A stretch of 64,000 bases of DNA, from contig QCUF01000003.1 of NCBI GenBank assembly GCA_003210825.1, forward strand, positions 1-64,000, read 5' to 3'. Below the pieces are notes generated by a model that had not been told where the DNA came from, made no database searches, and worked only from the letters and a program-made list of their open reading frames with translations. Of the stretch, positions 1 through 64,000 are shown in pieces. Position 1 is the first letter of the stretch; every line of letters starts with the position of its first letter. The stretch comes from Prochlorococcus sp. AG-676-P15-1 (GTDB taxonomy: Bacteria; Cyanobacteriota; Cyanobacteriia; PCC-6307; Cyanobiaceae). Position numbers and translations under genes: made by a program.

Positions 1-75
1 TTGATTATCTTCTTTATATTTCAGATATTAGCCAAATACTTCAGCTATTTATAGGATTTAAATAGTATTAATTAA

Positions 76-1371
<1,296 letters not shown>

Positions 1372-1374
1372 TTT

Positions 1375-3042
1375 TTATTGCTTAAGCTTTTCTATTCTTG
1401 AACCTTTTCTCATGCTTAATTGACATTTAATCCAATCAATACTTATTGGTGCTGCAAAAATTAAAGGTAATATCGCAAAATTATTTTGGTTATTAGTTAC
1501 TAGTAATGCTGATGCTATGGTTAAGCTTCCTATAAGAATAGAATGTCCTAATGATTTTTGAGCAGTAAACATTTTCTTAAATTGCCTGTCAGACTCGCCC
1601 ATCCTTATTTGAAGTTGTAAATCACCCTGTTCTAATCTCTCTAAACTCTCATCAATTCTTTTCGGGATACCTACAGCCTTTGAACCTAGCTCCCCTACTT
1701 GCCTACCAAATTGGTTAATTAAATCATTAGGTGTTTGATTGTTAGAAGTCATTAGATCAATTAGATAAGGCTTAGTAATTGAAACAAGGTTAAACCCTGG
1801 GTCTAACATCCTACCAACGCCTTCAAAAGTTGATAGTGCTCTCATTACAAATATTAAATCAACAGGTAGCTGAAAAGGAGTTTCATAAACAAGTTCGTAT
1901 AAGTCACCAGATAGTTTTTCAATGATATTTGGGCTGAATGGTGGAGTTAAAGCTTCTTTAAGCATTAATCTAACTAATCTTCTAACTGGACCTACATCTA
2001 TATCTTTAGAAATCAAGCCTGCTTGTTGTAGCTGAGCTACTAGTGACGAGGCATCTCTCAATGCTGCAGATTGAACCATAGATCCTAAGCTTGCTTGCAG
2101 ATTATTTGAAATATTGCCCATCATCCCAAAATCATAAAAGATTAATTTGCCTGAATTTGAAACGGCTAAATTCCCTGGATGAGGATCAGCATGAAAAAAA
2201 CCATAATTTACGAGCTGTTTTAAATAGCTAACTGCGCCTATTTCTGCAATCTTTGATAAGTCAATATTCTTAGATTTTAATTTTTCAACATCACTTATTT
2301 TTGTACCTTCCAAATAACTTAAGCAAAGAACCTTTTCAGTGCTCAAGTTCCAAATCACCTCAGGAACTTCTACATTTTCATCATCAAGAAATTGCTGCCT
2401 AAATCTTGCGGCATATTGAGCTTCACATTTAAAATCTAGTTCTTTCATAAGAACTTTTCTACACTCTTTTGCTATTGCAACCCAATTTCTTCCTCGACTC
2501 CAGTTCTTATTCTTTTGGATTATGAAAGCAATTTGTTTCATTATGTTCAAATCGATAGTGAATAAATTCTTCAGATTAGGTCTTTGAACTTTAAATACAA
2601 CTTCTTTACCATTTTTTAAACTTGCTTTATGAACCTGAGCTAATGAAGCTGATCCAATTGGAGTAGAAGTAATTTGATTGATTTCTGAGAACTTATGTCC
2701 TAATTCTTTTTGGATAATTTCTTCAACTTTCGTATATGAGAACTGAGGAACTTGATCTTGTAACTTTGATAATTCTTTTATCCAAGTATTCGGAATTAAA
2801 TCAGGCCTCGCAGATAATAGCTGACCAATTTTGATAAAAGCAGAACCAAGTTCAATTAATTGATTTGTAAACCACTTAGCTCTTTTTATTTGAACTTTAT
2901 TTTTTTTATCTCTATTAGTTCGAAAAATTTTAAATATTAAATTGTCTAGCCATAAATTAACCAAAAGTAAAATAAGTATTCTCCAAATAAGCAATCCTCT
3001 TTTGATTTTCTTTATTCGATTTTTTAATTTATGATTACTCAT
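1375..3042 (-). CDS. ABC1/UbiB-family atypical kinase
   Basis: Motifs KIGQLLSARPDLIP, PIGSASLAQVHKA, HADPHPGNLAV. Confidence 0.93.
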   Translation of the reverse strand: MSNHKLKNRIKKIKRGLLIWRILILLLVNLWLDNLIFKIFRTNRDKKNKVQIKRAKWFTNQLIELGSAFIKIGQLLSARPDLIPNTWIKELSKLQDQVPQFSYTKVEEIIQKELGHKFSEINQITSTPIGSASLAQVHKASLKNGKEVVFKVQRPNLKNLFTIDLNIMKQIAFIIQKNKNWSRGRNWVAIAKECRKVLMKELDFKCEAQYAARFRQQFLDDENVEVPEVIWNLSTEKVLCLSYLEGTKISDVEKLKSKNIDLSKIAEIGAVSYLKQLVNYGFFHADPHPGNLAVSNSGKLIFYDFGMMGNISNNLQASLGSMVQSAALRDASSLVAQLQQAGLISKDIDVGPVRRLVRLMLKEALTPPFSPNIIEKLSGDLYELVYETPFQLPVDLIFVMRALSTFEGVGRMLDPGFNLVSITKPYLIDLMTSNNQTPNDLINQFGRQVGELGSKAVGIPKRIDESLERLEQGDLQLQIRMGESDRQFKKMFTAQKSLGHSILIGSLTIASALLVTNNQNNFAILPLIFAAPISIDWIKCQLSMRKGSRIEKLKQ

Positions 3043-3365
3043 TAAATTGTATTATTCATTTTTCTATTAAGTTGATCAATTTTTACTTTAATATCTTCTA
3101 TTTCTTTTTGAACATCACTTAAGTATGGATCTTGATTAGATTCTGAAGTATCAGCATTTCTACTCTTACTTACTTCATTTTCCATTCTTGCAGCTTCTTC
3201 AATAATTGCCTCTTTTAGCGTGTCAAATTCTTTTTTAAATTTTTCTGGGACATCTTGAGCAATATTTGAAGCTTCTTCAATTTTTTCTACGACTATTTTG
3301 TTTAATTTTTCAGTTACCTTTTTAATAGCTGCTTTTAAAAGATAATCAGAATTCGTCATAAACAA
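3042..3365 (-). CDS. Conserved hypothetical, coiled-coil-rich protein
   Basis: ORF adjoining the UbiB-like gene on the same strand; charged helical composition. Confidence 0.6.
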   Translation of the reverse strand: MFMTNSDYLLKAAIKKVTEKLNKIVVEKIEEASNIAQDVPEKFKKEFDTLKEAIIEEAARMENEVSKSRNADTSESNQDPYLSDVQKEIEDIKVKIDQLNRKMNNTI

Positions 3366-3590
3366 TATTTAAAGGCTTTAAGCAATTCACAACATTCATT
3401 TTTCTAATCATAGATCAATTGAGAACAAATCTGTTAATTGATTTCCTTTTTTATTAATCTATTCTTATTTTTCCTATGTAAGTTTGTATCTATATTATGC
3501 TTTTTTCTTTTTTATCTCTTAACTTATATTTATGTAAAAAGGTTAGAAATTTTAATAGTATATTTTTCTACCCTAAAACTCATCTAATTA

Positions 3591-4571
3591 TTGATTAAAA
3601 GGAGTTTTATTAAATTGGAAATTATTGAGACAGATGTTGCTATTATTGGAGGTGGTCCAGCTGGATGTACCTGTGCATTATATACATCTCGTTCTAACTT
3701 AAAGACTGTCATAATAGATAAAAATCCATCTGTTGGAGCTTTAGCAATAACTCACCAAATTGCAAATTATCCAGGAGTTCCTGTAGATATTAGTGGCGAA
3801 AAATTGCTTACATTAATGAGAGAACAAGCTGTTCAATATGGAACCGACTATAGAAGAGCTCAAGTTTTTGGTATTGATGTAGCAGAAGATTGGAAGACTG
3901 TTTATACGCCGGAAGGAACTTTTAAAGCTAAAGCACTCGTACTTGCAAGTGGGGCTATGGGTAGACCTGCTTCTTTTAAAGGAGAAGCAGATTTCTTAGG
4001 AAAGGGTGTAAGTTATTGTGCTACATGTGATGGTGCTTTTTATAAAAATAGAGAAGTTGCAGTTGTTGGTGCTAATAAAGAAGCAATTGAGGAAGCTACT
4101 GTTCTTACTAAATTTGCTTCAACGGTACATTGGATTACATCCAGTGATCCAAAATCAGATAATGAGGAAGCTATGGAATTAATGGATAGCTCTAATATTA
4201 AACATTGGAGTAGAACGAGATTATTAGAAATAAAAGGAAATGATATGGGAGTTAATGGTGTTGTTGTTAAGAATAAACAAGAAGAAGGTCCTATTAATCT
4301 TGATTTAGATGGAGTCTTTGTATACATGAGTGGTTCGAAGCCAATCACTGATTTTTTAGGAGATCAAATTGCTTTAAAGGAAGATGGGGGAGTCATTGTT
4401 GATGATTTTATGTCTACCAATTCTGATGGTGTCTGGGCTATTGGTGATATAAGAAATACACCTTTCAAGCAGGCGGTTGTCGCAGCATCAGATGGATGCA
4501 TAGCCGCCATGTCTATTGACCGCTATCTAAATAGTAGAAAAAATATAAGAGTAGATTGGATACACTCTTAA
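3591..4571 (+). CDS. trxB: Thioredoxin-reductase-family FAD oxidoreductase (start may be TTG at 3615)
   Basis: GGGPAG FAD motif, CATCDGAFY active site, WAIGDIRN C-terminal motif. Confidence 0.9.
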   Translation: MIKRSFIKLEIIETDVAIIGGGPAGCTCALYTSRSNLKTVIIDKNPSVGALAITHQIANYPGVPVDISGEKLLTLMREQAVQYGTDYRRAQVFGIDVAEDWKTVYTPEGTFKAKALVLASGAMGRPASFKGEADFLGKGVSYCATCDGAFYKNREVAVVGANKEAIEEATVLTKFASTVHWITSSDPKSDNEEAMELMDSSNIKHWSRTRLLEIKGNDMGVNGVVVKNKQEEGPINLDLDGVFVYMSGSKPITDFLGDQIALKEDGGVIVDDFMSTNSDGVWAIGDIRNTPFKQAVVAASDGCIAAMSIDRYLNSRKNIRVDWIHS

Positions 4572-4593
4572 AGAGTTTATAAAATAATTAATT

Positions 4594-4875
4594 TCATAAA
4601 GGCGTTGCTTCTGAGATATAAGCTACTCCACCGTAATAACTTAGATCAGACTTTATATTGTCACGCATTTGATCAATTAATTCTTGCTCACAGAAAACTA
4701 TAACATGAGCATTTGAGCCTAACCCAGTAAATTCCATATCTTCAGTAACAACTCTTTCTGGACCTCTCCCAGTTGCATGTTTCATTACTGTATATCCTGG
4801 GACATTAGCTTTCTCTAATGTATTGATAATTGCATCAAGCTCTCTTTCACTAAAAATTAAATCTAATCTTTTCAT
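4594..4875 (-). CDS. sbtB: PII-like protein SbtB
   Basis: 93 aa PII-like protein immediately downstream of sbtA; GRGPERVVTEDMEF T-loop-like segment. Confidence 0.85.
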   Translation of the reverse strand: MKRLDLIFSERELDAIINTLEKANVPGYTVMKHATGRGPERVVTEDMEFTGLGSNAHVIVFCEQELIDQMRDNIKSDLSYYGGVAYISEATPL

Positions 4876-4878
4876 TTT

Positions 4879-5877
4879 TTACAACGGTGCAAGTGGGATA
4901 ATTTTATTTACTAAACTCATATAGATTGGGATGCCTAGAACTATATTGAACGGAAAAGTCAAACCTAATGTCGTAGATATATAGTAACTTGAACGTGCTT
5001 CTGGGACAGTCATCCTCATTGCTGCCGGTACAGCTAAATACGAGGCACTTGCACATAAAACCACAAATAAAAGTGCATTTCCAGGTCCTAGAGATAAAAA
5101 TCTTGCAACGAAAACACCTATAAAAGCATTAAATAATGGCATGAAGATTGCAAATCCAATTAAATATGAACCCGCATTCTTCAACCTTGGTAGTCTTTGA
5201 GCTGCAACTATTCCCATGTCTAATAGGAAAAAGCATTCTGCTCCATAAAAAAGTTGTCCAGTAAAAGGTTCCATTTTTGAAATGGCTGCGGGATTACTGA
5301 AAGCCGTAAGAAAACCAACAATTAAACTTGATAGTAATAAATAAACTGATCCATTTAAAAGAGACTCATGCAATATGGAGCTAAGATGCATTTTTCTTGA
5401 ATTGGGTCTATTTTTAGGAGCTGCAAATTTTACTAGTAATAAGCCTACAATGATTGCCGGAGATTCCATTAAAGCTAAAGCCCCCACCATGAATCCATCG
5501 AAGTCTATACTTTGACTTTCTAAGAAACTTTCTGCTGAGATAAAAGTTACAGCACTGATAGATCCATATGCAGCTGCAATAGCTGCTGAGTTGAAAACAT
5601 CAAACCTGTATCTTAAGATAAAGAATCCAATCAGTGGAATTATTAACGACATCATTATCGCTGCACCTAATGTTGGTAAAACCTGATCAGTAAAACCACT
5701 TTTCTGTATTTCAATTCCTCCTTTAAAACCAATTGCCAAAAGTAAGTATAAAGAAAAAAGTTTAGGTAAAGGAGCAGGTATTTCTAGGTCAGATTTAAAA
5801 AATATAGAAATTGCTCCAATTAAGAAAAACAGTACAGGCGGAGCTAATACATTTTGTAATATGGGATTTATTTCCAT
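4879..5877 (-). CDS. sbtA: Sodium-dependent bicarbonate transporter SbtA
   Basis: Membrane protein of the SbtA family; neighbour of sbtB and bicA. Confidence 0.92.
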   Translation of the reverse strand: MEINPILQNVLAPPVLFFLIGAISIFFKSDLEIPAPLPKLFSLYLLLAIGFKGGIEIQKSGFTDQVLPTLGAAIMMSLIIPLIGFFILRYRFDVFNSAAIAAAYGSISAVTFISAESFLESQSIDFDGFMVGALALMESPAIIVGLLLVKFAAPKNRPNSRKMHLSSILHESLLNGSVYLLLSSLIVGFLTAFSNPAAISKMEPFTGQLFYGAECFFLLDMGIVAAQRLPRLKNAGSYLIGFAIFMPLFNAFIGVFVARFLSLGPGNALLFVVLCASASYLAVPAAMRMTVPEARSSYYISTTLGLTFPFNIVLGIPIYMSLVNKIIPLAPL

Positions 5878-5883
5878 AGATTA

Positions 5884-7539
5884 TTAGGCTAATTCATTTA
5901 AAGCAGCTTCTAAAGCTTCTTTCCTTGTCTCAATTATTCCATCAACCCCAAATTTGGATAATCTTTCTTTAACTTTTTCATTAGCTCCAGCTACAAATGC
6001 TTTTCTGGAATTATTTTTAGCTTCTTGCATCATATCTTCAATTGCAAGTGTAGCTGTTACACCAACTCGAGGGACATCAGTAATATCTAAAATTAAAATT
6101 TTATAGTTTCTTACTAACATCATTCTCTCAGTAATACCTTTTGCTGCACCAAAACTTAGTGGGCCTTTTAGTCTAAATAACATTACTTCTCCAGAGCATC
6201 TATCAAGAAGAGCTTTTTCATCAGAGGGTAAAAGATTTTTACTTTGCTCATTATCCTTAGATAAAGGATTATCCTGATCCATTCCTTCTAATTGCGTTTC
6301 AGTTATTGAATCAATAGTGAGCATATTTGCAATAAATACTCCAACTAATACTGCCCATATTAAATCCCAAAAAACTGTCATTAGTAATACACCATACATA
6401 ACAACTGCAGTTTTAAGAGATAATTTGTGAGCTCTTCTCAAGAATCCCCAGTCAATAATATCCAAACCTACTTTGATAAGAATGCCTGCTAAAAGAGCTG
6501 TAGGTATTTGCTCTGCTAATGGTCCAGCACCTACTAAAACTATTAATAGAACTACTGAATGAACCATTCCTGAAATAGGAGTAGAGCCTCCAGATTTAAC
6601 ATTTATAACAGTTCTCATTGTCGCCCCCGCTCCAGGTAAACCTGAAAATAGTCCAGCTATAGCATTTCCTATCCCTTGACCAATTAATTCCCTATCAGAA
6701 TTATGTCTTGTTTGAGAAATATTATCCGCAACTAGCGAGGTGAGTAAAGAGTCAATAGCTCCAAGAACTGCCAGAACTAAGCCAGCTTTGAAAATGATAG
6801 GAAAGTATTGATTAAAGCTTGGAAAGCTTAGAGATGGGACTCCTCTAGGTATTTCACCAATTCTGTCTAATGCACCATCGCCAAAAATTAAAATTGATAG
6901 TGGGGTTACTATTAACAAGGCTAGAAGAGGGGAGGGTACCCATTGGCTAATTTTTCTAGGTGTTAGAAATACTATGCCTAGTGTCATTATTGCCACACCA
7001 ATAGCAGCTCCATTCGGTTGGAAATTAGAAAAAACAGTTGATAAAGACTCGACAACGCCTCCTCGGGTACTTATTCCCAATAGTGGACCAATCTGAAGAG
7101 CAATGATTATGACTCCTATGCCAGACATAAAACCGGAGACCACGGAATATGGAACAAGCGTTATATATTTACCAAGCTTTAAAATTCCAAACAATATTTG
7201 TAATAATCCTCCAATTACTACTGCAGCCATGACTAAAGGTAAAATTTGACCTGCTGAAAGATCTCTAGGTACACCAACAGCTGCTAAACCTGCTACAACT
7301 CCTGCGACTGTTACGCTCATTGGACCAGTTGGACCACTAACTTGAGCGGGGGTCCCCCCAAATAAAGCTGCTAAAAAACCAACAACAACTGCTCCATATA
7401 AACCGTAAATTGCACCCCCAGGTCCTAAGGCTGCGTTTCCAAAAGCAAGTGCAAGAGGTAAAGCTACCACTGCAGCTGTTATTCCTCCTAAAATATCACC
7501 CCTTATATTCTTAAGATTAAATCCATTAATTATTTCCAA
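5884..7539 (-). CDS. bicA: SulP-family bicarbonate transporter (BicA-like) with STAS domain
   Basis: SulP transmembrane motifs (GPTGPMSV, LLQILFGILKLGKYI) and C-terminal STAS domain; next to sbtA. Confidence 0.88.
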   Translation of the reverse strand: MEIINGFNLKNIRGDILGGITAAVVALPLALAFGNAALGPGGAIYGLYGAVVVGFLAALFGGTPAQVSGPTGPMSVTVAGVVAGLAAVGVPRDLSAGQILPLVMAAVVIGGLLQILFGILKLGKYITLVPYSVVSGFMSGIGVIIIALQIGPLLGISTRGGVVESLSTVFSNFQPNGAAIGVAIMTLGIVFLTPRKISQWVPSPLLALLIVTPLSILIFGDGALDRIGEIPRGVPSLSFPSFNQYFPIIFKAGLVLAVLGAIDSLLTSLVADNISQTRHNSDRELIGQGIGNAIAGLFSGLPGAGATMRTVINVKSGGSTPISGMVHSVVLLIVLVGAGPLAEQIPTALLAGILIKVGLDIIDWGFLRRAHKLSLKTAVVMYGVLLMTVFWDLIWAVLVGVFIANMLTIDSITETQLEGMDQDNPLSKDNEQSKNLLPSDEKALLDRCSGEVMLFRLKGPLSFGAAKGITERMMLVRNYKILILDITDVPRVGVTATLAIEDMMQEAKNNSRKAFVAGANEKVKERLSKFGVDGIIETRKEALEAALNELA

Positions 7540-7766
7540 AGAAAATCTCCTTAAATAAATACATTAACTAGAAGATATTATCTCTTTATGTCCAAAATTT
7601 GTTAAAAAATTAAATTTGTGAAAAATATATCAACAACTTTTAAAAAATTTTTTTAAGTTCAATAGGTTAATTTTCCTGAACAAAAAAGGATTTTGGTTAT
7701 TTTTTATGGAACTCAAGAGACTATCGTATTAGTTAAATAATTATTTTATAACTTCAAAATATTCAA

Positions 7767-8768
7767 ATGAATTTGATCATTCGCCCAAGAAGATTGAGAA
7801 GGACAGACGCAATAAGGGAAATGGTAAGAGAAAACCATCTGCATCCTGAAGATTTTATATATCCATTGTTTATTCACGAAAAGGATTTCCAAGAAGAAAT
7901 ATCTGCAATGCCTGGTATTTATAGATGGGACATGAATGGATTAATTAAGGAAGTTTCTAGAGCCTGGGAATTAGGTATTAGATGTATTGTACTTTTTCCA
8001 AAAATTGACGATAGTTTAAAAACAGAAGATGGATCAGAATGTTTCAATGAAGCTGGTTTAATACCTAAGGCTATTCGAATGTTAAAAAAAGAGATACCTG
8101 AGATGGCAATTATGACTGATGTTGCCTTAGATCCCTATTCATGTGATGGACATGATGGCTTGGTTGATGACAATGGAAAAATATTGAATGATGAAACCAT
8201 TGAGATTTTGAAAAAACAAGCTATTTCCCAAGCAAGAGCGGGAGCAGATTTTATTGGTCCAAGTGACATGATGGATGGGAGAGTTGGAGCTATAAGAACT
8301 GCTTTGGATATTGAGGGATATAGCGATGTGGGAATTATTAGCTATACCGCAAAATTTTCATCTGCTTATTATGGACCTTTCAGAACAGCTTTAGATTCTG
8401 CCCCGAAAGAGAATAATAGGAAAATAATTCCAGATAATAAATCAACATATCAAATGGATCCTGCTAATTCTAAAGAGGCTTTAATTGAATCGGCATTAGA
8501 TCAATATGAGGGTGCAGATATTTTGATGGTTAAACCTGGGGTGTCTTATTTAGACATAGTTTATAGGCTGAGTACTTTTTCAAATAAACCAATAGCTGCT
8601 TATAACGTGAGTGGAGAATATTCAATGGTAAAGGCTGCTGCTATGAAAAATTGGATTAATGAAAAGGATATTGTTTTAGAAACATTGCTTAGTTTCAAAA
8701 GAGCCGGGGCTAAATTAATACTCACATATCATGCTTGTGATGCATCAAAATGGTTGAATGATAAGTAA
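7767..8768 (+). CDS. hemB: Delta-aminolevulinic acid dehydratase (porphobilinogen synthase)
   Basis: MTDVALDPYSCDGHDG, GPSDMMDGRVGAIR, MVKPGVSYLDIV. Confidence 0.97.
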   Translation: MNLIIRPRRLRRTDAIREMVRENHLHPEDFIYPLFIHEKDFQEEISAMPGIYRWDMNGLIKEVSRAWELGIRCIVLFPKIDDSLKTEDGSECFNEAGLIPKAIRMLKKEIPEMAIMTDVALDPYSCDGHDGLVDDNGKILNDETIEILKKQAISQARAGADFIGPSDMMDGRVGAIRTALDIEGYSDVGIISYTAKFSSAYYGPFRTALDSAPKENNRKIIPDNKSTYQMDPANSKEALIESALDQYEGADILMVKPGVSYLDIVYRLSTFSNKPIAAYNVSGEYSMVKAAAMKNWINEKDIVLETLLSFKRAGAKLILTYHACDASKWLNDK

Positions 8769-8823
8769 AAACTCATTAAAATTAAAAAATTTGTTTATTC
8801 TTAAATAAATATTATTCATTATT

Positions 8824-9216
8824 TTGCTTTTAAAAGCTTCAAAAGGTGTCCAAAGAATTGGACATATTGCACTTAGAGTAGAAAATCTCGAAAGAGCTAA
8901 GTCTTTTTATTTGAACTTAGGTATGCAACTGATTTGGGATGATAAAGATTGGTGCTATCTAGAAGCTGGTAAAGGAAAAGATGGACTTGCTTTATTGGGG
9001 CCTAGTTATAAAGCAGCAGGCCCACATTTTGCATTTCATTTTGAAGAAAAAAAGGAAGTGGAAAATATTTATTCAGATTTAAAAAAAATTGGAGTTAAAG
9101 TTGCACCTATTCATGAACATCGAGATGGAACAGCTTCTTTTTATATGCAAGATACAGAAGGTAACTGGCTTGAAATGCTTTATGTTCCTCCCGGTGGGAT
9201 TGAATCAAATATTTGA
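8824..9216 (+). CDS. VOC/glyoxalase-family protein
   Basis: GHIALRVENLERAKSFYLNLGM and DTEGNWLEMLYVPPGG. Confidence 0.85.
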   Translation: MLLKASKGVQRIGHIALRVENLERAKSFYLNLGMQLIWDDKDWCYLEAGKGKDGLALLGPSYKAAGPHFAFHFEEKKEVENIYSDLKKIGVKVAPIHEHRDGTASFYMQDTEGNWLEMLYVPPGGIESNI

Positions 9217-9229
9217 TTATTTCGATTGA

Positions 9230-11641
9230 ATGATTAAGAAAAGTCATTATAAAAATTCATCTGATCATAGATCACTTTCAGAAGAATCTATAAGTCTTTT
9301 AGAATGGGATAATTTAAAAACTCAGCTCTCCTCTTTTGCTTCTACAAAAATGGGAGAAAATGCAATATTAGAGTCTGAAATTCCTACTGAATATGAAATT
9401 TCCAGAAGATTATTGCAAGAAACTATCGAAATAAATGAGTTAGAAAAGACCTTAGATAAATCGATTAGTTTTTCAGGTGTATTTGATATAAGTAAAAATA
9501 TTGAGATTTGTTCAAAAGGAGGGGTTATTAATTCTTCTGAATTATTAGAAATAGCAGAAACAATATCTGCGGCAAAAGATTTAAAAAAAATACTTTTAGA
9601 TTTTGAGGAAAGACCTTGTATTTCTTCTTTTTTAAATCGTTTAATTGATCATAATCAGATTGAAAAAATTTTAAAAAATGGTATTGAATCAAATGGTAGA
9701 ATTTCCGATCGAGCTAGTCAGAAATTAGCTAACCTTAGGCAAGATTTATTATCTAAGAAATCAGAAAGAAGGATATTAGTAGATAAATTTATTCAAAAAA
9801 ATATTAATTATATACAAGATACTTTTATTGGTGATAGATATGGGAGACCTGTTTTAGCTATAAAAGTACAATTTGCTGAGAAATTCAAAGGTATAATTCA
9901 TGATTCTTCTGCATCTGGGAATACCATATATTTGGAGCCAGAATCTATAGTATTTAAGGGTAATAAAATTGCTTCAATGGAAGCCAGAGTTGCAGGAGAA
10001 GAATTTAAATTATTAAAAGAATGGTCACAAATTATTAGTGATAATGATAAAAGCCTTATTGACATGTCAGATATTCTATTAAGAACTGAACATGCTCTTA
10101 CACGTTCAAGATATTCAAATTGGATTGGAGGTAATGCTCCAATTGTTGAAAATAATCCAATAGTTAATTTAATAGGTTTTTCGCATCCTCTTTTGATTTG
10201 GGAAAATAAAAAAAAAGAAGCTCCCAAACCTGTATCTATAGATTTTCATATAAATAGAAATACTAAGGTAGTAGCTATAACGGGTCCTAATACTGGAGGC
10301 AAAACTGTTGCTTTAAAAGGCCTTGGAATAGCATTATTGATGGCTAGATCAGGATTATTTATTCCATCAATAAAAAATCCAATAATCCCTTTTTGTCCAA
10401 ATATATTTGTGGATATTGGTGATGATCAATCTTTGGAAGGAAATTTATCTACTTTCAGTGGTCATATTTTGCGTATTAGAAATATTCTGGAATCTCTTAA
10501 TAATAAAAAGGGGCTATCAGTTGTTTTATTAGATGAAATAGGATCTGGGACTGATCCTTCTGAAGGTACCGCTCTTGCAATCGCGTTACTAAAAGAATTT
10601 GCAACCCTATCTGATATCACTCTAGCTACAACTCATTATGGTGATATAAAAGCTTTAAAATATAGTGACAGTAGATTTGAAAATGTTTCAGTTGCTTTTG
10701 ACGAAGAATCTTTCAAGCCAAGGTATACTCTGAATTGGGGAATACCTGGAAGAAGTAATGCCTTATCAATTTCAAGGAGAATTGGGATTGATGAAAAAAT
10801 ACTTAATGAAGCTGCTAATTATTTAAAACCGAAGGAAGTTGAAAATATAAATAGTATTATTAAAGGGCTAGAAGATGAGAGGATAAAGCAACAAAATTCG
10901 GCAGAAGAGGCTGCTGAACTTATAGCTAGAACAGAAATATTACATGATGAAATAAAGAGTAATTATGAATTTCAAAAAATTAATGCTGAAAAAATACAGG
11001 AAAGTGAAAAACAAAAATTATCAAAACATATCAGAGCAGCTAAAAAAGAGGTTATTAATTTGATTAAGAAATTAAAAGACCAAAATGCAACGGGAGAAGA
11101 TTCTAGATTAATTGGAATTAGGCTTAAAGAGATTGAGAAGGAACATTTAACTCAAATAAATATCAATAAAGAAATTTCTTGGAGCCCTAAAATAGGAGAT
11201 TTTATAAAAATAAAAAGTTTAAATAGTACTGGTCAAATAATTGATATAGATCAAAAAACAAGATCTTTTGAGGTTAAATGTGGATCATTTAGAAGTACAT
11301 TATTAATTAATGAATTTGAAGGTCTTAATGGGGAAAAACCCAATTTCAAAAATTCTAAAATTCAAATAAATACTGTAAGAGAGGATTTTTCTTTTTCTAA
11401 AATTAGAACAAATAAAAATACCATAGACGTTAGGGGTATGAGAGTTCATGAAGCAGAAATAATAATTGAGGAAAAAATTAGAAAGTTTCATGGCCCGCTT
11501 TGGATAGTTCATGGAATTGGAACTGGAAAATTAAAAAAAGGATTACGTATTTGGTTATCTAGTTTGCATTATGTCGATAAAGTTGAAGATGCAGCAACTA
11601 ATGAAGGAGGATCTGGTTGCAGTATTGCGTGGATAAAATAA
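9230..11641 (+). CDS. mutS2: MutS2-family ATPase with Smr domain
   Basis: TGPNTGGKTVALKGLG Walker A, LLDEIGSGTDPSEG, C-terminal Smr (DVRGMRVHEAE...HGIGTGKLKKGLR). Confidence 0.95.
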   Translation: MIKKSHYKNSSDHRSLSEESISLLEWDNLKTQLSSFASTKMGENAILESEIPTEYEISRRLLQETIEINELEKTLDKSISFSGVFDISKNIEICSKGGVINSSELLEIAETISAAKDLKKILLDFEERPCISSFLNRLIDHNQIEKILKNGIESNGRISDRASQKLANLRQDLLSKKSERRILVDKFIQKNINYIQDTFIGDRYGRPVLAIKVQFAEKFKGIIHDSSASGNTIYLEPESIVFKGNKIASMEARVAGEEFKLLKEWSQIISDNDKSLIDMSDILLRTEHALTRSRYSNWIGGNAPIVENNPIVNLIGFSHPLLIWENKKKEAPKPVSIDFHINRNTKVVAITGPNTGGKTVALKGLGIALLMARSGLFIPSIKNPIIPFCPNIFVDIGDDQSLEGNLSTFSGHILRIRNILESLNNKKGLSVVLLDEIGSGTDPSEGTALAIALLKEFATLSDITLATTHYGDIKALKYSDSRFENVSVAFDEESFKPRYTLNWGIPGRSNALSISRRIGIDEKILNEAANYLKPKEVENINSIIKGLEDERIKQQNSAEEAAELIARTEILHDEIKSNYEFQKINAEKIQESEKQKLSKHIRAAKKEVINLIKKLKDQNATGEDSRLIGIRLKEIEKEHLTQININKEISWSPKIGDFIKIKSLNSTGQIIDIDQKTRSFEVKCGSFRSTLLINEFEGLNGEKPNFKNSKIQINTVREDFSFSKIRTNKNTIDVRGMRVHEAEIIIEEKIRKFHGPLWIVHGIGTGKLKKGLRIWLSSLHYVDKVEDAATNEGGSGCSIAWIK

Positions 11642-11684
11642 AATCTATAAGTATCTATCAAAAAATCATTCAAAAAACTTTTAA

Positions 11685-12668
11685 GTGCAATTTATTGATC
11701 AAGCAAACATTATTCTCAAAGCTGGTAAAGGCGGTAATGGAATAGTTTCATTTAGAAGAGAAAAATTTGTTCCTGCCGGTGGCCCTTCAGGAGGTAATGG
11801 AGGTAAGGGTGGTTCAATAATCATTATCGCTGATAATAATCTCCAAACACTTTTGGATTTTAAATTTAATAGAGAAATATTTGCTAAAGATGGTTTCAAA
11901 GGAGGTCCAAACAAAAGATCAGGGGCTTCAGGTGATAATACAATCTTAAAAGTTCCTTGCGGTACGGAAATTAGAGATTTTAATACTGGTATTATCTTGG
12001 GTGATTTAACTGAGGATAAGCAAAGTTTAACTATTGCCCATGGAGGTAGAGGTGGACATGGGAATGCTTATTACTTAAGTAATCAAAATAGGGCTCCGGA
12101 ATCTTTCACTGAAGGGCAAGAAGGAGAGATATGGGAGGTTCAATTAGAATTAAAACTTCTTGCCGAAGTAGGAATTATAGGTCTTCCTAATGCAGGGAAG
12201 AGTACTTTAATTTCTGTTTTATCATCAGCACGACCTAAAATTGCAAACTACCCTTTTACAACTTTAATACCAAATTTAGGTGTAGTAAGGAAAGCTGATG
12301 GGAATGGGTGCCTTTTTGCCGATATACCTGGCTTAATATCTGGAGCTGCTGAAGGAGTAGGATTGGGACATGATTTTTTAAGACATATACAAAGAACTAA
12401 AATACTTATTCATTTGATTGATTCAATTGCTGAAAATCCTATTCAGGATTTCGAGATAATTGAGAAAGAATTAAAACGATATGGAAGTGGTCTTTTAAAC
12501 AAAGAAAGAATAGTTGTACTTAATAAGATGGAACTTGTAGATGAAAATTATTTGCAAACAATTACAAAAAAGTTAGAAAATTTATCTAAGAAAAAAGTTT
12601 TAGTTATTTCTTCATCTTTACGAAAAGGTTTATCACCACTACTTTCTGAGGTTTGGAAGCGAATTTAA
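11685..12668 (+). CDS. obgE: GTPase Obg/CgtA
   Basis: Gly-rich Obg fold, [28 protein letters not shown]. Confidence 0.97.
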
Positions 12669-12755
12669 TTTTTTGGAAATATTATTTTATTGATGAAATT
12701 ACTTGATTTAATTTAGGAAATTAGCCATAAATGAGGTATTGCCTTTAATAAACTA

Positions 12756-12938
12756 ATGAATTTTTATAGTTGCTTTGATCAACAAGGACAAATAATTGCC
12801 AGGTGTCAGACTATCCAAGATATTCAAGTTTTAAAGAAAATGGGCAGACCGATAGTAGAAGTAAAAGAAATGAAGAATGAAGAATCTGTTGTATGTTCAT
12901 TAACTGGAAGTCCATCTGATTTCAACATGGATTATTAA
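12756..12938 (+). CDS. Conserved hypothetical small protein
   Basis: 60 aa ORF with ATG; followed by a strong terminator. Confidence 0.6.
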   Translation: MNFYSCFDQQGQIIARCQTIQDIQVLKKMGRPIVEVKEMKNEESVVCSLTGSPSDFNMDY

Positions 12939-12968
12939 TAAAATAATAAAAAATAAAAAATAAAAAAT

Positions 12969-13000
12969 AAAGGGGCTATTAAAGCCCCCTTTATTTTTTT
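12969..13000. terminator. Intrinsic terminator between convergent genes
   Basis: AAAGGGGCTattaaAGCCCCCTTT followed by a T-tract; A-rich on the other side, so possibly bidirectional. Confidence 0.85.
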
Positions 13001-13019
13001 ACATTTTTAAAATTAAAAA

Positions 13020-13238
13020 TTAATCGTCATAAACTAAACATTCAGGTTCGTCCGGATTTGCATCGCAGAATAACTCTAATGCATTTGGATCATGCTTATC
13101 TTCAGGATGATGATCTTTATATCCTTCGAGATCTTTTAATTCTTCAGTTAAATGTCTGACCTTTGGAAGATTTCCCTCTTCTTTTGCAGAGGCGATTTCC
13201 GATTGATCTTTTTGAATGTGTTCGTCAATGGATTTCAT
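13020..13238 (-). CDS. CP12-domain protein (only the C-terminal cysteine motif retained)
   Basis: C-terminus LELFCDANPDEPECLVYDD matches the CP12 C-terminal motif; no N-terminal cysteines. Confidence 0.85.
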   Translation of the reverse strand: MKSIDEHIQKDQSEIASAKEEGNLPKVRHLTEELKDLEGYKDHHPEDKHDPNALELFCDANPDEPECLVYDD

Positions 13239-13310
13239 TTTCAGTTTTTATACTAAAGTAGATATCTACAACATAGTTAATTTGAATTGATTTTGCATCA
13301 TGTATTTATA

Positions 13311-13343
13311 AAGTTCGTGTTCATTACAACATGAACTTTTTTT
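13311..13343 (+). terminator. Intrinsic terminator-like hairpin with T-tract on the + strand
   Basis: AAGTTCgTGTTcattacAACAtGAACTTTTTTT. Confidence 0.6.
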
Positions 13344-13368
13344 AATCAATAATTATTTAAAAATAAAT

Positions 13369-14316
13369 CTACTTTGGAAGTGATTGCATTATTTCCTTTA
13401 GAGAAGGAAGAACTGGGATGATTTGATTAGGATTTAAAGGGAATAATGCTTTGTAATAATCTTTTTTCCATTCAGAGTCAAAACATGTTTCAGAAACCTT
13501 AGTTAATTTAAAAAACTTTAATCTCCATTTAATGATATTTTTAAAGTCTGAAATTTCTTTTTCAGTACATTTAAAAAGTTGCCTATAAATTAATTCCCAA
13601 CGAATAATTGTTGGAAATAAATAGATATCTGCATAAGTTAAATCTTCTCCACAAACCCAATTACCTAAATTCTTATCAAACTTTTTTTCTATTTTAGTTA
13701 GAGCTTCAAAAAGGTTCTTACTTGCTTTTTCATAAGAGATCTGATTTCTGGCAAATCCGCATTTATAAACACCATTGTTAATGTCCGAATGAATTATTTC
13801 TAGTAAATCTTGATCGCATTTACTTATTTGAAGTGTTTTTTGAGAGGAGTCTTCTTTTATTGAGTTCAGAAACTTTACTATTTCAGAACTTTCATTAGAT
13901 AAAATATTAATCTGATCATTTTGAAAATTAAATAATAATGGTAATGTCGACCTGAAAAGATTATGCTTTTGCGCTCTTTTATAAAATTGATGAAGAGTAT
14001 CGCATCCCTCAAACTTTTCATTGAAAATCCATTGACCACTATTAATATCTGCTTCTAAAAAAATAACTTTGATTTTCTTTGATAAGTTTTTCAGCTTGTA
14101 AATGAGTAAAGTTCTATGGCACCACGGACAAGAATTCCCTACTAACAAGTAAGTATTTTCATTTTTGCCTTTAAATTCATGATTTTTATTTATTAATATC
14201 CCTCTCGGCCTTCTATAATTTCCATGTAAATCTGAAGGTGCGAAACCATTCATTAATTTTGTCCAAAACCAAAACCAGAACTTTTTCGAAAAGTTAATGA
14301 GATACTTATTTTGCAT
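13369..14316 (-). CDS. Glutathione S-transferase-like protein (ECM4/omega-like, CPWCHRT motif)
   Basis: GNSCPWCHRTLL thioredoxin-like active site; C-terminal GST helical region (CGEDLTYADIYLFPT). Confidence 0.88.
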   Translation of the reverse strand: MQNKYLINFSKKFWFWFWTKLMNGFAPSDLHGNYRRPRGILINKNHEFKGKNENTYLLVGNSCPWCHRTLLIYKLKNLSKKIKVIFLEADINSGQWIFNEKFEGCDTLHQFYKRAQKHNLFRSTLPLLFNFQNDQINILSNESSEIVKFLNSIKEDSSQKTLQISKCDQDLLEIIHSDINNGVYKCGFARNQISYEKASKNLFEALTKIEKKFDKNLGNWVCGEDLTYADIYLFPTIIRWELIYRQLFKCTEKEISDFKNIIKWRLKFFKLTKVSETCFDSEWKKDYYKALFPLNPNQIIPVLPSLKEIMQSLPK

Positions 14317-14340
14317 AAACTTAGAATTTTAATTTTTTAA

Positions 14341-15228
14341 ATGACCTTGAAAAAAATACTAATTGTTTCTGGTACACATGGAAATGAAATTAATCCAGTA
14401 TGGGCAATCAATCAATTTAATAAGCAGTTTAAAACTATTGATAATAATATTGAATATAAATTCATCATTGGAAACCCTCTTGCTTATGAAAAAGGTTGTA
14501 GATACATAGATAATGACTTAAATAGATCTTTTACTTCAATTCAAGATAATAGTATTTATGAAATTAATAGGGCAAATTTTTTAGTTGAAAAGTTTGGATT
14601 CAATGGTTCAGAACCTTGTGATATTGCTATTGACTTACACACTACAACGGCAAATATGGGAACAAGTATTGTTATGTATGGAAGAAGAATAAAAGATTTT
14701 TGTTTAGCAGCTTTACTTCAGCATAAATTTGGTTTACCAATTTATTTGCATGAAAAAGATCCAAAACAAACTGGATTTCTCGTAGAAGCATGGCCATGTG
14801 GATTAGTCCTTGAAATAGGATCTGTTGCTCAAAATTTTTTTGATCCAAAAATTATAAATAGATTTCTAATAATTATTAGTTCTTTGAGAGATGAGATAAA
14901 CAAGTTAAAAAATAAACAAATAAGACTTCCGAAAGATTTATTTATCCATGTTCATCAAGGAAGTATTGATTATCCAAGAGATAAAAATGGAAATATCAAT
15001 GCTTTAATTCATCCTGAGAGAATCAATCAAGATTGGAAGCCAATAAAAAAGCATGCTCCATTGTTTATGGATATGGAGGGTAAAACTAAAACTTACACAA
15101 ATGAAGATACTATTTGGCCTGTCTTTATTGGTGAGGTCGCCTATAAAGAAAAGAATATTGCAATGAGTTTTACAAAAAAAGAAGTAGTAAGTGTCTCAGA
15201 TCAAATGTATGAGGAATTTTTTAGTTAG
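14341..15228 (+). CDS. Aspartoacylase/succinylglutamate desuccinylase family
   Basis: SGTHGNEINP, DLNRSF, DLHTTTANMG zinc-site motifs. Confidence 0.9.
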   Translation: MTLKKILIVSGTHGNEINPVWAINQFNKQFKTIDNNIEYKFIIGNPLAYEKGCRYIDNDLNRSFTSIQDNSIYEINRANFLVEKFGFNGSEPCDIAIDLHTTTANMGTSIVMYGRRIKDFCLAALLQHKFGLPIYLHEKDPKQTGFLVEAWPCGLVLEIGSVAQNFFDPKIINRFLIIISSLRDEINKLKNKQIRLPKDLFIHVHQGSIDYPRDKNGNINALIHPERINQDWKPIKKHAPLFMDMEGKTKTYTNEDTIWPVFIGEVAYKEKNIAMSFTKKEVVSVSDQMYEEFFS

Positions 15229-15394
15229 GTTTTATAAAAACGATAATTTCCCTCTTTTTGCATAAGAATAATTTATCTAAGGTATAAGATTCTTTTTCAC
15301 ATAAATGATGATTTTGGACTATATTTATTAAAGCGAAAATTATTTTTTTCGTTTTTAATTACACGTCTCGATTAGAGACATACTTTACGAACTC

Positions 15395-16477
15395 ATGACA
15401 ACTATTCAGCAGCAGCGTACTTCGCTGTTAAAAGGCTGGCCACAGTTTTGTGAGTGGGTAACATCAACTAACAACAGAATTTATGTTGGTTGGTTCGGCG
15501 TCTTAATGATTCCATGCCTACTTGCAGCAGCGGCTTGTTTCATCGTTGCTTTCATCGCAGCACCTCCAGTAGACATTGACGGAATTAGAGAACCAGTTGC
15601 TGGTTCATTCCTATACGGAAACAACATCATCTCAGGTGCAGTTGTTCCTTCTTCAAATGCTATTGGTCTACACTTCTACCCAATTTGGGAAGCAGCTACT
15701 GTAGATGAGTGGTTATACAACGGTGGTCCTTACCAGCTAGTAATATTCCACTTCCTTATTGGTATCTCAGCATACATGGGACGTCAGTGGGAGCTTTCAT
15801 ACCGTTTAGGTATGCGTCCTTGGATCTGTGTTGCATACTCTGCACCAGTTTCAGCAGCTTTCGCAGTATTCCTTGTATATCCATTCGGTCAAGGTTCATT
15901 CTCTGACGGAATGCCTTTAGGTATCTCTGGAACATTCAACTTCATGTTTGTTTTCCAGGCAGAGCACAACATTCTTATGCACCCATTCCACATGGCTGGT
16001 GTTGCAGGTATGTTCGGAGGATCTCTATTCTCAGCAATGCATGGTTCACTTGTTACTTCATCTCTAATCAGAGAAACAACTGAGACAGAATCTCAGAACT
16101 ATGGTTACAAGTTCGGACAAGAAGAAGAAACATATAACATCGTTGCAGCTCATGGCTACTTCGGTCGTTTAATCTTCCAATATGCTTCATTCAACAACAG
16201 CAGAAGTCTTCACTTCTTCCTAGCTGTATTCCCAGTTGTATGTGTTTGGTTAACTTCAATGGGAATCTGCACAATGGCATTCAACCTTAACGGTTTCAAC
16301 TTCAACCAATCAGTTGTAGATGCAAACGGTAAGATTGTTCCTACATGGGGTGACGTTCTTAACAGAGCTAACCTAGGTATGGAAGTAATGCACGAGCGTA
16401 ACGCTCACAACTTCCCACTTGATCTAGCAGCAGCTGAGTCTACAACAGTAGCTCTTACAGCTCCAGCTATCGGTTAA
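15395..16477 (+). CDS. psbA: Photosystem II D1 protein, copy 1
   Basis: 360 aa D1 sequence; [34 protein letters not shown]. Confidence 0.99.
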
Positions 16478-16495
16478 GCTTAAAGTTCTAAATTT

Positions 16496-16528
16496 AAAGC
16501 CTCCTTTTATAAGGAGGCTTTTTTTTTA
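16496..16528 (+). terminator. psbA copy 1 intrinsic terminator
   Basis: AAAGCCTCCttttataaGGAGGCTTTTTTTTT. Confidence 0.92.
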
Positions 16529-16591
16529 TGTTTATATAATTTGATATTTCTGATACATCTTTCTACGTCAATTTCAGATTATTTTGTGTTC

Positions 16592-16693
16592 ATGATTCAG
16601 TCTTATTTTTCGATAGTACTAATAATACTGTTGACTTTTTTTGCAATGCTTTTAGATACTCCAGAATTAGGCTCTCTTATTCAAACTTTTTAA
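16592..16693 (+). CDS. Candidate 33-aa membrane-type small ORF in the psbA-psbA spacer
   Basis: ATG...TAA translating to MIQSYFSIVLIILLTFFAMLLDTPELGSLIQTF; no clear RBS. Confidence 0.3.
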   Translation: MIQSYFSIVLIILLTFFAMLLDTPELGSLIQTF

Positions 16694-17024
16694 ATGATTA
16701 AAGAAATAGATTAACTTCTACCTTTGCAAATCAATCGATTTTCTAATCTATTTTTTCAAAGTTTTTACTGGTTGTTTATCTAAACAATCTAATTAACTAC
16801 CCTGATGGAATATCAACCATTATTAAACTCTTTTTAATAAATTAGCTATAAGTTAAAAATGATTATTAGTTTTTTGTTAGTAAATATGCTGGCTTTTTCA
16901 CTTAATTTAAGAATTATCTTAATTAATTTTTAGGTTTTAAATAAGTATTATTTATAAAAAAGATAAGATTTGCTTATAAGTCTATTAAGTTATTAATAAT
17001 GTTGAATTTAATAAATTTTGCGTT

Positions 17025-17140
17025 TTAAATTCTCTCACTCCAATAAATAGTTGCTCCAAAAGCCTCTAGTTCCAGTCTTCTATATGTTGCTATCGATAAA
17101 GAAACTACTTCCTTTGATCTTTATCCCTTTGAATAGCCAC
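17025..17140 (-). pseudogene. Possible decayed small gene in the psbA spacer
   Basis: GTG-frame VAIQRDKDQRK* and overlapping frame KEVVSLSIATYRRLELEAFGATIYWSERI* join through one putative frameshift near 17107. Confidence 0.25.
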
Positions 17141-17345
17141 TCTATTATTACCAAGCTAATACCTCAATAACAAAGAGAATATTAAGATAAAAAGGCATAT
17201 AACACCTCAAAATGAGAAAAATGCTTAATCTCTCATTATTATTTCCGACACATAAATGATGATTTTGGACTATATTTATCAAAGCGAAAATTATTTTTTT
17301 CGTTTTTAATTACACGTCTCGATTAGAGACATACTTTACGAACTC

Positions 17346-18428
17346 ATGACAACTATTCAGCAGCAGCGTACTTCGCTGTTAAAAGGCTGGCCACAGTTTT
17401 GTGAGTGGGTAACATCAACTAACAACAGAATTTATGTTGGTTGGTTCGGCGTCTTAATGATTCCATGCCTACTTGCAGCAGCGGCTTGTTTCATCGTTGC
17501 TTTCATCGCAGCACCTCCAGTAGACATTGACGGAATTAGAGAACCAGTTGCTGGTTCATTCCTATACGGAAACAACATCATCTCAGGTGCAGTTGTTCCT
17601 TCTTCAAATGCTATTGGTCTACACTTCTACCCAATTTGGGAAGCAGCTACTGTAGATGAGTGGTTATACAACGGTGGTCCTTACCAGCTAGTAATATTCC
17701 ACTTCCTTATTGGTATCTCAGCATACATGGGACGTCAGTGGGAGCTTTCATACCGTTTAGGTATGCGTCCTTGGATCTGTGTTGCATACTCTGCACCAGT
17801 TTCAGCAGCTTTCGCAGTATTCCTTGTATATCCATTCGGTCAAGGTTCATTCTCTGACGGAATGCCTTTAGGTATCTCTGGAACATTCAACTTCATGTTT
17901 GTTTTCCAGGCAGAGCACAACATTCTTATGCACCCATTCCACATGGCTGGTGTTGCAGGTATGTTCGGAGGATCTCTATTCTCAGCAATGCATGGTTCAC
18001 TTGTTACTTCATCTCTAATCAGAGAAACAACTGAGACAGAATCTCAGAACTATGGTTACAAGTTCGGACAAGAAGAAGAAACATATAACATCGTTGCAGC
18101 TCATGGCTACTTCGGTCGTTTAATCTTCCAATATGCTTCATTCAACAACAGCAGAAGTCTTCACTTCTTCCTAGCTGTATTCCCAGTTGTATGTGTTTGG
18201 TTAACTTCAATGGGAATCTGCACAATGGCATTCAACCTTAACGGTTTCAACTTCAACCAATCAGTTGTAGATGCAAACGGTAAGATTGTTCCTACATGGG
18301 GTGACGTTCTTAACAGAGCTAACCTAGGTATGGAAGTAATGCACGAGCGTAACGCTCACAACTTCCCACTTGATCTAGCAGCAGCTGAGTCTACAACAGT
18401 AGCTCTTACAGCTCCAGCTATCGGTTAA
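17346..18428 (+). CDS. psbA: Photosystem II D1 protein, copy 2 (identical protein)
   Basis: Identical 360 aa translation to 15395..16477. Confidence 0.99.
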
Positions 18429-18446
18429 GCTTAAAGTTCTAAATTT

Positions 18447-18479
18447 AAAGCCTCCTTTTATAAGGAGGCTTTTTTTTTA
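18447..18479 (+). terminator. psbA copy 2 intrinsic terminator
   Basis: AAAGCCTCCttttataaGGAGGCTTTTTTTTT. Confidence 0.92.
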
Positions 18480-18540
18480 TGTTTAATTCTTAATTGAGTT
18501 CTTATAATGGTTAATAGAACTTTAATAATTTGATATTTCA

Positions 18541-19635
18541 ATGAGTAGCAGTTTTGGTAAAATTTTTCGTGTCACTACTTTTGGAGAATCTCATGGAGGC
18601 GCTGTTGGAGTTATTCTTGATGGATGTCCTCCAAAGTTAAAAATAAATATTGACCTCATACAAAATGAATTAGATAGGCGAAGACCTGGTCAGAGCAAAA
18701 TTACAACTCCAAGAAACGAAGATGATAAATTAGAGATATTAAGTGGTTTAAAGGAAGGAATAACACTCGGAACCCCTATTGCAATGTTGGTTCGCAATAA
18801 AGATCAAAGACCAGGAGATTATAGTAATTTAGAGCAAGTATTCAGGCCATCTCACGCAGATGGTACATATCATTTGAAGTATGGAATTCAGGCTAGTTCT
18901 GGAGGAGGTAGAGCCTCAGCAAGAGAAACTATAGGAAGAGTTGCTGCAGGCTCTATCGCAAAACAATTATTAGAAAACTTGTTTAATACTGAAATTCTTT
19001 CTTGGGTAAAACGTATACATGATATTGACTCTCAGGTAAATAAAAATACACTTACTCTAAGTAAAATAGATTCAAATATTGTTAGATGTCCAGATGATAA
19101 GGTGGCCGCAAAAATGATTAATAGAATAAAAGAATTGCAGCAAGATGGTGATTCTTGTGGAGGCGTTATTGAATGTTTAGTGAAAAATATTCCATCAGGA
19201 TTAGGTATGCCTGTCTTTGATAAATTGGAAGCTGATCTTGCAAAGGCTTTGATGTCATTACCTGCTACTAAGGGATTTGAAATAGGTTCAGGTTTCTTGG
19301 GAACTTATTTAAGAGGAAGTGAACATAATGATTCGTTTATTGAGTCTGATGATATTAGTAAGCTTAAAACAATATCAAATAATTCAGGTGGTATACAAGG
19401 AGGAATAAGTAATGGAGAGAATATTGAGATGAAAATAGCTTTTAAACCAACAGCAACTATTGGAAAGGAGCAGAAAACTGTTAATGCTGATGGGAAAGAA
19501 GTACTAATGAAGGCCAAAGGCCGACATGATCCTTGTGTTTTACCGAGAGCAGTTCCAATGGTTGATTCAATGGTAGCTATCGTACTGGCAGACCATTTGC
19601 TTCTCCATCAAGCACAATGTTCAATTATTAAATAG
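18541..19635 (+). CDS. aroC: Chorismate synthase
   Basis: [52 protein letters not shown]. Confidence 0.97.
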
Positions 19636-19645
19636 GAATAATTTT

Positions 19646-20287
19646 TTAATTTGATCTTCTTCTGAGCCATTTATATATCTTTGGATCTATTTTATTATTT
19701 TTAAAACCCATATCCCCAATTACGATAGCTTTATATCCTAAAGATTTATATAGCGGTATATCTGATATAGATAGACCTCCGGCAGCAATAAAATCTATAT
19801 TTTCATATTGAGATATATTTATTAATTCAAAATTATCTTTGACTGGGTAAATTTTGACAATTTTACAATTTAAATCTATTGCTTGTTTAAGATCTTTTAA
19901 ATGTTTGATTCCAGGAATTAATAAATGATTTTTTGAATTTGAATAATTTAAAAGGTCTCTATTCCAACCTTTCATCATTGAATAATTTAAACCTATTTTT
20001 ATAGAGTCATCTATCGATTTCTTATTTATTATTGAAGCAGAGCCTAAATTAAGCTTTGGGAACTTTAATCTTAAATTTGAAACATAATTTACCCAGTTAT
20101 CATTACTAGACCAACTAATTTCAATATTTATAAAACCTGCTTTTATTAAAAGCTCTATTTCTTGTTCAAGTAAATTTCTTTCAATAGAATTTGTATAAAT
20201 ATTTTGAGTAGGTTTTATTAATAAAAAAAAAGGTTTTGAATTAAGTCTTTGAGAGAAAGAATCTTTCTTTTTTAATGGAGATATCAA
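19646..20287 (-). CDS. KDPG/KHG aldolase-family protein
   Basis: IEISWSS, LIPGIKHLKDLKQA, VKIYPV, FIAAGGLS barrel motifs. Confidence 0.8.
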   Translation of the reverse strand: MISPLKKKDSFSQRLNSKPFFLLIKPTQNIYTNSIERNLLEQEIELLIKAGFINIEISWSSNDNWVNYVSNLRLKFPKLNLGSASIINKKSIDDSIKIGLNYSMMKGWNRDLLNYSNSKNHLLIPGIKHLKDLKQAIDLNCKIVKIYPVKDNFELINISQYENIDFIAAGGLSISDIPLYKSLGYKAIVIGDMGFKNNKIDPKIYKWLRRRSN

Positions 20288-20298
20288 ATTTTTTCAAA

Positions 20299-22155
20299 TC
20301 AGATATAGTTAGCCACTTTGACCTCAGAGCGATTAAGTAAGTCTTGGATATCTTCAGTATCAATTGTTTCTCTCTCAATAAGCATTGATGCCATTTCATC
20401 AAGAACACTTCTGTTATCGGAAAGGACTTTTGTAGCTCTCTTATAGGCTGTATCAACAAGCTCTGAAACTTCTACATCAATTGTTGCTGCAGTGTCTTCA
20501 GAGAAGTCTCTTGTAGAGCTCATGTCTCTTCCAAGAAACATCCCACCTTGTGATTGACCCAACGCTACTGGACCTATTTTTTCACTCATTCCAAATTTAG
20601 TAATCATTTGTCTAGCAACATTAGCCACTTGCTGTAAATCGTTAGAAGCTCCTGTAGTAACTTCCTCTTCTCCATATACAATTTCCTCAGCAACTCTTCC
20701 ACCTAAGGCCACAGCCATTTGATTTTGTAAGTAAGAACGTGAGTAAAGACCTGACTCCATTCTTTCTTCACTGGGAGTAAAGAAGGTTAGTCCTCCTGCT
20801 TGACCCCTAGGTATTATGGACACTTTTGCTACAGCATCATAATCTGGCATGCAAGCACCGACTAAAGCGTGTCCTGCTTCGTGATAGGCAACAAGTTCCT
20901 TTTTTTTGTCACTTATAACTCGATCTTTCTTTTCTGGTCCTGCCATCACTCTCTCTATAGCATCTCCTACTTCATCATTACTAACAATATCAAGATCTTT
21001 TCTTGCTGCAAGGATAGCTGCTTCGTTTAGGAGATTGGCTAAATCAGCTCCTGTAAAGCCAGGAGTTCTTCTTGCAACTTTATCAAGGTCAACATCTTTT
21101 GAGAGAGTTTTATCTTTAGCATGAACATTTAAAATTTGTAGTCTTCCTGCGTAATCAGGTCTATCTACAGTTACTTGTCTATCAAATCTACCCGGCCTCA
21201 TTAATGCTGAATCTAAAACATCTGGTCTGTTAGTTGCTGCAACAATAATTATTCCAGAATTACCTTCAAAACCATCCATTTCAGTTAAAAGTTGGTTTAA
21301 AGTTTGTTCTCGCTCGTCATTTCCACCTCCCATTCCAGCACCTCTTTGTCTTCCAACAGCATCTATCTCATCAATAAAAACAATGCAAGGCGCGTTCTTT
21401 TTAGCTTGTTCAAATAAATCCCTAACCCTACTTGCACCAACCCCAACAAACATTTCAACAAACTCTGATCCAGAGATAGAGAAAAAAGGAACACCTGCTT
21501 CTCCTGCGACTGCCTTGGCTAAAAGAGTTTTTCCTGTGCCTGGTGGGCCTACTAATAAAACGCCTTTGGGAATTTTTGCTCCAACAGCAGTAAATCTGTC
21601 AGGACTTTTAAGAAAATCTACAACCTCTGTTAATTCTAATTTTGCTCCTTCAACACCAGCAACATCTGTAAAAGTTACCTGAGTAGAAGGTTCCATTTGG
21701 AGTCTAGCTTTGCTTTTCCCAAAACTCATTGCAGGATTACCACCACCACCACCGCTTCCATTTTGTGATCTTCTAAATAGGAAAAATAAACCTCCTATTA
21801 ATAAAACAGGAAAAATCAAACTACTTACAGCTTGCTGCCAAGGATTAGCTAATTTTGTTGGTGTAACAGCTATATCTACATTATTCTCAGTGAGGATTTT
21901 TAGTAAATCTTTATCAGGAGCTAAATTAACTTCAGACCTACTGCCATCGTTTTCAACAACTTGAGCAGTTCCACTATCTGGGGATAATAAAACCCTGCTA
22001 ACTTCATTATCTTCTACAGCTTCTATAAAATCGCTATATCTAAGAGTTTTAGTTGCATTTTCAGTGTTAGGTTTATCAAAAACAGAAGTACCTATAAAAA
22101 TGACTGTAATTACTGCTAGAACATAAAGTCCTACGTTTCTCCAACGTTTGTTCAC
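20299..22155 (-). CDS. ftsH: ATP-dependent zinc metalloprotease FtsH
   Basis: [32 protein letters not shown] zinc site, two N-terminal TM segments. Confidence 0.97.
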
Positions 22156-22202
22156 GATAAAAAAATCTCTGCTTAACCTATGATACTAATAATAAAACAA
22201 TA

Positions 22203-23378
22203 TTAAGACTTTCTAAGTACATCTACTACACTTTTGAATGCAAACCATTCTGGAATTGAGTCCCCATTCCTAAGCTTTTTTCTGAATTCTGTACCGCTTA
22301 ATTTCATTATCTGAAGTTTTTTCTCTTTTGCCTCTTCAGCAGTTATGTAACCTTTTTCTATAGTGTATACCAAATTTTTTGAGGGTACAGTTTTCATCAA
22401 TAACTCTTCTGCGCATTTATTGGCAAAATTCTGGGCATCATAAGGTCCATAAAAGTCTTCCCCAGTAGATGATGATTTACATCCAGCCATATCCCTACCA
22501 ATTATGAAATGAGTACATCCATAATTCCTTCTAATAATCATGTGTTGAAGAGCCTCTCTAGGTCCTGCCATATGCATTGAGTATGGTAAAAAAGCCCATT
22601 TTATTTTCTTATTAGAAATTTCTTCTTCTAATTTTTTATATGTCAAATATCGTACTCTGCCTGGAATATCATCCTGTTGTGTTGGACCGCAGGTTGGATG
22701 AACAAGAACGACTGAATTTGAGGAAACATTTTCCGATTTTAAGGCGTTAGTAAATAATTCATAATGAGCTCTATGAATTGGATTTCTACATTGAAAAGCA
22801 ACAACATCAAAATTAGCAGGTAATAAATCTCTTACTTCTTTAGGTGTTTTACATGGAAAATCTCTTTGAGGGAGCTCAAATCCATAAATTTTACCTCCTA
22901 TGTAGTATCTACCTCTTTCATTGAAAATCATCTTCACTGCAGGATGATCCAAGGAATTTGTCCCATAACAAAATGCTGCTTCTTCGGATTTATCTGGCTC
23001 CCATTTTGAACTTACTTCTAAAACTGCTAATTTTTGTTTTTTGTAGGTGAGTAATATTGTTTCACCCGCTTTGATTTGTGCATTATTAGTATCAAATACA
23101 ATTGGTAAACCAAACAGTAAACCTTTTGTATCTCTGTGGGTTTTAATTACGGATTTGTACTCTTCTTTATCCATAAATCCTTCTAGAGGAGAAAACCCTC
23201 CAACCATTAAAAGTTCTATATCACAAGCATTCCTATCACTGCATTCGTGCTCATAAGAAACTTGAGAAAGAAGCTTTAATTTAAGTTCTTCATCCTTAAT
23301 GATTAATTCTTTTAGTTTTCCTCCATATGCAGGTATTAAACCTTTTGAATCTCTTTTTAATTCTTGTTGTGAATTCAT
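22203..23378 (-). CDS. sat: Sulfate adenylyltransferase
   Basis: QCRNPIHRAHYEL, GRDMAGCKSSSTGEDFYGPYDAQ. Confidence 0.95.
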   Translation of the reverse strand: MNSQQELKRDSKGLIPAYGGKLKELIIKDEELKLKLLSQVSYEHECSDRNACDIELLMVGGFSPLEGFMDKEEYKSVIKTHRDTKGLLFGLPIVFDTNNAQIKAGETILLTYKKQKLAVLEVSSKWEPDKSEEAAFCYGTNSLDHPAVKMIFNERGRYYIGGKIYGFELPQRDFPCKTPKEVRDLLPANFDVVAFQCRNPIHRAHYELFTNALKSENVSSNSVVLVHPTCGPTQQDDIPGRVRYLTYKKLEEEISNKKIKWAFLPYSMHMAGPREALQHMIIRRNYGCTHFIIGRDMAGCKSSSTGEDFYGPYDAQNFANKCAEELLMKTVPSKNLVYTIEKGYITAEEAKEKKLQIMKLSGTEFRKKLRNGDSIPEWFAFKSVVDVLRKS

Positions 23379-23403
23379 TATTATGATTTTTATAAGAAAA
23401 ATT

Positions 23404-23435
23404 AAAAAAAAAGAGGGCTTACACCCTCTTTTTTA
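23404..23435. terminator. Intrinsic terminator downstream of psbO
   Basis: AAAAAGAGGGcttacaCCCTCTTTTT hairpin flanked by A and T tracts. Confidence 0.85.
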
Positions 23436-23448
23436 TTTTTATTTAGAA

Positions 23449-24243
23449 TTATGCTTTTCTACCGTAGAGTTCACCAATTATTTTTACATCAAGAGGTTCT
23501 TTTGAACCCATATCTGTATCAGAAGGCTGAATCGCTACAAATGTGCCTGCAAATTCATCTGTATCAGAATCTACATTTTCAATTGATAGTGTTACTACCC
23601 CAGTACCATTTACATCAACTTTGATATTTTCTTTAGCAAGTTCTTCATCATCTCCCCCTAGGGCAACTAAACCTTGAGCGTATTCAACTCCAGTATTTTT
23701 TGCTCTTGCTTTAGGATCTAAAAAATCTCCTGTTCTGTAATTAGGTGTAAATGTAGCCCCATTGACTTCTGTTCCTGGCTCAATTGATGAGGGTAGGTCA
23801 GCTGTTAAATCTTTTGCAGAGAATGCGAATGGCACCTCTAAGCCTCCGGGAGTTAGAACAGTAATTAATTGAAAATCAATACCACCTTTTTCAGTAAATG
23901 TTCCGGAGTCTATATCTCCATATACCTCTGTAACTGTAGTGTTATTCCTAGGGCTAATAATTTTTGTTGCAACAAATTCTGCTTCTTTTCTTTTTGATCC
24001 TGGAACTTTAACATATACTTCTGTTGGATGCATGCATATCCCTTTTAATGAATCACCATTTCCTAAAGATATTGATCCTACAAGGGATGAATCTAAGGAA
24101 GGACAGTCATTAGCTTTACCTGTGTTTACAACATCTGTAAATTGGGCATTTCCCCTCTCGGAAAATGCATATGTTTTATCTGGGACAAAAGCAAAAGTTA
24201 AACAAAAAGAAATAACGAAAGCTAAGAAAGAACGAATTCTCAT
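23449..24243 (-). CDS. psbO: Photosystem II manganese-stabilizing protein PsbO
   Basis: CMHPTEVYVK, FTEKGGIDFQLITVLTPGG. Confidence 0.97.
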   Translation of the reverse strand: MRIRSFLAFVISFCLTFAFVPDKTYAFSERGNAQFTDVVNTGKANDCPSLDSSLVGSISLGNGDSLKGICMHPTEVYVKVPGSKRKEAEFVATKIISPRNNTTVTEVYGDIDSGTFTEKGGIDFQLITVLTPGGLEVPFAFSAKDLTADLPSSIEPGTEVNGATFTPNYRTGDFLDPKARAKNTGVEYAQGLVALGGDDEELAKENIKVDVNGTGVVTLSIENVDSDTDEFAGTFVAIQPSDTDMGSKEPLDVKIIGELYGRKA

Positions 24244-24460
24244 AATAAAATTTTAATAAAGTTCTGTGACTGCTGGTAAAGAGTTACCTTAAAATGTTCA
24301 GTACGGATAATACAAGGTAAAGAACCTTAAAAGAAAGTTTTTTAGATCCTCGAAACAACCCGTAGCTTTTTAAATTTTTTAAAAACTTGAGTTATCTTAA
24401 GATATCAGACTATTTATAATGATTTAGATTACAAAAAAACACAAATATAAATGTTATGGA

Positions 24461-25735
24461 TTATTTATTAGTTGAAATGATTTCATTAATTAGATTATTA
24501 GCTAACTCAATTTTGGATGTTTTTTCTAGATGATTTATTATATTTTTTTTATCAAAAAGCCAACCTTCATTTTCTGCCAGCGGACCAAATCCTTGCGCTT
24601 CGATATCTATAGGATTTGCAAATAGAAGATCACAACCCTTAAGCATGATTTTTTCTTTAATGGTTTTTTTTGCACTTTTAAAAGAACCTGTAAATGCGCA
24701 AAATCCAACAAAAATTTGATTTTCTTTTTTCACTTTACTTATCTCTTTTAAAATATCTGGAACATATTCGATATTTTCATTGAAAAAATCCTCAAATTTA
24801 CTTTTTGGAATTTTTTTTGAAGAATTTCCTGAGAATTTGAAATCTGCTACTGCAGCATTCATAATAAAATAATGACATTTCGGAATTTCTTTTTCAATTG
24901 CTTGCATTAAATCATTACTATTCTCTATCTCATACGTTTTAATTCCTTCGTTTATTTCTAGTTTATTTTTTAAAGGACCATGGATATAGCTAACTTTCGC
25001 ACCCCTAAATCTTGCTACTTGAGCAAGCATTAATCCCATAGTCCCTGAGCTATTGTTAGTGATCTTTCTTGCTGCATCTATTTTTTCTGAGGTGCACCCT
25101 CCAGTAATTAAAAACTCTTTATTTAATAAGTCTCTGTAATAGGGCTTTTTATTTTGTAAGAGTAAAAACTTTAAAGCTAGTTGTATTAGGTCATTTGAGG
25201 GTATCTTACCAACTCCAATTTCGTCACAAGCTAGTATCCCTTCACTTGGCTCAAGGGTAAGAATATTTGGATAATCTTGTAAATATTTATAATTTCTCTG
25301 AACAGCTTTATTACTCCACATCTTGGAATTCATTGCAGGAGCAACAATAATAGGATTATTATTCGCAATTAAAATACTCGAGATTAATCCATCAGCATTA
25401 CCTGAAATCCACTTTGAAAGTGTTGTCGCAGTTAAAGGAGCCATTATCAAAACATCAGCCCAATCGCATAAATCTATATGTAAAGGTCTTGAATAAAGAT
25501 ATGACCATTGGTCCTTATCTAATATGCAAGTATTCCTACTTAAGATAGAAAGAGAAAGTGGCTGAATTAGTTTTTCAGCATTTTCAGAAACAACGCACTT
25601 TATCTCATAATTATCCTTAACTAATTGACTTACTAATAAGGGGATTCTTACCGCAGCAATACTTCCAGTGATTAATAAAAGAACCTTAACTTTTAACTCT
25701 TTAGAATTAGTTTTCATTAAATTATTCCCATTCAA
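24461..25735 (-). CDS. coaBC: Bifunctional phosphopantothenoylcysteine decarboxylase/synthetase
   Basis: ITGSIAAVR N-terminus, APAMNSKMW, ITGGCTSEKIDAARKITNNSSG. Confidence 0.93.
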   Translation of the reverse strand: MNGNNLMKTNSKELKVKVLLLITGSIAAVRIPLLVSQLVKDNYEIKCVVSENAEKLIQPLSLSILSRNTCILDKDQWSYLYSRPLHIDLCDWADVLIMAPLTATTLSKWISGNADGLISSILIANNNPIIVAPAMNSKMWSNKAVQRNYKYLQDYPNILTLEPSEGILACDEIGVGKIPSNDLIQLALKFLLLQNKKPYYRDLLNKEFLITGGCTSEKIDAARKITNNSSGTMGLMLAQVARFRGAKVSYIHGPLKNKLEINEGIKTYEIENSNDLMQAIEKEIPKCHYFIMNAAVADFKFSGNSSKKIPKSKFEDFFNENIEYVPDILKEISKVKKENQIFVGFCAFTGSFKSAKKTIKEKIMLKGCDLLFANPIDIEAQGFGPLAENEGWLFDKKNIINHLEKTSKIELANNLINEIISTNK

Positions 25736-25793
25736 TATAACCGGATGTTAGTTTATAATTATCAATTTTAATTACAAAAGTCCTTTCCAAATT

Positions 25794-25940
25794 CTAATTT
25801 TGTAATACATCAAATGGTGCAACATAAATTTTATCTTTTGATCTTTTTGGAAGATCAAGAAAGCCATTTGCATAAGAATATCTTAAAGGGTTTTCAATTA
25901 TTTTGTTATCGTGTGTAAAAGAGCTTTTTATTCTGGTCAA
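25794..25940 (-). CDS. Candidate conserved 48-aa small protein (TTG start; not in the supplied ORF track)
   Basis: Translation MTRIKSSFTHDNKIIENPLRYSYANGFLDLPKRSKDKIYVAPFDVLQN*; protein-like composition in an otherwise AT-rich gap. Confidence 0.5.
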   Translation of the reverse strand: MTRIKSSFTHDNKIIENPLRYSYANGFLDLPKRSKDKIYVAPFDVLQN

Positions 25941-26121
25941 TGTTTTTTTCTAATATAACCTCAAGGAATTCATATTAAATTAATATGTAGCTTACTTTCA
26001 AAATTCTCAAAAACAAAAGATTTTTAAATCTATTTATTCACATATTCAAGTAATTAGACACATTATTAAATTCTCCTTAAAAAATTTTTTTATTTAAACT
26101 ACGAATGACAAGATATTAATT

Positions 26122-26304
26122 ATGTCACAAACAAAAAAAGAGCAAGTAGTAAGTCACTTGCGTTATTTACGGCAGGAATTAAGAGAAATGCATTTAGGAA
26201 TTCAAGACGATGGTCTATTTCCTGAGCCTGGAGAACTTAGAGGAGTTCTTGCCCAAATGGAGGCTTTACTTGAATTAATAGAAGGTAATCCTAAAGTTAA
26301 ATAA
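26122..26304 (+). CDS. Conserved hypothetical cyanobacterial small protein
   Basis: 60 aa ORF with ATG, helical. Confidence 0.6.
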   Translation: MSQTKKEQVVSHLRYLRQELREMHLGIQDDGLFPEPGELRGVLAQMEALLELIEGNPKVK

Positions 26305-26340
26305 ATTTATGAATAAATTAACACTTAATTATGATTAAGA

Positions 26341-26682
26341 ATGGTTTTTAAACCCCAAAAAACTAAATTTCAACGATTAGTTATTGAAAATTTTGACAGT
26401 TTAAGCCAATGGGCAGTGAATCCATGGCGTAGATACTCTTTAGCTTTAACTGTTGTTTTGACTGGTTACTTTTTTGGGAGTTCATTAGGAATGATAAGTG
26501 CAGTGGTAGAGTTAATTGACCCGGTAGGTGCATTTTTATCAGTACTATTTATTGAAATTTTGATTCAATTTAGACGAAGATTACGTTTTGATAAAAGAAA
26601 AAAAATATTAGTATTATTAATTGATTCTCTAAGATTAGGTTTATTTTACGGTTTTTTTACAGAAAGTCTTAAATTACTTTAA
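26341..26682 (+). CDS. Ycf20-like (DUF565) membrane protein
   Basis: NPWRRYSLALTVVLTGYFFGSSLG, LLIDSLRLGLFYGFFTESLKLL. Confidence 0.8.
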   Translation: MVFKPQKTKFQRLVIENFDSLSQWAVNPWRRYSLALTVVLTGYFFGSSLGMISAVVELIDPVGAFLSVLFIEILIQFRRRLRFDKRKKILVLLIDSLRLGLFYGFFTESLKLL

Positions 26683-26684
26683 AT

Positions 26685-27701
26685 TTATTTATTGAATTTA
26701 CTTAATAGGTAAAGTAAAGCCATTCTTGTAGGGATACCATTTGAAACTTGATCATTTATTAAGCAATTTGGATATTCATCCACTATTCTGCTGCTGATTT
26801 CAATGCCACGATTAATAGGTCCTGGATGCAGAATAGGAATATCTTTATTATTCAAAGATAGTTTTTCTGGAGTTAAACAATAATTTTCACTATAAGATTT
26901 AATACTGCTTAATAAATTCTCTATCATTCTTTCTTTCTGTAATCTTAAAACAATTACTGCATCTGCATATTTAATGGAGTCTTCTAAGGACCTAGAAATT
27001 GTGATTGAACCTCTTGAATCAACTGGGTCTTTTAATTGATTTGGTGGAGAACTACTTATAAAATCAGCAAATTCTTCAGGGATCAGTGTTGGTGGACCAC
27101 ATAAGATTATATTTGCACCAAATGCGGTCAATGCCCAAAGATTTGATCTAGCAACTCTAGAGTGAATTACATCCCCAATTATTAATATTTTTTTAGAATT
27201 TAATATCTCTGGTTTCAGTAATTTCGGAGAAAAGAATTTTATTAATGTATAAAGATCTAGTAATCCTTGACTGGGATGGCTATGTAAACCATCACCAGCA
27301 TTAAGAACTGAAGTTTTTGCTTTACATGCATCGAGTTTTTTGGAAATTTCTAAAGGGACATGGCTCGATGAATGTCTAATGACTAAAATGTCAGACCCCA
27401 TGGCAGCATATGTTAGTGCAGTATCTATGAGAGTTTCTCCTTTACTTAAAGAACTCGAAGAAGGAGAAAAGCTTTGTACATCAGCAGAAAGCCTTTTGGC
27501 AGCAAGCTCAAAACTATTGCGAGTTCTGGTACTAGCCTCAAAAAATATTGATGTTATTAACGTTCCTTGTAAAGCTGGAATTTTTTTTGTACCAGCATTA
27601 TTAAGAGATTTAAATCTTTCAGTTAACTCAAAAACTGATTTGTAATCATCTATTGAGAAATTTGAAAGTGTGAGGATATGTTTGTGTGACCAATTTTCCA
27701 T
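26685..27701 (-). CDS. pyrB: Aspartate carbamoyltransferase
   Basis: [42 protein letters not shown]. Confidence 0.97.
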
Positions 27702-28252
27702 TATGTTATACCAGACAAATTATTAGATGAATGTTTTAAATTGGGATTTCTATCACCTTTTTCCCTTTTACTAATACTTCTGCTCCTTTTAAGATACCAA
27801 CGCCATTTTATATTTTGTGCTTTTGATATACCAATTCTTGTTGTTTGAATTAAATCTTTTTTCTCTAAATTTGAATTTCCTTTGCTGATCCATAAACATT
27901 TATTATTAAGAATATTGATGGAATTTAACTTATTATCTACTTCAAATGTTTTTGTTACTAATCCTGGACCAGAAGCTGCTCTTTCGTTTTGATTAGATAT
28001 AAAAACCGCCCTTATTAAAACACCACTTGCAAAATTATTTTTATCCGTAACGATGTTTAAACAATGATGAATTCCGTAAGATCTGTAAATATAAAATCTT
28101 CCTGGTTCACCAAATAATACTTTATTAGAAGGAGTCTTTTTATTATATCCATGACAAGCTTCTTCTTCTTGTGAATAAGCTTCAGTCTCAACTATCATTC
28201 CTTTTATTAGGCCTTTATTAATTCTATTTCTAATCAGGTAGCATCCAATCAA
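27701..28252 (-). CDS. 3-methyladenine DNA glycosylase (AAG family); N-terminus probably extends upstream
   Basis: [47 protein letters not shown]. Confidence 0.9.
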
Positions 28253-28518
28253 TTCAGGAGCTACAAGCTTCGAATGCCGGTAAAAAAAATTTTTTTTAAA
28301 AGATTGTTTATCTATTTTAAAATACTTATCTAAGCTTATTTTTAACGGTGAAATTCAATAAAGTCTAGCTTTTGAAGCATAAAAAAAATTTTTCTTCTTC
28401 TAATGATAATTTTAAAATATATTGTTATAAATTTTGTTAAATTGATTAAGGGTTTAAGTAATGTTTATGAAAATCCCTTACTATCTAAAATGAAATTGAC
28501 TTTTATAATTAAAAGCAG

Positions 28519-28812
28519 ATGAAACGAATCAGCAGTGATGAAGTAAAAAAAGTAGCACAATTAGCAAGACTAGAATTAAATGAAAGTGAGATTAGTCAAC
28601 ATGCAGAACAGTTAGAAAAAATTTTGGAATATATCAAACAACTAGAAAAAATTAATACTGAGAATGTTCCATGCACTACTAGAGCTATAGAAGTAGCAAA
28701 TGTATTGAGGAAAGATGAAAAGAAAAATTATGAAAATTCTGAGGAAATTTTAGATTTAGCACCTTCAAGAGAAAATAAATTTTTTAAAGTGCCAAAAATT
28801 ATTAATGAATAA
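28519..28812 (+). CDS. gatC: Aspartyl/glutamyl-tRNA amidotransferase subunit C
   Basis: EVKKVAQLARLELNESE...LEKILEYIKQLEKINTENVPCTTRA. Confidence 0.93.
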   Translation: MKRISSDEVKKVAQLARLELNESEISQHAEQLEKILEYIKQLEKINTENVPCTTRAIEVANVLRKDEKKNYENSEEILDLAPSRENKFFKVPKIINE

Positions 28813-29868
28813 TTAGTTACTACCTATATAAGTTTTATTAACTATCTTTAGTAAAATTTTTCTTATTTTAAAACTTGGGAATGAATTTATTATTTTTCTA
28901 AGTCTTCCATTTTTACTTTTGTGGCTCCTTATCCCTATAAGTAGATCATAAATAAAATTAAAAGTATCACCTTTAGTTTCAAAAATACCTACTCTTTGAG
29001 GTGACCCCTTCATGTCTAATAAAGGTTTGGTTTTTTCGTAAGCTATTTTGTATTCAAACCAGGGTATTGAAGGCCATAAGTGATGAATTAAATGATAATT
29101 TTGACCCATTATAAGAATATTTAAAAATTTACCTGGATAAACTCTTGAGTTTATCCATTTATTTTTCGAGCGAAATGGTCTATGAGGAAGATAATCAAAG
29201 AAAATACCAAGAGTAACTCCAACCATTAATGCAGGACCAAACCATAAATTATAGATTAAGTTCATAAAGTCAAATTTTAAGCCAGCTAAAATGATTGTTA
29301 TAAATATGGATCTCTCTATTCCCCATTGTAGTAATTCATATTTTTTCCAGAGTTTTCTCTGAAAGAAAAATATTTCATGATAAAAGAATCTTGGAGCAAT
29401 AAGCCAAATTGGCCCAAATGTACTCACAATATGGTCTGGATCATTTTCGGGATCATTAACATTAATGTGATGTTGTAAGTGGACTCTAGTGAAAACTGGG
29501 AAACTGAAGCCTAAGAGTATGGCTGATCCGTGACCCATCGCTTGGTTTATCCAGGGCACTGGATGGGCCGCTTTATGACATGCATCATGTATCACAGTAC
29601 CTTCAATATGAAGAGAAAGGAATGCAGTAGCGACTAGAAGAGGTAGAGGCCAAACGCCGCGGTACCATTGCCATATACTTAGAAAAGCAAGAAAATAGCC
29701 ACCAAAAAACAATCCTAATGTTGGGTTCCAAAAATTAGGAGGATCAACATAATTTTTGATCTCCCTATTCCAGTTATATGTCTTGGAGGAATTAGTTTGA
29801 ATATTTTTATTTTTACTAGTTAGGTTTGAAATTGTTTCAATAAATCTAAACGTAATATAACCAATAAT
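28813..29868 (-). CDS. crtR: Beta-carotene hydroxylase CrtR (maximal open frame given; start codon uncertain)
   Basis: HDACHKAAH, HLQHHINVNDPENDPDH, GQNYHLIHHLWPSIPW; upstream VDPPNFWNPTLG in same frame. Confidence 0.88.
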   Translation of the reverse strand: MIGYITFRFIETISNLTSKNKNIQTNSSKTYNWNREIKNYVDPPNFWNPTLGLFFGGYFLAFLSIWQWYRGVWPLPLLVATAFLSLHIEGTVIHDACHKAAHPVPWINQAMGHGSAILLGFSFPVFTRVHLQHHINVNDPENDPDHIVSTFGPIWLIAPRFFYHEIFFFQRKLWKKYELLQWGIERSIFITIILAGLKFDFMNLIYNLWFGPALMVGVTLGIFFDYLPHRPFRSKNKWINSRVYPGKFLNILIMGQNYHLIHHLWPSIPWFEYKIAYEKTKPLLDMKGSPQRVGIFETKGDTFNFIYDLLIGIRSHKSKNGRLRKIINSFPSFKIRKILLKIVNKTYIGSN

Positions 29869-30004
29869 TCATAGTGATTGCATTATGGTATCAAATATTT
29901 TTTATTTTTTCTAAAATTATTAAGACTACTATTATGTGTCAAATTAAGGATCTTAAGTAAAAAATATTTTTAAAATATACCTCGCTAAACTAAAATTTAA
30001 TTAA

Positions 30005-30086
30005 GCGGTCGTGGCGGAATTGGTAGACGCGCGAGTTTTAGGTACTCGTATCTTCGGGTGTGGGAGTTCAAGTCTCCCCGACCGCA
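30005..30086 (+). tRNA. tRNA-Leu(TAG)
   Basis: GCGGTCG...CGACCGCA acceptor; anticodon stem CGAGT/ACTCG with loop TTTAGGT; GTTCAAGTC T-loop; class II variable arm. Confidence 0.95.
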
Positions 30087-30155
30087 TTTCAAGGAAAAAT
30101 TAATATTAAGTAATTTAATAAGCTGACTATTCCTATATTTACTATAATTTAGGTA

Positions 30156-30695
30156 TTGATAGAAAGTTTTTTGACAATTTATTTAGGCTGTTTATATTTA
30201 TTTTTTGGGATTATATTTTTGTTAATGCCTCTAGTATATATTGAATTAGGGAGACCAAAAGATTTCATAAAAGGTGGTTTAAATTTAGTTATTGGGATGT
30301 TATTAATCTTTAAGCATAATAGTTTTGATACTTTATATTTTTCAATTTTTATTGTTATAACAATATTACTAACTTTTTATTTAGTAGAAATTTTTTCTAT
30401 AAGGTGGAATCAATTAACTAATCAAGAGAAAAATAAATTAAAAACTTTAGAGGAATTGAAAAAAAATCTCTTAATTTTTTTTAAGGCCATTTCTCTTGCA
30501 AAAAAAGATTATTTAAATTCAAACAATATTTTAAAATTTGGAAGAAAAAATGAAAATTTAAATAAAAAAAAGTGGGTTAGGAATGATGAAAATGATAATA
30601 TAGTTACTTCACATAAAAATAATTTATTGACCTTAGAGATGCAAAAAAAAACAACAAACCTATCTAAAAAAGATACAATTAACGAAAAAAAATAA
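30156..30695 (+). CDS. Hypothetical membrane protein with Lys/Asn-rich tail
   Basis: 179 aa ORF with several hydrophobic segments; TTG start. Confidence 0.55.
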   Translation: MIESFLTIYLGCLYLFFGIIFLLMPLVYIELGRPKDFIKGGLNLVIGMLLIFKHNSFDTLYFSIFIVITILLTFYLVEIFSIRWNQLTNQEKNKLKTLEELKKNLLIFFKAISLAKKDYLNSNNILKFGRKNENLNKKKWVRNDENDNIVTSHKNNLLTLEMQKKTTNLSKKDTINEKK

Positions 30696-30734
30696 CTTAA
30701 ATTTATTGAGTATAAATAAATTCTATAATTTCGA

Positions 30735-33632
30735 ATGAAATCACAACATAATAAAGAAAAAAAATCTGGCTTTTCTTATAAAGAAACTTTAAATTTGCTG
30801 GATACTAATTTTTCGATGCGAGCTAATTCAGTAATTAGGGAACCAGAGATTCATGAATTTTGGTCAAAAAATAAGATTGATTTGGAATTGGGTTCATCTA
30901 ACTCAGGTAAAAGTTTTACTTTGCATGATGGACCTCCTTATGCAAATGGTTCCCTCCACATGGGGCATGCTTTAAATAAAGTTTTAAAGGACATTATTAA
31001 TAAATACAAAACCTTAAAAGGTTTCAAAGTTCATTTTGTACCTGGTTGGGATTGTCATGGGTTACCAATTGAGTTAAAGGTTCTACAAAGTTTAAAACCC
31101 AATGAAAGAAAAAATTTAGATTCTTTAGGTTTAAGAAAAAAAGCAACAGATTATGCAAAGATTCAGATTAATAATCAACTAGAAGGTTTTAAAAGATGGG
31201 GTATTTGGGGAGACTGGGATAATCCTTATTTAACACTGAAAAAAAATTATGAGTCTGCTCAAATTGGTGTTTTTGGAAAGATGTTTTTAAATGGCTATAT
31301 ATATAGAGGTTTAAAACCTGTTCACTGGAGTCCAAGTTCAAGAACAGCACTTGCAGAAGCAGAACTAGAATATCCTGAGGAGCATTTTTCAAAAAGTATT
31401 TATGTTTCTTTAAATATTACAAAATTATCGGATGCAGTCCTTTTAAAATTTGAAGAAAAAGATCTGAGAAATAAATTAACTTCTAAATTAAATAAATTAT
31501 TTATAGCTATATGGACTACTACTCCATGGACAATTCCTGGTAATGAAGCAGTAGCTATTAATCCTAGAATTAATTATGTTTTTGCCTCAGATCAAAATGG
31601 TAATACATATCTTTTTGCTAAAGATTTAATTGCTGAAATTAGTGAAAAGCTAGATAGAGAATTAATTGTTTTATTGGATTTAAAGGGCTCATTGCTAGAA
31701 GGTATTGAGTATCAGCACCCTACAAAAAATAAAGTTTGCAATATTGTAATTGGGGGTGATTATATAACCACTGAATCTGGGACAGGAATTGTGCATACTG
31801 CTCCAGGTCATGGCATGGATGATTTTAATGTTGGGCAAAAATATCAATTACCCATAACTTGTATTGTTGATGAAAAAGGTAATTTAAATAATCATGCTGA
31901 AAAGTTTTGCGGATTAAATGTTTTAAAAGATGCTAATGATTTGATTATTGAAGATTTAGAGAAAAATAACTTACTCCTTTTAAAGGAGAAATATAAACAT
32001 AGATATCCTTATGATTGGAGAACTAAAAAACCTACAATTTTTAGAGCAACTGAACAATGGTTTGCATCTGTAGAGGGATTTAGGTCTTCAGCTTTGAAAT
32101 CAATAGAAGATGTTGAGTGGATGCCAGAAACAGGTAAAAAAAGAATTTATTCAATGGTTGTTGGAAGAGGTGATTGGTGTATTTCTAGGCAAAGGTCTTG
32201 GGGAGTACCTATACCTGTCTTCTACGAAAAAGAAGGAAAAGAAATACTACTCAATACTGAAACTATTAACCATATAAAGAGTTTATTTGAGGAGTATGGA
32301 GCAGATGTATGGTGGGATTGGGATGAGAAGAAACTATTGCCAGAAAAATATAGAGATGAATCTGATCGTTGGATAAAAGGTCTTGATACTATGGATGTCT
32401 GGTTTGATTCAGGTTCTAGTTGGGCCGCAGTTTGCGAGCAAAGAGAAGAATTACAATATCCAGCTGATTTGTATTTAGAGGGATCTGATCAACATCGGGG
32501 TTGGTTTCAATCATCTTTGCTAACTTCGGTAGCGGTAAACAATAAACCGCCATACAAGAAAGTTCTAACTCATGGATTTGCTTTAGATGAAAATGGAAGA
32601 AAAATGAGTAAATCCCTGGGTAACGTAGTTGATCCTAATATTATTATTAATGGTGGTCCTAACCAAAAAGTCCAACCTGCCTATGGAGCAGATGTCCTTA
32701 GGCTTTGGGTTAGTTCTGTTGATTACTCAGTTGACGTCCCAATTGGATCAAATATTTTAAAACAACTTTCAGATGTTTATAGAAAAGTAAGAAATACAGC
32801 TAGATATCTTTTAGGTAATATTCATGATTATGATCCTGCTTTAGATGAAATTGATATTGATCAATTGCCTTTATTAGATCAATGGATGTTAAATAGACTT
32901 GTTGAAGTCTCAGATCAAATAACGATTGCATATGAAAATTACGAATTTTCAAAGTTTTTTCAAATTTTGCAAAGTTTTTGTGTTGTGGATTTATCTAATT
33001 TTTATTTAGATATCGCAAAAGATAGATTATATGTAAGTGCTAAATCTCAATTTAGGAGAAAATCTTGTCAGTTTGTGATGTCCAAAATTGTAGAAAATTT
33101 AGCGGTAATTATTTCTCCAGTACTTTGTCATATGGCCGAAGATATTTGGCAAAATATCCCATATTCAACTATCGAAAAATCAGTATTTCAAAGAGGATGG
33201 CCAAATTTGCCTGAGTCATGGCTTAATCCCGAACTTAATGAACATATTTCTAATTTAAGAAGATTGCGAGTAGAAATTAATAAAGCAATAGAAGGTTGTA
33301 GAACCCAACAAATGATAGGCGCAGCTCTTGAAACTGAGGTTAATTACCTCCCTGGTAATGAAGTATTTAAAAATTCTCTTTCTTGGCTTGATAAGTTTGG
33401 CAATCAAGAAGTGGATTTATACCGAGATTGGTTGATAGTTTCTGATTTTAATATAATTAATAATTTGTCTAAGGATTGTTTAAGTATCGATAATAATCAA
33501 CTTGGAAAGATTCAGATTCTTAAAGCTAAAGGTCTTAAATGTGATAGATGTTGGCATTATCAAAAAATTACATTTAAAGGAATTGAAAATACTAAATTAT
33601 GCGAGAGATGTTCAAATATTATAAATTTATAA
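30735..33632 (+). CDS. ileS: Isoleucyl-tRNA synthetase
   Basis: [37 protein letters not shown]-terminal Cys4 zinc motif. Confidence 0.98.
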
Positions 33633-33666
33633 AGAGTTTATTTAAATCCAATTTCCCTGATTAAAA

Positions 33667-33691
33667 AAAGAGAGAGTTTTTATTCTCTCTG
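33667..33691 (-). terminator. Intrinsic terminator read from the minus strand
   Basis: Minus strand: AGAGAGAataaaaaCTCTCTCTTTTTTTAA. Confidence 0.7.
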
Positions 33692-33932
33692 ATAATTTCC
33701 TCTAATCCTTTGATTAAGGGTGCCCTCTATAGTATGAAATTTGTAAAAAAATGATCAAATTTTATAATTTTTTTTCTGAATCAATTTCAGTTTGGTGAGT
33801 TTTAGAGCTACTAAATCCTTTATAAATTATTATTTCTAAAAATTATTTAGAAGCATCTCTAAATAAGAAACCTTGTAGTTTTTAAAGTTTTTTGGAATCA
33901 TAAAACTTATATTTTCTTAGTTTTTGATTAAA

Positions 33933-34556
33933 TCAATCTCTGTCATAATTTGAAAATCCAGAATTCCTGCCACTCTTTGGGAGTTTAATTATCGCCCATT
34001 GCAATAAACTTAGTGTATAAATTAATAAGGCAAATAATCCTAAAAATTTTGCAACTGATTGAGAAAAGCTAGCTCCAAATAAGAAATTAAATAAATTTTT
34101 TAATATCAAGTAGAGATTTGTTGAAGGTTTAAGCCAAATTTCACATTCCGCAGAATTAATAAAAGAAATGCAATTAATATTATTTAAACTTTGAATTAAA
34201 AAACTTAAAGATATAAAAGTTATTGACCATCGCCAAACTTTCGTAGTTGTAGTTAATGGATGGGATATTCTATATTCATTTAACTCATCATTAATATCAT
34301 TCCAAAACCATACTGAGATTGTCATTACTAATGTCGAAATATTTGTAATTAAGAGAGAGTATTTGAACTCCCCAATTAGGAGGATAAGACTTATAAAGAA
34401 TAGAATTGATATTTTCCAATAATTGGATAAAAGTTTTGTAATGGCTTTACTTTTGTTCTTTATAGACCAAAAAAATAGAGTTAAAGGAAGACCAACTATA
34501 AAGATTAATGAAAGTTGAAAAGATAGCCAAATGTAAAGCTGATTAAGACTGTTCAA
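33933..34556 (-). CDS. Conserved cyanobacterial membrane protein (DUF3177-like)
   Basis: Multi-TM ORF; DUF assignment from recall. Confidence 0.6.
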   Translation of the reverse strand: MNSLNQLYIWLSFQLSLIFIVGLPLTLFFWSIKNKSKAITKLLSNYWKISILFFISLILLIGEFKYSLLITNISTLVMTISVWFWNDINDELNEYRISHPLTTTTKVWRWSITFISLSFLIQSLNNINCISFINSAECEIWLKPSTNLYLILKNLFNFLFGASFSQSVAKFLGLFALLIYTLSLLQWAIIKLPKSGRNSGFSNYDRD

Positions 34557-34681
34557 AACTTTTTATTTTTAACACACATAATTATTAAACCTCACCCACC
34601 TGCTTCTTAACTTATTATTGTCATAGTTATGAATAATATTCACAATATTAATTTCTACTTAGAAATAATTAAATATTTTTT

Positions 34682-35311
34682 ATGAGACAGCATGTAAATC
34701 CACTCAGTAAAAATTTCTTTGAAACAGATCCAATACCTCCATTGAATCAAGTTTTTGAAAATTCAAAATTGCCTCTGCATTTGGATATCGGTTGCGCTTC
34801 TGGTGATTTTTTATTCGAATTATCATTTAAAAATAAAAACTGGAATTATATTGGAATTGAAATTAGAGAAAAATTAGTTCTAAATGCTAATTTGAAAATG
34901 AAAAGTAGAGAAAATAAGAATTTATATTTTTCATTTGGTAATGCGAATAATATTTTTGATCATTCTGATAATAAATCAATTTTTGATTTTATAACTAGTA
35001 TTTCTTTCAATTTTCCTGATCCATGGTTTAAAAAGAAACATCATAAAAGACGTGTAATTCAACCTGAATTAATAAATTTACTTTCGATTTCAATGAAAAA
35101 AGGATCCTTAATCTTTATTAAAACAGATGTAAGACAACTTTTTGATCATATTGAACTCACAATATCCGAAAGTATAAAGTTCAAAAAATTAGCAAATAAA
35201 GATGTTCACTTTTATGACAGTTTTAATCCAGATAGAATTCAAACTAATAGAGAGAAATATGCAATATTAAATCAACTTAAAATTTATGAAAGTATTTACA
35301 AGAAACTTTGA
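34682..35311 (+). CDS. trmB: tRNA (guanine-N7)-methyltransferase
   Basis: [27 protein letters not shown]. Confidence 0.95.
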
Positions 35312-35312
35312 T

Positions 35313-36671
35313 TCAAAAAGTTTTAGATATTTTGTTGATTTTTGTACTAAGTTCGTTGGTGATTTTTGTTGATAAATAATCTACTTCTTTGTTATTTTGT
35401 GCTTCAACTAATATACGTAAAACAGGCTCCGTTCCACTTGGACGTATATAAACTCTACAATTATCCTTTTTAATATTTGAAAATTTTTCTATAGTTTCAT
35501 TTATGAATTCTTCATATGATTTATCGATATTTTTAAAGTCAAAATTTAAAAATATATTAGTTAGTTTTTGAGGATATGGTAAGAAGCTACTATTAAGCCA
35601 AGATCTCAAACTGATATTTTTTTTCTTGCAGAATTTCGAGACTTGAATTGCAGTTAATATTCCATCTCCACAAAAGTCATTAATTTTTGAAAGTAAATGA
35701 CCTGATTGTTCCCCTCCTAATAAGGCCTTTTTTTTCTTTATCGCTTCAAAGATGAATTTGTCTCCAACTTCAGTTCTATGTAAAATTCCCCCAATTTTAT
35801 TCCAAGTATTTTCAAAACCTAAATTGGCCATTCTTGTTGAAATGATCGTATTGTTAATTAGTAATTTTTCTTCTAAAAGTTCTCTTCCCCATAGAAATAA
35901 TATGTGATCCCCATCTAATATATTGCCTTGTGAATCAACCCCAATAACTCTATCGGCATCTCCATCGAAGCTAAATCCCATATCAGCATTGTTCTCTTTT
36001 ATGGCTTTAATTAGTGGCTCCAAGCATGTAGAACCACAATTTAAATTTATTTTAAAACCATCCTGCTCATTATTAATGACTTTGACATTAGCTCCTAGTT
36101 TTTTAAAAATACTTGCCGCGCAGGTAGTTGCAGATCCGTGACATGTATCTAATATTATTTTCATTCCATCTAAGTTGTCGTCCCCTATTGTATTAATAAG
36201 TCCTTCGGTATAGATATTAAAAAGTTCGTTATTTTTTCTTATATATGTTTTTTCAAAAGAAGACATTTTAGGATTGTTTGCTGTCTCTAAAATTAGTTCT
36301 ATTTGATTCTCTAATTCCTTTTTTATTTTTTCTCCATTATTATCAAAAATTTTAATACCATTATATTCAGGAGGATTATGGCTTGCAGATATCATAATCC
36401 CACTACTAAATTTTTGTTTTTTTATTAAGAAAGGGATAGCTGGTGTAGGACAGATTCCTAAATATGTAAATTCTTTTCCTGCAGCATTAATACCTCTTGA
36501 TATAGCTTCAAGAAGAGTATACCCACTTACTCTTGTATCTCTTCCAAGTATTATTGGATTATTGGCTTTGTTTATAACTCCTAAAGCATATCCGACTTTA
36601 TATGCTAAAGAATATGTCAATTCCTTATCAAATCTTCCCCTAATTCCATCAGTCCCAAATATAGATTGCAT
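35313..36671 (-). CDS. glmM: Phosphoglucosamine mutase
   Basis: [45 protein letters not shown]. Confidence 0.96.
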
Positions 36672-36800
36672 ATTATTAGTTATTTAATTATAAGTATTTA
36701 ACGCATTGTATTTATACTATCAGTTGATAAAAAGTAAAAATAGTAATATTCTCTTTAATTAAATTATCTATATAAAATATAAATAGTTAATAATTAGATA

Positions 36801-37346
36801 ATGCAATCTGGAAATAAAGAATCCTTTTTAAATTCCTCTCAAAAGTCGATACTTATATTATTTTTTGCTTTAATTATTTGCTCTGTACTTGGATTGAAAA
36901 ATTTTATATTTAAACCCAATTTTCTTCTTAAGGAATTTGGAAATTCCTCTATTGATCCTGCAATAGCTTTTACAAATAATAAACCTACTTTTCTTGAGTT
37001 TTATGCAGATTGGTGCGAAGTTTGTAAGGAAATGGCTCCAAAAGTTGATAACATAAAAAATAAATATGAAAAAGATATTAATTTCGTTTTTTTAAATGTA
37101 GATAATCCGAAATGGGAAAAATACATTAGAAATTTTAATGTTAATGGAATTCCTCAAGTAAATATTTTTGATGAAGATTCCAATTTAGAATTTACTTTTA
37201 TTGGTAAACAGGAAGAAGATATCATAAAAGAGTCTCTGGATAATGTAAATGATTATTCTAGAGGTGATTCACGAATTCTAAATTCAGAATTCTCAATGAT
37301 CAAAGAAAATAAAAATTATCAATCTTCTCCGAGAAGTCACGGATAA
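36801..37346 (+). CDS. txlA: Membrane-anchored thioredoxin-like protein (TxlA/HCF164-like)
   Basis: N-terminal TM, FYADWCEVCKEMAP active site. Confidence 0.85.
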   Translation: MQSGNKESFLNSSQKSILILFFALIICSVLGLKNFIFKPNFLLKEFGNSSIDPAIAFTNNKPTFLEFYADWCEVCKEMAPKVDNIKNKYEKDINFVFLNVDNPKWEKYIRNFNVNGIPQVNIFDEDSNLEFTFIGKQEEDIIKESLDNVNDYSRGDSRILNSEFSMIKENKNYQSSPRSHG

Positions 37347-37348
37347 AT

Positions 37349-37987
37349 TTAGTTCCAATCCAATGCTTCAGATACAGATGGGAAATATTTAATAAATACT
37401 TTCTTACAGTCTTCAGCTATTTCCATATGCTCTTTTTGTGTCCCCTCTTTTGATCTTAGCTGTATATAGTGAATCCAAGACCTGCATGAACCAGTCATAT
37501 AGATTCTTGTTGGGGTGGCTAAGGGCATAATAAATCTAGCGCATTCTTTTGCAATTCCTTCATTGAGCATTTCTTCATATAATTTATTGGCGTCTTTAAA
37601 GTGTTTTGAAATTTTTTCTGAAAATTTTATTTTAAGTTCTTCCGGTATGTCATCAATGCTATTTTGACGATTTTTTTTGTCTTGTCTTCTTAAGTTTGGG
37701 ATAGGAATTTCATTCCCTAGTAAATTTGTTTCAGCATATCTTTGTGAGAATTCTTGAAAAGTAAATGATCTATGTCTAAGAATTTGAGCAGCTATACCTC
37801 TATTAGTTTCGATTTTCAATGTCATAGATGATTGTTCAAAAACTGACCAATGCTCATGTTTTATACAGTATCTTAATAATCCTGCAAATTTATCATTAGC
37901 CTGATTAGAAGGATTAGAAACTCTGGCGATATGCGCCATTGTTTTTTCTGCATCTGGAGTTAATGAAATTAGCTCAACTTTTCTCAT
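37349..37987 (-). CDS. thyX: Flavin-dependent thymidylate synthase
   Basis: ILRHRSFTFQEFSQRY ThyX motif (RHRx7S). Confidence 0.97.
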   Translation of the reverse strand: MRKVELISLTPDAEKTMAHIARVSNPSNQANDKFAGLLRYCIKHEHWSVFEQSSMTLKIETNRGIAAQILRHRSFTFQEFSQRYAETNLLGNEIPIPNLRRQDKKNRQNSIDDIPEELKIKFSEKISKHFKDANKLYEEMLNEGIAKECARFIMPLATPTRIYMTGSCRSWIHYIQLRSKEGTQKEHMEIAEDCKKVFIKYFPSVSEALDWN

Positions 37988-37988
37988 A

Positions 37989-38582
37989 TTAAATTTTGGC
38001 TAAAGTAACTTGTTCTGGTTGGTTTTGATATTTACCTTTCCTATCTTCATATGTTGTAGAGCAAGGATCACCCTCAAAAAATAATAATTGACAAATACCT
38101 TCATTTGCATAAATCCTACAATCTGCACCTGAACTGTTGCTAAATTCTAATGTGAGATGCCCCTCCCATCCTGCTTCTGCTGGAGTTGTATTTACTATTA
38201 TTCCAAGACGAGCATAAGTACTTTTACCGATACAAATTACAGTAATGTTTTCTGGGACTTTCATTTTCTCTAGAGCAACCCCAAGGCCGTAAGAATGAGC
38301 AGGTAAAATAAAAAATTTACCATCTTTATCTTCGTGAAGAGTCGTTTTTTCTAAATTATCAGGATTAAATTTCTTCGGGTTCATAACAGTTCCCGGGACA
38401 TGCTTAAATATTAAAAACTCTTTAGAAGATAGTCTTAAATCATAGCCATATGAGGAACATCCATAACTTAAAACGGCATTTTTTTTATTATTAGCATCTA
38501 GATGTCTGATTAAATTTGATTGAAAAGGATTTAGCATTCCTTCAGTCGCCTTTTGGTTTATCCAGAGATCATTTTTGAGCAT
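37989..38582 (-). CDS. dcd: dCTP deaminase
   Basis: GKSTYARLGIIVNTTPAEAGWEGHLTLEFSN. Confidence 0.96.
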   Translation of the reverse strand: MLKNDLWINQKATEGMLNPFQSNLIRHLDANNKKNAVLSYGCSSYGYDLRLSSKEFLIFKHVPGTVMNPKKFNPDNLEKTTLHEDKDGKFFILPAHSYGLGVALEKMKVPENITVICIGKSTYARLGIIVNTTPAEAGWEGHLTLEFSNSSGADCRIYANEGICQLLFFEGDPCSTTYEDRKGKYQNQPEQVTLAKI

Positions 38583-38587
38583 AATTT

Positions 38588-39157
38588 TTATGAACGAAGT
38601 TCTGTAATTTGATCGGCCATTAATAAGAAATTTTTCGGAATGGATGTACCAGTAAGGATTACATCTCCCGATATAAATCGGTTTTCAAGTGTTGAAATCA
38701 AATCATCTTTACTGATGATATTCATTTCTAAAGCTAGAAAAACTTCATCAAGAATAATTTGATCATAGTCTCCAGAAAGTAATTCTTTTTTACAGAAATT
38801 CCATAATTCTATTATTGAATTGTTAATAGATTTTGACATGTTTTTGTCTATGTTTTCTGACTCATATTTATCATAAGAATTTGAACATCTTATCCAGGTA
38901 AGATTACCGCACAGCTTTTGAGCATTAGAAATTCCTTGTTTTACGCCTCCCTTCATTAATTGAACTAAAAGTACTTTCCTTCCTAAAGCTGCATTTCTTA
39001 GTGAATCTCTGATAATGGATGAATAACTTCCTCGGTAAGATGATTGATAAATCTGAATTTGACCATTTTGATTTATCTTCCTTAAGTTCCATTCTTTATT
39101 TATATTTACAACTTCATGATTACTTGTTAGATAACTATTTGAAGAACTGGTTACCAT
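38588..39157 (-). CDS. cobO: Cob(I)alamin adenosyltransferase
   Basis: GRKVLLVQLMKGG, YDQIILDEVFLALEM. Confidence 0.88.
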   Translation of the reverse strand: MVTSSSNSYLTSNHEVVNINKEWNLRKINQNGQIQIYQSSYRGSYSSIIRDSLRNAALGRKVLLVQLMKGGVKQGISNAQKLCGNLTWIRCSNSYDKYESENIDKNMSKSINNSIIELWNFCKKELLSGDYDQIILDEVFLALEMNIISKDDLISTLENRFISGDVILTGTSIPKNFLLMADQITELRS

Positions 39158-39298
39158 TATTTTGAATTTATCTTTTTCTAGATTCAGTATAGTTTGAATT
39201 TAGGAACACTGCATATAGTGTAATTTTCCTTAAAATAGCTTATTAGAAGAAATAATTTTTCTTTTTATCATTTTTAAAAAAAGTATAACATTTGAAAA

Positions 39299-39315
39299 AT
39301 GTTACAGTTGATACA
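39299..39315 (+). promoter_or_regulatory. Putative NtcA box upstream of ntcA
   Basis: TGTT-ACAGTTGA-TACA (one mismatch to TGTA-N8-TACA), ~24 nt before a -10-like TAATAG. Confidence 0.65.
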
Positions 39316-39363
39316 AGTTATTTCTTGCTGTCTCCTTAAGTTTTTTTAATAGTAAAGATATTT

Positions 39364-40098
39364 ATGTTACCTGCTTCTAGAGGATTCAGCCGCTTAACTC
39401 CTCAACCTCCCGGACAAAATACTATTAATACACTTGGTGAACGCTTTCCAATTAATAGAACATTAATGGAAGTCATAAAAGGCCTTGAAGGGGCTAGTAC
39501 GGAAATGGTTGAGAGATCGAAAACAATATTTTTCCCTGGAGATCCTGCTGAAAGAGTTTATTTAATAAGAAGAGGAGCCGTAAGGTTATCAAGAGTTTAT
39601 GAATCAGGAGAAGAAATTACGGTTGCATTGTTAAGAGAAAATAGTCTTTTTGGAGTTTTATCTCTTCTAACAGGACATAGGTCCGATCGTTTTTATCATG
39701 CGGTTGCTTTTACAAGAGTTGAAATGATTACAGCTCCTGCAAATTCTGTTTTGAGAGCAATTGAAGCAGATGCATCCGTTGCTCTTTTACTATTGCAAGG
39801 ACTTTCAAGTAGGATTCTACAAACTGAAACAATGATAGAAACTCTTACACATAGAGATATGTCATCTCGCCTAGTAAGTTTTTTGATGGTTTTATGTCGA
39901 GATTTTGGAGTTGCAAGTGAAAAAGGTATTACTATTGATTTGAGACTTTCTCATCAAGCTATAGCAGAGGCAATAGGTTCTACAAGAGTCACGATTACAA
40001 GATTATTAGGAGATTTGAAAGATTCAGGGTTACTAACTATTGAAAGAAAGAAGATTACAGTTTTTGATCCAATAGCACTTGCAAAAAGATTTAATTGA
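39364..40098 (+). CDS. ntcA: Global nitrogen regulator NtcA (Crp family)
   Basis: Crp/Fnr fold; [28 protein letters not shown]. Confidence 0.97.
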
Positions 40099-40154
40099 TA
40101 CTTGACCAATTAATTCTCTATTATGTTACTAATGAGTAAATAAATAAAAACATT

Positions 40155-41126
40155 TTGTCTGGTTGGCTTTTCATTATTTTTTTATTACTGCTTGGCGGTG
40201 TAATTTCAACATTAGGAGACTTATTAGGTTCAAAAATAGGTAAGGCTAGATTTAGTATTTTAAAGTTAAGACCAAAAAAAACGGCAATTTTAATTACAAT
40301 TTTGACAGGCAGTTTGATAAGTGCATCATCTTTATTCTTAATGATATTGGTAAATAGACAGTTGAGAGTTGGATTATTTAGGTTAGGAGACTTAGAGAAA
40401 AAACTTCAAGAAAGCAAACAAGTTTTGGTACCTTTAGAAAAAGAAAGAGAAAAACTAGAAAATAAAATCAAAGCTAAAGAGACTGAATTTAAGCAATTAG
40501 AGAGGAATATAATCGCATTAAGGAGCGGGAAAGTTGTAATAAGAAGTGGGCAATCTTTAATTATTTCAGAGATAAGTTCTTCTGATCTAGAAGATATCAA
40601 ATCTAAAATAGAAAGAATTATTATAAATGCTAATAGATATACTCATAAGATAGTTAAACCCAAAAATAAAGAGATTACAAATTTATTATTATTAAGAAAA
40701 AATCATATCGAAGAGATGCAAAATACTATCTTAAAAGGAGGTGATTGGGTAATTAATATAAAATCTGTAAGGAATGTTTTAACAGGAGAAAACTTTGTTT
40801 ATGCTTTTCCTGAAATAATAGAAAATAAGATAATAGTTAGAAAAGGTGAAAAAATAACTAAAATTGATTTCAAACATGAAGATTTTAATAAAAAAGATTC
40901 TGGAGATAAAGTAAATTTCCTACTATCCTCAAGTTTGGCAGAAATCAAGAGAAGAGGTTCACTTACAAATGAAATTAAATTGCGAAGTGATTCAGTAAAA
41001 AAATTAAGAAACTTTTTAAATAAAAATCATAAAACTAATTTTGAACTAGAGGCAGTCTCTTTACTTAATAGTATGACTGCTCAACCCGTGATTGTTGAAT
41101 TAAATATAAACTATCCAGAATCTTAG
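40155..41126 (+). CDS. DUF3084-family protein
   Basis: N-terminal TM, coiled coil, AVIVEL-like C-terminus; family from recall. Confidence 0.7.
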   Translation: MSGWLFIIFLLLLGGVISTLGDLLGSKIGKARFSILKLRPKKTAILITILTGSLISASSLFLMILVNRQLRVGLFRLGDLEKKLQESKQVLVPLEKEREKLENKIKAKETEFKQLERNIIALRSGKVVIRSGQSLIISEISSSDLEDIKSKIERIIINANRYTHKIVKPKNKEITNLLLLRKNHIEEMQNTILKGGDWVINIKSVRNVLTGENFVYAFPEIIENKIIVRKGEKITKIDFKHEDFNKKDSGDKVNFLLSSSLAEIKRRGSLTNEIKLRSDSVKKLRNFLNKNHKTNFELEAVSLLNSMTAQPVIVELNINYPES

Positions 41127-41564
41127 ATGTCTAGAGTAATAGCTATTGATCCAGGTCTATCGAAATGTGGTGTAATAATAGCTGATATAAAAGAAAAAAA
41201 AGTTTATGAAGCATTAGTTTTAAAGAGTCATCAACTTTTAAAATATGTAAAAAAAAAATATCGGAGCGAAAAAAAAGTTCAGTTGTTAATTGGTAATGGA
41301 ACAAGTAGTAAAAAGTACATAAAATATTTAAATCAGTTCGAGCCTAATTTGGTTATTGCTGAAGAAAAAAATTCAACCTATAGGGCTAAGGAAAGATATT
41401 TTGATATTTTCCCTTTAACAGGTATAAAATGTTTTTTACCAAGAGAGCTATTTATTTTGAATAAAAATTTAGATGCATTAGCTGCGTTAATAATTATGGA
41501 AGATTTTTTTAATATTAAATTTGATGTAAGTAAAAAAATTAAGACTAAAACTTGGCTGAAATAG
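41127..41564 (+). CDS. RuvX/YqgF-like (RNase H-fold) protein
   Basis: VIAIDPGLSKCGVIIAD N-terminal motif; LDALAALII. Confidence 0.7.
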   Translation: MSRVIAIDPGLSKCGVIIADIKEKKVYEALVLKSHQLLKYVKKKYRSEKKVQLLIGNGTSSKKYIKYLNQFEPNLVIAEEKNSTYRAKERYFDIFPLTGIKCFLPRELFILNKNLDALAALIIMEDFFNIKFDVSKKIKTKTWLK

Positions 41565-41802
41565 TAAATTTATATTCATTTCCTGCTTCAAGCTCATAAT
41601 CTTTCTTTAAAAGAAATCTTAATAATGAATCTTCAATTAATGCTCTTCCTAAAGGTGGGTTTACAAACAATACTCCTTTCCCAAATGACCATATGAAGGA
41701 CCACTTGAAATCACTTGCTTCCACTACTCCTTTAACTTCTTTTTTTGTAAAACAGTATTCTTTAACACTTACATGTGCTGTTGTCTCAGGCTTTGCTTTC
41801 AT
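41545..41802 (-). CDS. DUF3146-like cyanobacterial protein
   Basis: 85 aa conserved-type ORF; family from recall. Confidence 0.55.
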   Translation of the reverse strand: MKAKPETTAHVSVKEYCFTKKEVKGVVEASDFKWSFIWSFGKGVLFVNPPLGRALIEDSLLRFLLKKDYELEAGNEYKFTISAKF

Positions 41803-41805
41803 TTA

Positions 41806-42414
41806 TTAATTCTTTTCTCTATGGAAAGAATTTAATTCACTAATAATACAATCTTCATTTTTAAAATTTAATTCTATGAGTGATTTGATTAATTGTTTAT
41901 AAACTCTATCTAAAGTTAACCTTTCTTTTGAAGATATATTCCCTAAGACATGAGAAATGGTGTTGAATTTTTTGTTTTTTTCATTGGAGGGTGGGGAACC
42001 TATCCCTATTTTTATCCTATTGAAATTTTCAGTCTGCAATTTCTTAATGATATCTTTAAGACCATTATGTCCTCCAGAACTTCCTTTTTTTCTAAATCTA
42101 ATTTTGCCCAGGGGTAGATCAATATCATCAACTATTATAAAAAGTTGATTTAAATCTATTTTGTACCAATCTACTATTGCTCTTACAGCATCTCCACTAT
42201 TATTCATATAAGTGTTTGGCATAAATAATCTATAAATAGAATCATTTATTTTGAATTCTGAATACCAACTTTTAAGCTTATTTTTCAAAGTAAATTTAGA
42301 ATCATATTTTTCAGAAAAATTTTCAAGAAGTAAAAATCCAATATTATGTCGATTTTTGATATATTCTTTCCCAGGATTTCCTAAACCAATTATAAATTTC
42401 TCATTATTATTCAT
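41806..42414 (-). CDS. pth: Peptidyl-tRNA hydrolase
   Basis: GLGNPGKEYIKNRHNIGF, VDDIDLPLGKIRFRKKGSSGGHNGLKDI. Confidence 0.96.
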   Translation of the reverse strand: MNNNEKFIIGLGNPGKEYIKNRHNIGFLLLENFSEKYDSKFTLKNKLKSWYSEFKINDSIYRLFMPNTYMNNSGDAVRAIVDWYKIDLNQLFIIVDDIDLPLGKIRFRKKGSSGGHNGLKDIIKKLQTENFNRIKIGIGSPPSNEKNKKFNTISHVLGNISSKERLTLDRVYKQLIKSLIELNFKNEDCIISELNSFHREKN

Positions 42415-42601
42415 AACTGCAACTTTTTCTGTAAGTTTTATAAATTATAAAATAGAAACTTAATAAGGTTTTTCAATTGTGCATGATGACATAATTTTAA
42501 AAAGATTTTTATTTTATTATTTAATGAAATTATGAATTTTACGTAATTAAAGATTATTTACATATAAAATCTGAATTCTCTACGAAAACGATCTAGGAGG
42601 T

Positions 42602-42802
42602 CTAGTTTCCATTCCAATCGACTGAGAATCCTTGTAAGAGTAGGGATTGATTATATATTTGTAGGAGTATAACAAGAAAAACTAGTAAAAGTAGACCTAT
42701 GACGGTCATAACAGGAACAGCTCCCCATCCAGGAACAACTTTTCCTTGACCTGAGTTTCCAATAGCTTTTAAAAGAGTTCCTAATGCTGTTTTTTGGCCC
42801 AT
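42602..42802 (-). CDS. psbH: Photosystem II protein PsbH (ATG at 42802; supplied ORF is over-extended)
   Basis: [32 protein letters not shown]... Confidence 0.95.
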
Positions 42803-42881
42803 AGTAATTTCTCTAAATCGAATATATTTCGTTATTGTATAAGAATTAATACATAAATTGTTCACAAATTCACTAAAATTG

Positions 42882-43034
42882 ATGCAAACTTTATCATCCG
42901 CACCAGATCCTGCTGTATCTGTAGCAGTAACTATACTTGCTGTGCTACTTGCTTTAACAGGTTTTGGACTTTGGACAGCCTTCGGTCCAAAGGCGGCAAA
43001 GTTAACAGATCCTTGGGATGATCATGATGATTAA
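42882..43034 (+). CDS. psbN: PsbN (50 aa)
   Basis: [50 protein letters not shown], divergent from psbH. Confidence 0.95.
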
Positions 43035-43161
43035 ATCGTTTTACAACAAATTTTTAACATAAAAAGTATTTCAAAATTTACCAAAAATACAAAAAGTAAA
43101 CCTTTTCACATAATTTAAATATAAATTTAATAGGATATAATCTGTTAGCAATTGCAATTCT

Positions 43162-43290
43162 ATGCTCGCCTTAAAAATTTCAGTTTACACAATCGTATTT
43201 TTCTTCGTAGGAATATTTCTATTTGGTTTTTTAGCTAGTGACCCTACAAGAACACCTAATAGAAAAGACCTAGAAAGTCCTCAGGATTAA
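43162..43290 (+). CDS. psbI: Photosystem II PsbI (42 aa)
   Basis: [42 protein letters not shown]. Confidence 0.96.
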
Positions 43291-43302
43291 TTTTTATTCA
43301 AT

Positions 43303-45339
43303 TTGCTCATCACTTTGAAGATTAAAAATTTTATAGAAGCTATATTCTTTCTTTTTGCCTTAATAAATTTATCCCCCTCTGGGAAAGCTTTACAATTATT
43401 TTCTAACGATACAAAAACTTTTTCTGGAGCAAAAAGCGTCAACTCGGAAAAAAAAGTTTTTCCAAAACACGTAGATGTTTCAGGTTATACATCATTTGAA
43501 AAATTTAAAGATAACTTTAAAAGTAATTCTAAAGACAAGACTACCAAAACTTATAGGGTGAAATCTCAATTATTTTTGGCTAACTCTCTTGATATCAAAA
43601 ATGAGTTAGAGATTCAATCTGAAGTACAAGCTGAAGAAAATAATATTCTAAAGGCAAAGGGTAATGTCCTTGTTTTTTATAAAGGTAATATTCTTAAAGC
43701 AGATAGTTTAATTTATGATAGAAAGCAAAAAACTGTAATTGCTAAAGGAAATATTTCATTGATTATTGGTGAGCAACTATTCAAGATGAATAGCTTTCAA
43801 TATGATTTCAAGAGTAAGAAAGGGTATTTGTTCAATGTCAAAGGATTAATACAAACAGAAAAGCTTATTGATGATTTATTTACTGATTTTGAAAGTTCGG
43901 CTATTAAGAAAATTGAATTTGTAGATCATATAAAAAAGAAAAAAGTTATTAATACCCCTGATAAGGTTCAAACTTGGATATTTACTTCAGATAAAATAGA
44001 AATTGATGGAGATAAATGGAAGAGTAAAAAAACAATATTTACTAGTGATTTACTTGAATCAAATCAAGTTAAATTGGTGATAAATTCACTCGAAGCTTAT
44101 GAAATTAAAGGGGACTTGAAAATTAAATCATCAATAAATTACTTAATTTTAGATGAAAAAGTTTCAATTCCATTTTGGTTAGGAAATAGAACAATATCAA
44201 AATCTGAGGAAGATTTAGATTCTACTAATACATGGACCATAGGATATGAAAATTTAGATAAAGATGGTTTTTTTATTGGGAGAGAATTTAATTCAATAAA
44301 TTTATTTGAAGATTTCGTTCTTAATTTAGAACCACAATTTTTAATTCAACGTGCACTAAATGGTAATACAAATAGTTTTGTAGAGAAGGGAGATTCAGTT
44401 ACTGGAGATAAGGTAAAAAGAGGTACTTCATTTACTGATTACTTTGCTCTGAAATCCGAAATAAAAGGGACAATAAATTATTGGGATTTGGAAATTGAAA
44501 AGGAAATAAATTCTTTTGATGCCGAAAAATTTTCAGATGCATTAAGAGTAAAAACTATATTGAGCAAAAAAACTAATTTTTTAAATTCAAAATGGGATCA
44601 TAGTATATATGGTGTTTATAGAGAAAGGTTTTGGAATGGTTCATTAGGTGAAGCTGAAATTTATGCAGGGTACGGTTCGAAAATAGAAAAACAAAATACT
44701 TGGGAAGTTAATGGTGTTGATAAGACTGAAGTATTTTCGTTGGGTTTAGCAAATTTAAAAGGAGAAGAGCTAAATAGTAAAAATTTAATTACAAGTATCA
44801 AAGGTAATTTATTTTATTCATTAGATCAAAAAGTACCGATAAATATTGATACTCCTAAAAATAAATTTATTGATAGTTCTTTTAATTATATTTCTCAACC
44901 AATAACTAAGGGATTAAGCTTTAATACGAGAATAGCAGCTTCATATGCTCTATACGAGAATGAAAATCATCAAAAGTATGTTGGTCTCGGAGGAGGACCA
45001 GAGCTTATTTTAGGTGACTTCAAAAAAAATACTTTTGACTATACAAGAATTAGTATTTTCCCTTTTTATAAAATTAAAAGTGGAAATAGTATTTTTAAAT
45101 TTGATCAAATTTATGACAAATTTACCTTAGATATTGCTTTTGATCAGCAACTATTTGGCCCACTGATTATTAAAAGTAGTGGAAGACTAAATTTAGATAA
45201 TGATTCTGAAGATTATGGCGAATTTATAAATTCCAAAATCTCATTAAATTGGAAAAAACGATCTTATGAAGTTGGTATTTTCTATCAACCTCATAATGAA
45301 TCAGGTGGAATTAATTTCGCCTTATTTGGTTTTAAGTAA
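43303..45339 (+). CDS. DUF3769/OstA-LptD-like outer membrane beta-barrel protein
   Basis: Signal-like N-terminus, OstA-like segment (KAKGNVLVFYKGNILKADSLIYDRKQKTVIAKGNISL), C-terminal beta-strand pattern. Confidence 0.75.
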   Translation: MLITLKIKNFIEAIFFLFALINLSPSGKALQLFSNDTKTFSGAKSVNSEKKVFPKHVDVSGYTSFEKFKDNFKSNSKDKTTKTYRVKSQLFLANSLDIKNELEIQSEVQAEENNILKAKGNVLVFYKGNILKADSLIYDRKQKTVIAKGNISLIIGEQLFKMNSFQYDFKSKKGYLFNVKGLIQTEKLIDDLFTDFESSAIKKIEFVDHIKKKKVINTPDKVQTWIFTSDKIEIDGDKWKSKKTIFTSDLLESNQVKLVINSLEAYEIKGDLKIKSSINYLILDEKVSIPFWLGNRTISKSEEDLDSTNTWTIGYENLDKDGFFIGREFNSINLFEDFVLNLEPQFLIQRALNGNTNSFVEKGDSVTGDKVKRGTSFTDYFALKSEIKGTINYWDLEIEKEINSFDAEKFSDALRVKTILSKKTNFLNSKWDHSIYGVYRERFWNGSLGEAEIYAGYGSKIEKQNTWEVNGVDKTEVFSLGLANLKGEELNSKNLITSIKGNLFYSLDQKVPINIDTPKNKFIDSSFNYISQPITKGLSFNTRIAASYALYENENHQKYVGLGGGPELILGDFKKNTFDYTRISIFPFYKIKSGNSIFKFDQIYDKFTLDIAFDQQLFGPLIIKSSGRLNLDNDSEDYGEFINSKISLNWKKRSYEVGIFYQPHNESGGINFALFGFK

Positions 45340-45340
45340 A

Positions 45341-45964
45341 TCAAAAGGAATTGTTATTAAATCTTATGTAAGGCAAATCATTTAATTTTTCTTCAATTAA
45401 ATTTTCATTTTCAAGTAATTTCGAAGTGGCATCCCACTCGCCAGATAAAAACATTTTTTTTGTAGTTTCTTTTATTTCAAGATTTAATTTTAAATCCTTA
45501 GCAATAGCTATCGAATTGAACAGATCAATTTCTAAGAATAAATTCTTAATATCCAAATGTTTTTGGATTTTTTTAATTGATTCTTTTGGAAGAGTAAAGC
45601 ATGGAATTCCAATCGCAATACAGTTACTGTAAAAAATATCTGCAAAACTTTCTCCAATAATAGCTTTTATTCCCCATCTCATTAATGCTTGAGGGGCATG
45701 CTCTCTGCTTGAACCACATCCAAAATTACTATTAACAATAAGTATTGAGGATCTCTTATTACTCTCTAAATCAAAGGGGTGATTTCCTTTAAGAGTTTTA
45801 CGATCATCATCAAAAACATATTTACCCAATGAATCAAAATCAATGCATTTTAGAAATCGAGCAGGAATTATTCTATCAGTATCAATATCATCTCCAACTA
45901 ATGAGATACATTTCCCACTTAATCGAGAAAATTTCCCCATTGGGGGTTTGAATTTGATACTCAT
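45341..45964 (-). CDS. leuD: 3-isopropylmalate dehydratase small subunit
   Basis: [28 protein letters not shown]. Confidence 0.96.
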
Positions 45965-47370
45965 TTGTTAATAAAATCTCTTACATCACTGACTTTTCCC
46001 GTAATTGAGGCAGCGGCAACCATTGCTGGACTCATTAGTAAAGTTCTACCACTTGGAGATCCCTGTCTCCCTTTGAAATTTCTATTGCTAGAACTGGCAC
46101 TTACTTGATTTCCTATGAGTTTATCTGAATTCATTGCTAAACACATTGAACAACCAGGCTCTCTCCACTGAAAACCTGCTTTTATAAATATCTTATCAAG
46201 ACCTTCTTCTTTTGCTTCTTTTGCAACTTTCTCTGAGCCTGGGACTACAAAAGCTTTTATGTTTTTAGCTACTTTATGATGCTCCAATACTTCAGCGGCA
46301 ACTCTTAGGTCACTTATTCTTCCATTTGTACAACTCCCAATGAAACAAACATCAATTGGAGTATTTTTAATAGATTGTCCAGGTTTGAAACCCATATATT
46401 CATATGCCTCTCCAGCAATAAATTGGTCATTTGGATTTATATCGTTTAATGAAGGAATTTTTTGATTTATGCCGATACTTTGCCCAGGTGTAATCCCCCA
46501 TGTAACAGTGGGTTCTACTTTAGAGGCATCCAACTTGAATACATCATCATAAATACAATTGTCACTACTTTCTAATGATTTCCACCATTTGACGGCTTTT
46601 TCCCAATTTTCATTTTGAGGCGAGCATAATTTATCCTTCATATAACTAAAGGTTTTTTCATCAGGATTTATATAACCGCATCTTGCTCCTCCTTCAATAG
46701 ACATATTGCATATAGTCATCCTTTCTTCCATTGATAATGCACTTATGGCAGGACCCGCAAATTCATAAGCATAGCCAACTCCTGCTTTTACTCCGAGTTG
46801 ATTAATTATATGTAGTACTAAATCTTTAGCATAAATCCCATTAGACAATTTATTTTCGCACCAAATTTGTCTGACTTTGAGTTTATTCATAGCTATGGTT
46901 TGACTAGCAAGTACATCTCTTACTTGGCTGGTACCAATACCAAAAGCAATTGACCCGAATGCTCCGTGAGTTGATGTATGAGAATCTCCACAAGCGATAG
47001 TCATCCCTGGTTGGGTCAAACCAAGTTCAGGTGCTACCACATGAACAATTCCTTGATTACCACTACCAATATTAAAAAATTTAATTTTGTGCTCGATACA
47101 GTTCTTTTCTAGAGTATTGATCATTTGTTCTGCAAGATTATCTTTGAAAGGCCTACTTTGATTATCTGTTGGTACTATATGGTCAACTGTAGCTACAGTT
47201 CTTTGAGGATATTTTACCTTTAAACTTTTATCTTTTAAAGCTCCAAATGCTTGCGGACTTGTAACTTCATGAATAAGGTGAAGACCGATAAAGATTTGAT
47301 CTGAGCCACCAGGAAGATTTGCAACTTTATGTAAATCCCACACTTTATCAAATAAGGTATCTTGACTCAA
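45961..47370 (-). CDS. leuC: 3-isopropylmalate dehydratase large subunit
   Basis: [38 protein letters not shown]. Confidence 0.97.
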
Positions 47371-47382
47371 TTTGCAAAAAAG

Positions 47383-48684
47383 TTACTTACTTTTAGATAA
47401 TAAGATTAATCTAAGGTTGTTTAAACACACGTTTACACTTAGTCTTTGAATTTCAAGTCTATTTCTTGTAGAGCTAAACATTTTTTTAATATTGGTGATA
47501 TGATCGTTTGGTCCTGCAATTGAGATATAAACCAATCCAACAGGCTTTTCTTTATTCCCTCCACTTGGGCCTGCGATACCACTAATTGCAATAGACCAAT
47601 CAGAATTTAGTTTTTCTTTTGCATTAATCGCCATAGTTTCAGCAACCTCTTCAGAAACAGCACCAAATTTTTTTATCAAATTTTCTGGGATATTTAATAA
47701 TGATTGTTTAAGTTCATTACTGTACGAAATAATACTGCCTTTAAATACTTGCGATGAGCCTGGGATTGCGGTGATAGAAGAAGAGAGAAGACCTCCGGAA
47801 CAGGATTCTGCAAAAACCAGAGATTCTTCTCTTTGTATTAATTCTTTAATTAATACACTCGATAAACTTTCATTATTTTCACCAAAAATAAATTTCGAAA
47901 ACTCTTTTTTTAATTTTTCTTTTACGGGATTTATTATGTTTCTTGCTTCTAATTCATTTTTAGCCCTTGCTGTTATTCTAAGTTTAACCTCTCCTAAATT
48001 TGCGTAAGGAGCGACAGTAGGATTTTTTAGTTTTAAAAGGTTATCAATCTTTTCTGAAATAGTAGATTCTCCTATCCCAGAGAATTTAAGAGTATTTGAG
48101 AGAAATATAGAACCATCTGAAAATTTATTTCTAATATAATCGACAGCAGTTTCTTTCCACATTTCTTTCATTTCACTTGGAACTCCTGGAAAAGTCAGGA
48201 TAGTAAATCCCTTAATTGGTTCCCATATCATGCCAGGAGCAGTGCCTCTAGGATTATTAATTATTTGAGCATCTTTTGGAAAAAAACATTGTTTTTTTAA
48301 ACTAGATCTATTGAAACTTGAACCTGAAATTGAAAGCTTTGTTTTAATTTGATCCCATAAATATTCTCTTTCAGATAGAGAGGCATTAAAAGTTTTAGCT
48401 ATTGCCTCTGTAGTTAAGTCATCTGGAGTAGGGCCCAAACCTCCTGTCGTGATTAATAGATTACTTCTTAAAGATATTTCTTTAATTAACTTAATGATCC
48501 TTTCCGAATTGTCTCCAATAGTTGATTGTCTGAAATGGTTAAGTCCTAAAGTTGACAATTCTTCAGAAATCCACTGAGCGTTTGTATTTACTATATTACC
48601 AAGGAGTAATTCACTACCTATGGAAAGAATTTCAACCCCTTTACAGTTAGGATCATTTGATTGATGCTTCAAGTTTGACTTCAT
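47383..48684 (-). CDS. cinA: CinA-family protein
   Basis: [44 protein letters not shown]. Confidence 0.93.
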
Positions 48685-49924
48685 AAAGAGGAAAACGATT
48701 ACATAAGGTTAATACCCTCTCCTTGCATTCTTTTTCTATTAGTAAATCATCTGGATTGAGTAATCTATCAGCAATAATTTCACCAACTTCAACAAAAGCT
48801 TCATCATTAAAACCTCTAGTAGTTAAAGCTGCTGTTCCCAATCTCAACCCGCTTGTTACAAAAGGTGATTCAGGATCAAACGGGACAGTATTTTTATTTG
48901 CTGTTATGTTAACTTCACTTACAAGTAAGTCAGCAACTTTACCAGTCATACCAATACTTCTTAAGTCAAGCAAAACAATATGATTATCGGTACCTCCACT
49001 AACAATATCTATTCCTCTTTTAATTAGAGTTGAAGAAAGAACTTTTGCATTATTGATAACTTGTTTTGAATAACTAATAAAGTTGGGCTGTAAAGCTTCT
49101 CCAAAGGCAACAGCTTTAGCTGCGATAATATGTTCTAAAGGACCACCCTGAGTTCCTGGGAACACAGATTTATCAAACTTCTTTCCAAATTCCTTATCTT
49201 TACATAAAATCAATCCTCCTCTTGGGCCTCTCAAGGTCTTATGTGTTGTGGTAGTTACCACATCACAATATGGAATTGGATTAGGGTGGAGCTTCGTTGC
49301 TACAAGTCCTGCTATGTGAGCAATATCAGCCATTAAAAAAGCACCAACTTCATCAGCGATTTTTCTGAACGACTCGAAATCAATTGTTCTTGGGTAAGCA
49401 GAATATCCACAAATAATTAGTTTTGGTTTCGTTGCTAAAGCAATATCTCTAATTTCATTAAAATTTAATTTATTACTATCTTTATCAACTCCATAGTGAA
49501 CGGCATTGAACCACTTTCCGCTCATATTGACTGGAGATCCGTGGGTTAAATGTCCTCCATGAGATAGATCCATTCCTAATATTGTGTCACCAGGTTTAAG
49601 TAAACTTAGAAAAACAGCTGCATTTGCTTGTGCTCCGCTATGGGGTTGAACATTCGCCCAATCTGCGTCAAAAAGTTGTTTAGCTCTTTCGATTGCTAGT
49701 TCCTCTATCTCATCTACAAATTCACAACCTCCATAATATCTTTTTTGTGGAAGACCTTCAGCGTATTTATTTGTTAAAACCGAACCCTGAGCCTGCATTA
49801 CAGCAACTGATGCAAAATTCTCACTAGCGATCAATTCAAGGTGAGTTTCTTGTCTATTCTTTTCGGAATTAATTAATTTAGATATAGTTGAATCTCTTTC
49901 TTTAAGATTTTGAAGAATATTCAT
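48653..49924 (-). CDS. glyA: Serine hydroxymethyltransferase
   Basis: [34 protein letters not shown] site. Confidence 0.98.
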
Positions 49925-50004
49925 TAAAATTGAGGGAACTTCTAAATTAAATATAGACGATATTTTGAAAGAAAATATAAAAAAAATATTTCATAATTTT
50001 TAAC

Positions 50005-50077
50005 GCGCCTGGAGAGATTCGAACTCCCGACACCCTGATCCGTAGTCAGGTGCTCTAATCCACTGAGCTACAGGCGC
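50005..50077 (-). tRNA. tRNA-Arg(ACG)
   Basis: Minus strand GCGCCTGTAGCTCAGTGGATTAGAGCACCTGACTACGGATCAGGTGTCGGGAGTTCGAATCTCTCCAGGCGC. Confidence 0.95.
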
Positions 50078-50165
50078 ATATTTATGTAATATCTCTGGTC
50101 CTAGGTCTCTTAGTCAACTGGATTTCAGTTAAACTGTTTAATATTAACAATATAAATTTATAATT

Positions 50166-50417
50166 ATGCCGATTAAATGGTATGGCAATGGTGATTCAGA
50201 AGATCCAATTTACAAACATTTTTCCCGAATAGTAAATTTTATAATTCATTGCATGGTATTTACTGCAGTTGTAAGTGGAGCTTGGCTTTTTAAAGAGATT
50301 AAACATGAATTGGTTCTTTTTAATAATTTTGCAATTGCATGGGCAGTTATACTTTCATCGCATTTACTTTTTGTATTTATAAAAAAACCTAAGAATTTAA
50401 AAAAACAATCAACTTAA
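50166..50417 (+). CDS. Conserved small two-TM protein
   Basis: 83 aa ORF with two hydrophobic segments. Confidence 0.6.
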   Translation: MPIKWYGNGDSEDPIYKHFSRIVNFIIHCMVFTAVVSGAWLFKEIKHELVLFNNFAIAWAVILSSHLLFVFIKKPKNLKKQST

Positions 50418-50426
50418 GTTTTAATT

Positions 50427-50708
50427 ATGAATTCTCAGATACAAATCAGTGATCTGGAAAATATTATTTCAGAAAAAATTTTTATAAAAATAGAAAAATG
50501 GAACCTATATCTTGGAGATGCTGGTTTAGCCAGGGAACTCGCTCTGGAATGTATTGGCAATTTAGATAAAGGTAGCCAGCAAGCTGCAAAATTAAGCTTA
50601 GAAGCAATTAAGGTAAAGATTGGAGATAGAAATCAAACAATTCTTCTGTCTAATTTGATAACTGAATCACAAATTTGCGATTTAGAAGAAATACTTGAAA
50701 ATTTGTAA
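50427..50708 (+). CDS. DUF3181-like protein
   Basis: LGDAGLARELALECIGNL; family from recall. Confidence 0.6.
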   Translation: MNSQIQISDLENIISEKIFIKIEKWNLYLGDAGLARELALECIGNLDKGSQQAAKLSLEAIKVKIGDRNQTILLSNLITESQICDLEEILENL

Positions 50709-50715
50709 ATTTTAA

Positions 50716-52296
50716 TCATTTCTTGATTAATAGATTTAATTTATTAACCCCGAATAACTTTGTTATAGAAAAATAAATTATCAAAAAAGCTAACATTCCT
50801 ACTCCTGATGTAAACAACTCCCAAATGTTAGAATTTAATCCATTTATATCCTTGATAACTGGATAGCAACTTGTACTTGTTATGGAGCAGGCTAATAAAA
50901 TAAGAACAAATTTTTTCAATAAAATAGTTTTAGGAATATTGATTCCATAGGTATTAAAGTTTGTAGCGAGAAAAATACAAATAATTAAGTTAACTATTCC
51001 TGAAGAAAGGATTATTCCGATAACACCAAAATTATAAGGAGATAAGTTTCCAAAATTAATAGTTGGAGCTCCTACCAGAAACCAATCGAAAAAAACATTA
51101 AGTATTATTCCTGCACAAGACAATTGAAAGGGTAACTTTGGATTTTCAATTGCATAATAAGTTCTAATTAATAAATCTCTTAAAAGGTAGAAGGGAATTC
51201 CAATTGCATAGGCAATTAAAATATTTTTTACTAAAAATAAGGCCTCCGAATTAAATGCCCCTCTTTGAAAAACAAATTGAACTATTTGATTATTAAATGT
51301 AATAAAAAAACCAGCTAAAAAAATAGTTGTTAAAAAACAGTATTCTATTCCTGAGATTAAACTTTTTTCAAAGTTTCTATTATCTTTCTTACTATTGAAT
51401 TTTGAAAACTTTGGAAGTAGTGGCAAGATCAAAGCGTTTGATAAAACTCCAAGTGGAGCTTGTATAAGAAAATTGCCGTAGGCTAATCCCGATGCGGCGC
51501 CTTGAAAGCTTGAAGCAAAAAACATATCAACAAAAACATTAATTTGCCCTAAACCTGATGAAATTGTTGCAGGAGCAATTAATTTGAAGATTCTTTTCTC
51601 TTCATTTTTAAATGAATGCCAAGCCGAATTAAATCTAAATAAGCCGATCTTATTGATTTCCCAGCACTGAACAGCAAATTGTACAAAAGTACCTGTTAAG
51701 GTCGCTTTGGCTAGTAATCCTGAATAAAATAAATAATTAGAATTTGTATTTTGATGACTAAATATCCAACTGGCTGAAATAAATAAAATTGTTGTCAGAC
51801 TTGTAAAAGCTGGACTTATGCTTGATATGAAAAATTTTTTTCTTGAATTTAAAGCTCCAAAACTCAACCCTATAAAAGCAGAAAGAGGAATACAAGGAGT
51901 TAGGATTCTTAATTGATAAGTTGCGATAGATTTAGCTTCATCACTTAAATTTGGGGCTATAAAGTTTATTAGAAAACCTGAATTAAAATATATAACTACT
52001 CCCAGAATAAAAAATAACAAAGTTAGTTTAATACTTACTTTTGTTAATACAAGGCCCCCTTCTCTCCTCTTAAGTGGAGTTAGTACTGCTACAACAGCAT
52101 TATGTAATGGGCCATTAATTCCACCAATAATAATAAGTAAAAAACCTGGGATTATGTAGGCATAGTTATAAGCGTCGTATGTTATTCCAATTCCAAAGGC
52201 TGCAGCGATAAATATTTGTCTTATAAAACCCGCAACTTTACTTAGAAATGTGGCAAACGAAATTGAAGCTACATTATTTTTAAAATATGAATGCAT
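50716..52296 (-). CDS. murJ: Lipid II flippase MurJ/MviN
   Basis: 14-TM MOP-superfamily protein; FLSKVAGFIRQIFIAAAFG. Confidence 0.93.
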   Translation of the reverse strand: MHSYFKNNVASISFATFLSKVAGFIRQIFIAAAFGIGITYDAYNYAYIIPGFLLIIIGGINGPLHNAVVAVLTPLKRREGGLVLTKVSIKLTLLFFILGVVIYFNSGFLINFIAPNLSDEAKSIATYQLRILTPCIPLSAFIGLSFGALNSRKKFFISSISPAFTSLTTILFISASWIFSHQNTNSNYLFYSGLLAKATLTGTFVQFAVQCWEINKIGLFRFNSAWHSFKNEEKRIFKLIAPATISSGLGQINVFVDMFFASSFQGAASGLAYGNFLIQAPLGVLSNALILPLLPKFSKFNSKKDNRNFEKSLISGIEYCFLTTIFLAGFFITFNNQIVQFVFQRGAFNSEALFLVKNILIAYAIGIPFYLLRDLLIRTYYAIENPKLPFQLSCAGIILNVFFDWFLVGAPTINFGNLSPYNFGVIGIILSSGIVNLIICIFLATNFNTYGINIPKTILLKKFVLILLACSITSTSCYPVIKDINGLNSNIWELFTSGVGMLAFLIIYFSITKLFGVNKLNLLIKK

Positions 52297-52369
52297 TTGA
52301 TATTGAGTTAAATCTTTTCAAGAAGATTTAGATTCCATTATATTTTGTTTTTAATGTAATTCACACTTT

Positions 52370-53116
52370 ATGAAAGATCGAATAATTGAATTTGAACCAT
52401 TAATTGAAGGCATTTTAATTAAAAGATATAAAAGATTTCTTGCTGATATTCAGATTGACAATGGAGAAATAGTTACTGCTCATTGTGCTAATACAGGCCC
52501 GATGAAGGGTCTTTTAAAAGAAGGAGCTAAAGTAAGAATTAGCTTTTCTTCATCAACTACAAGAAAGCTACCTTGGACTTGGGAACAAGTAAAAGTAATA
52601 GGAAGTGATAACAAAGAGGTTTGGGTTGGGATAAATACATTATTTGCAAATAAACTCATTAGAAAAGTTATTGAACAAAACTTATTCAAAGATAAACTCG
52701 GGGAGATAGATAAAATCAAGTCTGAAGTACCTTATGGCAAAGATAAAAAAAGTAGAATTGATTTTCTTTTAACTCCAAAATCTTCAAATCCTGATAATCG
52801 TAACATTTATGTTGAAGTTAAAAATACTACTTGGACAAAAAATAATGTAGCTCTTTTCCCTGATACGGAGACGAAAAGAGGACAAAAACATTTAATAGAA
52901 TTAAAAGGCTTAATTCCTGAAAGTAAAAGTGTTTTAGTTCCTTGCATTACAAGAAAAGATATAGATTATTTTGCCCCTGGAGATGAATCAGATCCATTGT
53001 ATGGAGTGCTTTTTAGAGAATCAATTAGTGCAGGTATGTTATTAATGCCATGCTGTTTTGAGTTTCATTTAGATCATGTAGTTTGGAACGGATTTAAACC
53101 CTTAAAATTAAATTAA
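52370..53116 (+). CDS. sfsA: SfsA-family protein
   Basis: [28 protein letters not shown]. Confidence 0.93.
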
Positions 53117-53193
53117 TTTTTGGGAATTTTAATTTGATTTAAAAAAAATACCTTAATTTAACAAAGATTTTTTGGTATGCAACAATTAAATTG

Positions 53194-53207
53194 GTATAAA
53201 CGACTAC
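53194..53207 (+). promoter_or_regulatory. NtcA box upstream of amt1
   Basis: GTA-TAAACGAC-TAC, exact GTA-N8-TAC. Confidence 0.7.
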
Positions 53208-53290
53208 TAGACATAGATAAGTTTTTTGAGCAAAATTATATATGAAAGGAAACAGGACCTCCTGTTTTTTTGCAGACTAATTTTTTATTT

Positions 53291-54751
53291 ATGACCACTG
53301 CTTTGCAAACGCCTCAAAGGCGCTCTAGGTCCAAGCTTCAAGATGCAAGTCTTGTTAATGGACCTATGCTCCTTTTGAGGAGTATTCGTGGGTTCAGTTC
53401 AAACCGCTCAATGTTGTGGCTTGCAACTGTCCCTCTAGCTTTGTTTGGTTTAGGTATTTTTAATCTTTCAGCTCACGCAGCTGATTTACCTGAGTTGAAT
53501 GCAGCTTTTCTAGCTAACAATTTATGGCTTTTGATCGCTACTATTTTAGTGATCTTCATGAACGCCGGTTTCGCTATGGTTGAAGCGGGTATGTGTCGGT
53601 CTAAAAACGCCGTCAACATACTCGCTAAAAACCTTTTCGTATTTGCTTTAGCTGTAACCTCTTATTGGTTTATTGGCTACTCATTAATGTACGGAGGAAG
53701 TGTTGCTGACGGATGGCTATATTTTGGAGGCTTATTTTTTGATCCCACAGTAACAGCCGATATGGTTACTGATGCTGGATTAGTTCCAACAGTTGATTTC
53801 TTATTCCAGTCTGCTTTTGCAGGTACTGCAGCAACTATCGTTTCTGGTCTTGTTGCTGAAAGAGTTAAATTTGGTGAGTTTGTTGTTTTTGCTATTGTAT
53901 TAACAGCATTTATTTATCCAATTGCTGGTAGTTGGAAATGGAATGGTGGTTGGCTTGATTCTCTTGGTTTCGTTGACTTTGCAGGTTCTTCAATTGTTCA
54001 CTCAGTTGGAGCATGGGCAGGTTTAGTGGGAGCTATGCTTCTAGGACCAAGAATCGGAAAATACTCCGATGGAAAGCCACAGGCTATGCCTGGTCACAAT
54101 ATGGCTATTGCTACTTTAGGTGCTTTAATTCTATGGATAGGTTGGTACGGATTTAACCCTGGTTCCCAACTTGCTATGGACCAATGGGTTCCATATGTTG
54201 CTGTAACAACAACTCTTGCAGCTGCAGCTGGTGCTATAGGAGCAACTATTGTCTCTACTTTAACTTCAGGAAAGCCAGATCTTACTATGATCATTAACGG
54301 TATTCTTGCTGGTTTGGTAAGTATTACTGCAGGTTGTGGTGATATGACTCTTGCGGGAGCTTGGTTCGCTGGACTAGTTGGCGGTATTATCGTTGTATTC
54401 TCTGTTGCAGCACTTGATGCAGCTGAAATTGACGATCCTGTTGGTGCATTCTCTGTTCACGGAGTTTGTGGTGTATGGGGTACCCTCGTTATTGGTCTTT
54501 GGGGAACTGCAGTTCAAGGAGATGGAGCAGGTATGGGATTGTTCAATGGTGGTGGTATTAATCTACTTCTTGTTCAAGCTCTTGGTGCAGCAGCTTATGC
54601 TATCTGGACACTAGTTACTTGCTGGATCGCTTGGTCTATCATCGGAGGATTATTCGGAGGAATCCGTGTATCTGAAGAAGAAGAGACTCAAGGTTTAGAT
54701 ATTTCAGAGCATGGTATGGAATCATATCCAGACTTTGCATCTGCTAAATAA
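53291..54751 (+). CDS. amt1: Ammonium transporter
   Basis: EAGMCRSKNAVNILAKN, GAWAGLVGAMLLGPRIGKY, SVHGVCGVWGTL; ATG at 53291 preferred over the TTG at 53270. Confidence 0.96.
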   Translation: MTTALQTPQRRSRSKLQDASLVNGPMLLLRSIRGFSSNRSMLWLATVPLALFGLGIFNLSAHAADLPELNAAFLANNLWLLIATILVIFMNAGFAMVEAGMCRSKNAVNILAKNLFVFALAVTSYWFIGYSLMYGGSVADGWLYFGGLFFDPTVTADMVTDAGLVPTVDFLFQSAFAGTAATIVSGLVAERVKFGEFVVFAIVLTAFIYPIAGSWKWNGGWLDSLGFVDFAGSSIVHSVGAWAGLVGAMLLGPRIGKYSDGKPQAMPGHNMAIATLGALILWIGWYGFNPGSQLAMDQWVPYVAVTTTLAAAAGAIGATIVSTLTSGKPDLTMIINGILAGLVSITAGCGDMTLAGAWFAGLVGGIIVVFSVAALDAAEIDDPVGAFSVHGVCGVWGTLVIGLWGTAVQGDGAGMGLFNGGGINLLLVQALGAAAYAIWTLVTCWIAWSIIGGLFGGIRVSEEEETQGLDISEHGMESYPDFASAK

Positions 54752-54770
54752 ACTAAATTTAAGTAAATTA

Positions 54771-54804
54771 AAGAAATCTGACTTATGTCAGGTTTCTTTT
54801 TTTT
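54771..54804 (+). terminator. amt1 intrinsic terminator
   Basis: AAGAAAtCTGACttatGTCAGgTTTCTTTTTTTT. Confidence 0.88.
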
Positions 54805-54840
54805 GCAATAAATTATTAAAAATGTTGTAATATCAAAAAT

Positions 54841-56037
54841 ATGGACACTCAAGCTTTTAGAAGATCTCTTCATCATTCGGACAGATATAACCGAAGAGGT
54901 TTTGACTCTCCTACTAAAAGAGCCCAAGCTTTAGAAGAAGCTTACCAAAGTGATTTAATCACCTCCATTAGAAATAATAGTTTTACATATAAAAAAGGCA
55001 GATTAAATATAAAATTAGCCCAGGCATTTGGTTTTTGTTGGGGAGTTGAAAGAGCTGTTGCAATGGCCTATGAAACTAGAAGACATTATCCTAATGAGAA
55101 TATTTGGATAACAAACGAAATAATTCATAATCCCTCGGTTAATGATCATTTAAGAAAAATGAATGTTAAATTCATTTCAGCAAAAAATGGCATTAAGGAT
55201 TTTTCTTTGGTTTCAGATGGAGATGTTGTTATCTTGCCAGCTTTTGGTGCTACTGTTCAAGAAATGAAACTTCTTCATGAAAAAGGTTGTCATATTATTG
55301 ATACAACGTGCCCTTGGGTTTCGAAGGTGTGGCATACGGTAGAAAAACATAAAAAACATACTTTTACATCTATTATTCACGGTAAATTTAAGCATGAAGA
55401 AACGCTTGCTACTAGTTCGTTTGCGGATAAATATCTTGTAGTACTTAATCTTGAGGAGGCAAATTATGTCTCAGAATATATTCTTGGTAGAGGCAATAAA
55501 AATCATTTCCTTAATAAATTTGCTCAGGCTTTTTCCAATGGATTTGATCCAGATAAAGATTTAGATAGAGTTGGAGTTGCTAATCAAACAACGATGTTAA
55601 AAAGCGAAACAGAAGAGATAGGAAAAGTTTTTGAAAAAACAATGCTTCATAAATTTGGTCCAGAAAAATTAAATAGTCACTTTTTAGCTTTCAATACTAT
55701 TTGTGATGCTACAGAAGAAAGACAAGATGCGATGTTTTCCTTAGTTGATGAAGATTTAGATATCCTTGTGGTAATTGGTGGATACAATTCTTCAAATACA
55801 ACTCACTTGCAAGAGATAGCTATAAATAAAAATATTTCTTCTTTTCATATTGATACACCTGAAAGGATTTCAGTTAAGGAAAATTCTATTCACCATAAAC
55901 CACTTAAATCTGAAATGGTTTTGAAAAAGAATTTTATTCCTGAGGGAAAAATAAAGGTAGGTATTACTTCTGGAGCTTCTACTCCAGATAAGATAGTCGC
56001 TGATGTTATTGAAAAGTTAATTGCTATTACTAAATAA
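54841..56037 (+). CDS. ispH: 4-hydroxy-3-methylbut-2-enyl diphosphate reductase
   Basis: [37 protein letters not shown]. Confidence 0.96.
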
Positions 56038-56131
56038 ATATTAATTTTTCTCCTTAATTTTTAACTTTATTAAATACATATCACCTAAAGATCTACGTTA
56101 TTATCTAGAATAATTAAAAATTATTTGACGT

Positions 56132-56692
56132 ATGGAAGACACAGGACAATCTAATCAAGATCAAACAGCCAAAATGAATGCTTCCAAGGCACCTCAAAAG
56201 GTCGAGGTTGTTGTAGCTAATCCCTCTACAAATTCAGAAGTCAACATATTAGGAGAATTATCTATATTTATTTTAAGGATTGGTTTTAGTGTTTTGATGA
56301 TTCATCATGGCTTGGAAAAGCTTCAAGATCCGCAAGGCTTTGGAGAATTTGTTGTAGGAAAATATTTCCCTTTTTTGCCAGGCGACCCTGTTCTTTGGAC
56401 TTATGGAGCCGCCATTACTCAATTAGTTTGCCCATTAGGATTAGCATTAGGAATTTTTGCAAGACTTAGTTCTCTTGGGCTTTTCTCTACGATGGCATTT
56501 GCTGTTTATTTTCACCTTTTAGATACAGGTTTAGAGGGGTTTCCATTAGCAGTAGTTGAAGGACATAATTATGCTTTTGAACTTTCATTCATATACGGAG
56601 CTATCTCTCTTTATTTCTTATGTGCAGGACCAGGAAGATTAGCACTTCTTCGTAAAACAAACAAAATCACTTATTATCCAAAATCAAATTGA
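56132..56692 (+). CDS. DoxX-family membrane protein
   Basis: LRIGFSVLMIHHGLEKLQDPQGF; 4-TM. Confidence 0.85.
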   Translation: MEDTGQSNQDQTAKMNASKAPQKVEVVVANPSTNSEVNILGELSIFILRIGFSVLMIHHGLEKLQDPQGFGEFVVGKYFPFLPGDPVLWTYGAAITQLVCPLGLALGIFARLSSLGLFSTMAFAVYFHLLDTGLEGFPLAVVEGHNYAFELSFIYGAISLYFLCAGPGRLALLRKTNKITYYPKSN

Positions 56693-56693
56693 T

Positions 56694-58247
56694 TTAGTGT
56701 AAAAAATGTCTCTTCTTTGTAAACATCATAGAAATACCTTTTAGATTACACATCTCAATACTTTCTTCATCCCTTATACTTCCCCCTGGTTGAATAATTG
56801 AGCTTATTCCATATTCATTAGCAAGCTCTACTGTATCTGCAAATGGGAAGAAACCATCGCTTGCTAAAACGCCTCCATAACAATGTTCTTTAGCAGCTTG
56901 TAAAGCTATTTTTGAAGCTCCAACCCTGTTCATTTGTCCAGCTCCGATGCCAAGAGTTTGTTGATCTTTTGAAATCACAATGGCATTTGATTTAACGTGT
57001 TTGCAAATTTTCCATGCAAAACTCAAATCTAAATATTCCTGAGAACTTGGAATTTTTTTAGTAACTGAAATCCAACTTTCAGTTTTTTCTTCACTATTAT
57101 CAGTGTCTTGAACGAGTAATCCTCCCATTATTGATTTAGTTGAAGTTTGGTTCTTTTTTGGGATTTGATCTTTTGAAAACTTTAAAATTCTTAAATTCTT
57201 TTTGATTTTTAGAATTTCTAAAGCCTCTGTATCAAAAGATGGTGCTACGACACATTCTAAGAAAATATCTTTGAGGTTAATTGCGGTTTCACTATCCACA
57301 TTTGAATTAAAAGCAACTATTCCTCCAAATGCACTAACTGAGTCACATTTCAAAGCATTTAAAAATGCTTTAGAGGCTGAATTACCCATAGAAGCACCAC
57401 AAGGATTATTGTGTTTTAGAATGACAGATGCAAACGTGTCTGATTTAGCTTTATCTTTTTCTTCATAGCCAAATTCTAAAACTGTTGAAAGTGCCGACTC
57501 AAGATCCAATAGATTGTTATAACTTAACTCTTTCCCTTGTAACTGTTCTGCTGAGTTCCAACCAATATTATTTAAACCATACCAAAAAGCTTTTTGATGA
57601 GGATTCTCCCCATATCTTAAGGTTTTGATTAGTGGATAGGATTCAATATATTTGGAAGATTGTAAACTTCTTTCTTTTCTTATCCAATTAGATATCGCAG
57701 CGTCATAGTCAGCTGTATGTTGAAAAGCTTCAAGTGCTAATTTTGCTTTATATGTTTCTTTTAACTCCCCTTTTTGACTTTCTTCAATAAATTCTTGATA
57801 TTGACTAGGATCGACTAAAACGGAAACGTCTTTATGATTTTTAGCCGCAGAACGAATCATTGATGGTCCTCCGATATCGATATTTTCAATAGCATCTTCC
57901 CAAGTAGATCCCTTTTCAACAGTTTTCTTAAAAGGATATAAATTGACAACTACTAATTCAATTAGTTCAAGATCGTAAGCTTCTATATCTTTTTTGTGTA
58001 CCTCATCTGTTCTTTTAGCTAATATTCCTCCGTGGATTTTCGGATGTAAAGTTTTAACTCTTCCTCCAAGTATTTCTGGAGAATTAGTAAAATCTGCGAC
58101 TTTAATAACTGGAATTTTTGCCTCCATTAGATGTTTAGCAGTTCCTCCACTTGATAGAATCTTATAATTAAATTTTTCTACCAATTCTGTACAAAATGGG
58201 ATTATATTTTTTTTATCAGAGACACTTATTAGGGCTAATGGTGACAT
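56694..58247 (-). CDS. purH: Bifunctional AICAR formyltransferase/IMP cyclohydrolase
   Basis: GRVKTLHPKIHGGILAKR, LRYGENPHQKA, KHNNPCGAS. Confidence 0.98.
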   Translation of the reverse strand: MSPLALISVSDKKNIIPFCTELVEKFNYKILSSGGTAKHLMEAKIPVIKVADFTNSPEILGGRVKTLHPKIHGGILAKRTDEVHKKDIEAYDLELIELVVVNLYPFKKTVEKGSTWEDAIENIDIGGPSMIRSAAKNHKDVSVLVDPSQYQEFIEESQKGELKETYKAKLALEAFQHTADYDAAISNWIRKERSLQSSKYIESYPLIKTLRYGENPHQKAFWYGLNNIGWNSAEQLQGKELSYNNLLDLESALSTVLEFGYEEKDKAKSDTFASVILKHNNPCGASMGNSASKAFLNALKCDSVSAFGGIVAFNSNVDSETAINLKDIFLECVVAPSFDTEALEILKIKKNLRILKFSKDQIPKKNQTSTKSIMGGLLVQDTDNSEEKTESWISVTKKIPSSQEYLDLSFAWKICKHVKSNAIVISKDQQTLGIGAGQMNRVGASKIALQAAKEHCYGGVLASDGFFPFADTVELANEYGISSIIQPGGSIRDEESIEMCNLKGISMMFTKKRHFLH

Positions 58248-58280
58248 TATTAAAAAGTTTACTTACTTAAGAATATAAAC

Positions 58281-58898
58281 ATGAAATATGAAATTGATCA
58301 TGAATTTGTCCGGATTAGTTCTCAAACCGCAACTCATAGAATAATTTTGCTACATGGCTGGGGAGCCGATGCAGATGACCTTTTAACACTTGGTAAGGAG
58401 ATTCTAGAAAAAATAAATCTTGATTTTGAGGTAATTTCTTTGAGGGCTTCTGGATTACATCCGAGTGGTCAGGGAAGACAGTGGTATCAACTATACCCAC
58501 ATGATTGGAAGGGAGCTGAGTGTGAAGTAAATAAACTTTTAGGTACATTAAAAAAGTTTGATACTGATGAGATTCCAATAGGAAAAACAATTTTGTTGGG
58601 TTTTTCTCAGGGTGCAGCTATGGCAATTGATGCAGGATTTAAATTAAAATTAGGACTAATTGTTGCTTGCAGTGGATATCCCCACCCAAACTGGGCTCCA
58701 GGAGAAAAATGCCCACCATTAATTGTTAGTCATGGTTTATTTGATGACGTAGTGCCCATAGATGCTTCAAGAATTATTCATGAAACGGTAAAAAGTAAGT
58801 CTTCTAAATTTTGTGAATTAATAGAATTTGATGGATCCCATCAAATTGATTCAAATTTAATTGATTTTATAAGTTCAAATATAAATAATATTTTTTAA
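58281..58898 (+). CDS. Alpha/beta hydrolase, carboxylesterase/phospholipase family
   Basis: LHGWGADADDL, LLGFSQGAAMA, HGLFDDVVP. Confidence 0.88.
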   Translation: MKYEIDHEFVRISSQTATHRIILLHGWGADADDLLTLGKEILEKINLDFEVISLRASGLHPSGQGRQWYQLYPHDWKGAECEVNKLLGTLKKFDTDEIPIGKTILLGFSQGAAMAIDAGFKLKLGLIVACSGYPHPNWAPGEKCPPLIVSHGLFDDVVPIDASRIIHETVKSKSSKFCELIEFDGSHQIDSNLIDFISSNINNIF

Positions 58899-59263
58899 AC
58901 GAAAGCATATTCATATTCTTCAATCTCTTCCCAATCATCTGCAGTAAGTTCTAAACCTTCAAATATTTTTTCTTCACCAATTCCCTCAACTACGACTTTT
59001 AGAGATGGAAATAGAAAATGATTTTCTTCAGCATATTGGGCGCTAAATAAACCTTTTTCACCCCAAAAAAACCTATCAGTAGTATGTTCATTTCTTCGAA
59101 CATTGAAAACTGAAGGTGCAGACAAAGCATTTTCAGCTATAAATCTTCTTGCAGCTGTAACTGGTTTATGTTTGCCGGTTTCGATATGATAAATAGGTAC
59201 ATGTGCCATTACTCTTTGGCCCGCCAACCTTCTTCTGCTGATTCTTTTTCTCTTTTTTGACAT
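58895..59263 (-). CDS. DUF3155-like cyanobacterial protein
   Basis: 122 aa; SKKRKRISRRRLAGQRVMAHVP; family from recall. Confidence 0.7.
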   Translation of the reverse strand: MSKKRKRISRRRLAGQRVMAHVPIYHIETGKHKPVTAARRFIAENALSAPSVFNVRRNEHTTDRFFWGEKGLFSAQYAEENHFLFPSLKVVVEGIGEEKIFEGLELTADDWEEIEEYEYAFV

Positions 59264-59353
59264 TGATTGGGACTCCTAAAATTATTAATGAGATTAGCCT
59301 TATTTATTTTTACTAATCTTATATCTGTGATTTTGAATTCACTTAAATTACAT

Positions 59354-59431
59354 AGAGGACCCATCAACCCCTGATGTAGCATAAAATATGATTAGATGTT
59401 CATATTTAAGGCTGGCTAAAGTCAGACCTCT
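59354..59431 (+). ncRNA. Candidate structured RNA (cloverleaf-like) upstream of the histidine kinase
   Basis: Outer stem AGAGG/CCTCT enclosing CATCA-acccc-TGATG, AAATATG-N10-CATATTT and CTGGC-taaa-GTCAG; GC-elevated against an AT-rich gap. Confidence 0.45.
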
Positions 59432-59500
59432 TTATATATCTTAATACTTTTTTCATATTTTACAAGTCCTTTCTCAGATTTTTTTAAAATTTCACTAATT

Positions 59501-60637
59501 ATGAAGCTCTCAAAAAAATTTGAAGAACTAATCATAAAACAGCTAGAGAGTTTTGGTTGCTCAATGGGAGTGACTCATTTGGTTATGTATCTTGCTTCAA
59601 CTGAGCAAGGAACTAAAGCATCTTTTGAAATGATTGGTCAATGGCCACAAATTGATAGGCTCTTAGTATCAGTAGAAGATGATCCTTCACTAAAAGTTTC
59701 TTCTCCAAATAGAAGATGGTACCCGCTTCAAGAAAACGATATCCTTCTTGGTGTGCTTAGGGTAGAAACTGATTTGAAAGGGGGGAATTGGCCAACATCT
59801 CTTGACTCTAGATTAAAAGCACTTTCACTATCTTTAGCTAAATGCGTTTCTATCGAATTAGAACGTCAAAATAAAAATGAAGAAATTAATTATTTAAAAA
59901 ATCAGGTCAATGTCATAATCCATCAATTGAGGAATCCATTGGCTGCTCTTAGGACGTATGCAAAATTACTAATAAAAAGACTTGGTTCAGATGATGATTC
60001 TATTGAAATAGTCGAACGGATGATAATAGAGCAAAAACAAATTAATAATTACATGGACTCTTTTGCGCAATTAAATTCACCTATTCAACTTCCTATAGAA
60101 ATTGGAGAGGAAAGATTATTATTACCACCAAATTTAGATAATAAAAAGTTGATAACTGTTCAGAGTTTATTGAGACCAATTTTAGAAAGGGGTAAGGCTA
60201 ATGCTAACTTAGAGAATAGAGATTGGACTGAACCTTCTCTTTGGCCAGATTGGACTTTATCGCCATTAAAGGCTAAATATGCTGTAATTGCTGAAATTGT
60301 GGCCAATTTATTAGAAAATGCATTTAAATACGCCCAAAAAGATGCTGATATTGGACTCACCATTATGAGTAAAGGTCTGTGCATATTTGATGATGGTAAA
60401 AAAATAACCAAAATTGAAAATGAGAAAATTTTTCAAAAAGGCTTTAGAGGATCTGCTGCTAAGAAGAAAGATGGCACTGGTGTTGGACTTTTTTTAGCGA
60501 GGAAATTAGCAAAACAAATTGGAGGAGAGTTGAGATTGCTTGAAAACTCCTCAATTAATGATATTAAGGAATTAAAAAACCTTAAGAAGAAAAATATTTT
60601 CTATTTAGAACTTCCTATAAAAGAATTGCATTCATAA
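59501..60637 (+). CDS. Two-component sensor histidine kinase (soluble, possibly Hik2-like)
   Basis: H-box VIIHQLRNPLAALRTYAKLL, N-box ANLLENAFKYA, G-box DGTGVGLFLARKLAKQIGG. Confidence 0.85.
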   Translation: MKLSKKFEELIIKQLESFGCSMGVTHLVMYLASTEQGTKASFEMIGQWPQIDRLLVSVEDDPSLKVSSPNRRWYPLQENDILLGVLRVETDLKGGNWPTSLDSRLKALSLSLAKCVSIELERQNKNEEINYLKNQVNVIIHQLRNPLAALRTYAKLLIKRLGSDDDSIEIVERMIIEQKQINNYMDSFAQLNSPIQLPIEIGEERLLLPPNLDNKKLITVQSLLRPILERGKANANLENRDWTEPSLWPDWTLSPLKAKYAVIAEIVANLLENAFKYAQKDADIGLTIMSKGLCIFDDGKKITKIENEKIFQKGFRGSAAKKKDGTGVGLFLARKLAKQIGGELRLLENSSINDIKELKNLKKKNIFYLELPIKELHS

Positions 60638-61355
60638 ATAACATTGCAGTTTCGACTAGTACAACACTCGCACCGCAGGCATCTCCATTGAAGCCTCCAA
60701 TTTTATTCCCAAGTATGTTTGGAATAGAATAACTAAAAAAAATACCAATCAAAATTAGAAATAAAAAATTAATAAATATTGCTTGGGATGTAATTGAAAC
60801 AAATTGGTATACGATGAAAATTAAAAGAAAAACAATGGAAATCAAAGATTCTTTTTTAAATCCATTCCAAAACTTTTTGTGACTAATAGATTTTTTCTTA
60901 TAACTCATATAATTAAACTTCTCTATAAAAAATAAATTTGAAAATCTTCCCCAAAATAAGCATATTGGCAAAACAATAATTATTTGGTTTTGAATTTTGA
61001 GTATGCAAGCAATCTGAATTAAAGTTATAAAAACTAAAGATTGAACACCAAAGGATCCAACTTTACTGTCTTTCATAGCTTTTAAACGTTTCTTTTTACC
61101 CGCAAAAATACCATCGAAAGTATCCATTAAACCATCGATGTGTAGACCCCCTGTAATTAAATATCCTGAAGCCAAACAAATTAAAGCAGACCCATAAATG
61201 GGCCAAGAGTTTACACTTAAAAAAATAAAAATATAACTCTGTATTGTTCCAATAAAAAATCCCAAAGGCGGCGCAAATTGTGCAATATTTTTAAATTCGG
61301 GATTAATTAAAGGTATCTTTGGAAATGTCGTATAGAAAATCCAAGATCCTGCCAA
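60615..61355 (-). CDS. cobS: Adenosylcobinamide-GDP ribazoletransferase (cobalamin synthase)
   Basis: TGGLHIDGLMDTFDGIFAG, KVGSFGVQSL, GGFNGDACGA. Confidence 0.93.
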   Translation of the reverse strand: MAGSWIFYTTFPKIPLINPEFKNIAQFAPPLGFFIGTIQSYIFIFLSVNSWPIYGSALICLASGYLITGGLHIDGLMDTFDGIFAGKKKRLKAMKDSKVGSFGVQSLVFITLIQIACILKIQNQIIIVLPICLFWGRFSNLFFIEKFNYMSYKKKSISHKKFWNGFKKESLISIVFLLIFIVYQFVSITSQAIFINFLFLILIGIFFSYSIPNILGNKIGGFNGDACGASVVLVETAMLFMNAILL

Positions 61356-61453
61356 ATTTTTTATTAAAGATTTTTTGATGAGATAAAAATAGATTCAATA
61401 TTAAATAATACGGTAGATTAATACAAAAGGATCAAAAATTTTTATAAATTATC

Positions 61454-62572
61454 GTGTTTGAATTTGAAATTAAATCGAATTGCATTAATACAGAGGCAAG
61501 AACTGGTATATTTCATACCCCAAATGGTCAGGTAAATACTCCAAGATTTATGCCTGTGGGAACTTTGGCAACGGTTAAAGGAATTTCATCTAAGCAATTA
61601 ATCTCTACAGGATCAGAAATGATTCTTTCAAATACCTTCCATCTTCATCTGCAACCTGGAGAAAAACTAATTAAAGAATCTGGTGGAATACATAAGTTTA
61701 TGAATTGGGATAAGCCTATTCTTACTGATTCAGGTGGATATCAAGTTTTTAGTTTGGCCAAATTAAATAATATTTCTGATAAAGGCGTGGAATTTAAAAA
61801 TCCAAGAGATGGTAGTCATGTATTTTTATCACCTGAAAAAGTAATGCAGATTCAAATGGATCTTGGTTCGGATGTCGCGATGGCTTTTGATCATTGTCCT
61901 CCGCACACAGCTAACGAAAATGATATCGAGGACTCTTTACAAAGAACTCATTCATGGTTGCAAAAATGTGTTGAGACACATCAGAAATCAAATCAAGCAT
62001 TATTTGGAATAGTTCAAGGTGGTAAGTATCCAAGATTAAGAGAGCATAGCGCAAAATTTACTAGTTCTTTTGATCTCCCTGGAATAGCAGTAGGAGGTGT
62101 CAGTGTTGGAGAGGCAGTCGAAGAAATACATTGTGTAATTAAATACGTCCCGAAATTCTTACCAATTAATAAACCAAGATATTTAATGGGAATTGGCTCT
62201 CTAAGAGAAATTTCTTTAGCTGTTGCAAGAGGATTTGATATATTTGACTGTGTTTTGCCTACAAGACTAGGAAGACATGGGACTGCATTTTTTAATGATG
62301 AAAGATTGAATTTGCGAAATGCTCGATTTAAAAATGATTTTTCTCCAATAGATAAAACTTGCAAATGTGAAACTTGTAAATCTTATTCTCGTGCATACTT
62401 GCATCATCTAGTTAGAAATGATGAAATATTAGGCCTAACGCTTATAAGCCTACATAATATTTCTCATCTAATTCGATTTACAAATGCAATTGCTAAAGCA
62501 ATTAAAGATAATTGTTTTACAATAGATTTCGCTCCTTGGAAAAGATCCTCTATTGCTCACCATACGTGGTAA
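61454..62572 (+). CDS. tgt: tRNA-guanine transglycosylase
   Basis: [29 protein letters not shown]-like [17 protein letters not shown]. Confidence 0.97.
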
Positions 62573-62605
62573 CGTCTTAACATAATTAATTAATTTATTA
62601 AGAAG

Positions 62606-62746
62606 GTGCTCACTCTTTTAAATACATTCGCAGAATTGCCTGAAGCATACAAGGCTTTCGCTCCAACCGTTGATGTTCTTCCTTTAATACCTTTATTTTT
62701 CTTTTTATTAGTTTTTGTTTGGCAAGCTGCAGTTGGGTTTAAATAA
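62606..62746 (+). CDS. psbK: Photosystem II PsbK (46 aa, GTG start; not in ORF track)
   Basis: [46 protein letters not shown]. Confidence 0.95.
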
Positions 62747-62760
62747 AATCTATTTATGAA

Positions 62761-63765
62761 TTAGAAGGGTATTTCAAGGGATATTGCATCACCAGAGTTT
62801 TCTACTGCACACTCAATAAAATCTGCAATTTTCAACGCCCTAGAGGCTTGTTCTCCATCCACTTCTGGTGATTCTTTACCTTGTACGCACTTAAGAAAAT
62901 GTTCTAATTCTGCATATAAAGGTTCAATAGAGGTTGTGCTTACTTCCTCAACATATCCATCATTTCTATAAACTAATTCTCCATGCTCTGCTGTATAGGA
63001 TTCATTGGCTTTTCTATGGATTTGTAGAGAATGATTTAAGAAGTCTGTTTCAACTAGGCCATTCTGGCAATGTGCGCTTAAATTCCTAATTTTTTTATGA
63101 CTCATTTTGCTGGCAGTTAAGCTCGCAATAATATTATTATTGAAAACTAAAGTAGCATTTACATAATCTATTAAGCCATTACTATTTCTTCCGCCAACGG
63201 CGGCTAATTTCTGTATCTTTGAATTAACCAATTCAAGAACTAGATCAATATCATGAATCATTAAATCCATGACTACTGATACATCATTTGCTCTATCAGC
63301 ATGCGGACTATGCCTTCTTGCTTCTAAAACAACAATTTCTTCGTTTTGAATTATTTTATTTAACTCCCTAAAAGCAGGATTAAATCTTTCAATATGACCA
63401 ACTTGTAGAAGACAGTTACTAATCTTAGAGGCATTTATTAAGGATTTTGCCTCTGACTCATTTGCTGCGATAGGTTTTTCAATAAGAACATTAACACCTG
63501 CTTTAAGACAATCTAGGCCAACTTTATGATGGAGAAGAGTAGGGACAGCAATACAAATTGCATCAACTTTAGAAATGAGATCATGATAATCTTTAAACCA
63601 CTCACATTGAAATTGCTCAACTGCTAATTTACCTCTATTTTCGTTTGGATCAGCAACCCCCACTAAATTTGCATCTTTTAGTAAACTAAGCACTCGAGCA
63701 TGATGCCATCCCATATTTCCTATACCGATGACTCCAACCTTTACTGAGGATGAGGTTGGTTTCAT
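62761..63765 (-). CDS. Gfo/Idh/MocA-family oxidoreductase
   Basis: VGVIGIGNMGWHHARVLS, LIEKPIAANESEA. Confidence 0.9.
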   Translation of the reverse strand: MKPTSSSVKVGVIGIGNMGWHHARVLSLLKDANLVGVADPNENRGKLAVEQFQCEWFKDYHDLISKVDAICIAVPTLLHHKVGLDCLKAGVNVLIEKPIAANESEAKSLINASKISNCLLQVGHIERFNPAFRELNKIIQNEEIVVLEARRHSPHADRANDVSVVMDLMIHDIDLVLELVNSKIQKLAAVGGRNSNGLIDYVNATLVFNNNIIASLTASKMSHKKIRNLSAHCQNGLVETDFLNHSLQIHRKANESYTAEHGELVYRNDGYVEEVSTTSIEPLYAELEHFLKCVQGKESPEVDGEQASRALKIADFIECAVENSGDAISLEIPF

Positions 63766-63806
63766 ATCTTATATTCCATGTATATCTTATTATCCTTCAT
63801 TGGATG

Positions 63807-64000
63807 TCAATTTAAGCTTTTTGGCAGAAATATTTTTACACGATCAATTTTGGGACCTGACATTGAAATTATTTCAAATTTAATATTTTTAAAATCTAAA
63901 CTATCTCCAATTTTTGGAACCATCTGAAACTTTTCAAGAAGAAATCCTGCGAGTGTATGATAATCAGCTCCTTCTGGAATAAAACATCCCAACTTTTTGT
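63807..64000 (-). CDS. C-terminal part of a CNNM/CorC-type transporter-associated protein (truncated by window edge)
   Basis: YHTLAGFLLEKFQMVPKIGDSLDFKNIKFEIISMSGPKIDRVKI = CorC/HlyC C-terminal domain. Confidence 0.75.
   Translation of the reverse strand, partial: KKLGCFIPEGADYHTLAGFLLEKFQMVPKIGDSLDFKNIKFEIISMSGPKIDRVKIFLPKSLN

Follow-up and report, generated by a model that had tools for sequence, protein, structure and literature searches.

Between a DUF3155 protein gene and a divergently oriented sensor histidine kinase gene in Prochlorococcus sp. AG-676-P15-1 lie 237 bases, and within them a compact block of hairpins (59354-59431) raises the question of which strand is read across it and which of the two neighbouring genes it serves. 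Positions are those of the window, the whole 64,000-nucleotide stretch of contig QCUF01000003.1 that was analysed. Here, we report that the block is a conserved, structured, unannotated non-tRNA element, and that it is likely to be the 5'-terminal part of a minus-strand leader of the DUF3155 mRNA, judging by its promoter context.

The hairpin block and its distribution

A sequence-only reading had described the block as a cloverleaf-like RNA candidate, and folding bore out its description. All of the proposed stems are present: AGAGG (59354-59358) pairs with CCTCT (59427-59431) and closes over CATCA/TGATG, AAATATG/CATATTT and CTGGC/GTCAG, the last with one G-U pair, and this cloverleaf is the RNAfold MFE structure of the plus strand (-19.2 kcal/mol). 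The observation that the block is GC-rich in an AT-rich gap was likewise correct (39.7% G+C in the block vs 23% and 17% in its flanks), and the opinion that it is not a tRNA agrees with ARAGORN and Rfam, which find neither tRNA nor tmRNA. The fold itself is only mildly unusual, since the block folds better than shuffled sequence by a modest margin (z -1.94; 8 of 200 dinucleotide-shuffled sequences are as stable), and the minus strand is equally stable (-20.6, z -1.74). It is conservation, and not the folding score, that makes the block more than a chance arrangement. The region is 97% identical to that of MED4, a member of the same genus. When 116 distinct intergenic sequences from this genus are compared, conservation amounts to 96-99% over the block and over the adjoining 35 bases towards the kinase. 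The AGAGG/CCTCT helix has a rival in a longer local hairpin, P1, which pairs on the minus strand of the window's clade as UACAU-C-AGGGG / CCUCU-AUGUA. P1 is the hairpin common to relatives, and the true element therefore begins five bases outside 59354-59431 (Table 1). A further hairpin, AGATTAG..CTAATCT (59281-59312), lies between the element and the DUF3155 Shine-Dalgarno sequence and is conserved in the genus.

Table 1. Features of the DUF3155-kinase locus in window coordinates
Feature	Position	Strand	Basis or remark
DUF3155 protein gene, 122 aa	58895..59263	-	PF11352, E 5e-45
DUF3155 ribosome-binding site and start (AGGAGTCCCAATCAATG)	59246..59277	-	Complementary to P1 arm in the window's genus
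Proposed DUF3155 mRNA 5' leader, ~168 nt	59264..59431	-	Predicted from promoter motif and DUF3155 start codon
P1 hairpin with conserved GCTACA arm	59349..59380	-	Covariance model R1 match, 16 bits, E 5e-4 in 5 kb
P2-position hairpin AAATATG/CATATTT	59384..59407	-	Positional equivalent of family P2 hairpin
P3-position hairpin GGCTGGC/GTCAGACC	59410..59428	unassigned	Conserved in genus
Promoter-like motif for DUF3155	59438..59465	-	Family-wide conservation; start predicted
Divergent soluble sensor histidine kinase, probably Hik2/CSK orthologue	59501..60637	+	HisKA and HATPase_c; assignment probable

We aligned 48 relatives (A2), derived from them a covariance model of the P2-P1 core (R1) and used it to follow the distribution of the element. 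At E <= 0.001 the model found the element in 113 of 151 Cyanobiaceae genomes, representing 28 of the 34 genera, with exactly one copy in each of the 113 and always at the DUF3155-kinase locus. The window's own genus was missed by the strict filters of this genome scan; it carries the element by motif, synteny and direct R1 search, in which relatives score like the window (16 bits). A scan of 60 genomes across the class gave two matches, both within Cyanobiaceae and none in other cyanobacteria, and no phage or plasmid homologues were found. The core kept in other genera of the family reads, on the plus strand, P1 5' arm, about nine loop bases, CCTCTGCTGTAGC and GGTTGCA/TGCAACC (P2), followed by a variable hairpin region (P3), ATCTTAA[GT]ACTTTTTC and, in many relatives, ATTTTTCAAG. 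Departures from this plan occur: four loci of genus g52 (L177, L178, L179, L197) hold the conserved core CCTCTGCTGT[AG]GCTTTGG..GACAC..GTGCAA twice in tandem, while genus g32 has lost the hairpins and shows, by eye, a promoter-like motif near DUF3155 in the region beyond the kinase start, similar to the motif described below and in keeping with a DUF3155 leader. In several genera (e.g. L223, L226, L245, L246, L293) a second conserved block, ~ACG(T)TTGGGCGT, sits in the DUF3155 leader roughly halfway from the element to the start codon.

The covariation in relatives that had been put forward as a check on the structure is present in P2 and scarce elsewhere. P2 has 201 Watson-Crick cells vs 181.6 in shuffles, a value reached by 0 of 1000 shuffles, and five of its seven pairs in A2 carry two-sided changes; for P1 and P2 jointly, 30 cells of A2 are changed on both sides vs 15.1 when shuffled (0/500). 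Such an excess is support rather than proof, because related sequences can beat shuffles without structure. One arm of P1 is nearly invariant throughout the family (GCTACAGCAGAGG on the minus strand) and P1 covaries little, just as the stems within the genus, about 99% paired but nearly invariant over the 116 intergenic regions, leave little room for covariation. The P3 region differs among clades, and its gaps masked most of the structure when RNAalifold was applied to the whole 170-column alignment. We thus regard P2 as supported, P1 as plausible and P3 as clade-specific. The locus could also be thought to act at the DNA level only, as a divergent promoter with transcription-factor sites whose hairpins are incidental or serve as operator dyads. 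Sequence is indeed conserved more strongly than pairing, and the mean MFE z-score in relatives is no better than about -1.1 for either strand, but the compensatory changes in P2 exceed those of all shuffles, and the core lies downstream of the predicted transcription start (see below), so that an operator-only account needs many extra sites. Control by DNA sites only is accordingly an unlikely explanation.

Strand assignment and the flanking promoter motif

Pairing does not decide the strand. Folding energies of the plus and minus strands do not differ among 72 relatives, and wobble counts across relatives are mixed. Within the genus, two sites point in opposite directions: 59415/59422 in the CTGGC/GTCAG hairpin (H3) is G-U on the plus strand in 106 of 116 sequences, while 59356/59370 is A-C on the plus strand and G-U on the minus strand in 102 of 116. 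The earlier argument for a plus-strand RNA from the single G-U pair is therefore offset by the second site. Nor does synteny alone give a verdict on the gene that owns the element, because DUF3155 and the kinase are adjacent in every genome checked; none of those examined had the two separated.

More telling is the conservation that flanks the element. On the kinase side it continues for about 28 bases past the hairpins and reads, on the minus strand, as TTGNNA-N16-TAAGAT, and most positions of this conserved stretch carry 1.3-1.9 bits of information. The TAAGAT -10 is exact in 67 of 72 relatives and is preceded, at a spacing of 16 bases, by a -35-like hexamer with consensus TTGAAA. The window has a -35-like TTGTAA (59465-59460), a 16-base spacer and a -10-like TAAGAT (59443-59438); it agrees with the consensus at just 8 of 12 positions, and the motif is consequently absent from a plain promoter scan. 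On the DUF3155 side, by contrast, almost no information remains immediately upstream of P1 in the plus-strand sense, and plus-strand -10-like motifs upstream of the element are, family-wide, no commoner than at control positions.

These observations bear on the proposal, made from the sequence, of a plus-strand sRNA or structured kinase leader, whose transcription would start near 59350 and be terminated or attenuated at the CTGGC/GTCAG hairpin and the TCTTTAT behind it. The cloverleaf is the plus-strand MFE, H3 keeps its G-U pair on that strand, a terminator-like site was returned at 59412-59425 (plus) in a motif scan, and a -10-like hexamer, TAAATT, can be seen by eye at 59344-59349. Yet the sequence upstream on the plus strand is unconserved across the family, the strongest flanking conservation reads as a minus-strand promoter, the inner P1 site is A-C on the plus strand in most of the genus and the terminator hairpin is clade-specific. 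A conserved, structured, non-tRNA element was correctly recognised; its assignment to a plus-strand sRNA or kinase leader was not supported, as the conserved promoter motif that adjoins the element is on the minus strand and -10-like motifs are not enriched on the plus, and we consider a plus-strand transcript distinctly unlikely.

Three other candidates were set aside. A minus-strand ORF of 16 aa from 59456 (MKKVLRYIKRSDFSQP) loses its ATG among LL relatives and among the divergent genus members; extending the kinase at its N-terminus through ATCTTAATACTTTTTT is at odds with a spacer to the kinase ATG that varies by single bases, such that the frame is not conserved; and a terminator GGTCGAT..ATC..GACT lacks its partner in the window's clade.

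From the position of the promoter motif, the DUF3155 mRNA is predicted to start at ~59431 (plus or minus 2), which would give a leader of 168 bases, the block making up its first 78. The order on the minus strand is promoter motif, element and DUF3155 start codon, where the motif is a match and the start a prediction. In genus g79 (L146-L154) a strong hairpin with a T run (AGCTCTGGCTGAGGCTAGAGGCTTTTTTTT in L146) lies between the DUF3155 start and the element; it reads as a plus-strand terminator within the DUF3155 leader region and perhaps stops antisense transcription. In other cyanobacterial families (L256-L285) DUF3155 is often head-to-head with the same kinase too, and outside Cyanobiaceae it has a short leader containing a short GTAAC/GTTAC hairpin and a different conserved promoter-like sequence, seen by eye as TTGAAA, ~17 bases, TATACT.

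Possible control of DUF3155 translation by the putative leader

A minus-strand leader of DUF3155 remains the preferred reading, and we favour it, with somewhat less assurance, when some regulatory role of that leader is included along with strand and gene. Transcription would proceed on the minus strand from a sigma-70-type promoter at 59438-59465 and begin with the first A of AGAGG on that strand (~59431), and the leader would fold as P3, P2 and P1 before ending at the DUF3155 Shine-Dalgarno sequence. It could control DUF3155 translation by making the ribosome-binding site inaccessible or accessible. In the window's genus one arm of P1, GGUUGAUGGGUCCUCU, can pair with AGGAGUNCCAAUCAAUG at the start site of DUF3155; the duplex of this arm with the Shine-Dalgarno sequence and start codon (AGGAGUCCCAAUCAAUG) has an energy of about -16 kcal/mol, and z averages -2.8 for 26 distinct sequence pairs, which come from members of one genus that are not independent. 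This complementarity is confined to that genus and absent in other clades. There, folding of P1 and pairing of its arm with the ribosome-binding site may be the two states of an ON/OFF switch.

In most relatives outside the window's genus the Shine-Dalgarno sequence is itself held in a short hairpin (CTCC..GGAG), which is weak in the window's genus; with a stem >= 4 it is found in 89% of the other leaders vs 39% of shuffles. Intrinsic terminators within the relatives' leaders were not above chance, and none was conserved. The Shine-Dalgarno hairpins and the lack of a conserved terminator point to translation as the regulated step. The sequences show conservation, a promoter motif at fixed spacing, a single copy in constant synteny, covariation of P2 and complementarity to the ribosome-binding site; strand and start site are probably as described here, and the leader probably controls translation, by a mechanism that is hypothetical. 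A true translational switch, given a minus-strand DUF3155 leader, is a tentative proposal to which we give somewhat less than an even chance, and autoregulation, in which the DUF3155 protein would act on its own leader, may serve as a first guess for the signal.

Transcription from the same start could alternatively release the leader as a 5'-UTR-derived sRNA acting in trans through the invariant GCUACAGCAGAGG arm. One arm of P1 is almost invariant in sequence, as is typical of a seed region, but no conserved intrinsic terminator follows the element and it is not among Yfr1-Yfr21 or Yfr28; such an sRNA seems very improbable. DUF3155 is present in 145 of 146 genomes of the class. The protein is small, its N-terminus (KKRKRISRRR) is strongly basic, and no solved structure related to it by sequence was found. 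The kinase has an orthologue in all 121 family genomes and scores far below the cutoff of a SasA-length model. Hik2 is one of three kinases present in all cyanobacteria (PMC4751278). In two genomes of genus g34 (G069, G152; loci L160, L054) the match to the kinase orthologue contains one in-frame TGA.

Relation to known RNAs

The suggestion that the block might be one of the Yfr RNAs of Prochlorococcus finds no support at the corresponding MED4 locus (~258,690-258,784), where none of Yfr1-Yfr21 is listed (PMC2518516, PMC1242208), and Yfr28 lies elsewhere, between ftsQ and ftsZ. Rfam placed Yfr10 at 346661-346738 in MED4 and 6S RNA over the position of Yfr7, which agrees with the same lists. 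A search of the block against Rfam gave no match among 4227 families, and neither the window nor 20 diverse relatives matched Rfam or known aptamer families. The glutamine-II riboswitch (RF01704) and the Cyano-1 RNA (RF01701), both picocyanobacterial, are detected by Rfam in MED4 without a match at the present locus. The Yfr sRNAs (Yfr1-Yfr21, Yfr28, Yfr103) are likewise short structured RNAs of picocyanobacterial intergenic regions, but the strand and context of the present element suggest an mRNA leader, and unlike Yfr103, which is multi-copy in LL strains and Synechococcus, it is single-copy.

Structured mRNA leaders that control translation are a general class, exemplified by the autoregulatory leaders of ribosomal-protein genes. 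Like these, the present element is a putative structured 5' leader before a small basic protein, with a Shine-Dalgarno sequence in or near a hairpin; it differs from them in sequence and in that the function of DUF3155 is unassigned, and any ligand or feedback is hypothetical. Judged by its motif and synteny, and in part by covariation, it is best regarded as a new candidate among such leaders. That it represents a single-copy cis-regulatory RNA class of most picocyanobacteria, a ligand- or protein-bound switch on DUF3155, with DUF3155 and the redox kinase Hik2, encoded head-to-head, forming an unrecognised regulatory module, is a more speculative and rather doubtful extension.

Regulatory proteins are few in Prochlorococcus and marine Synechococcus. 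DUF3155 is conserved in essentially all cyanobacteria yet unstudied, with a mention in one paper of the literature searched. RNA-seq of MED4 has revealed long 5' UTRs without a known Rfam element (PMC3898218), and the element at this locus is a specific, family-wide candidate for such unrecognised elements, for which a leader of DUF3155 predicts an exact strand, start site and set of stems.
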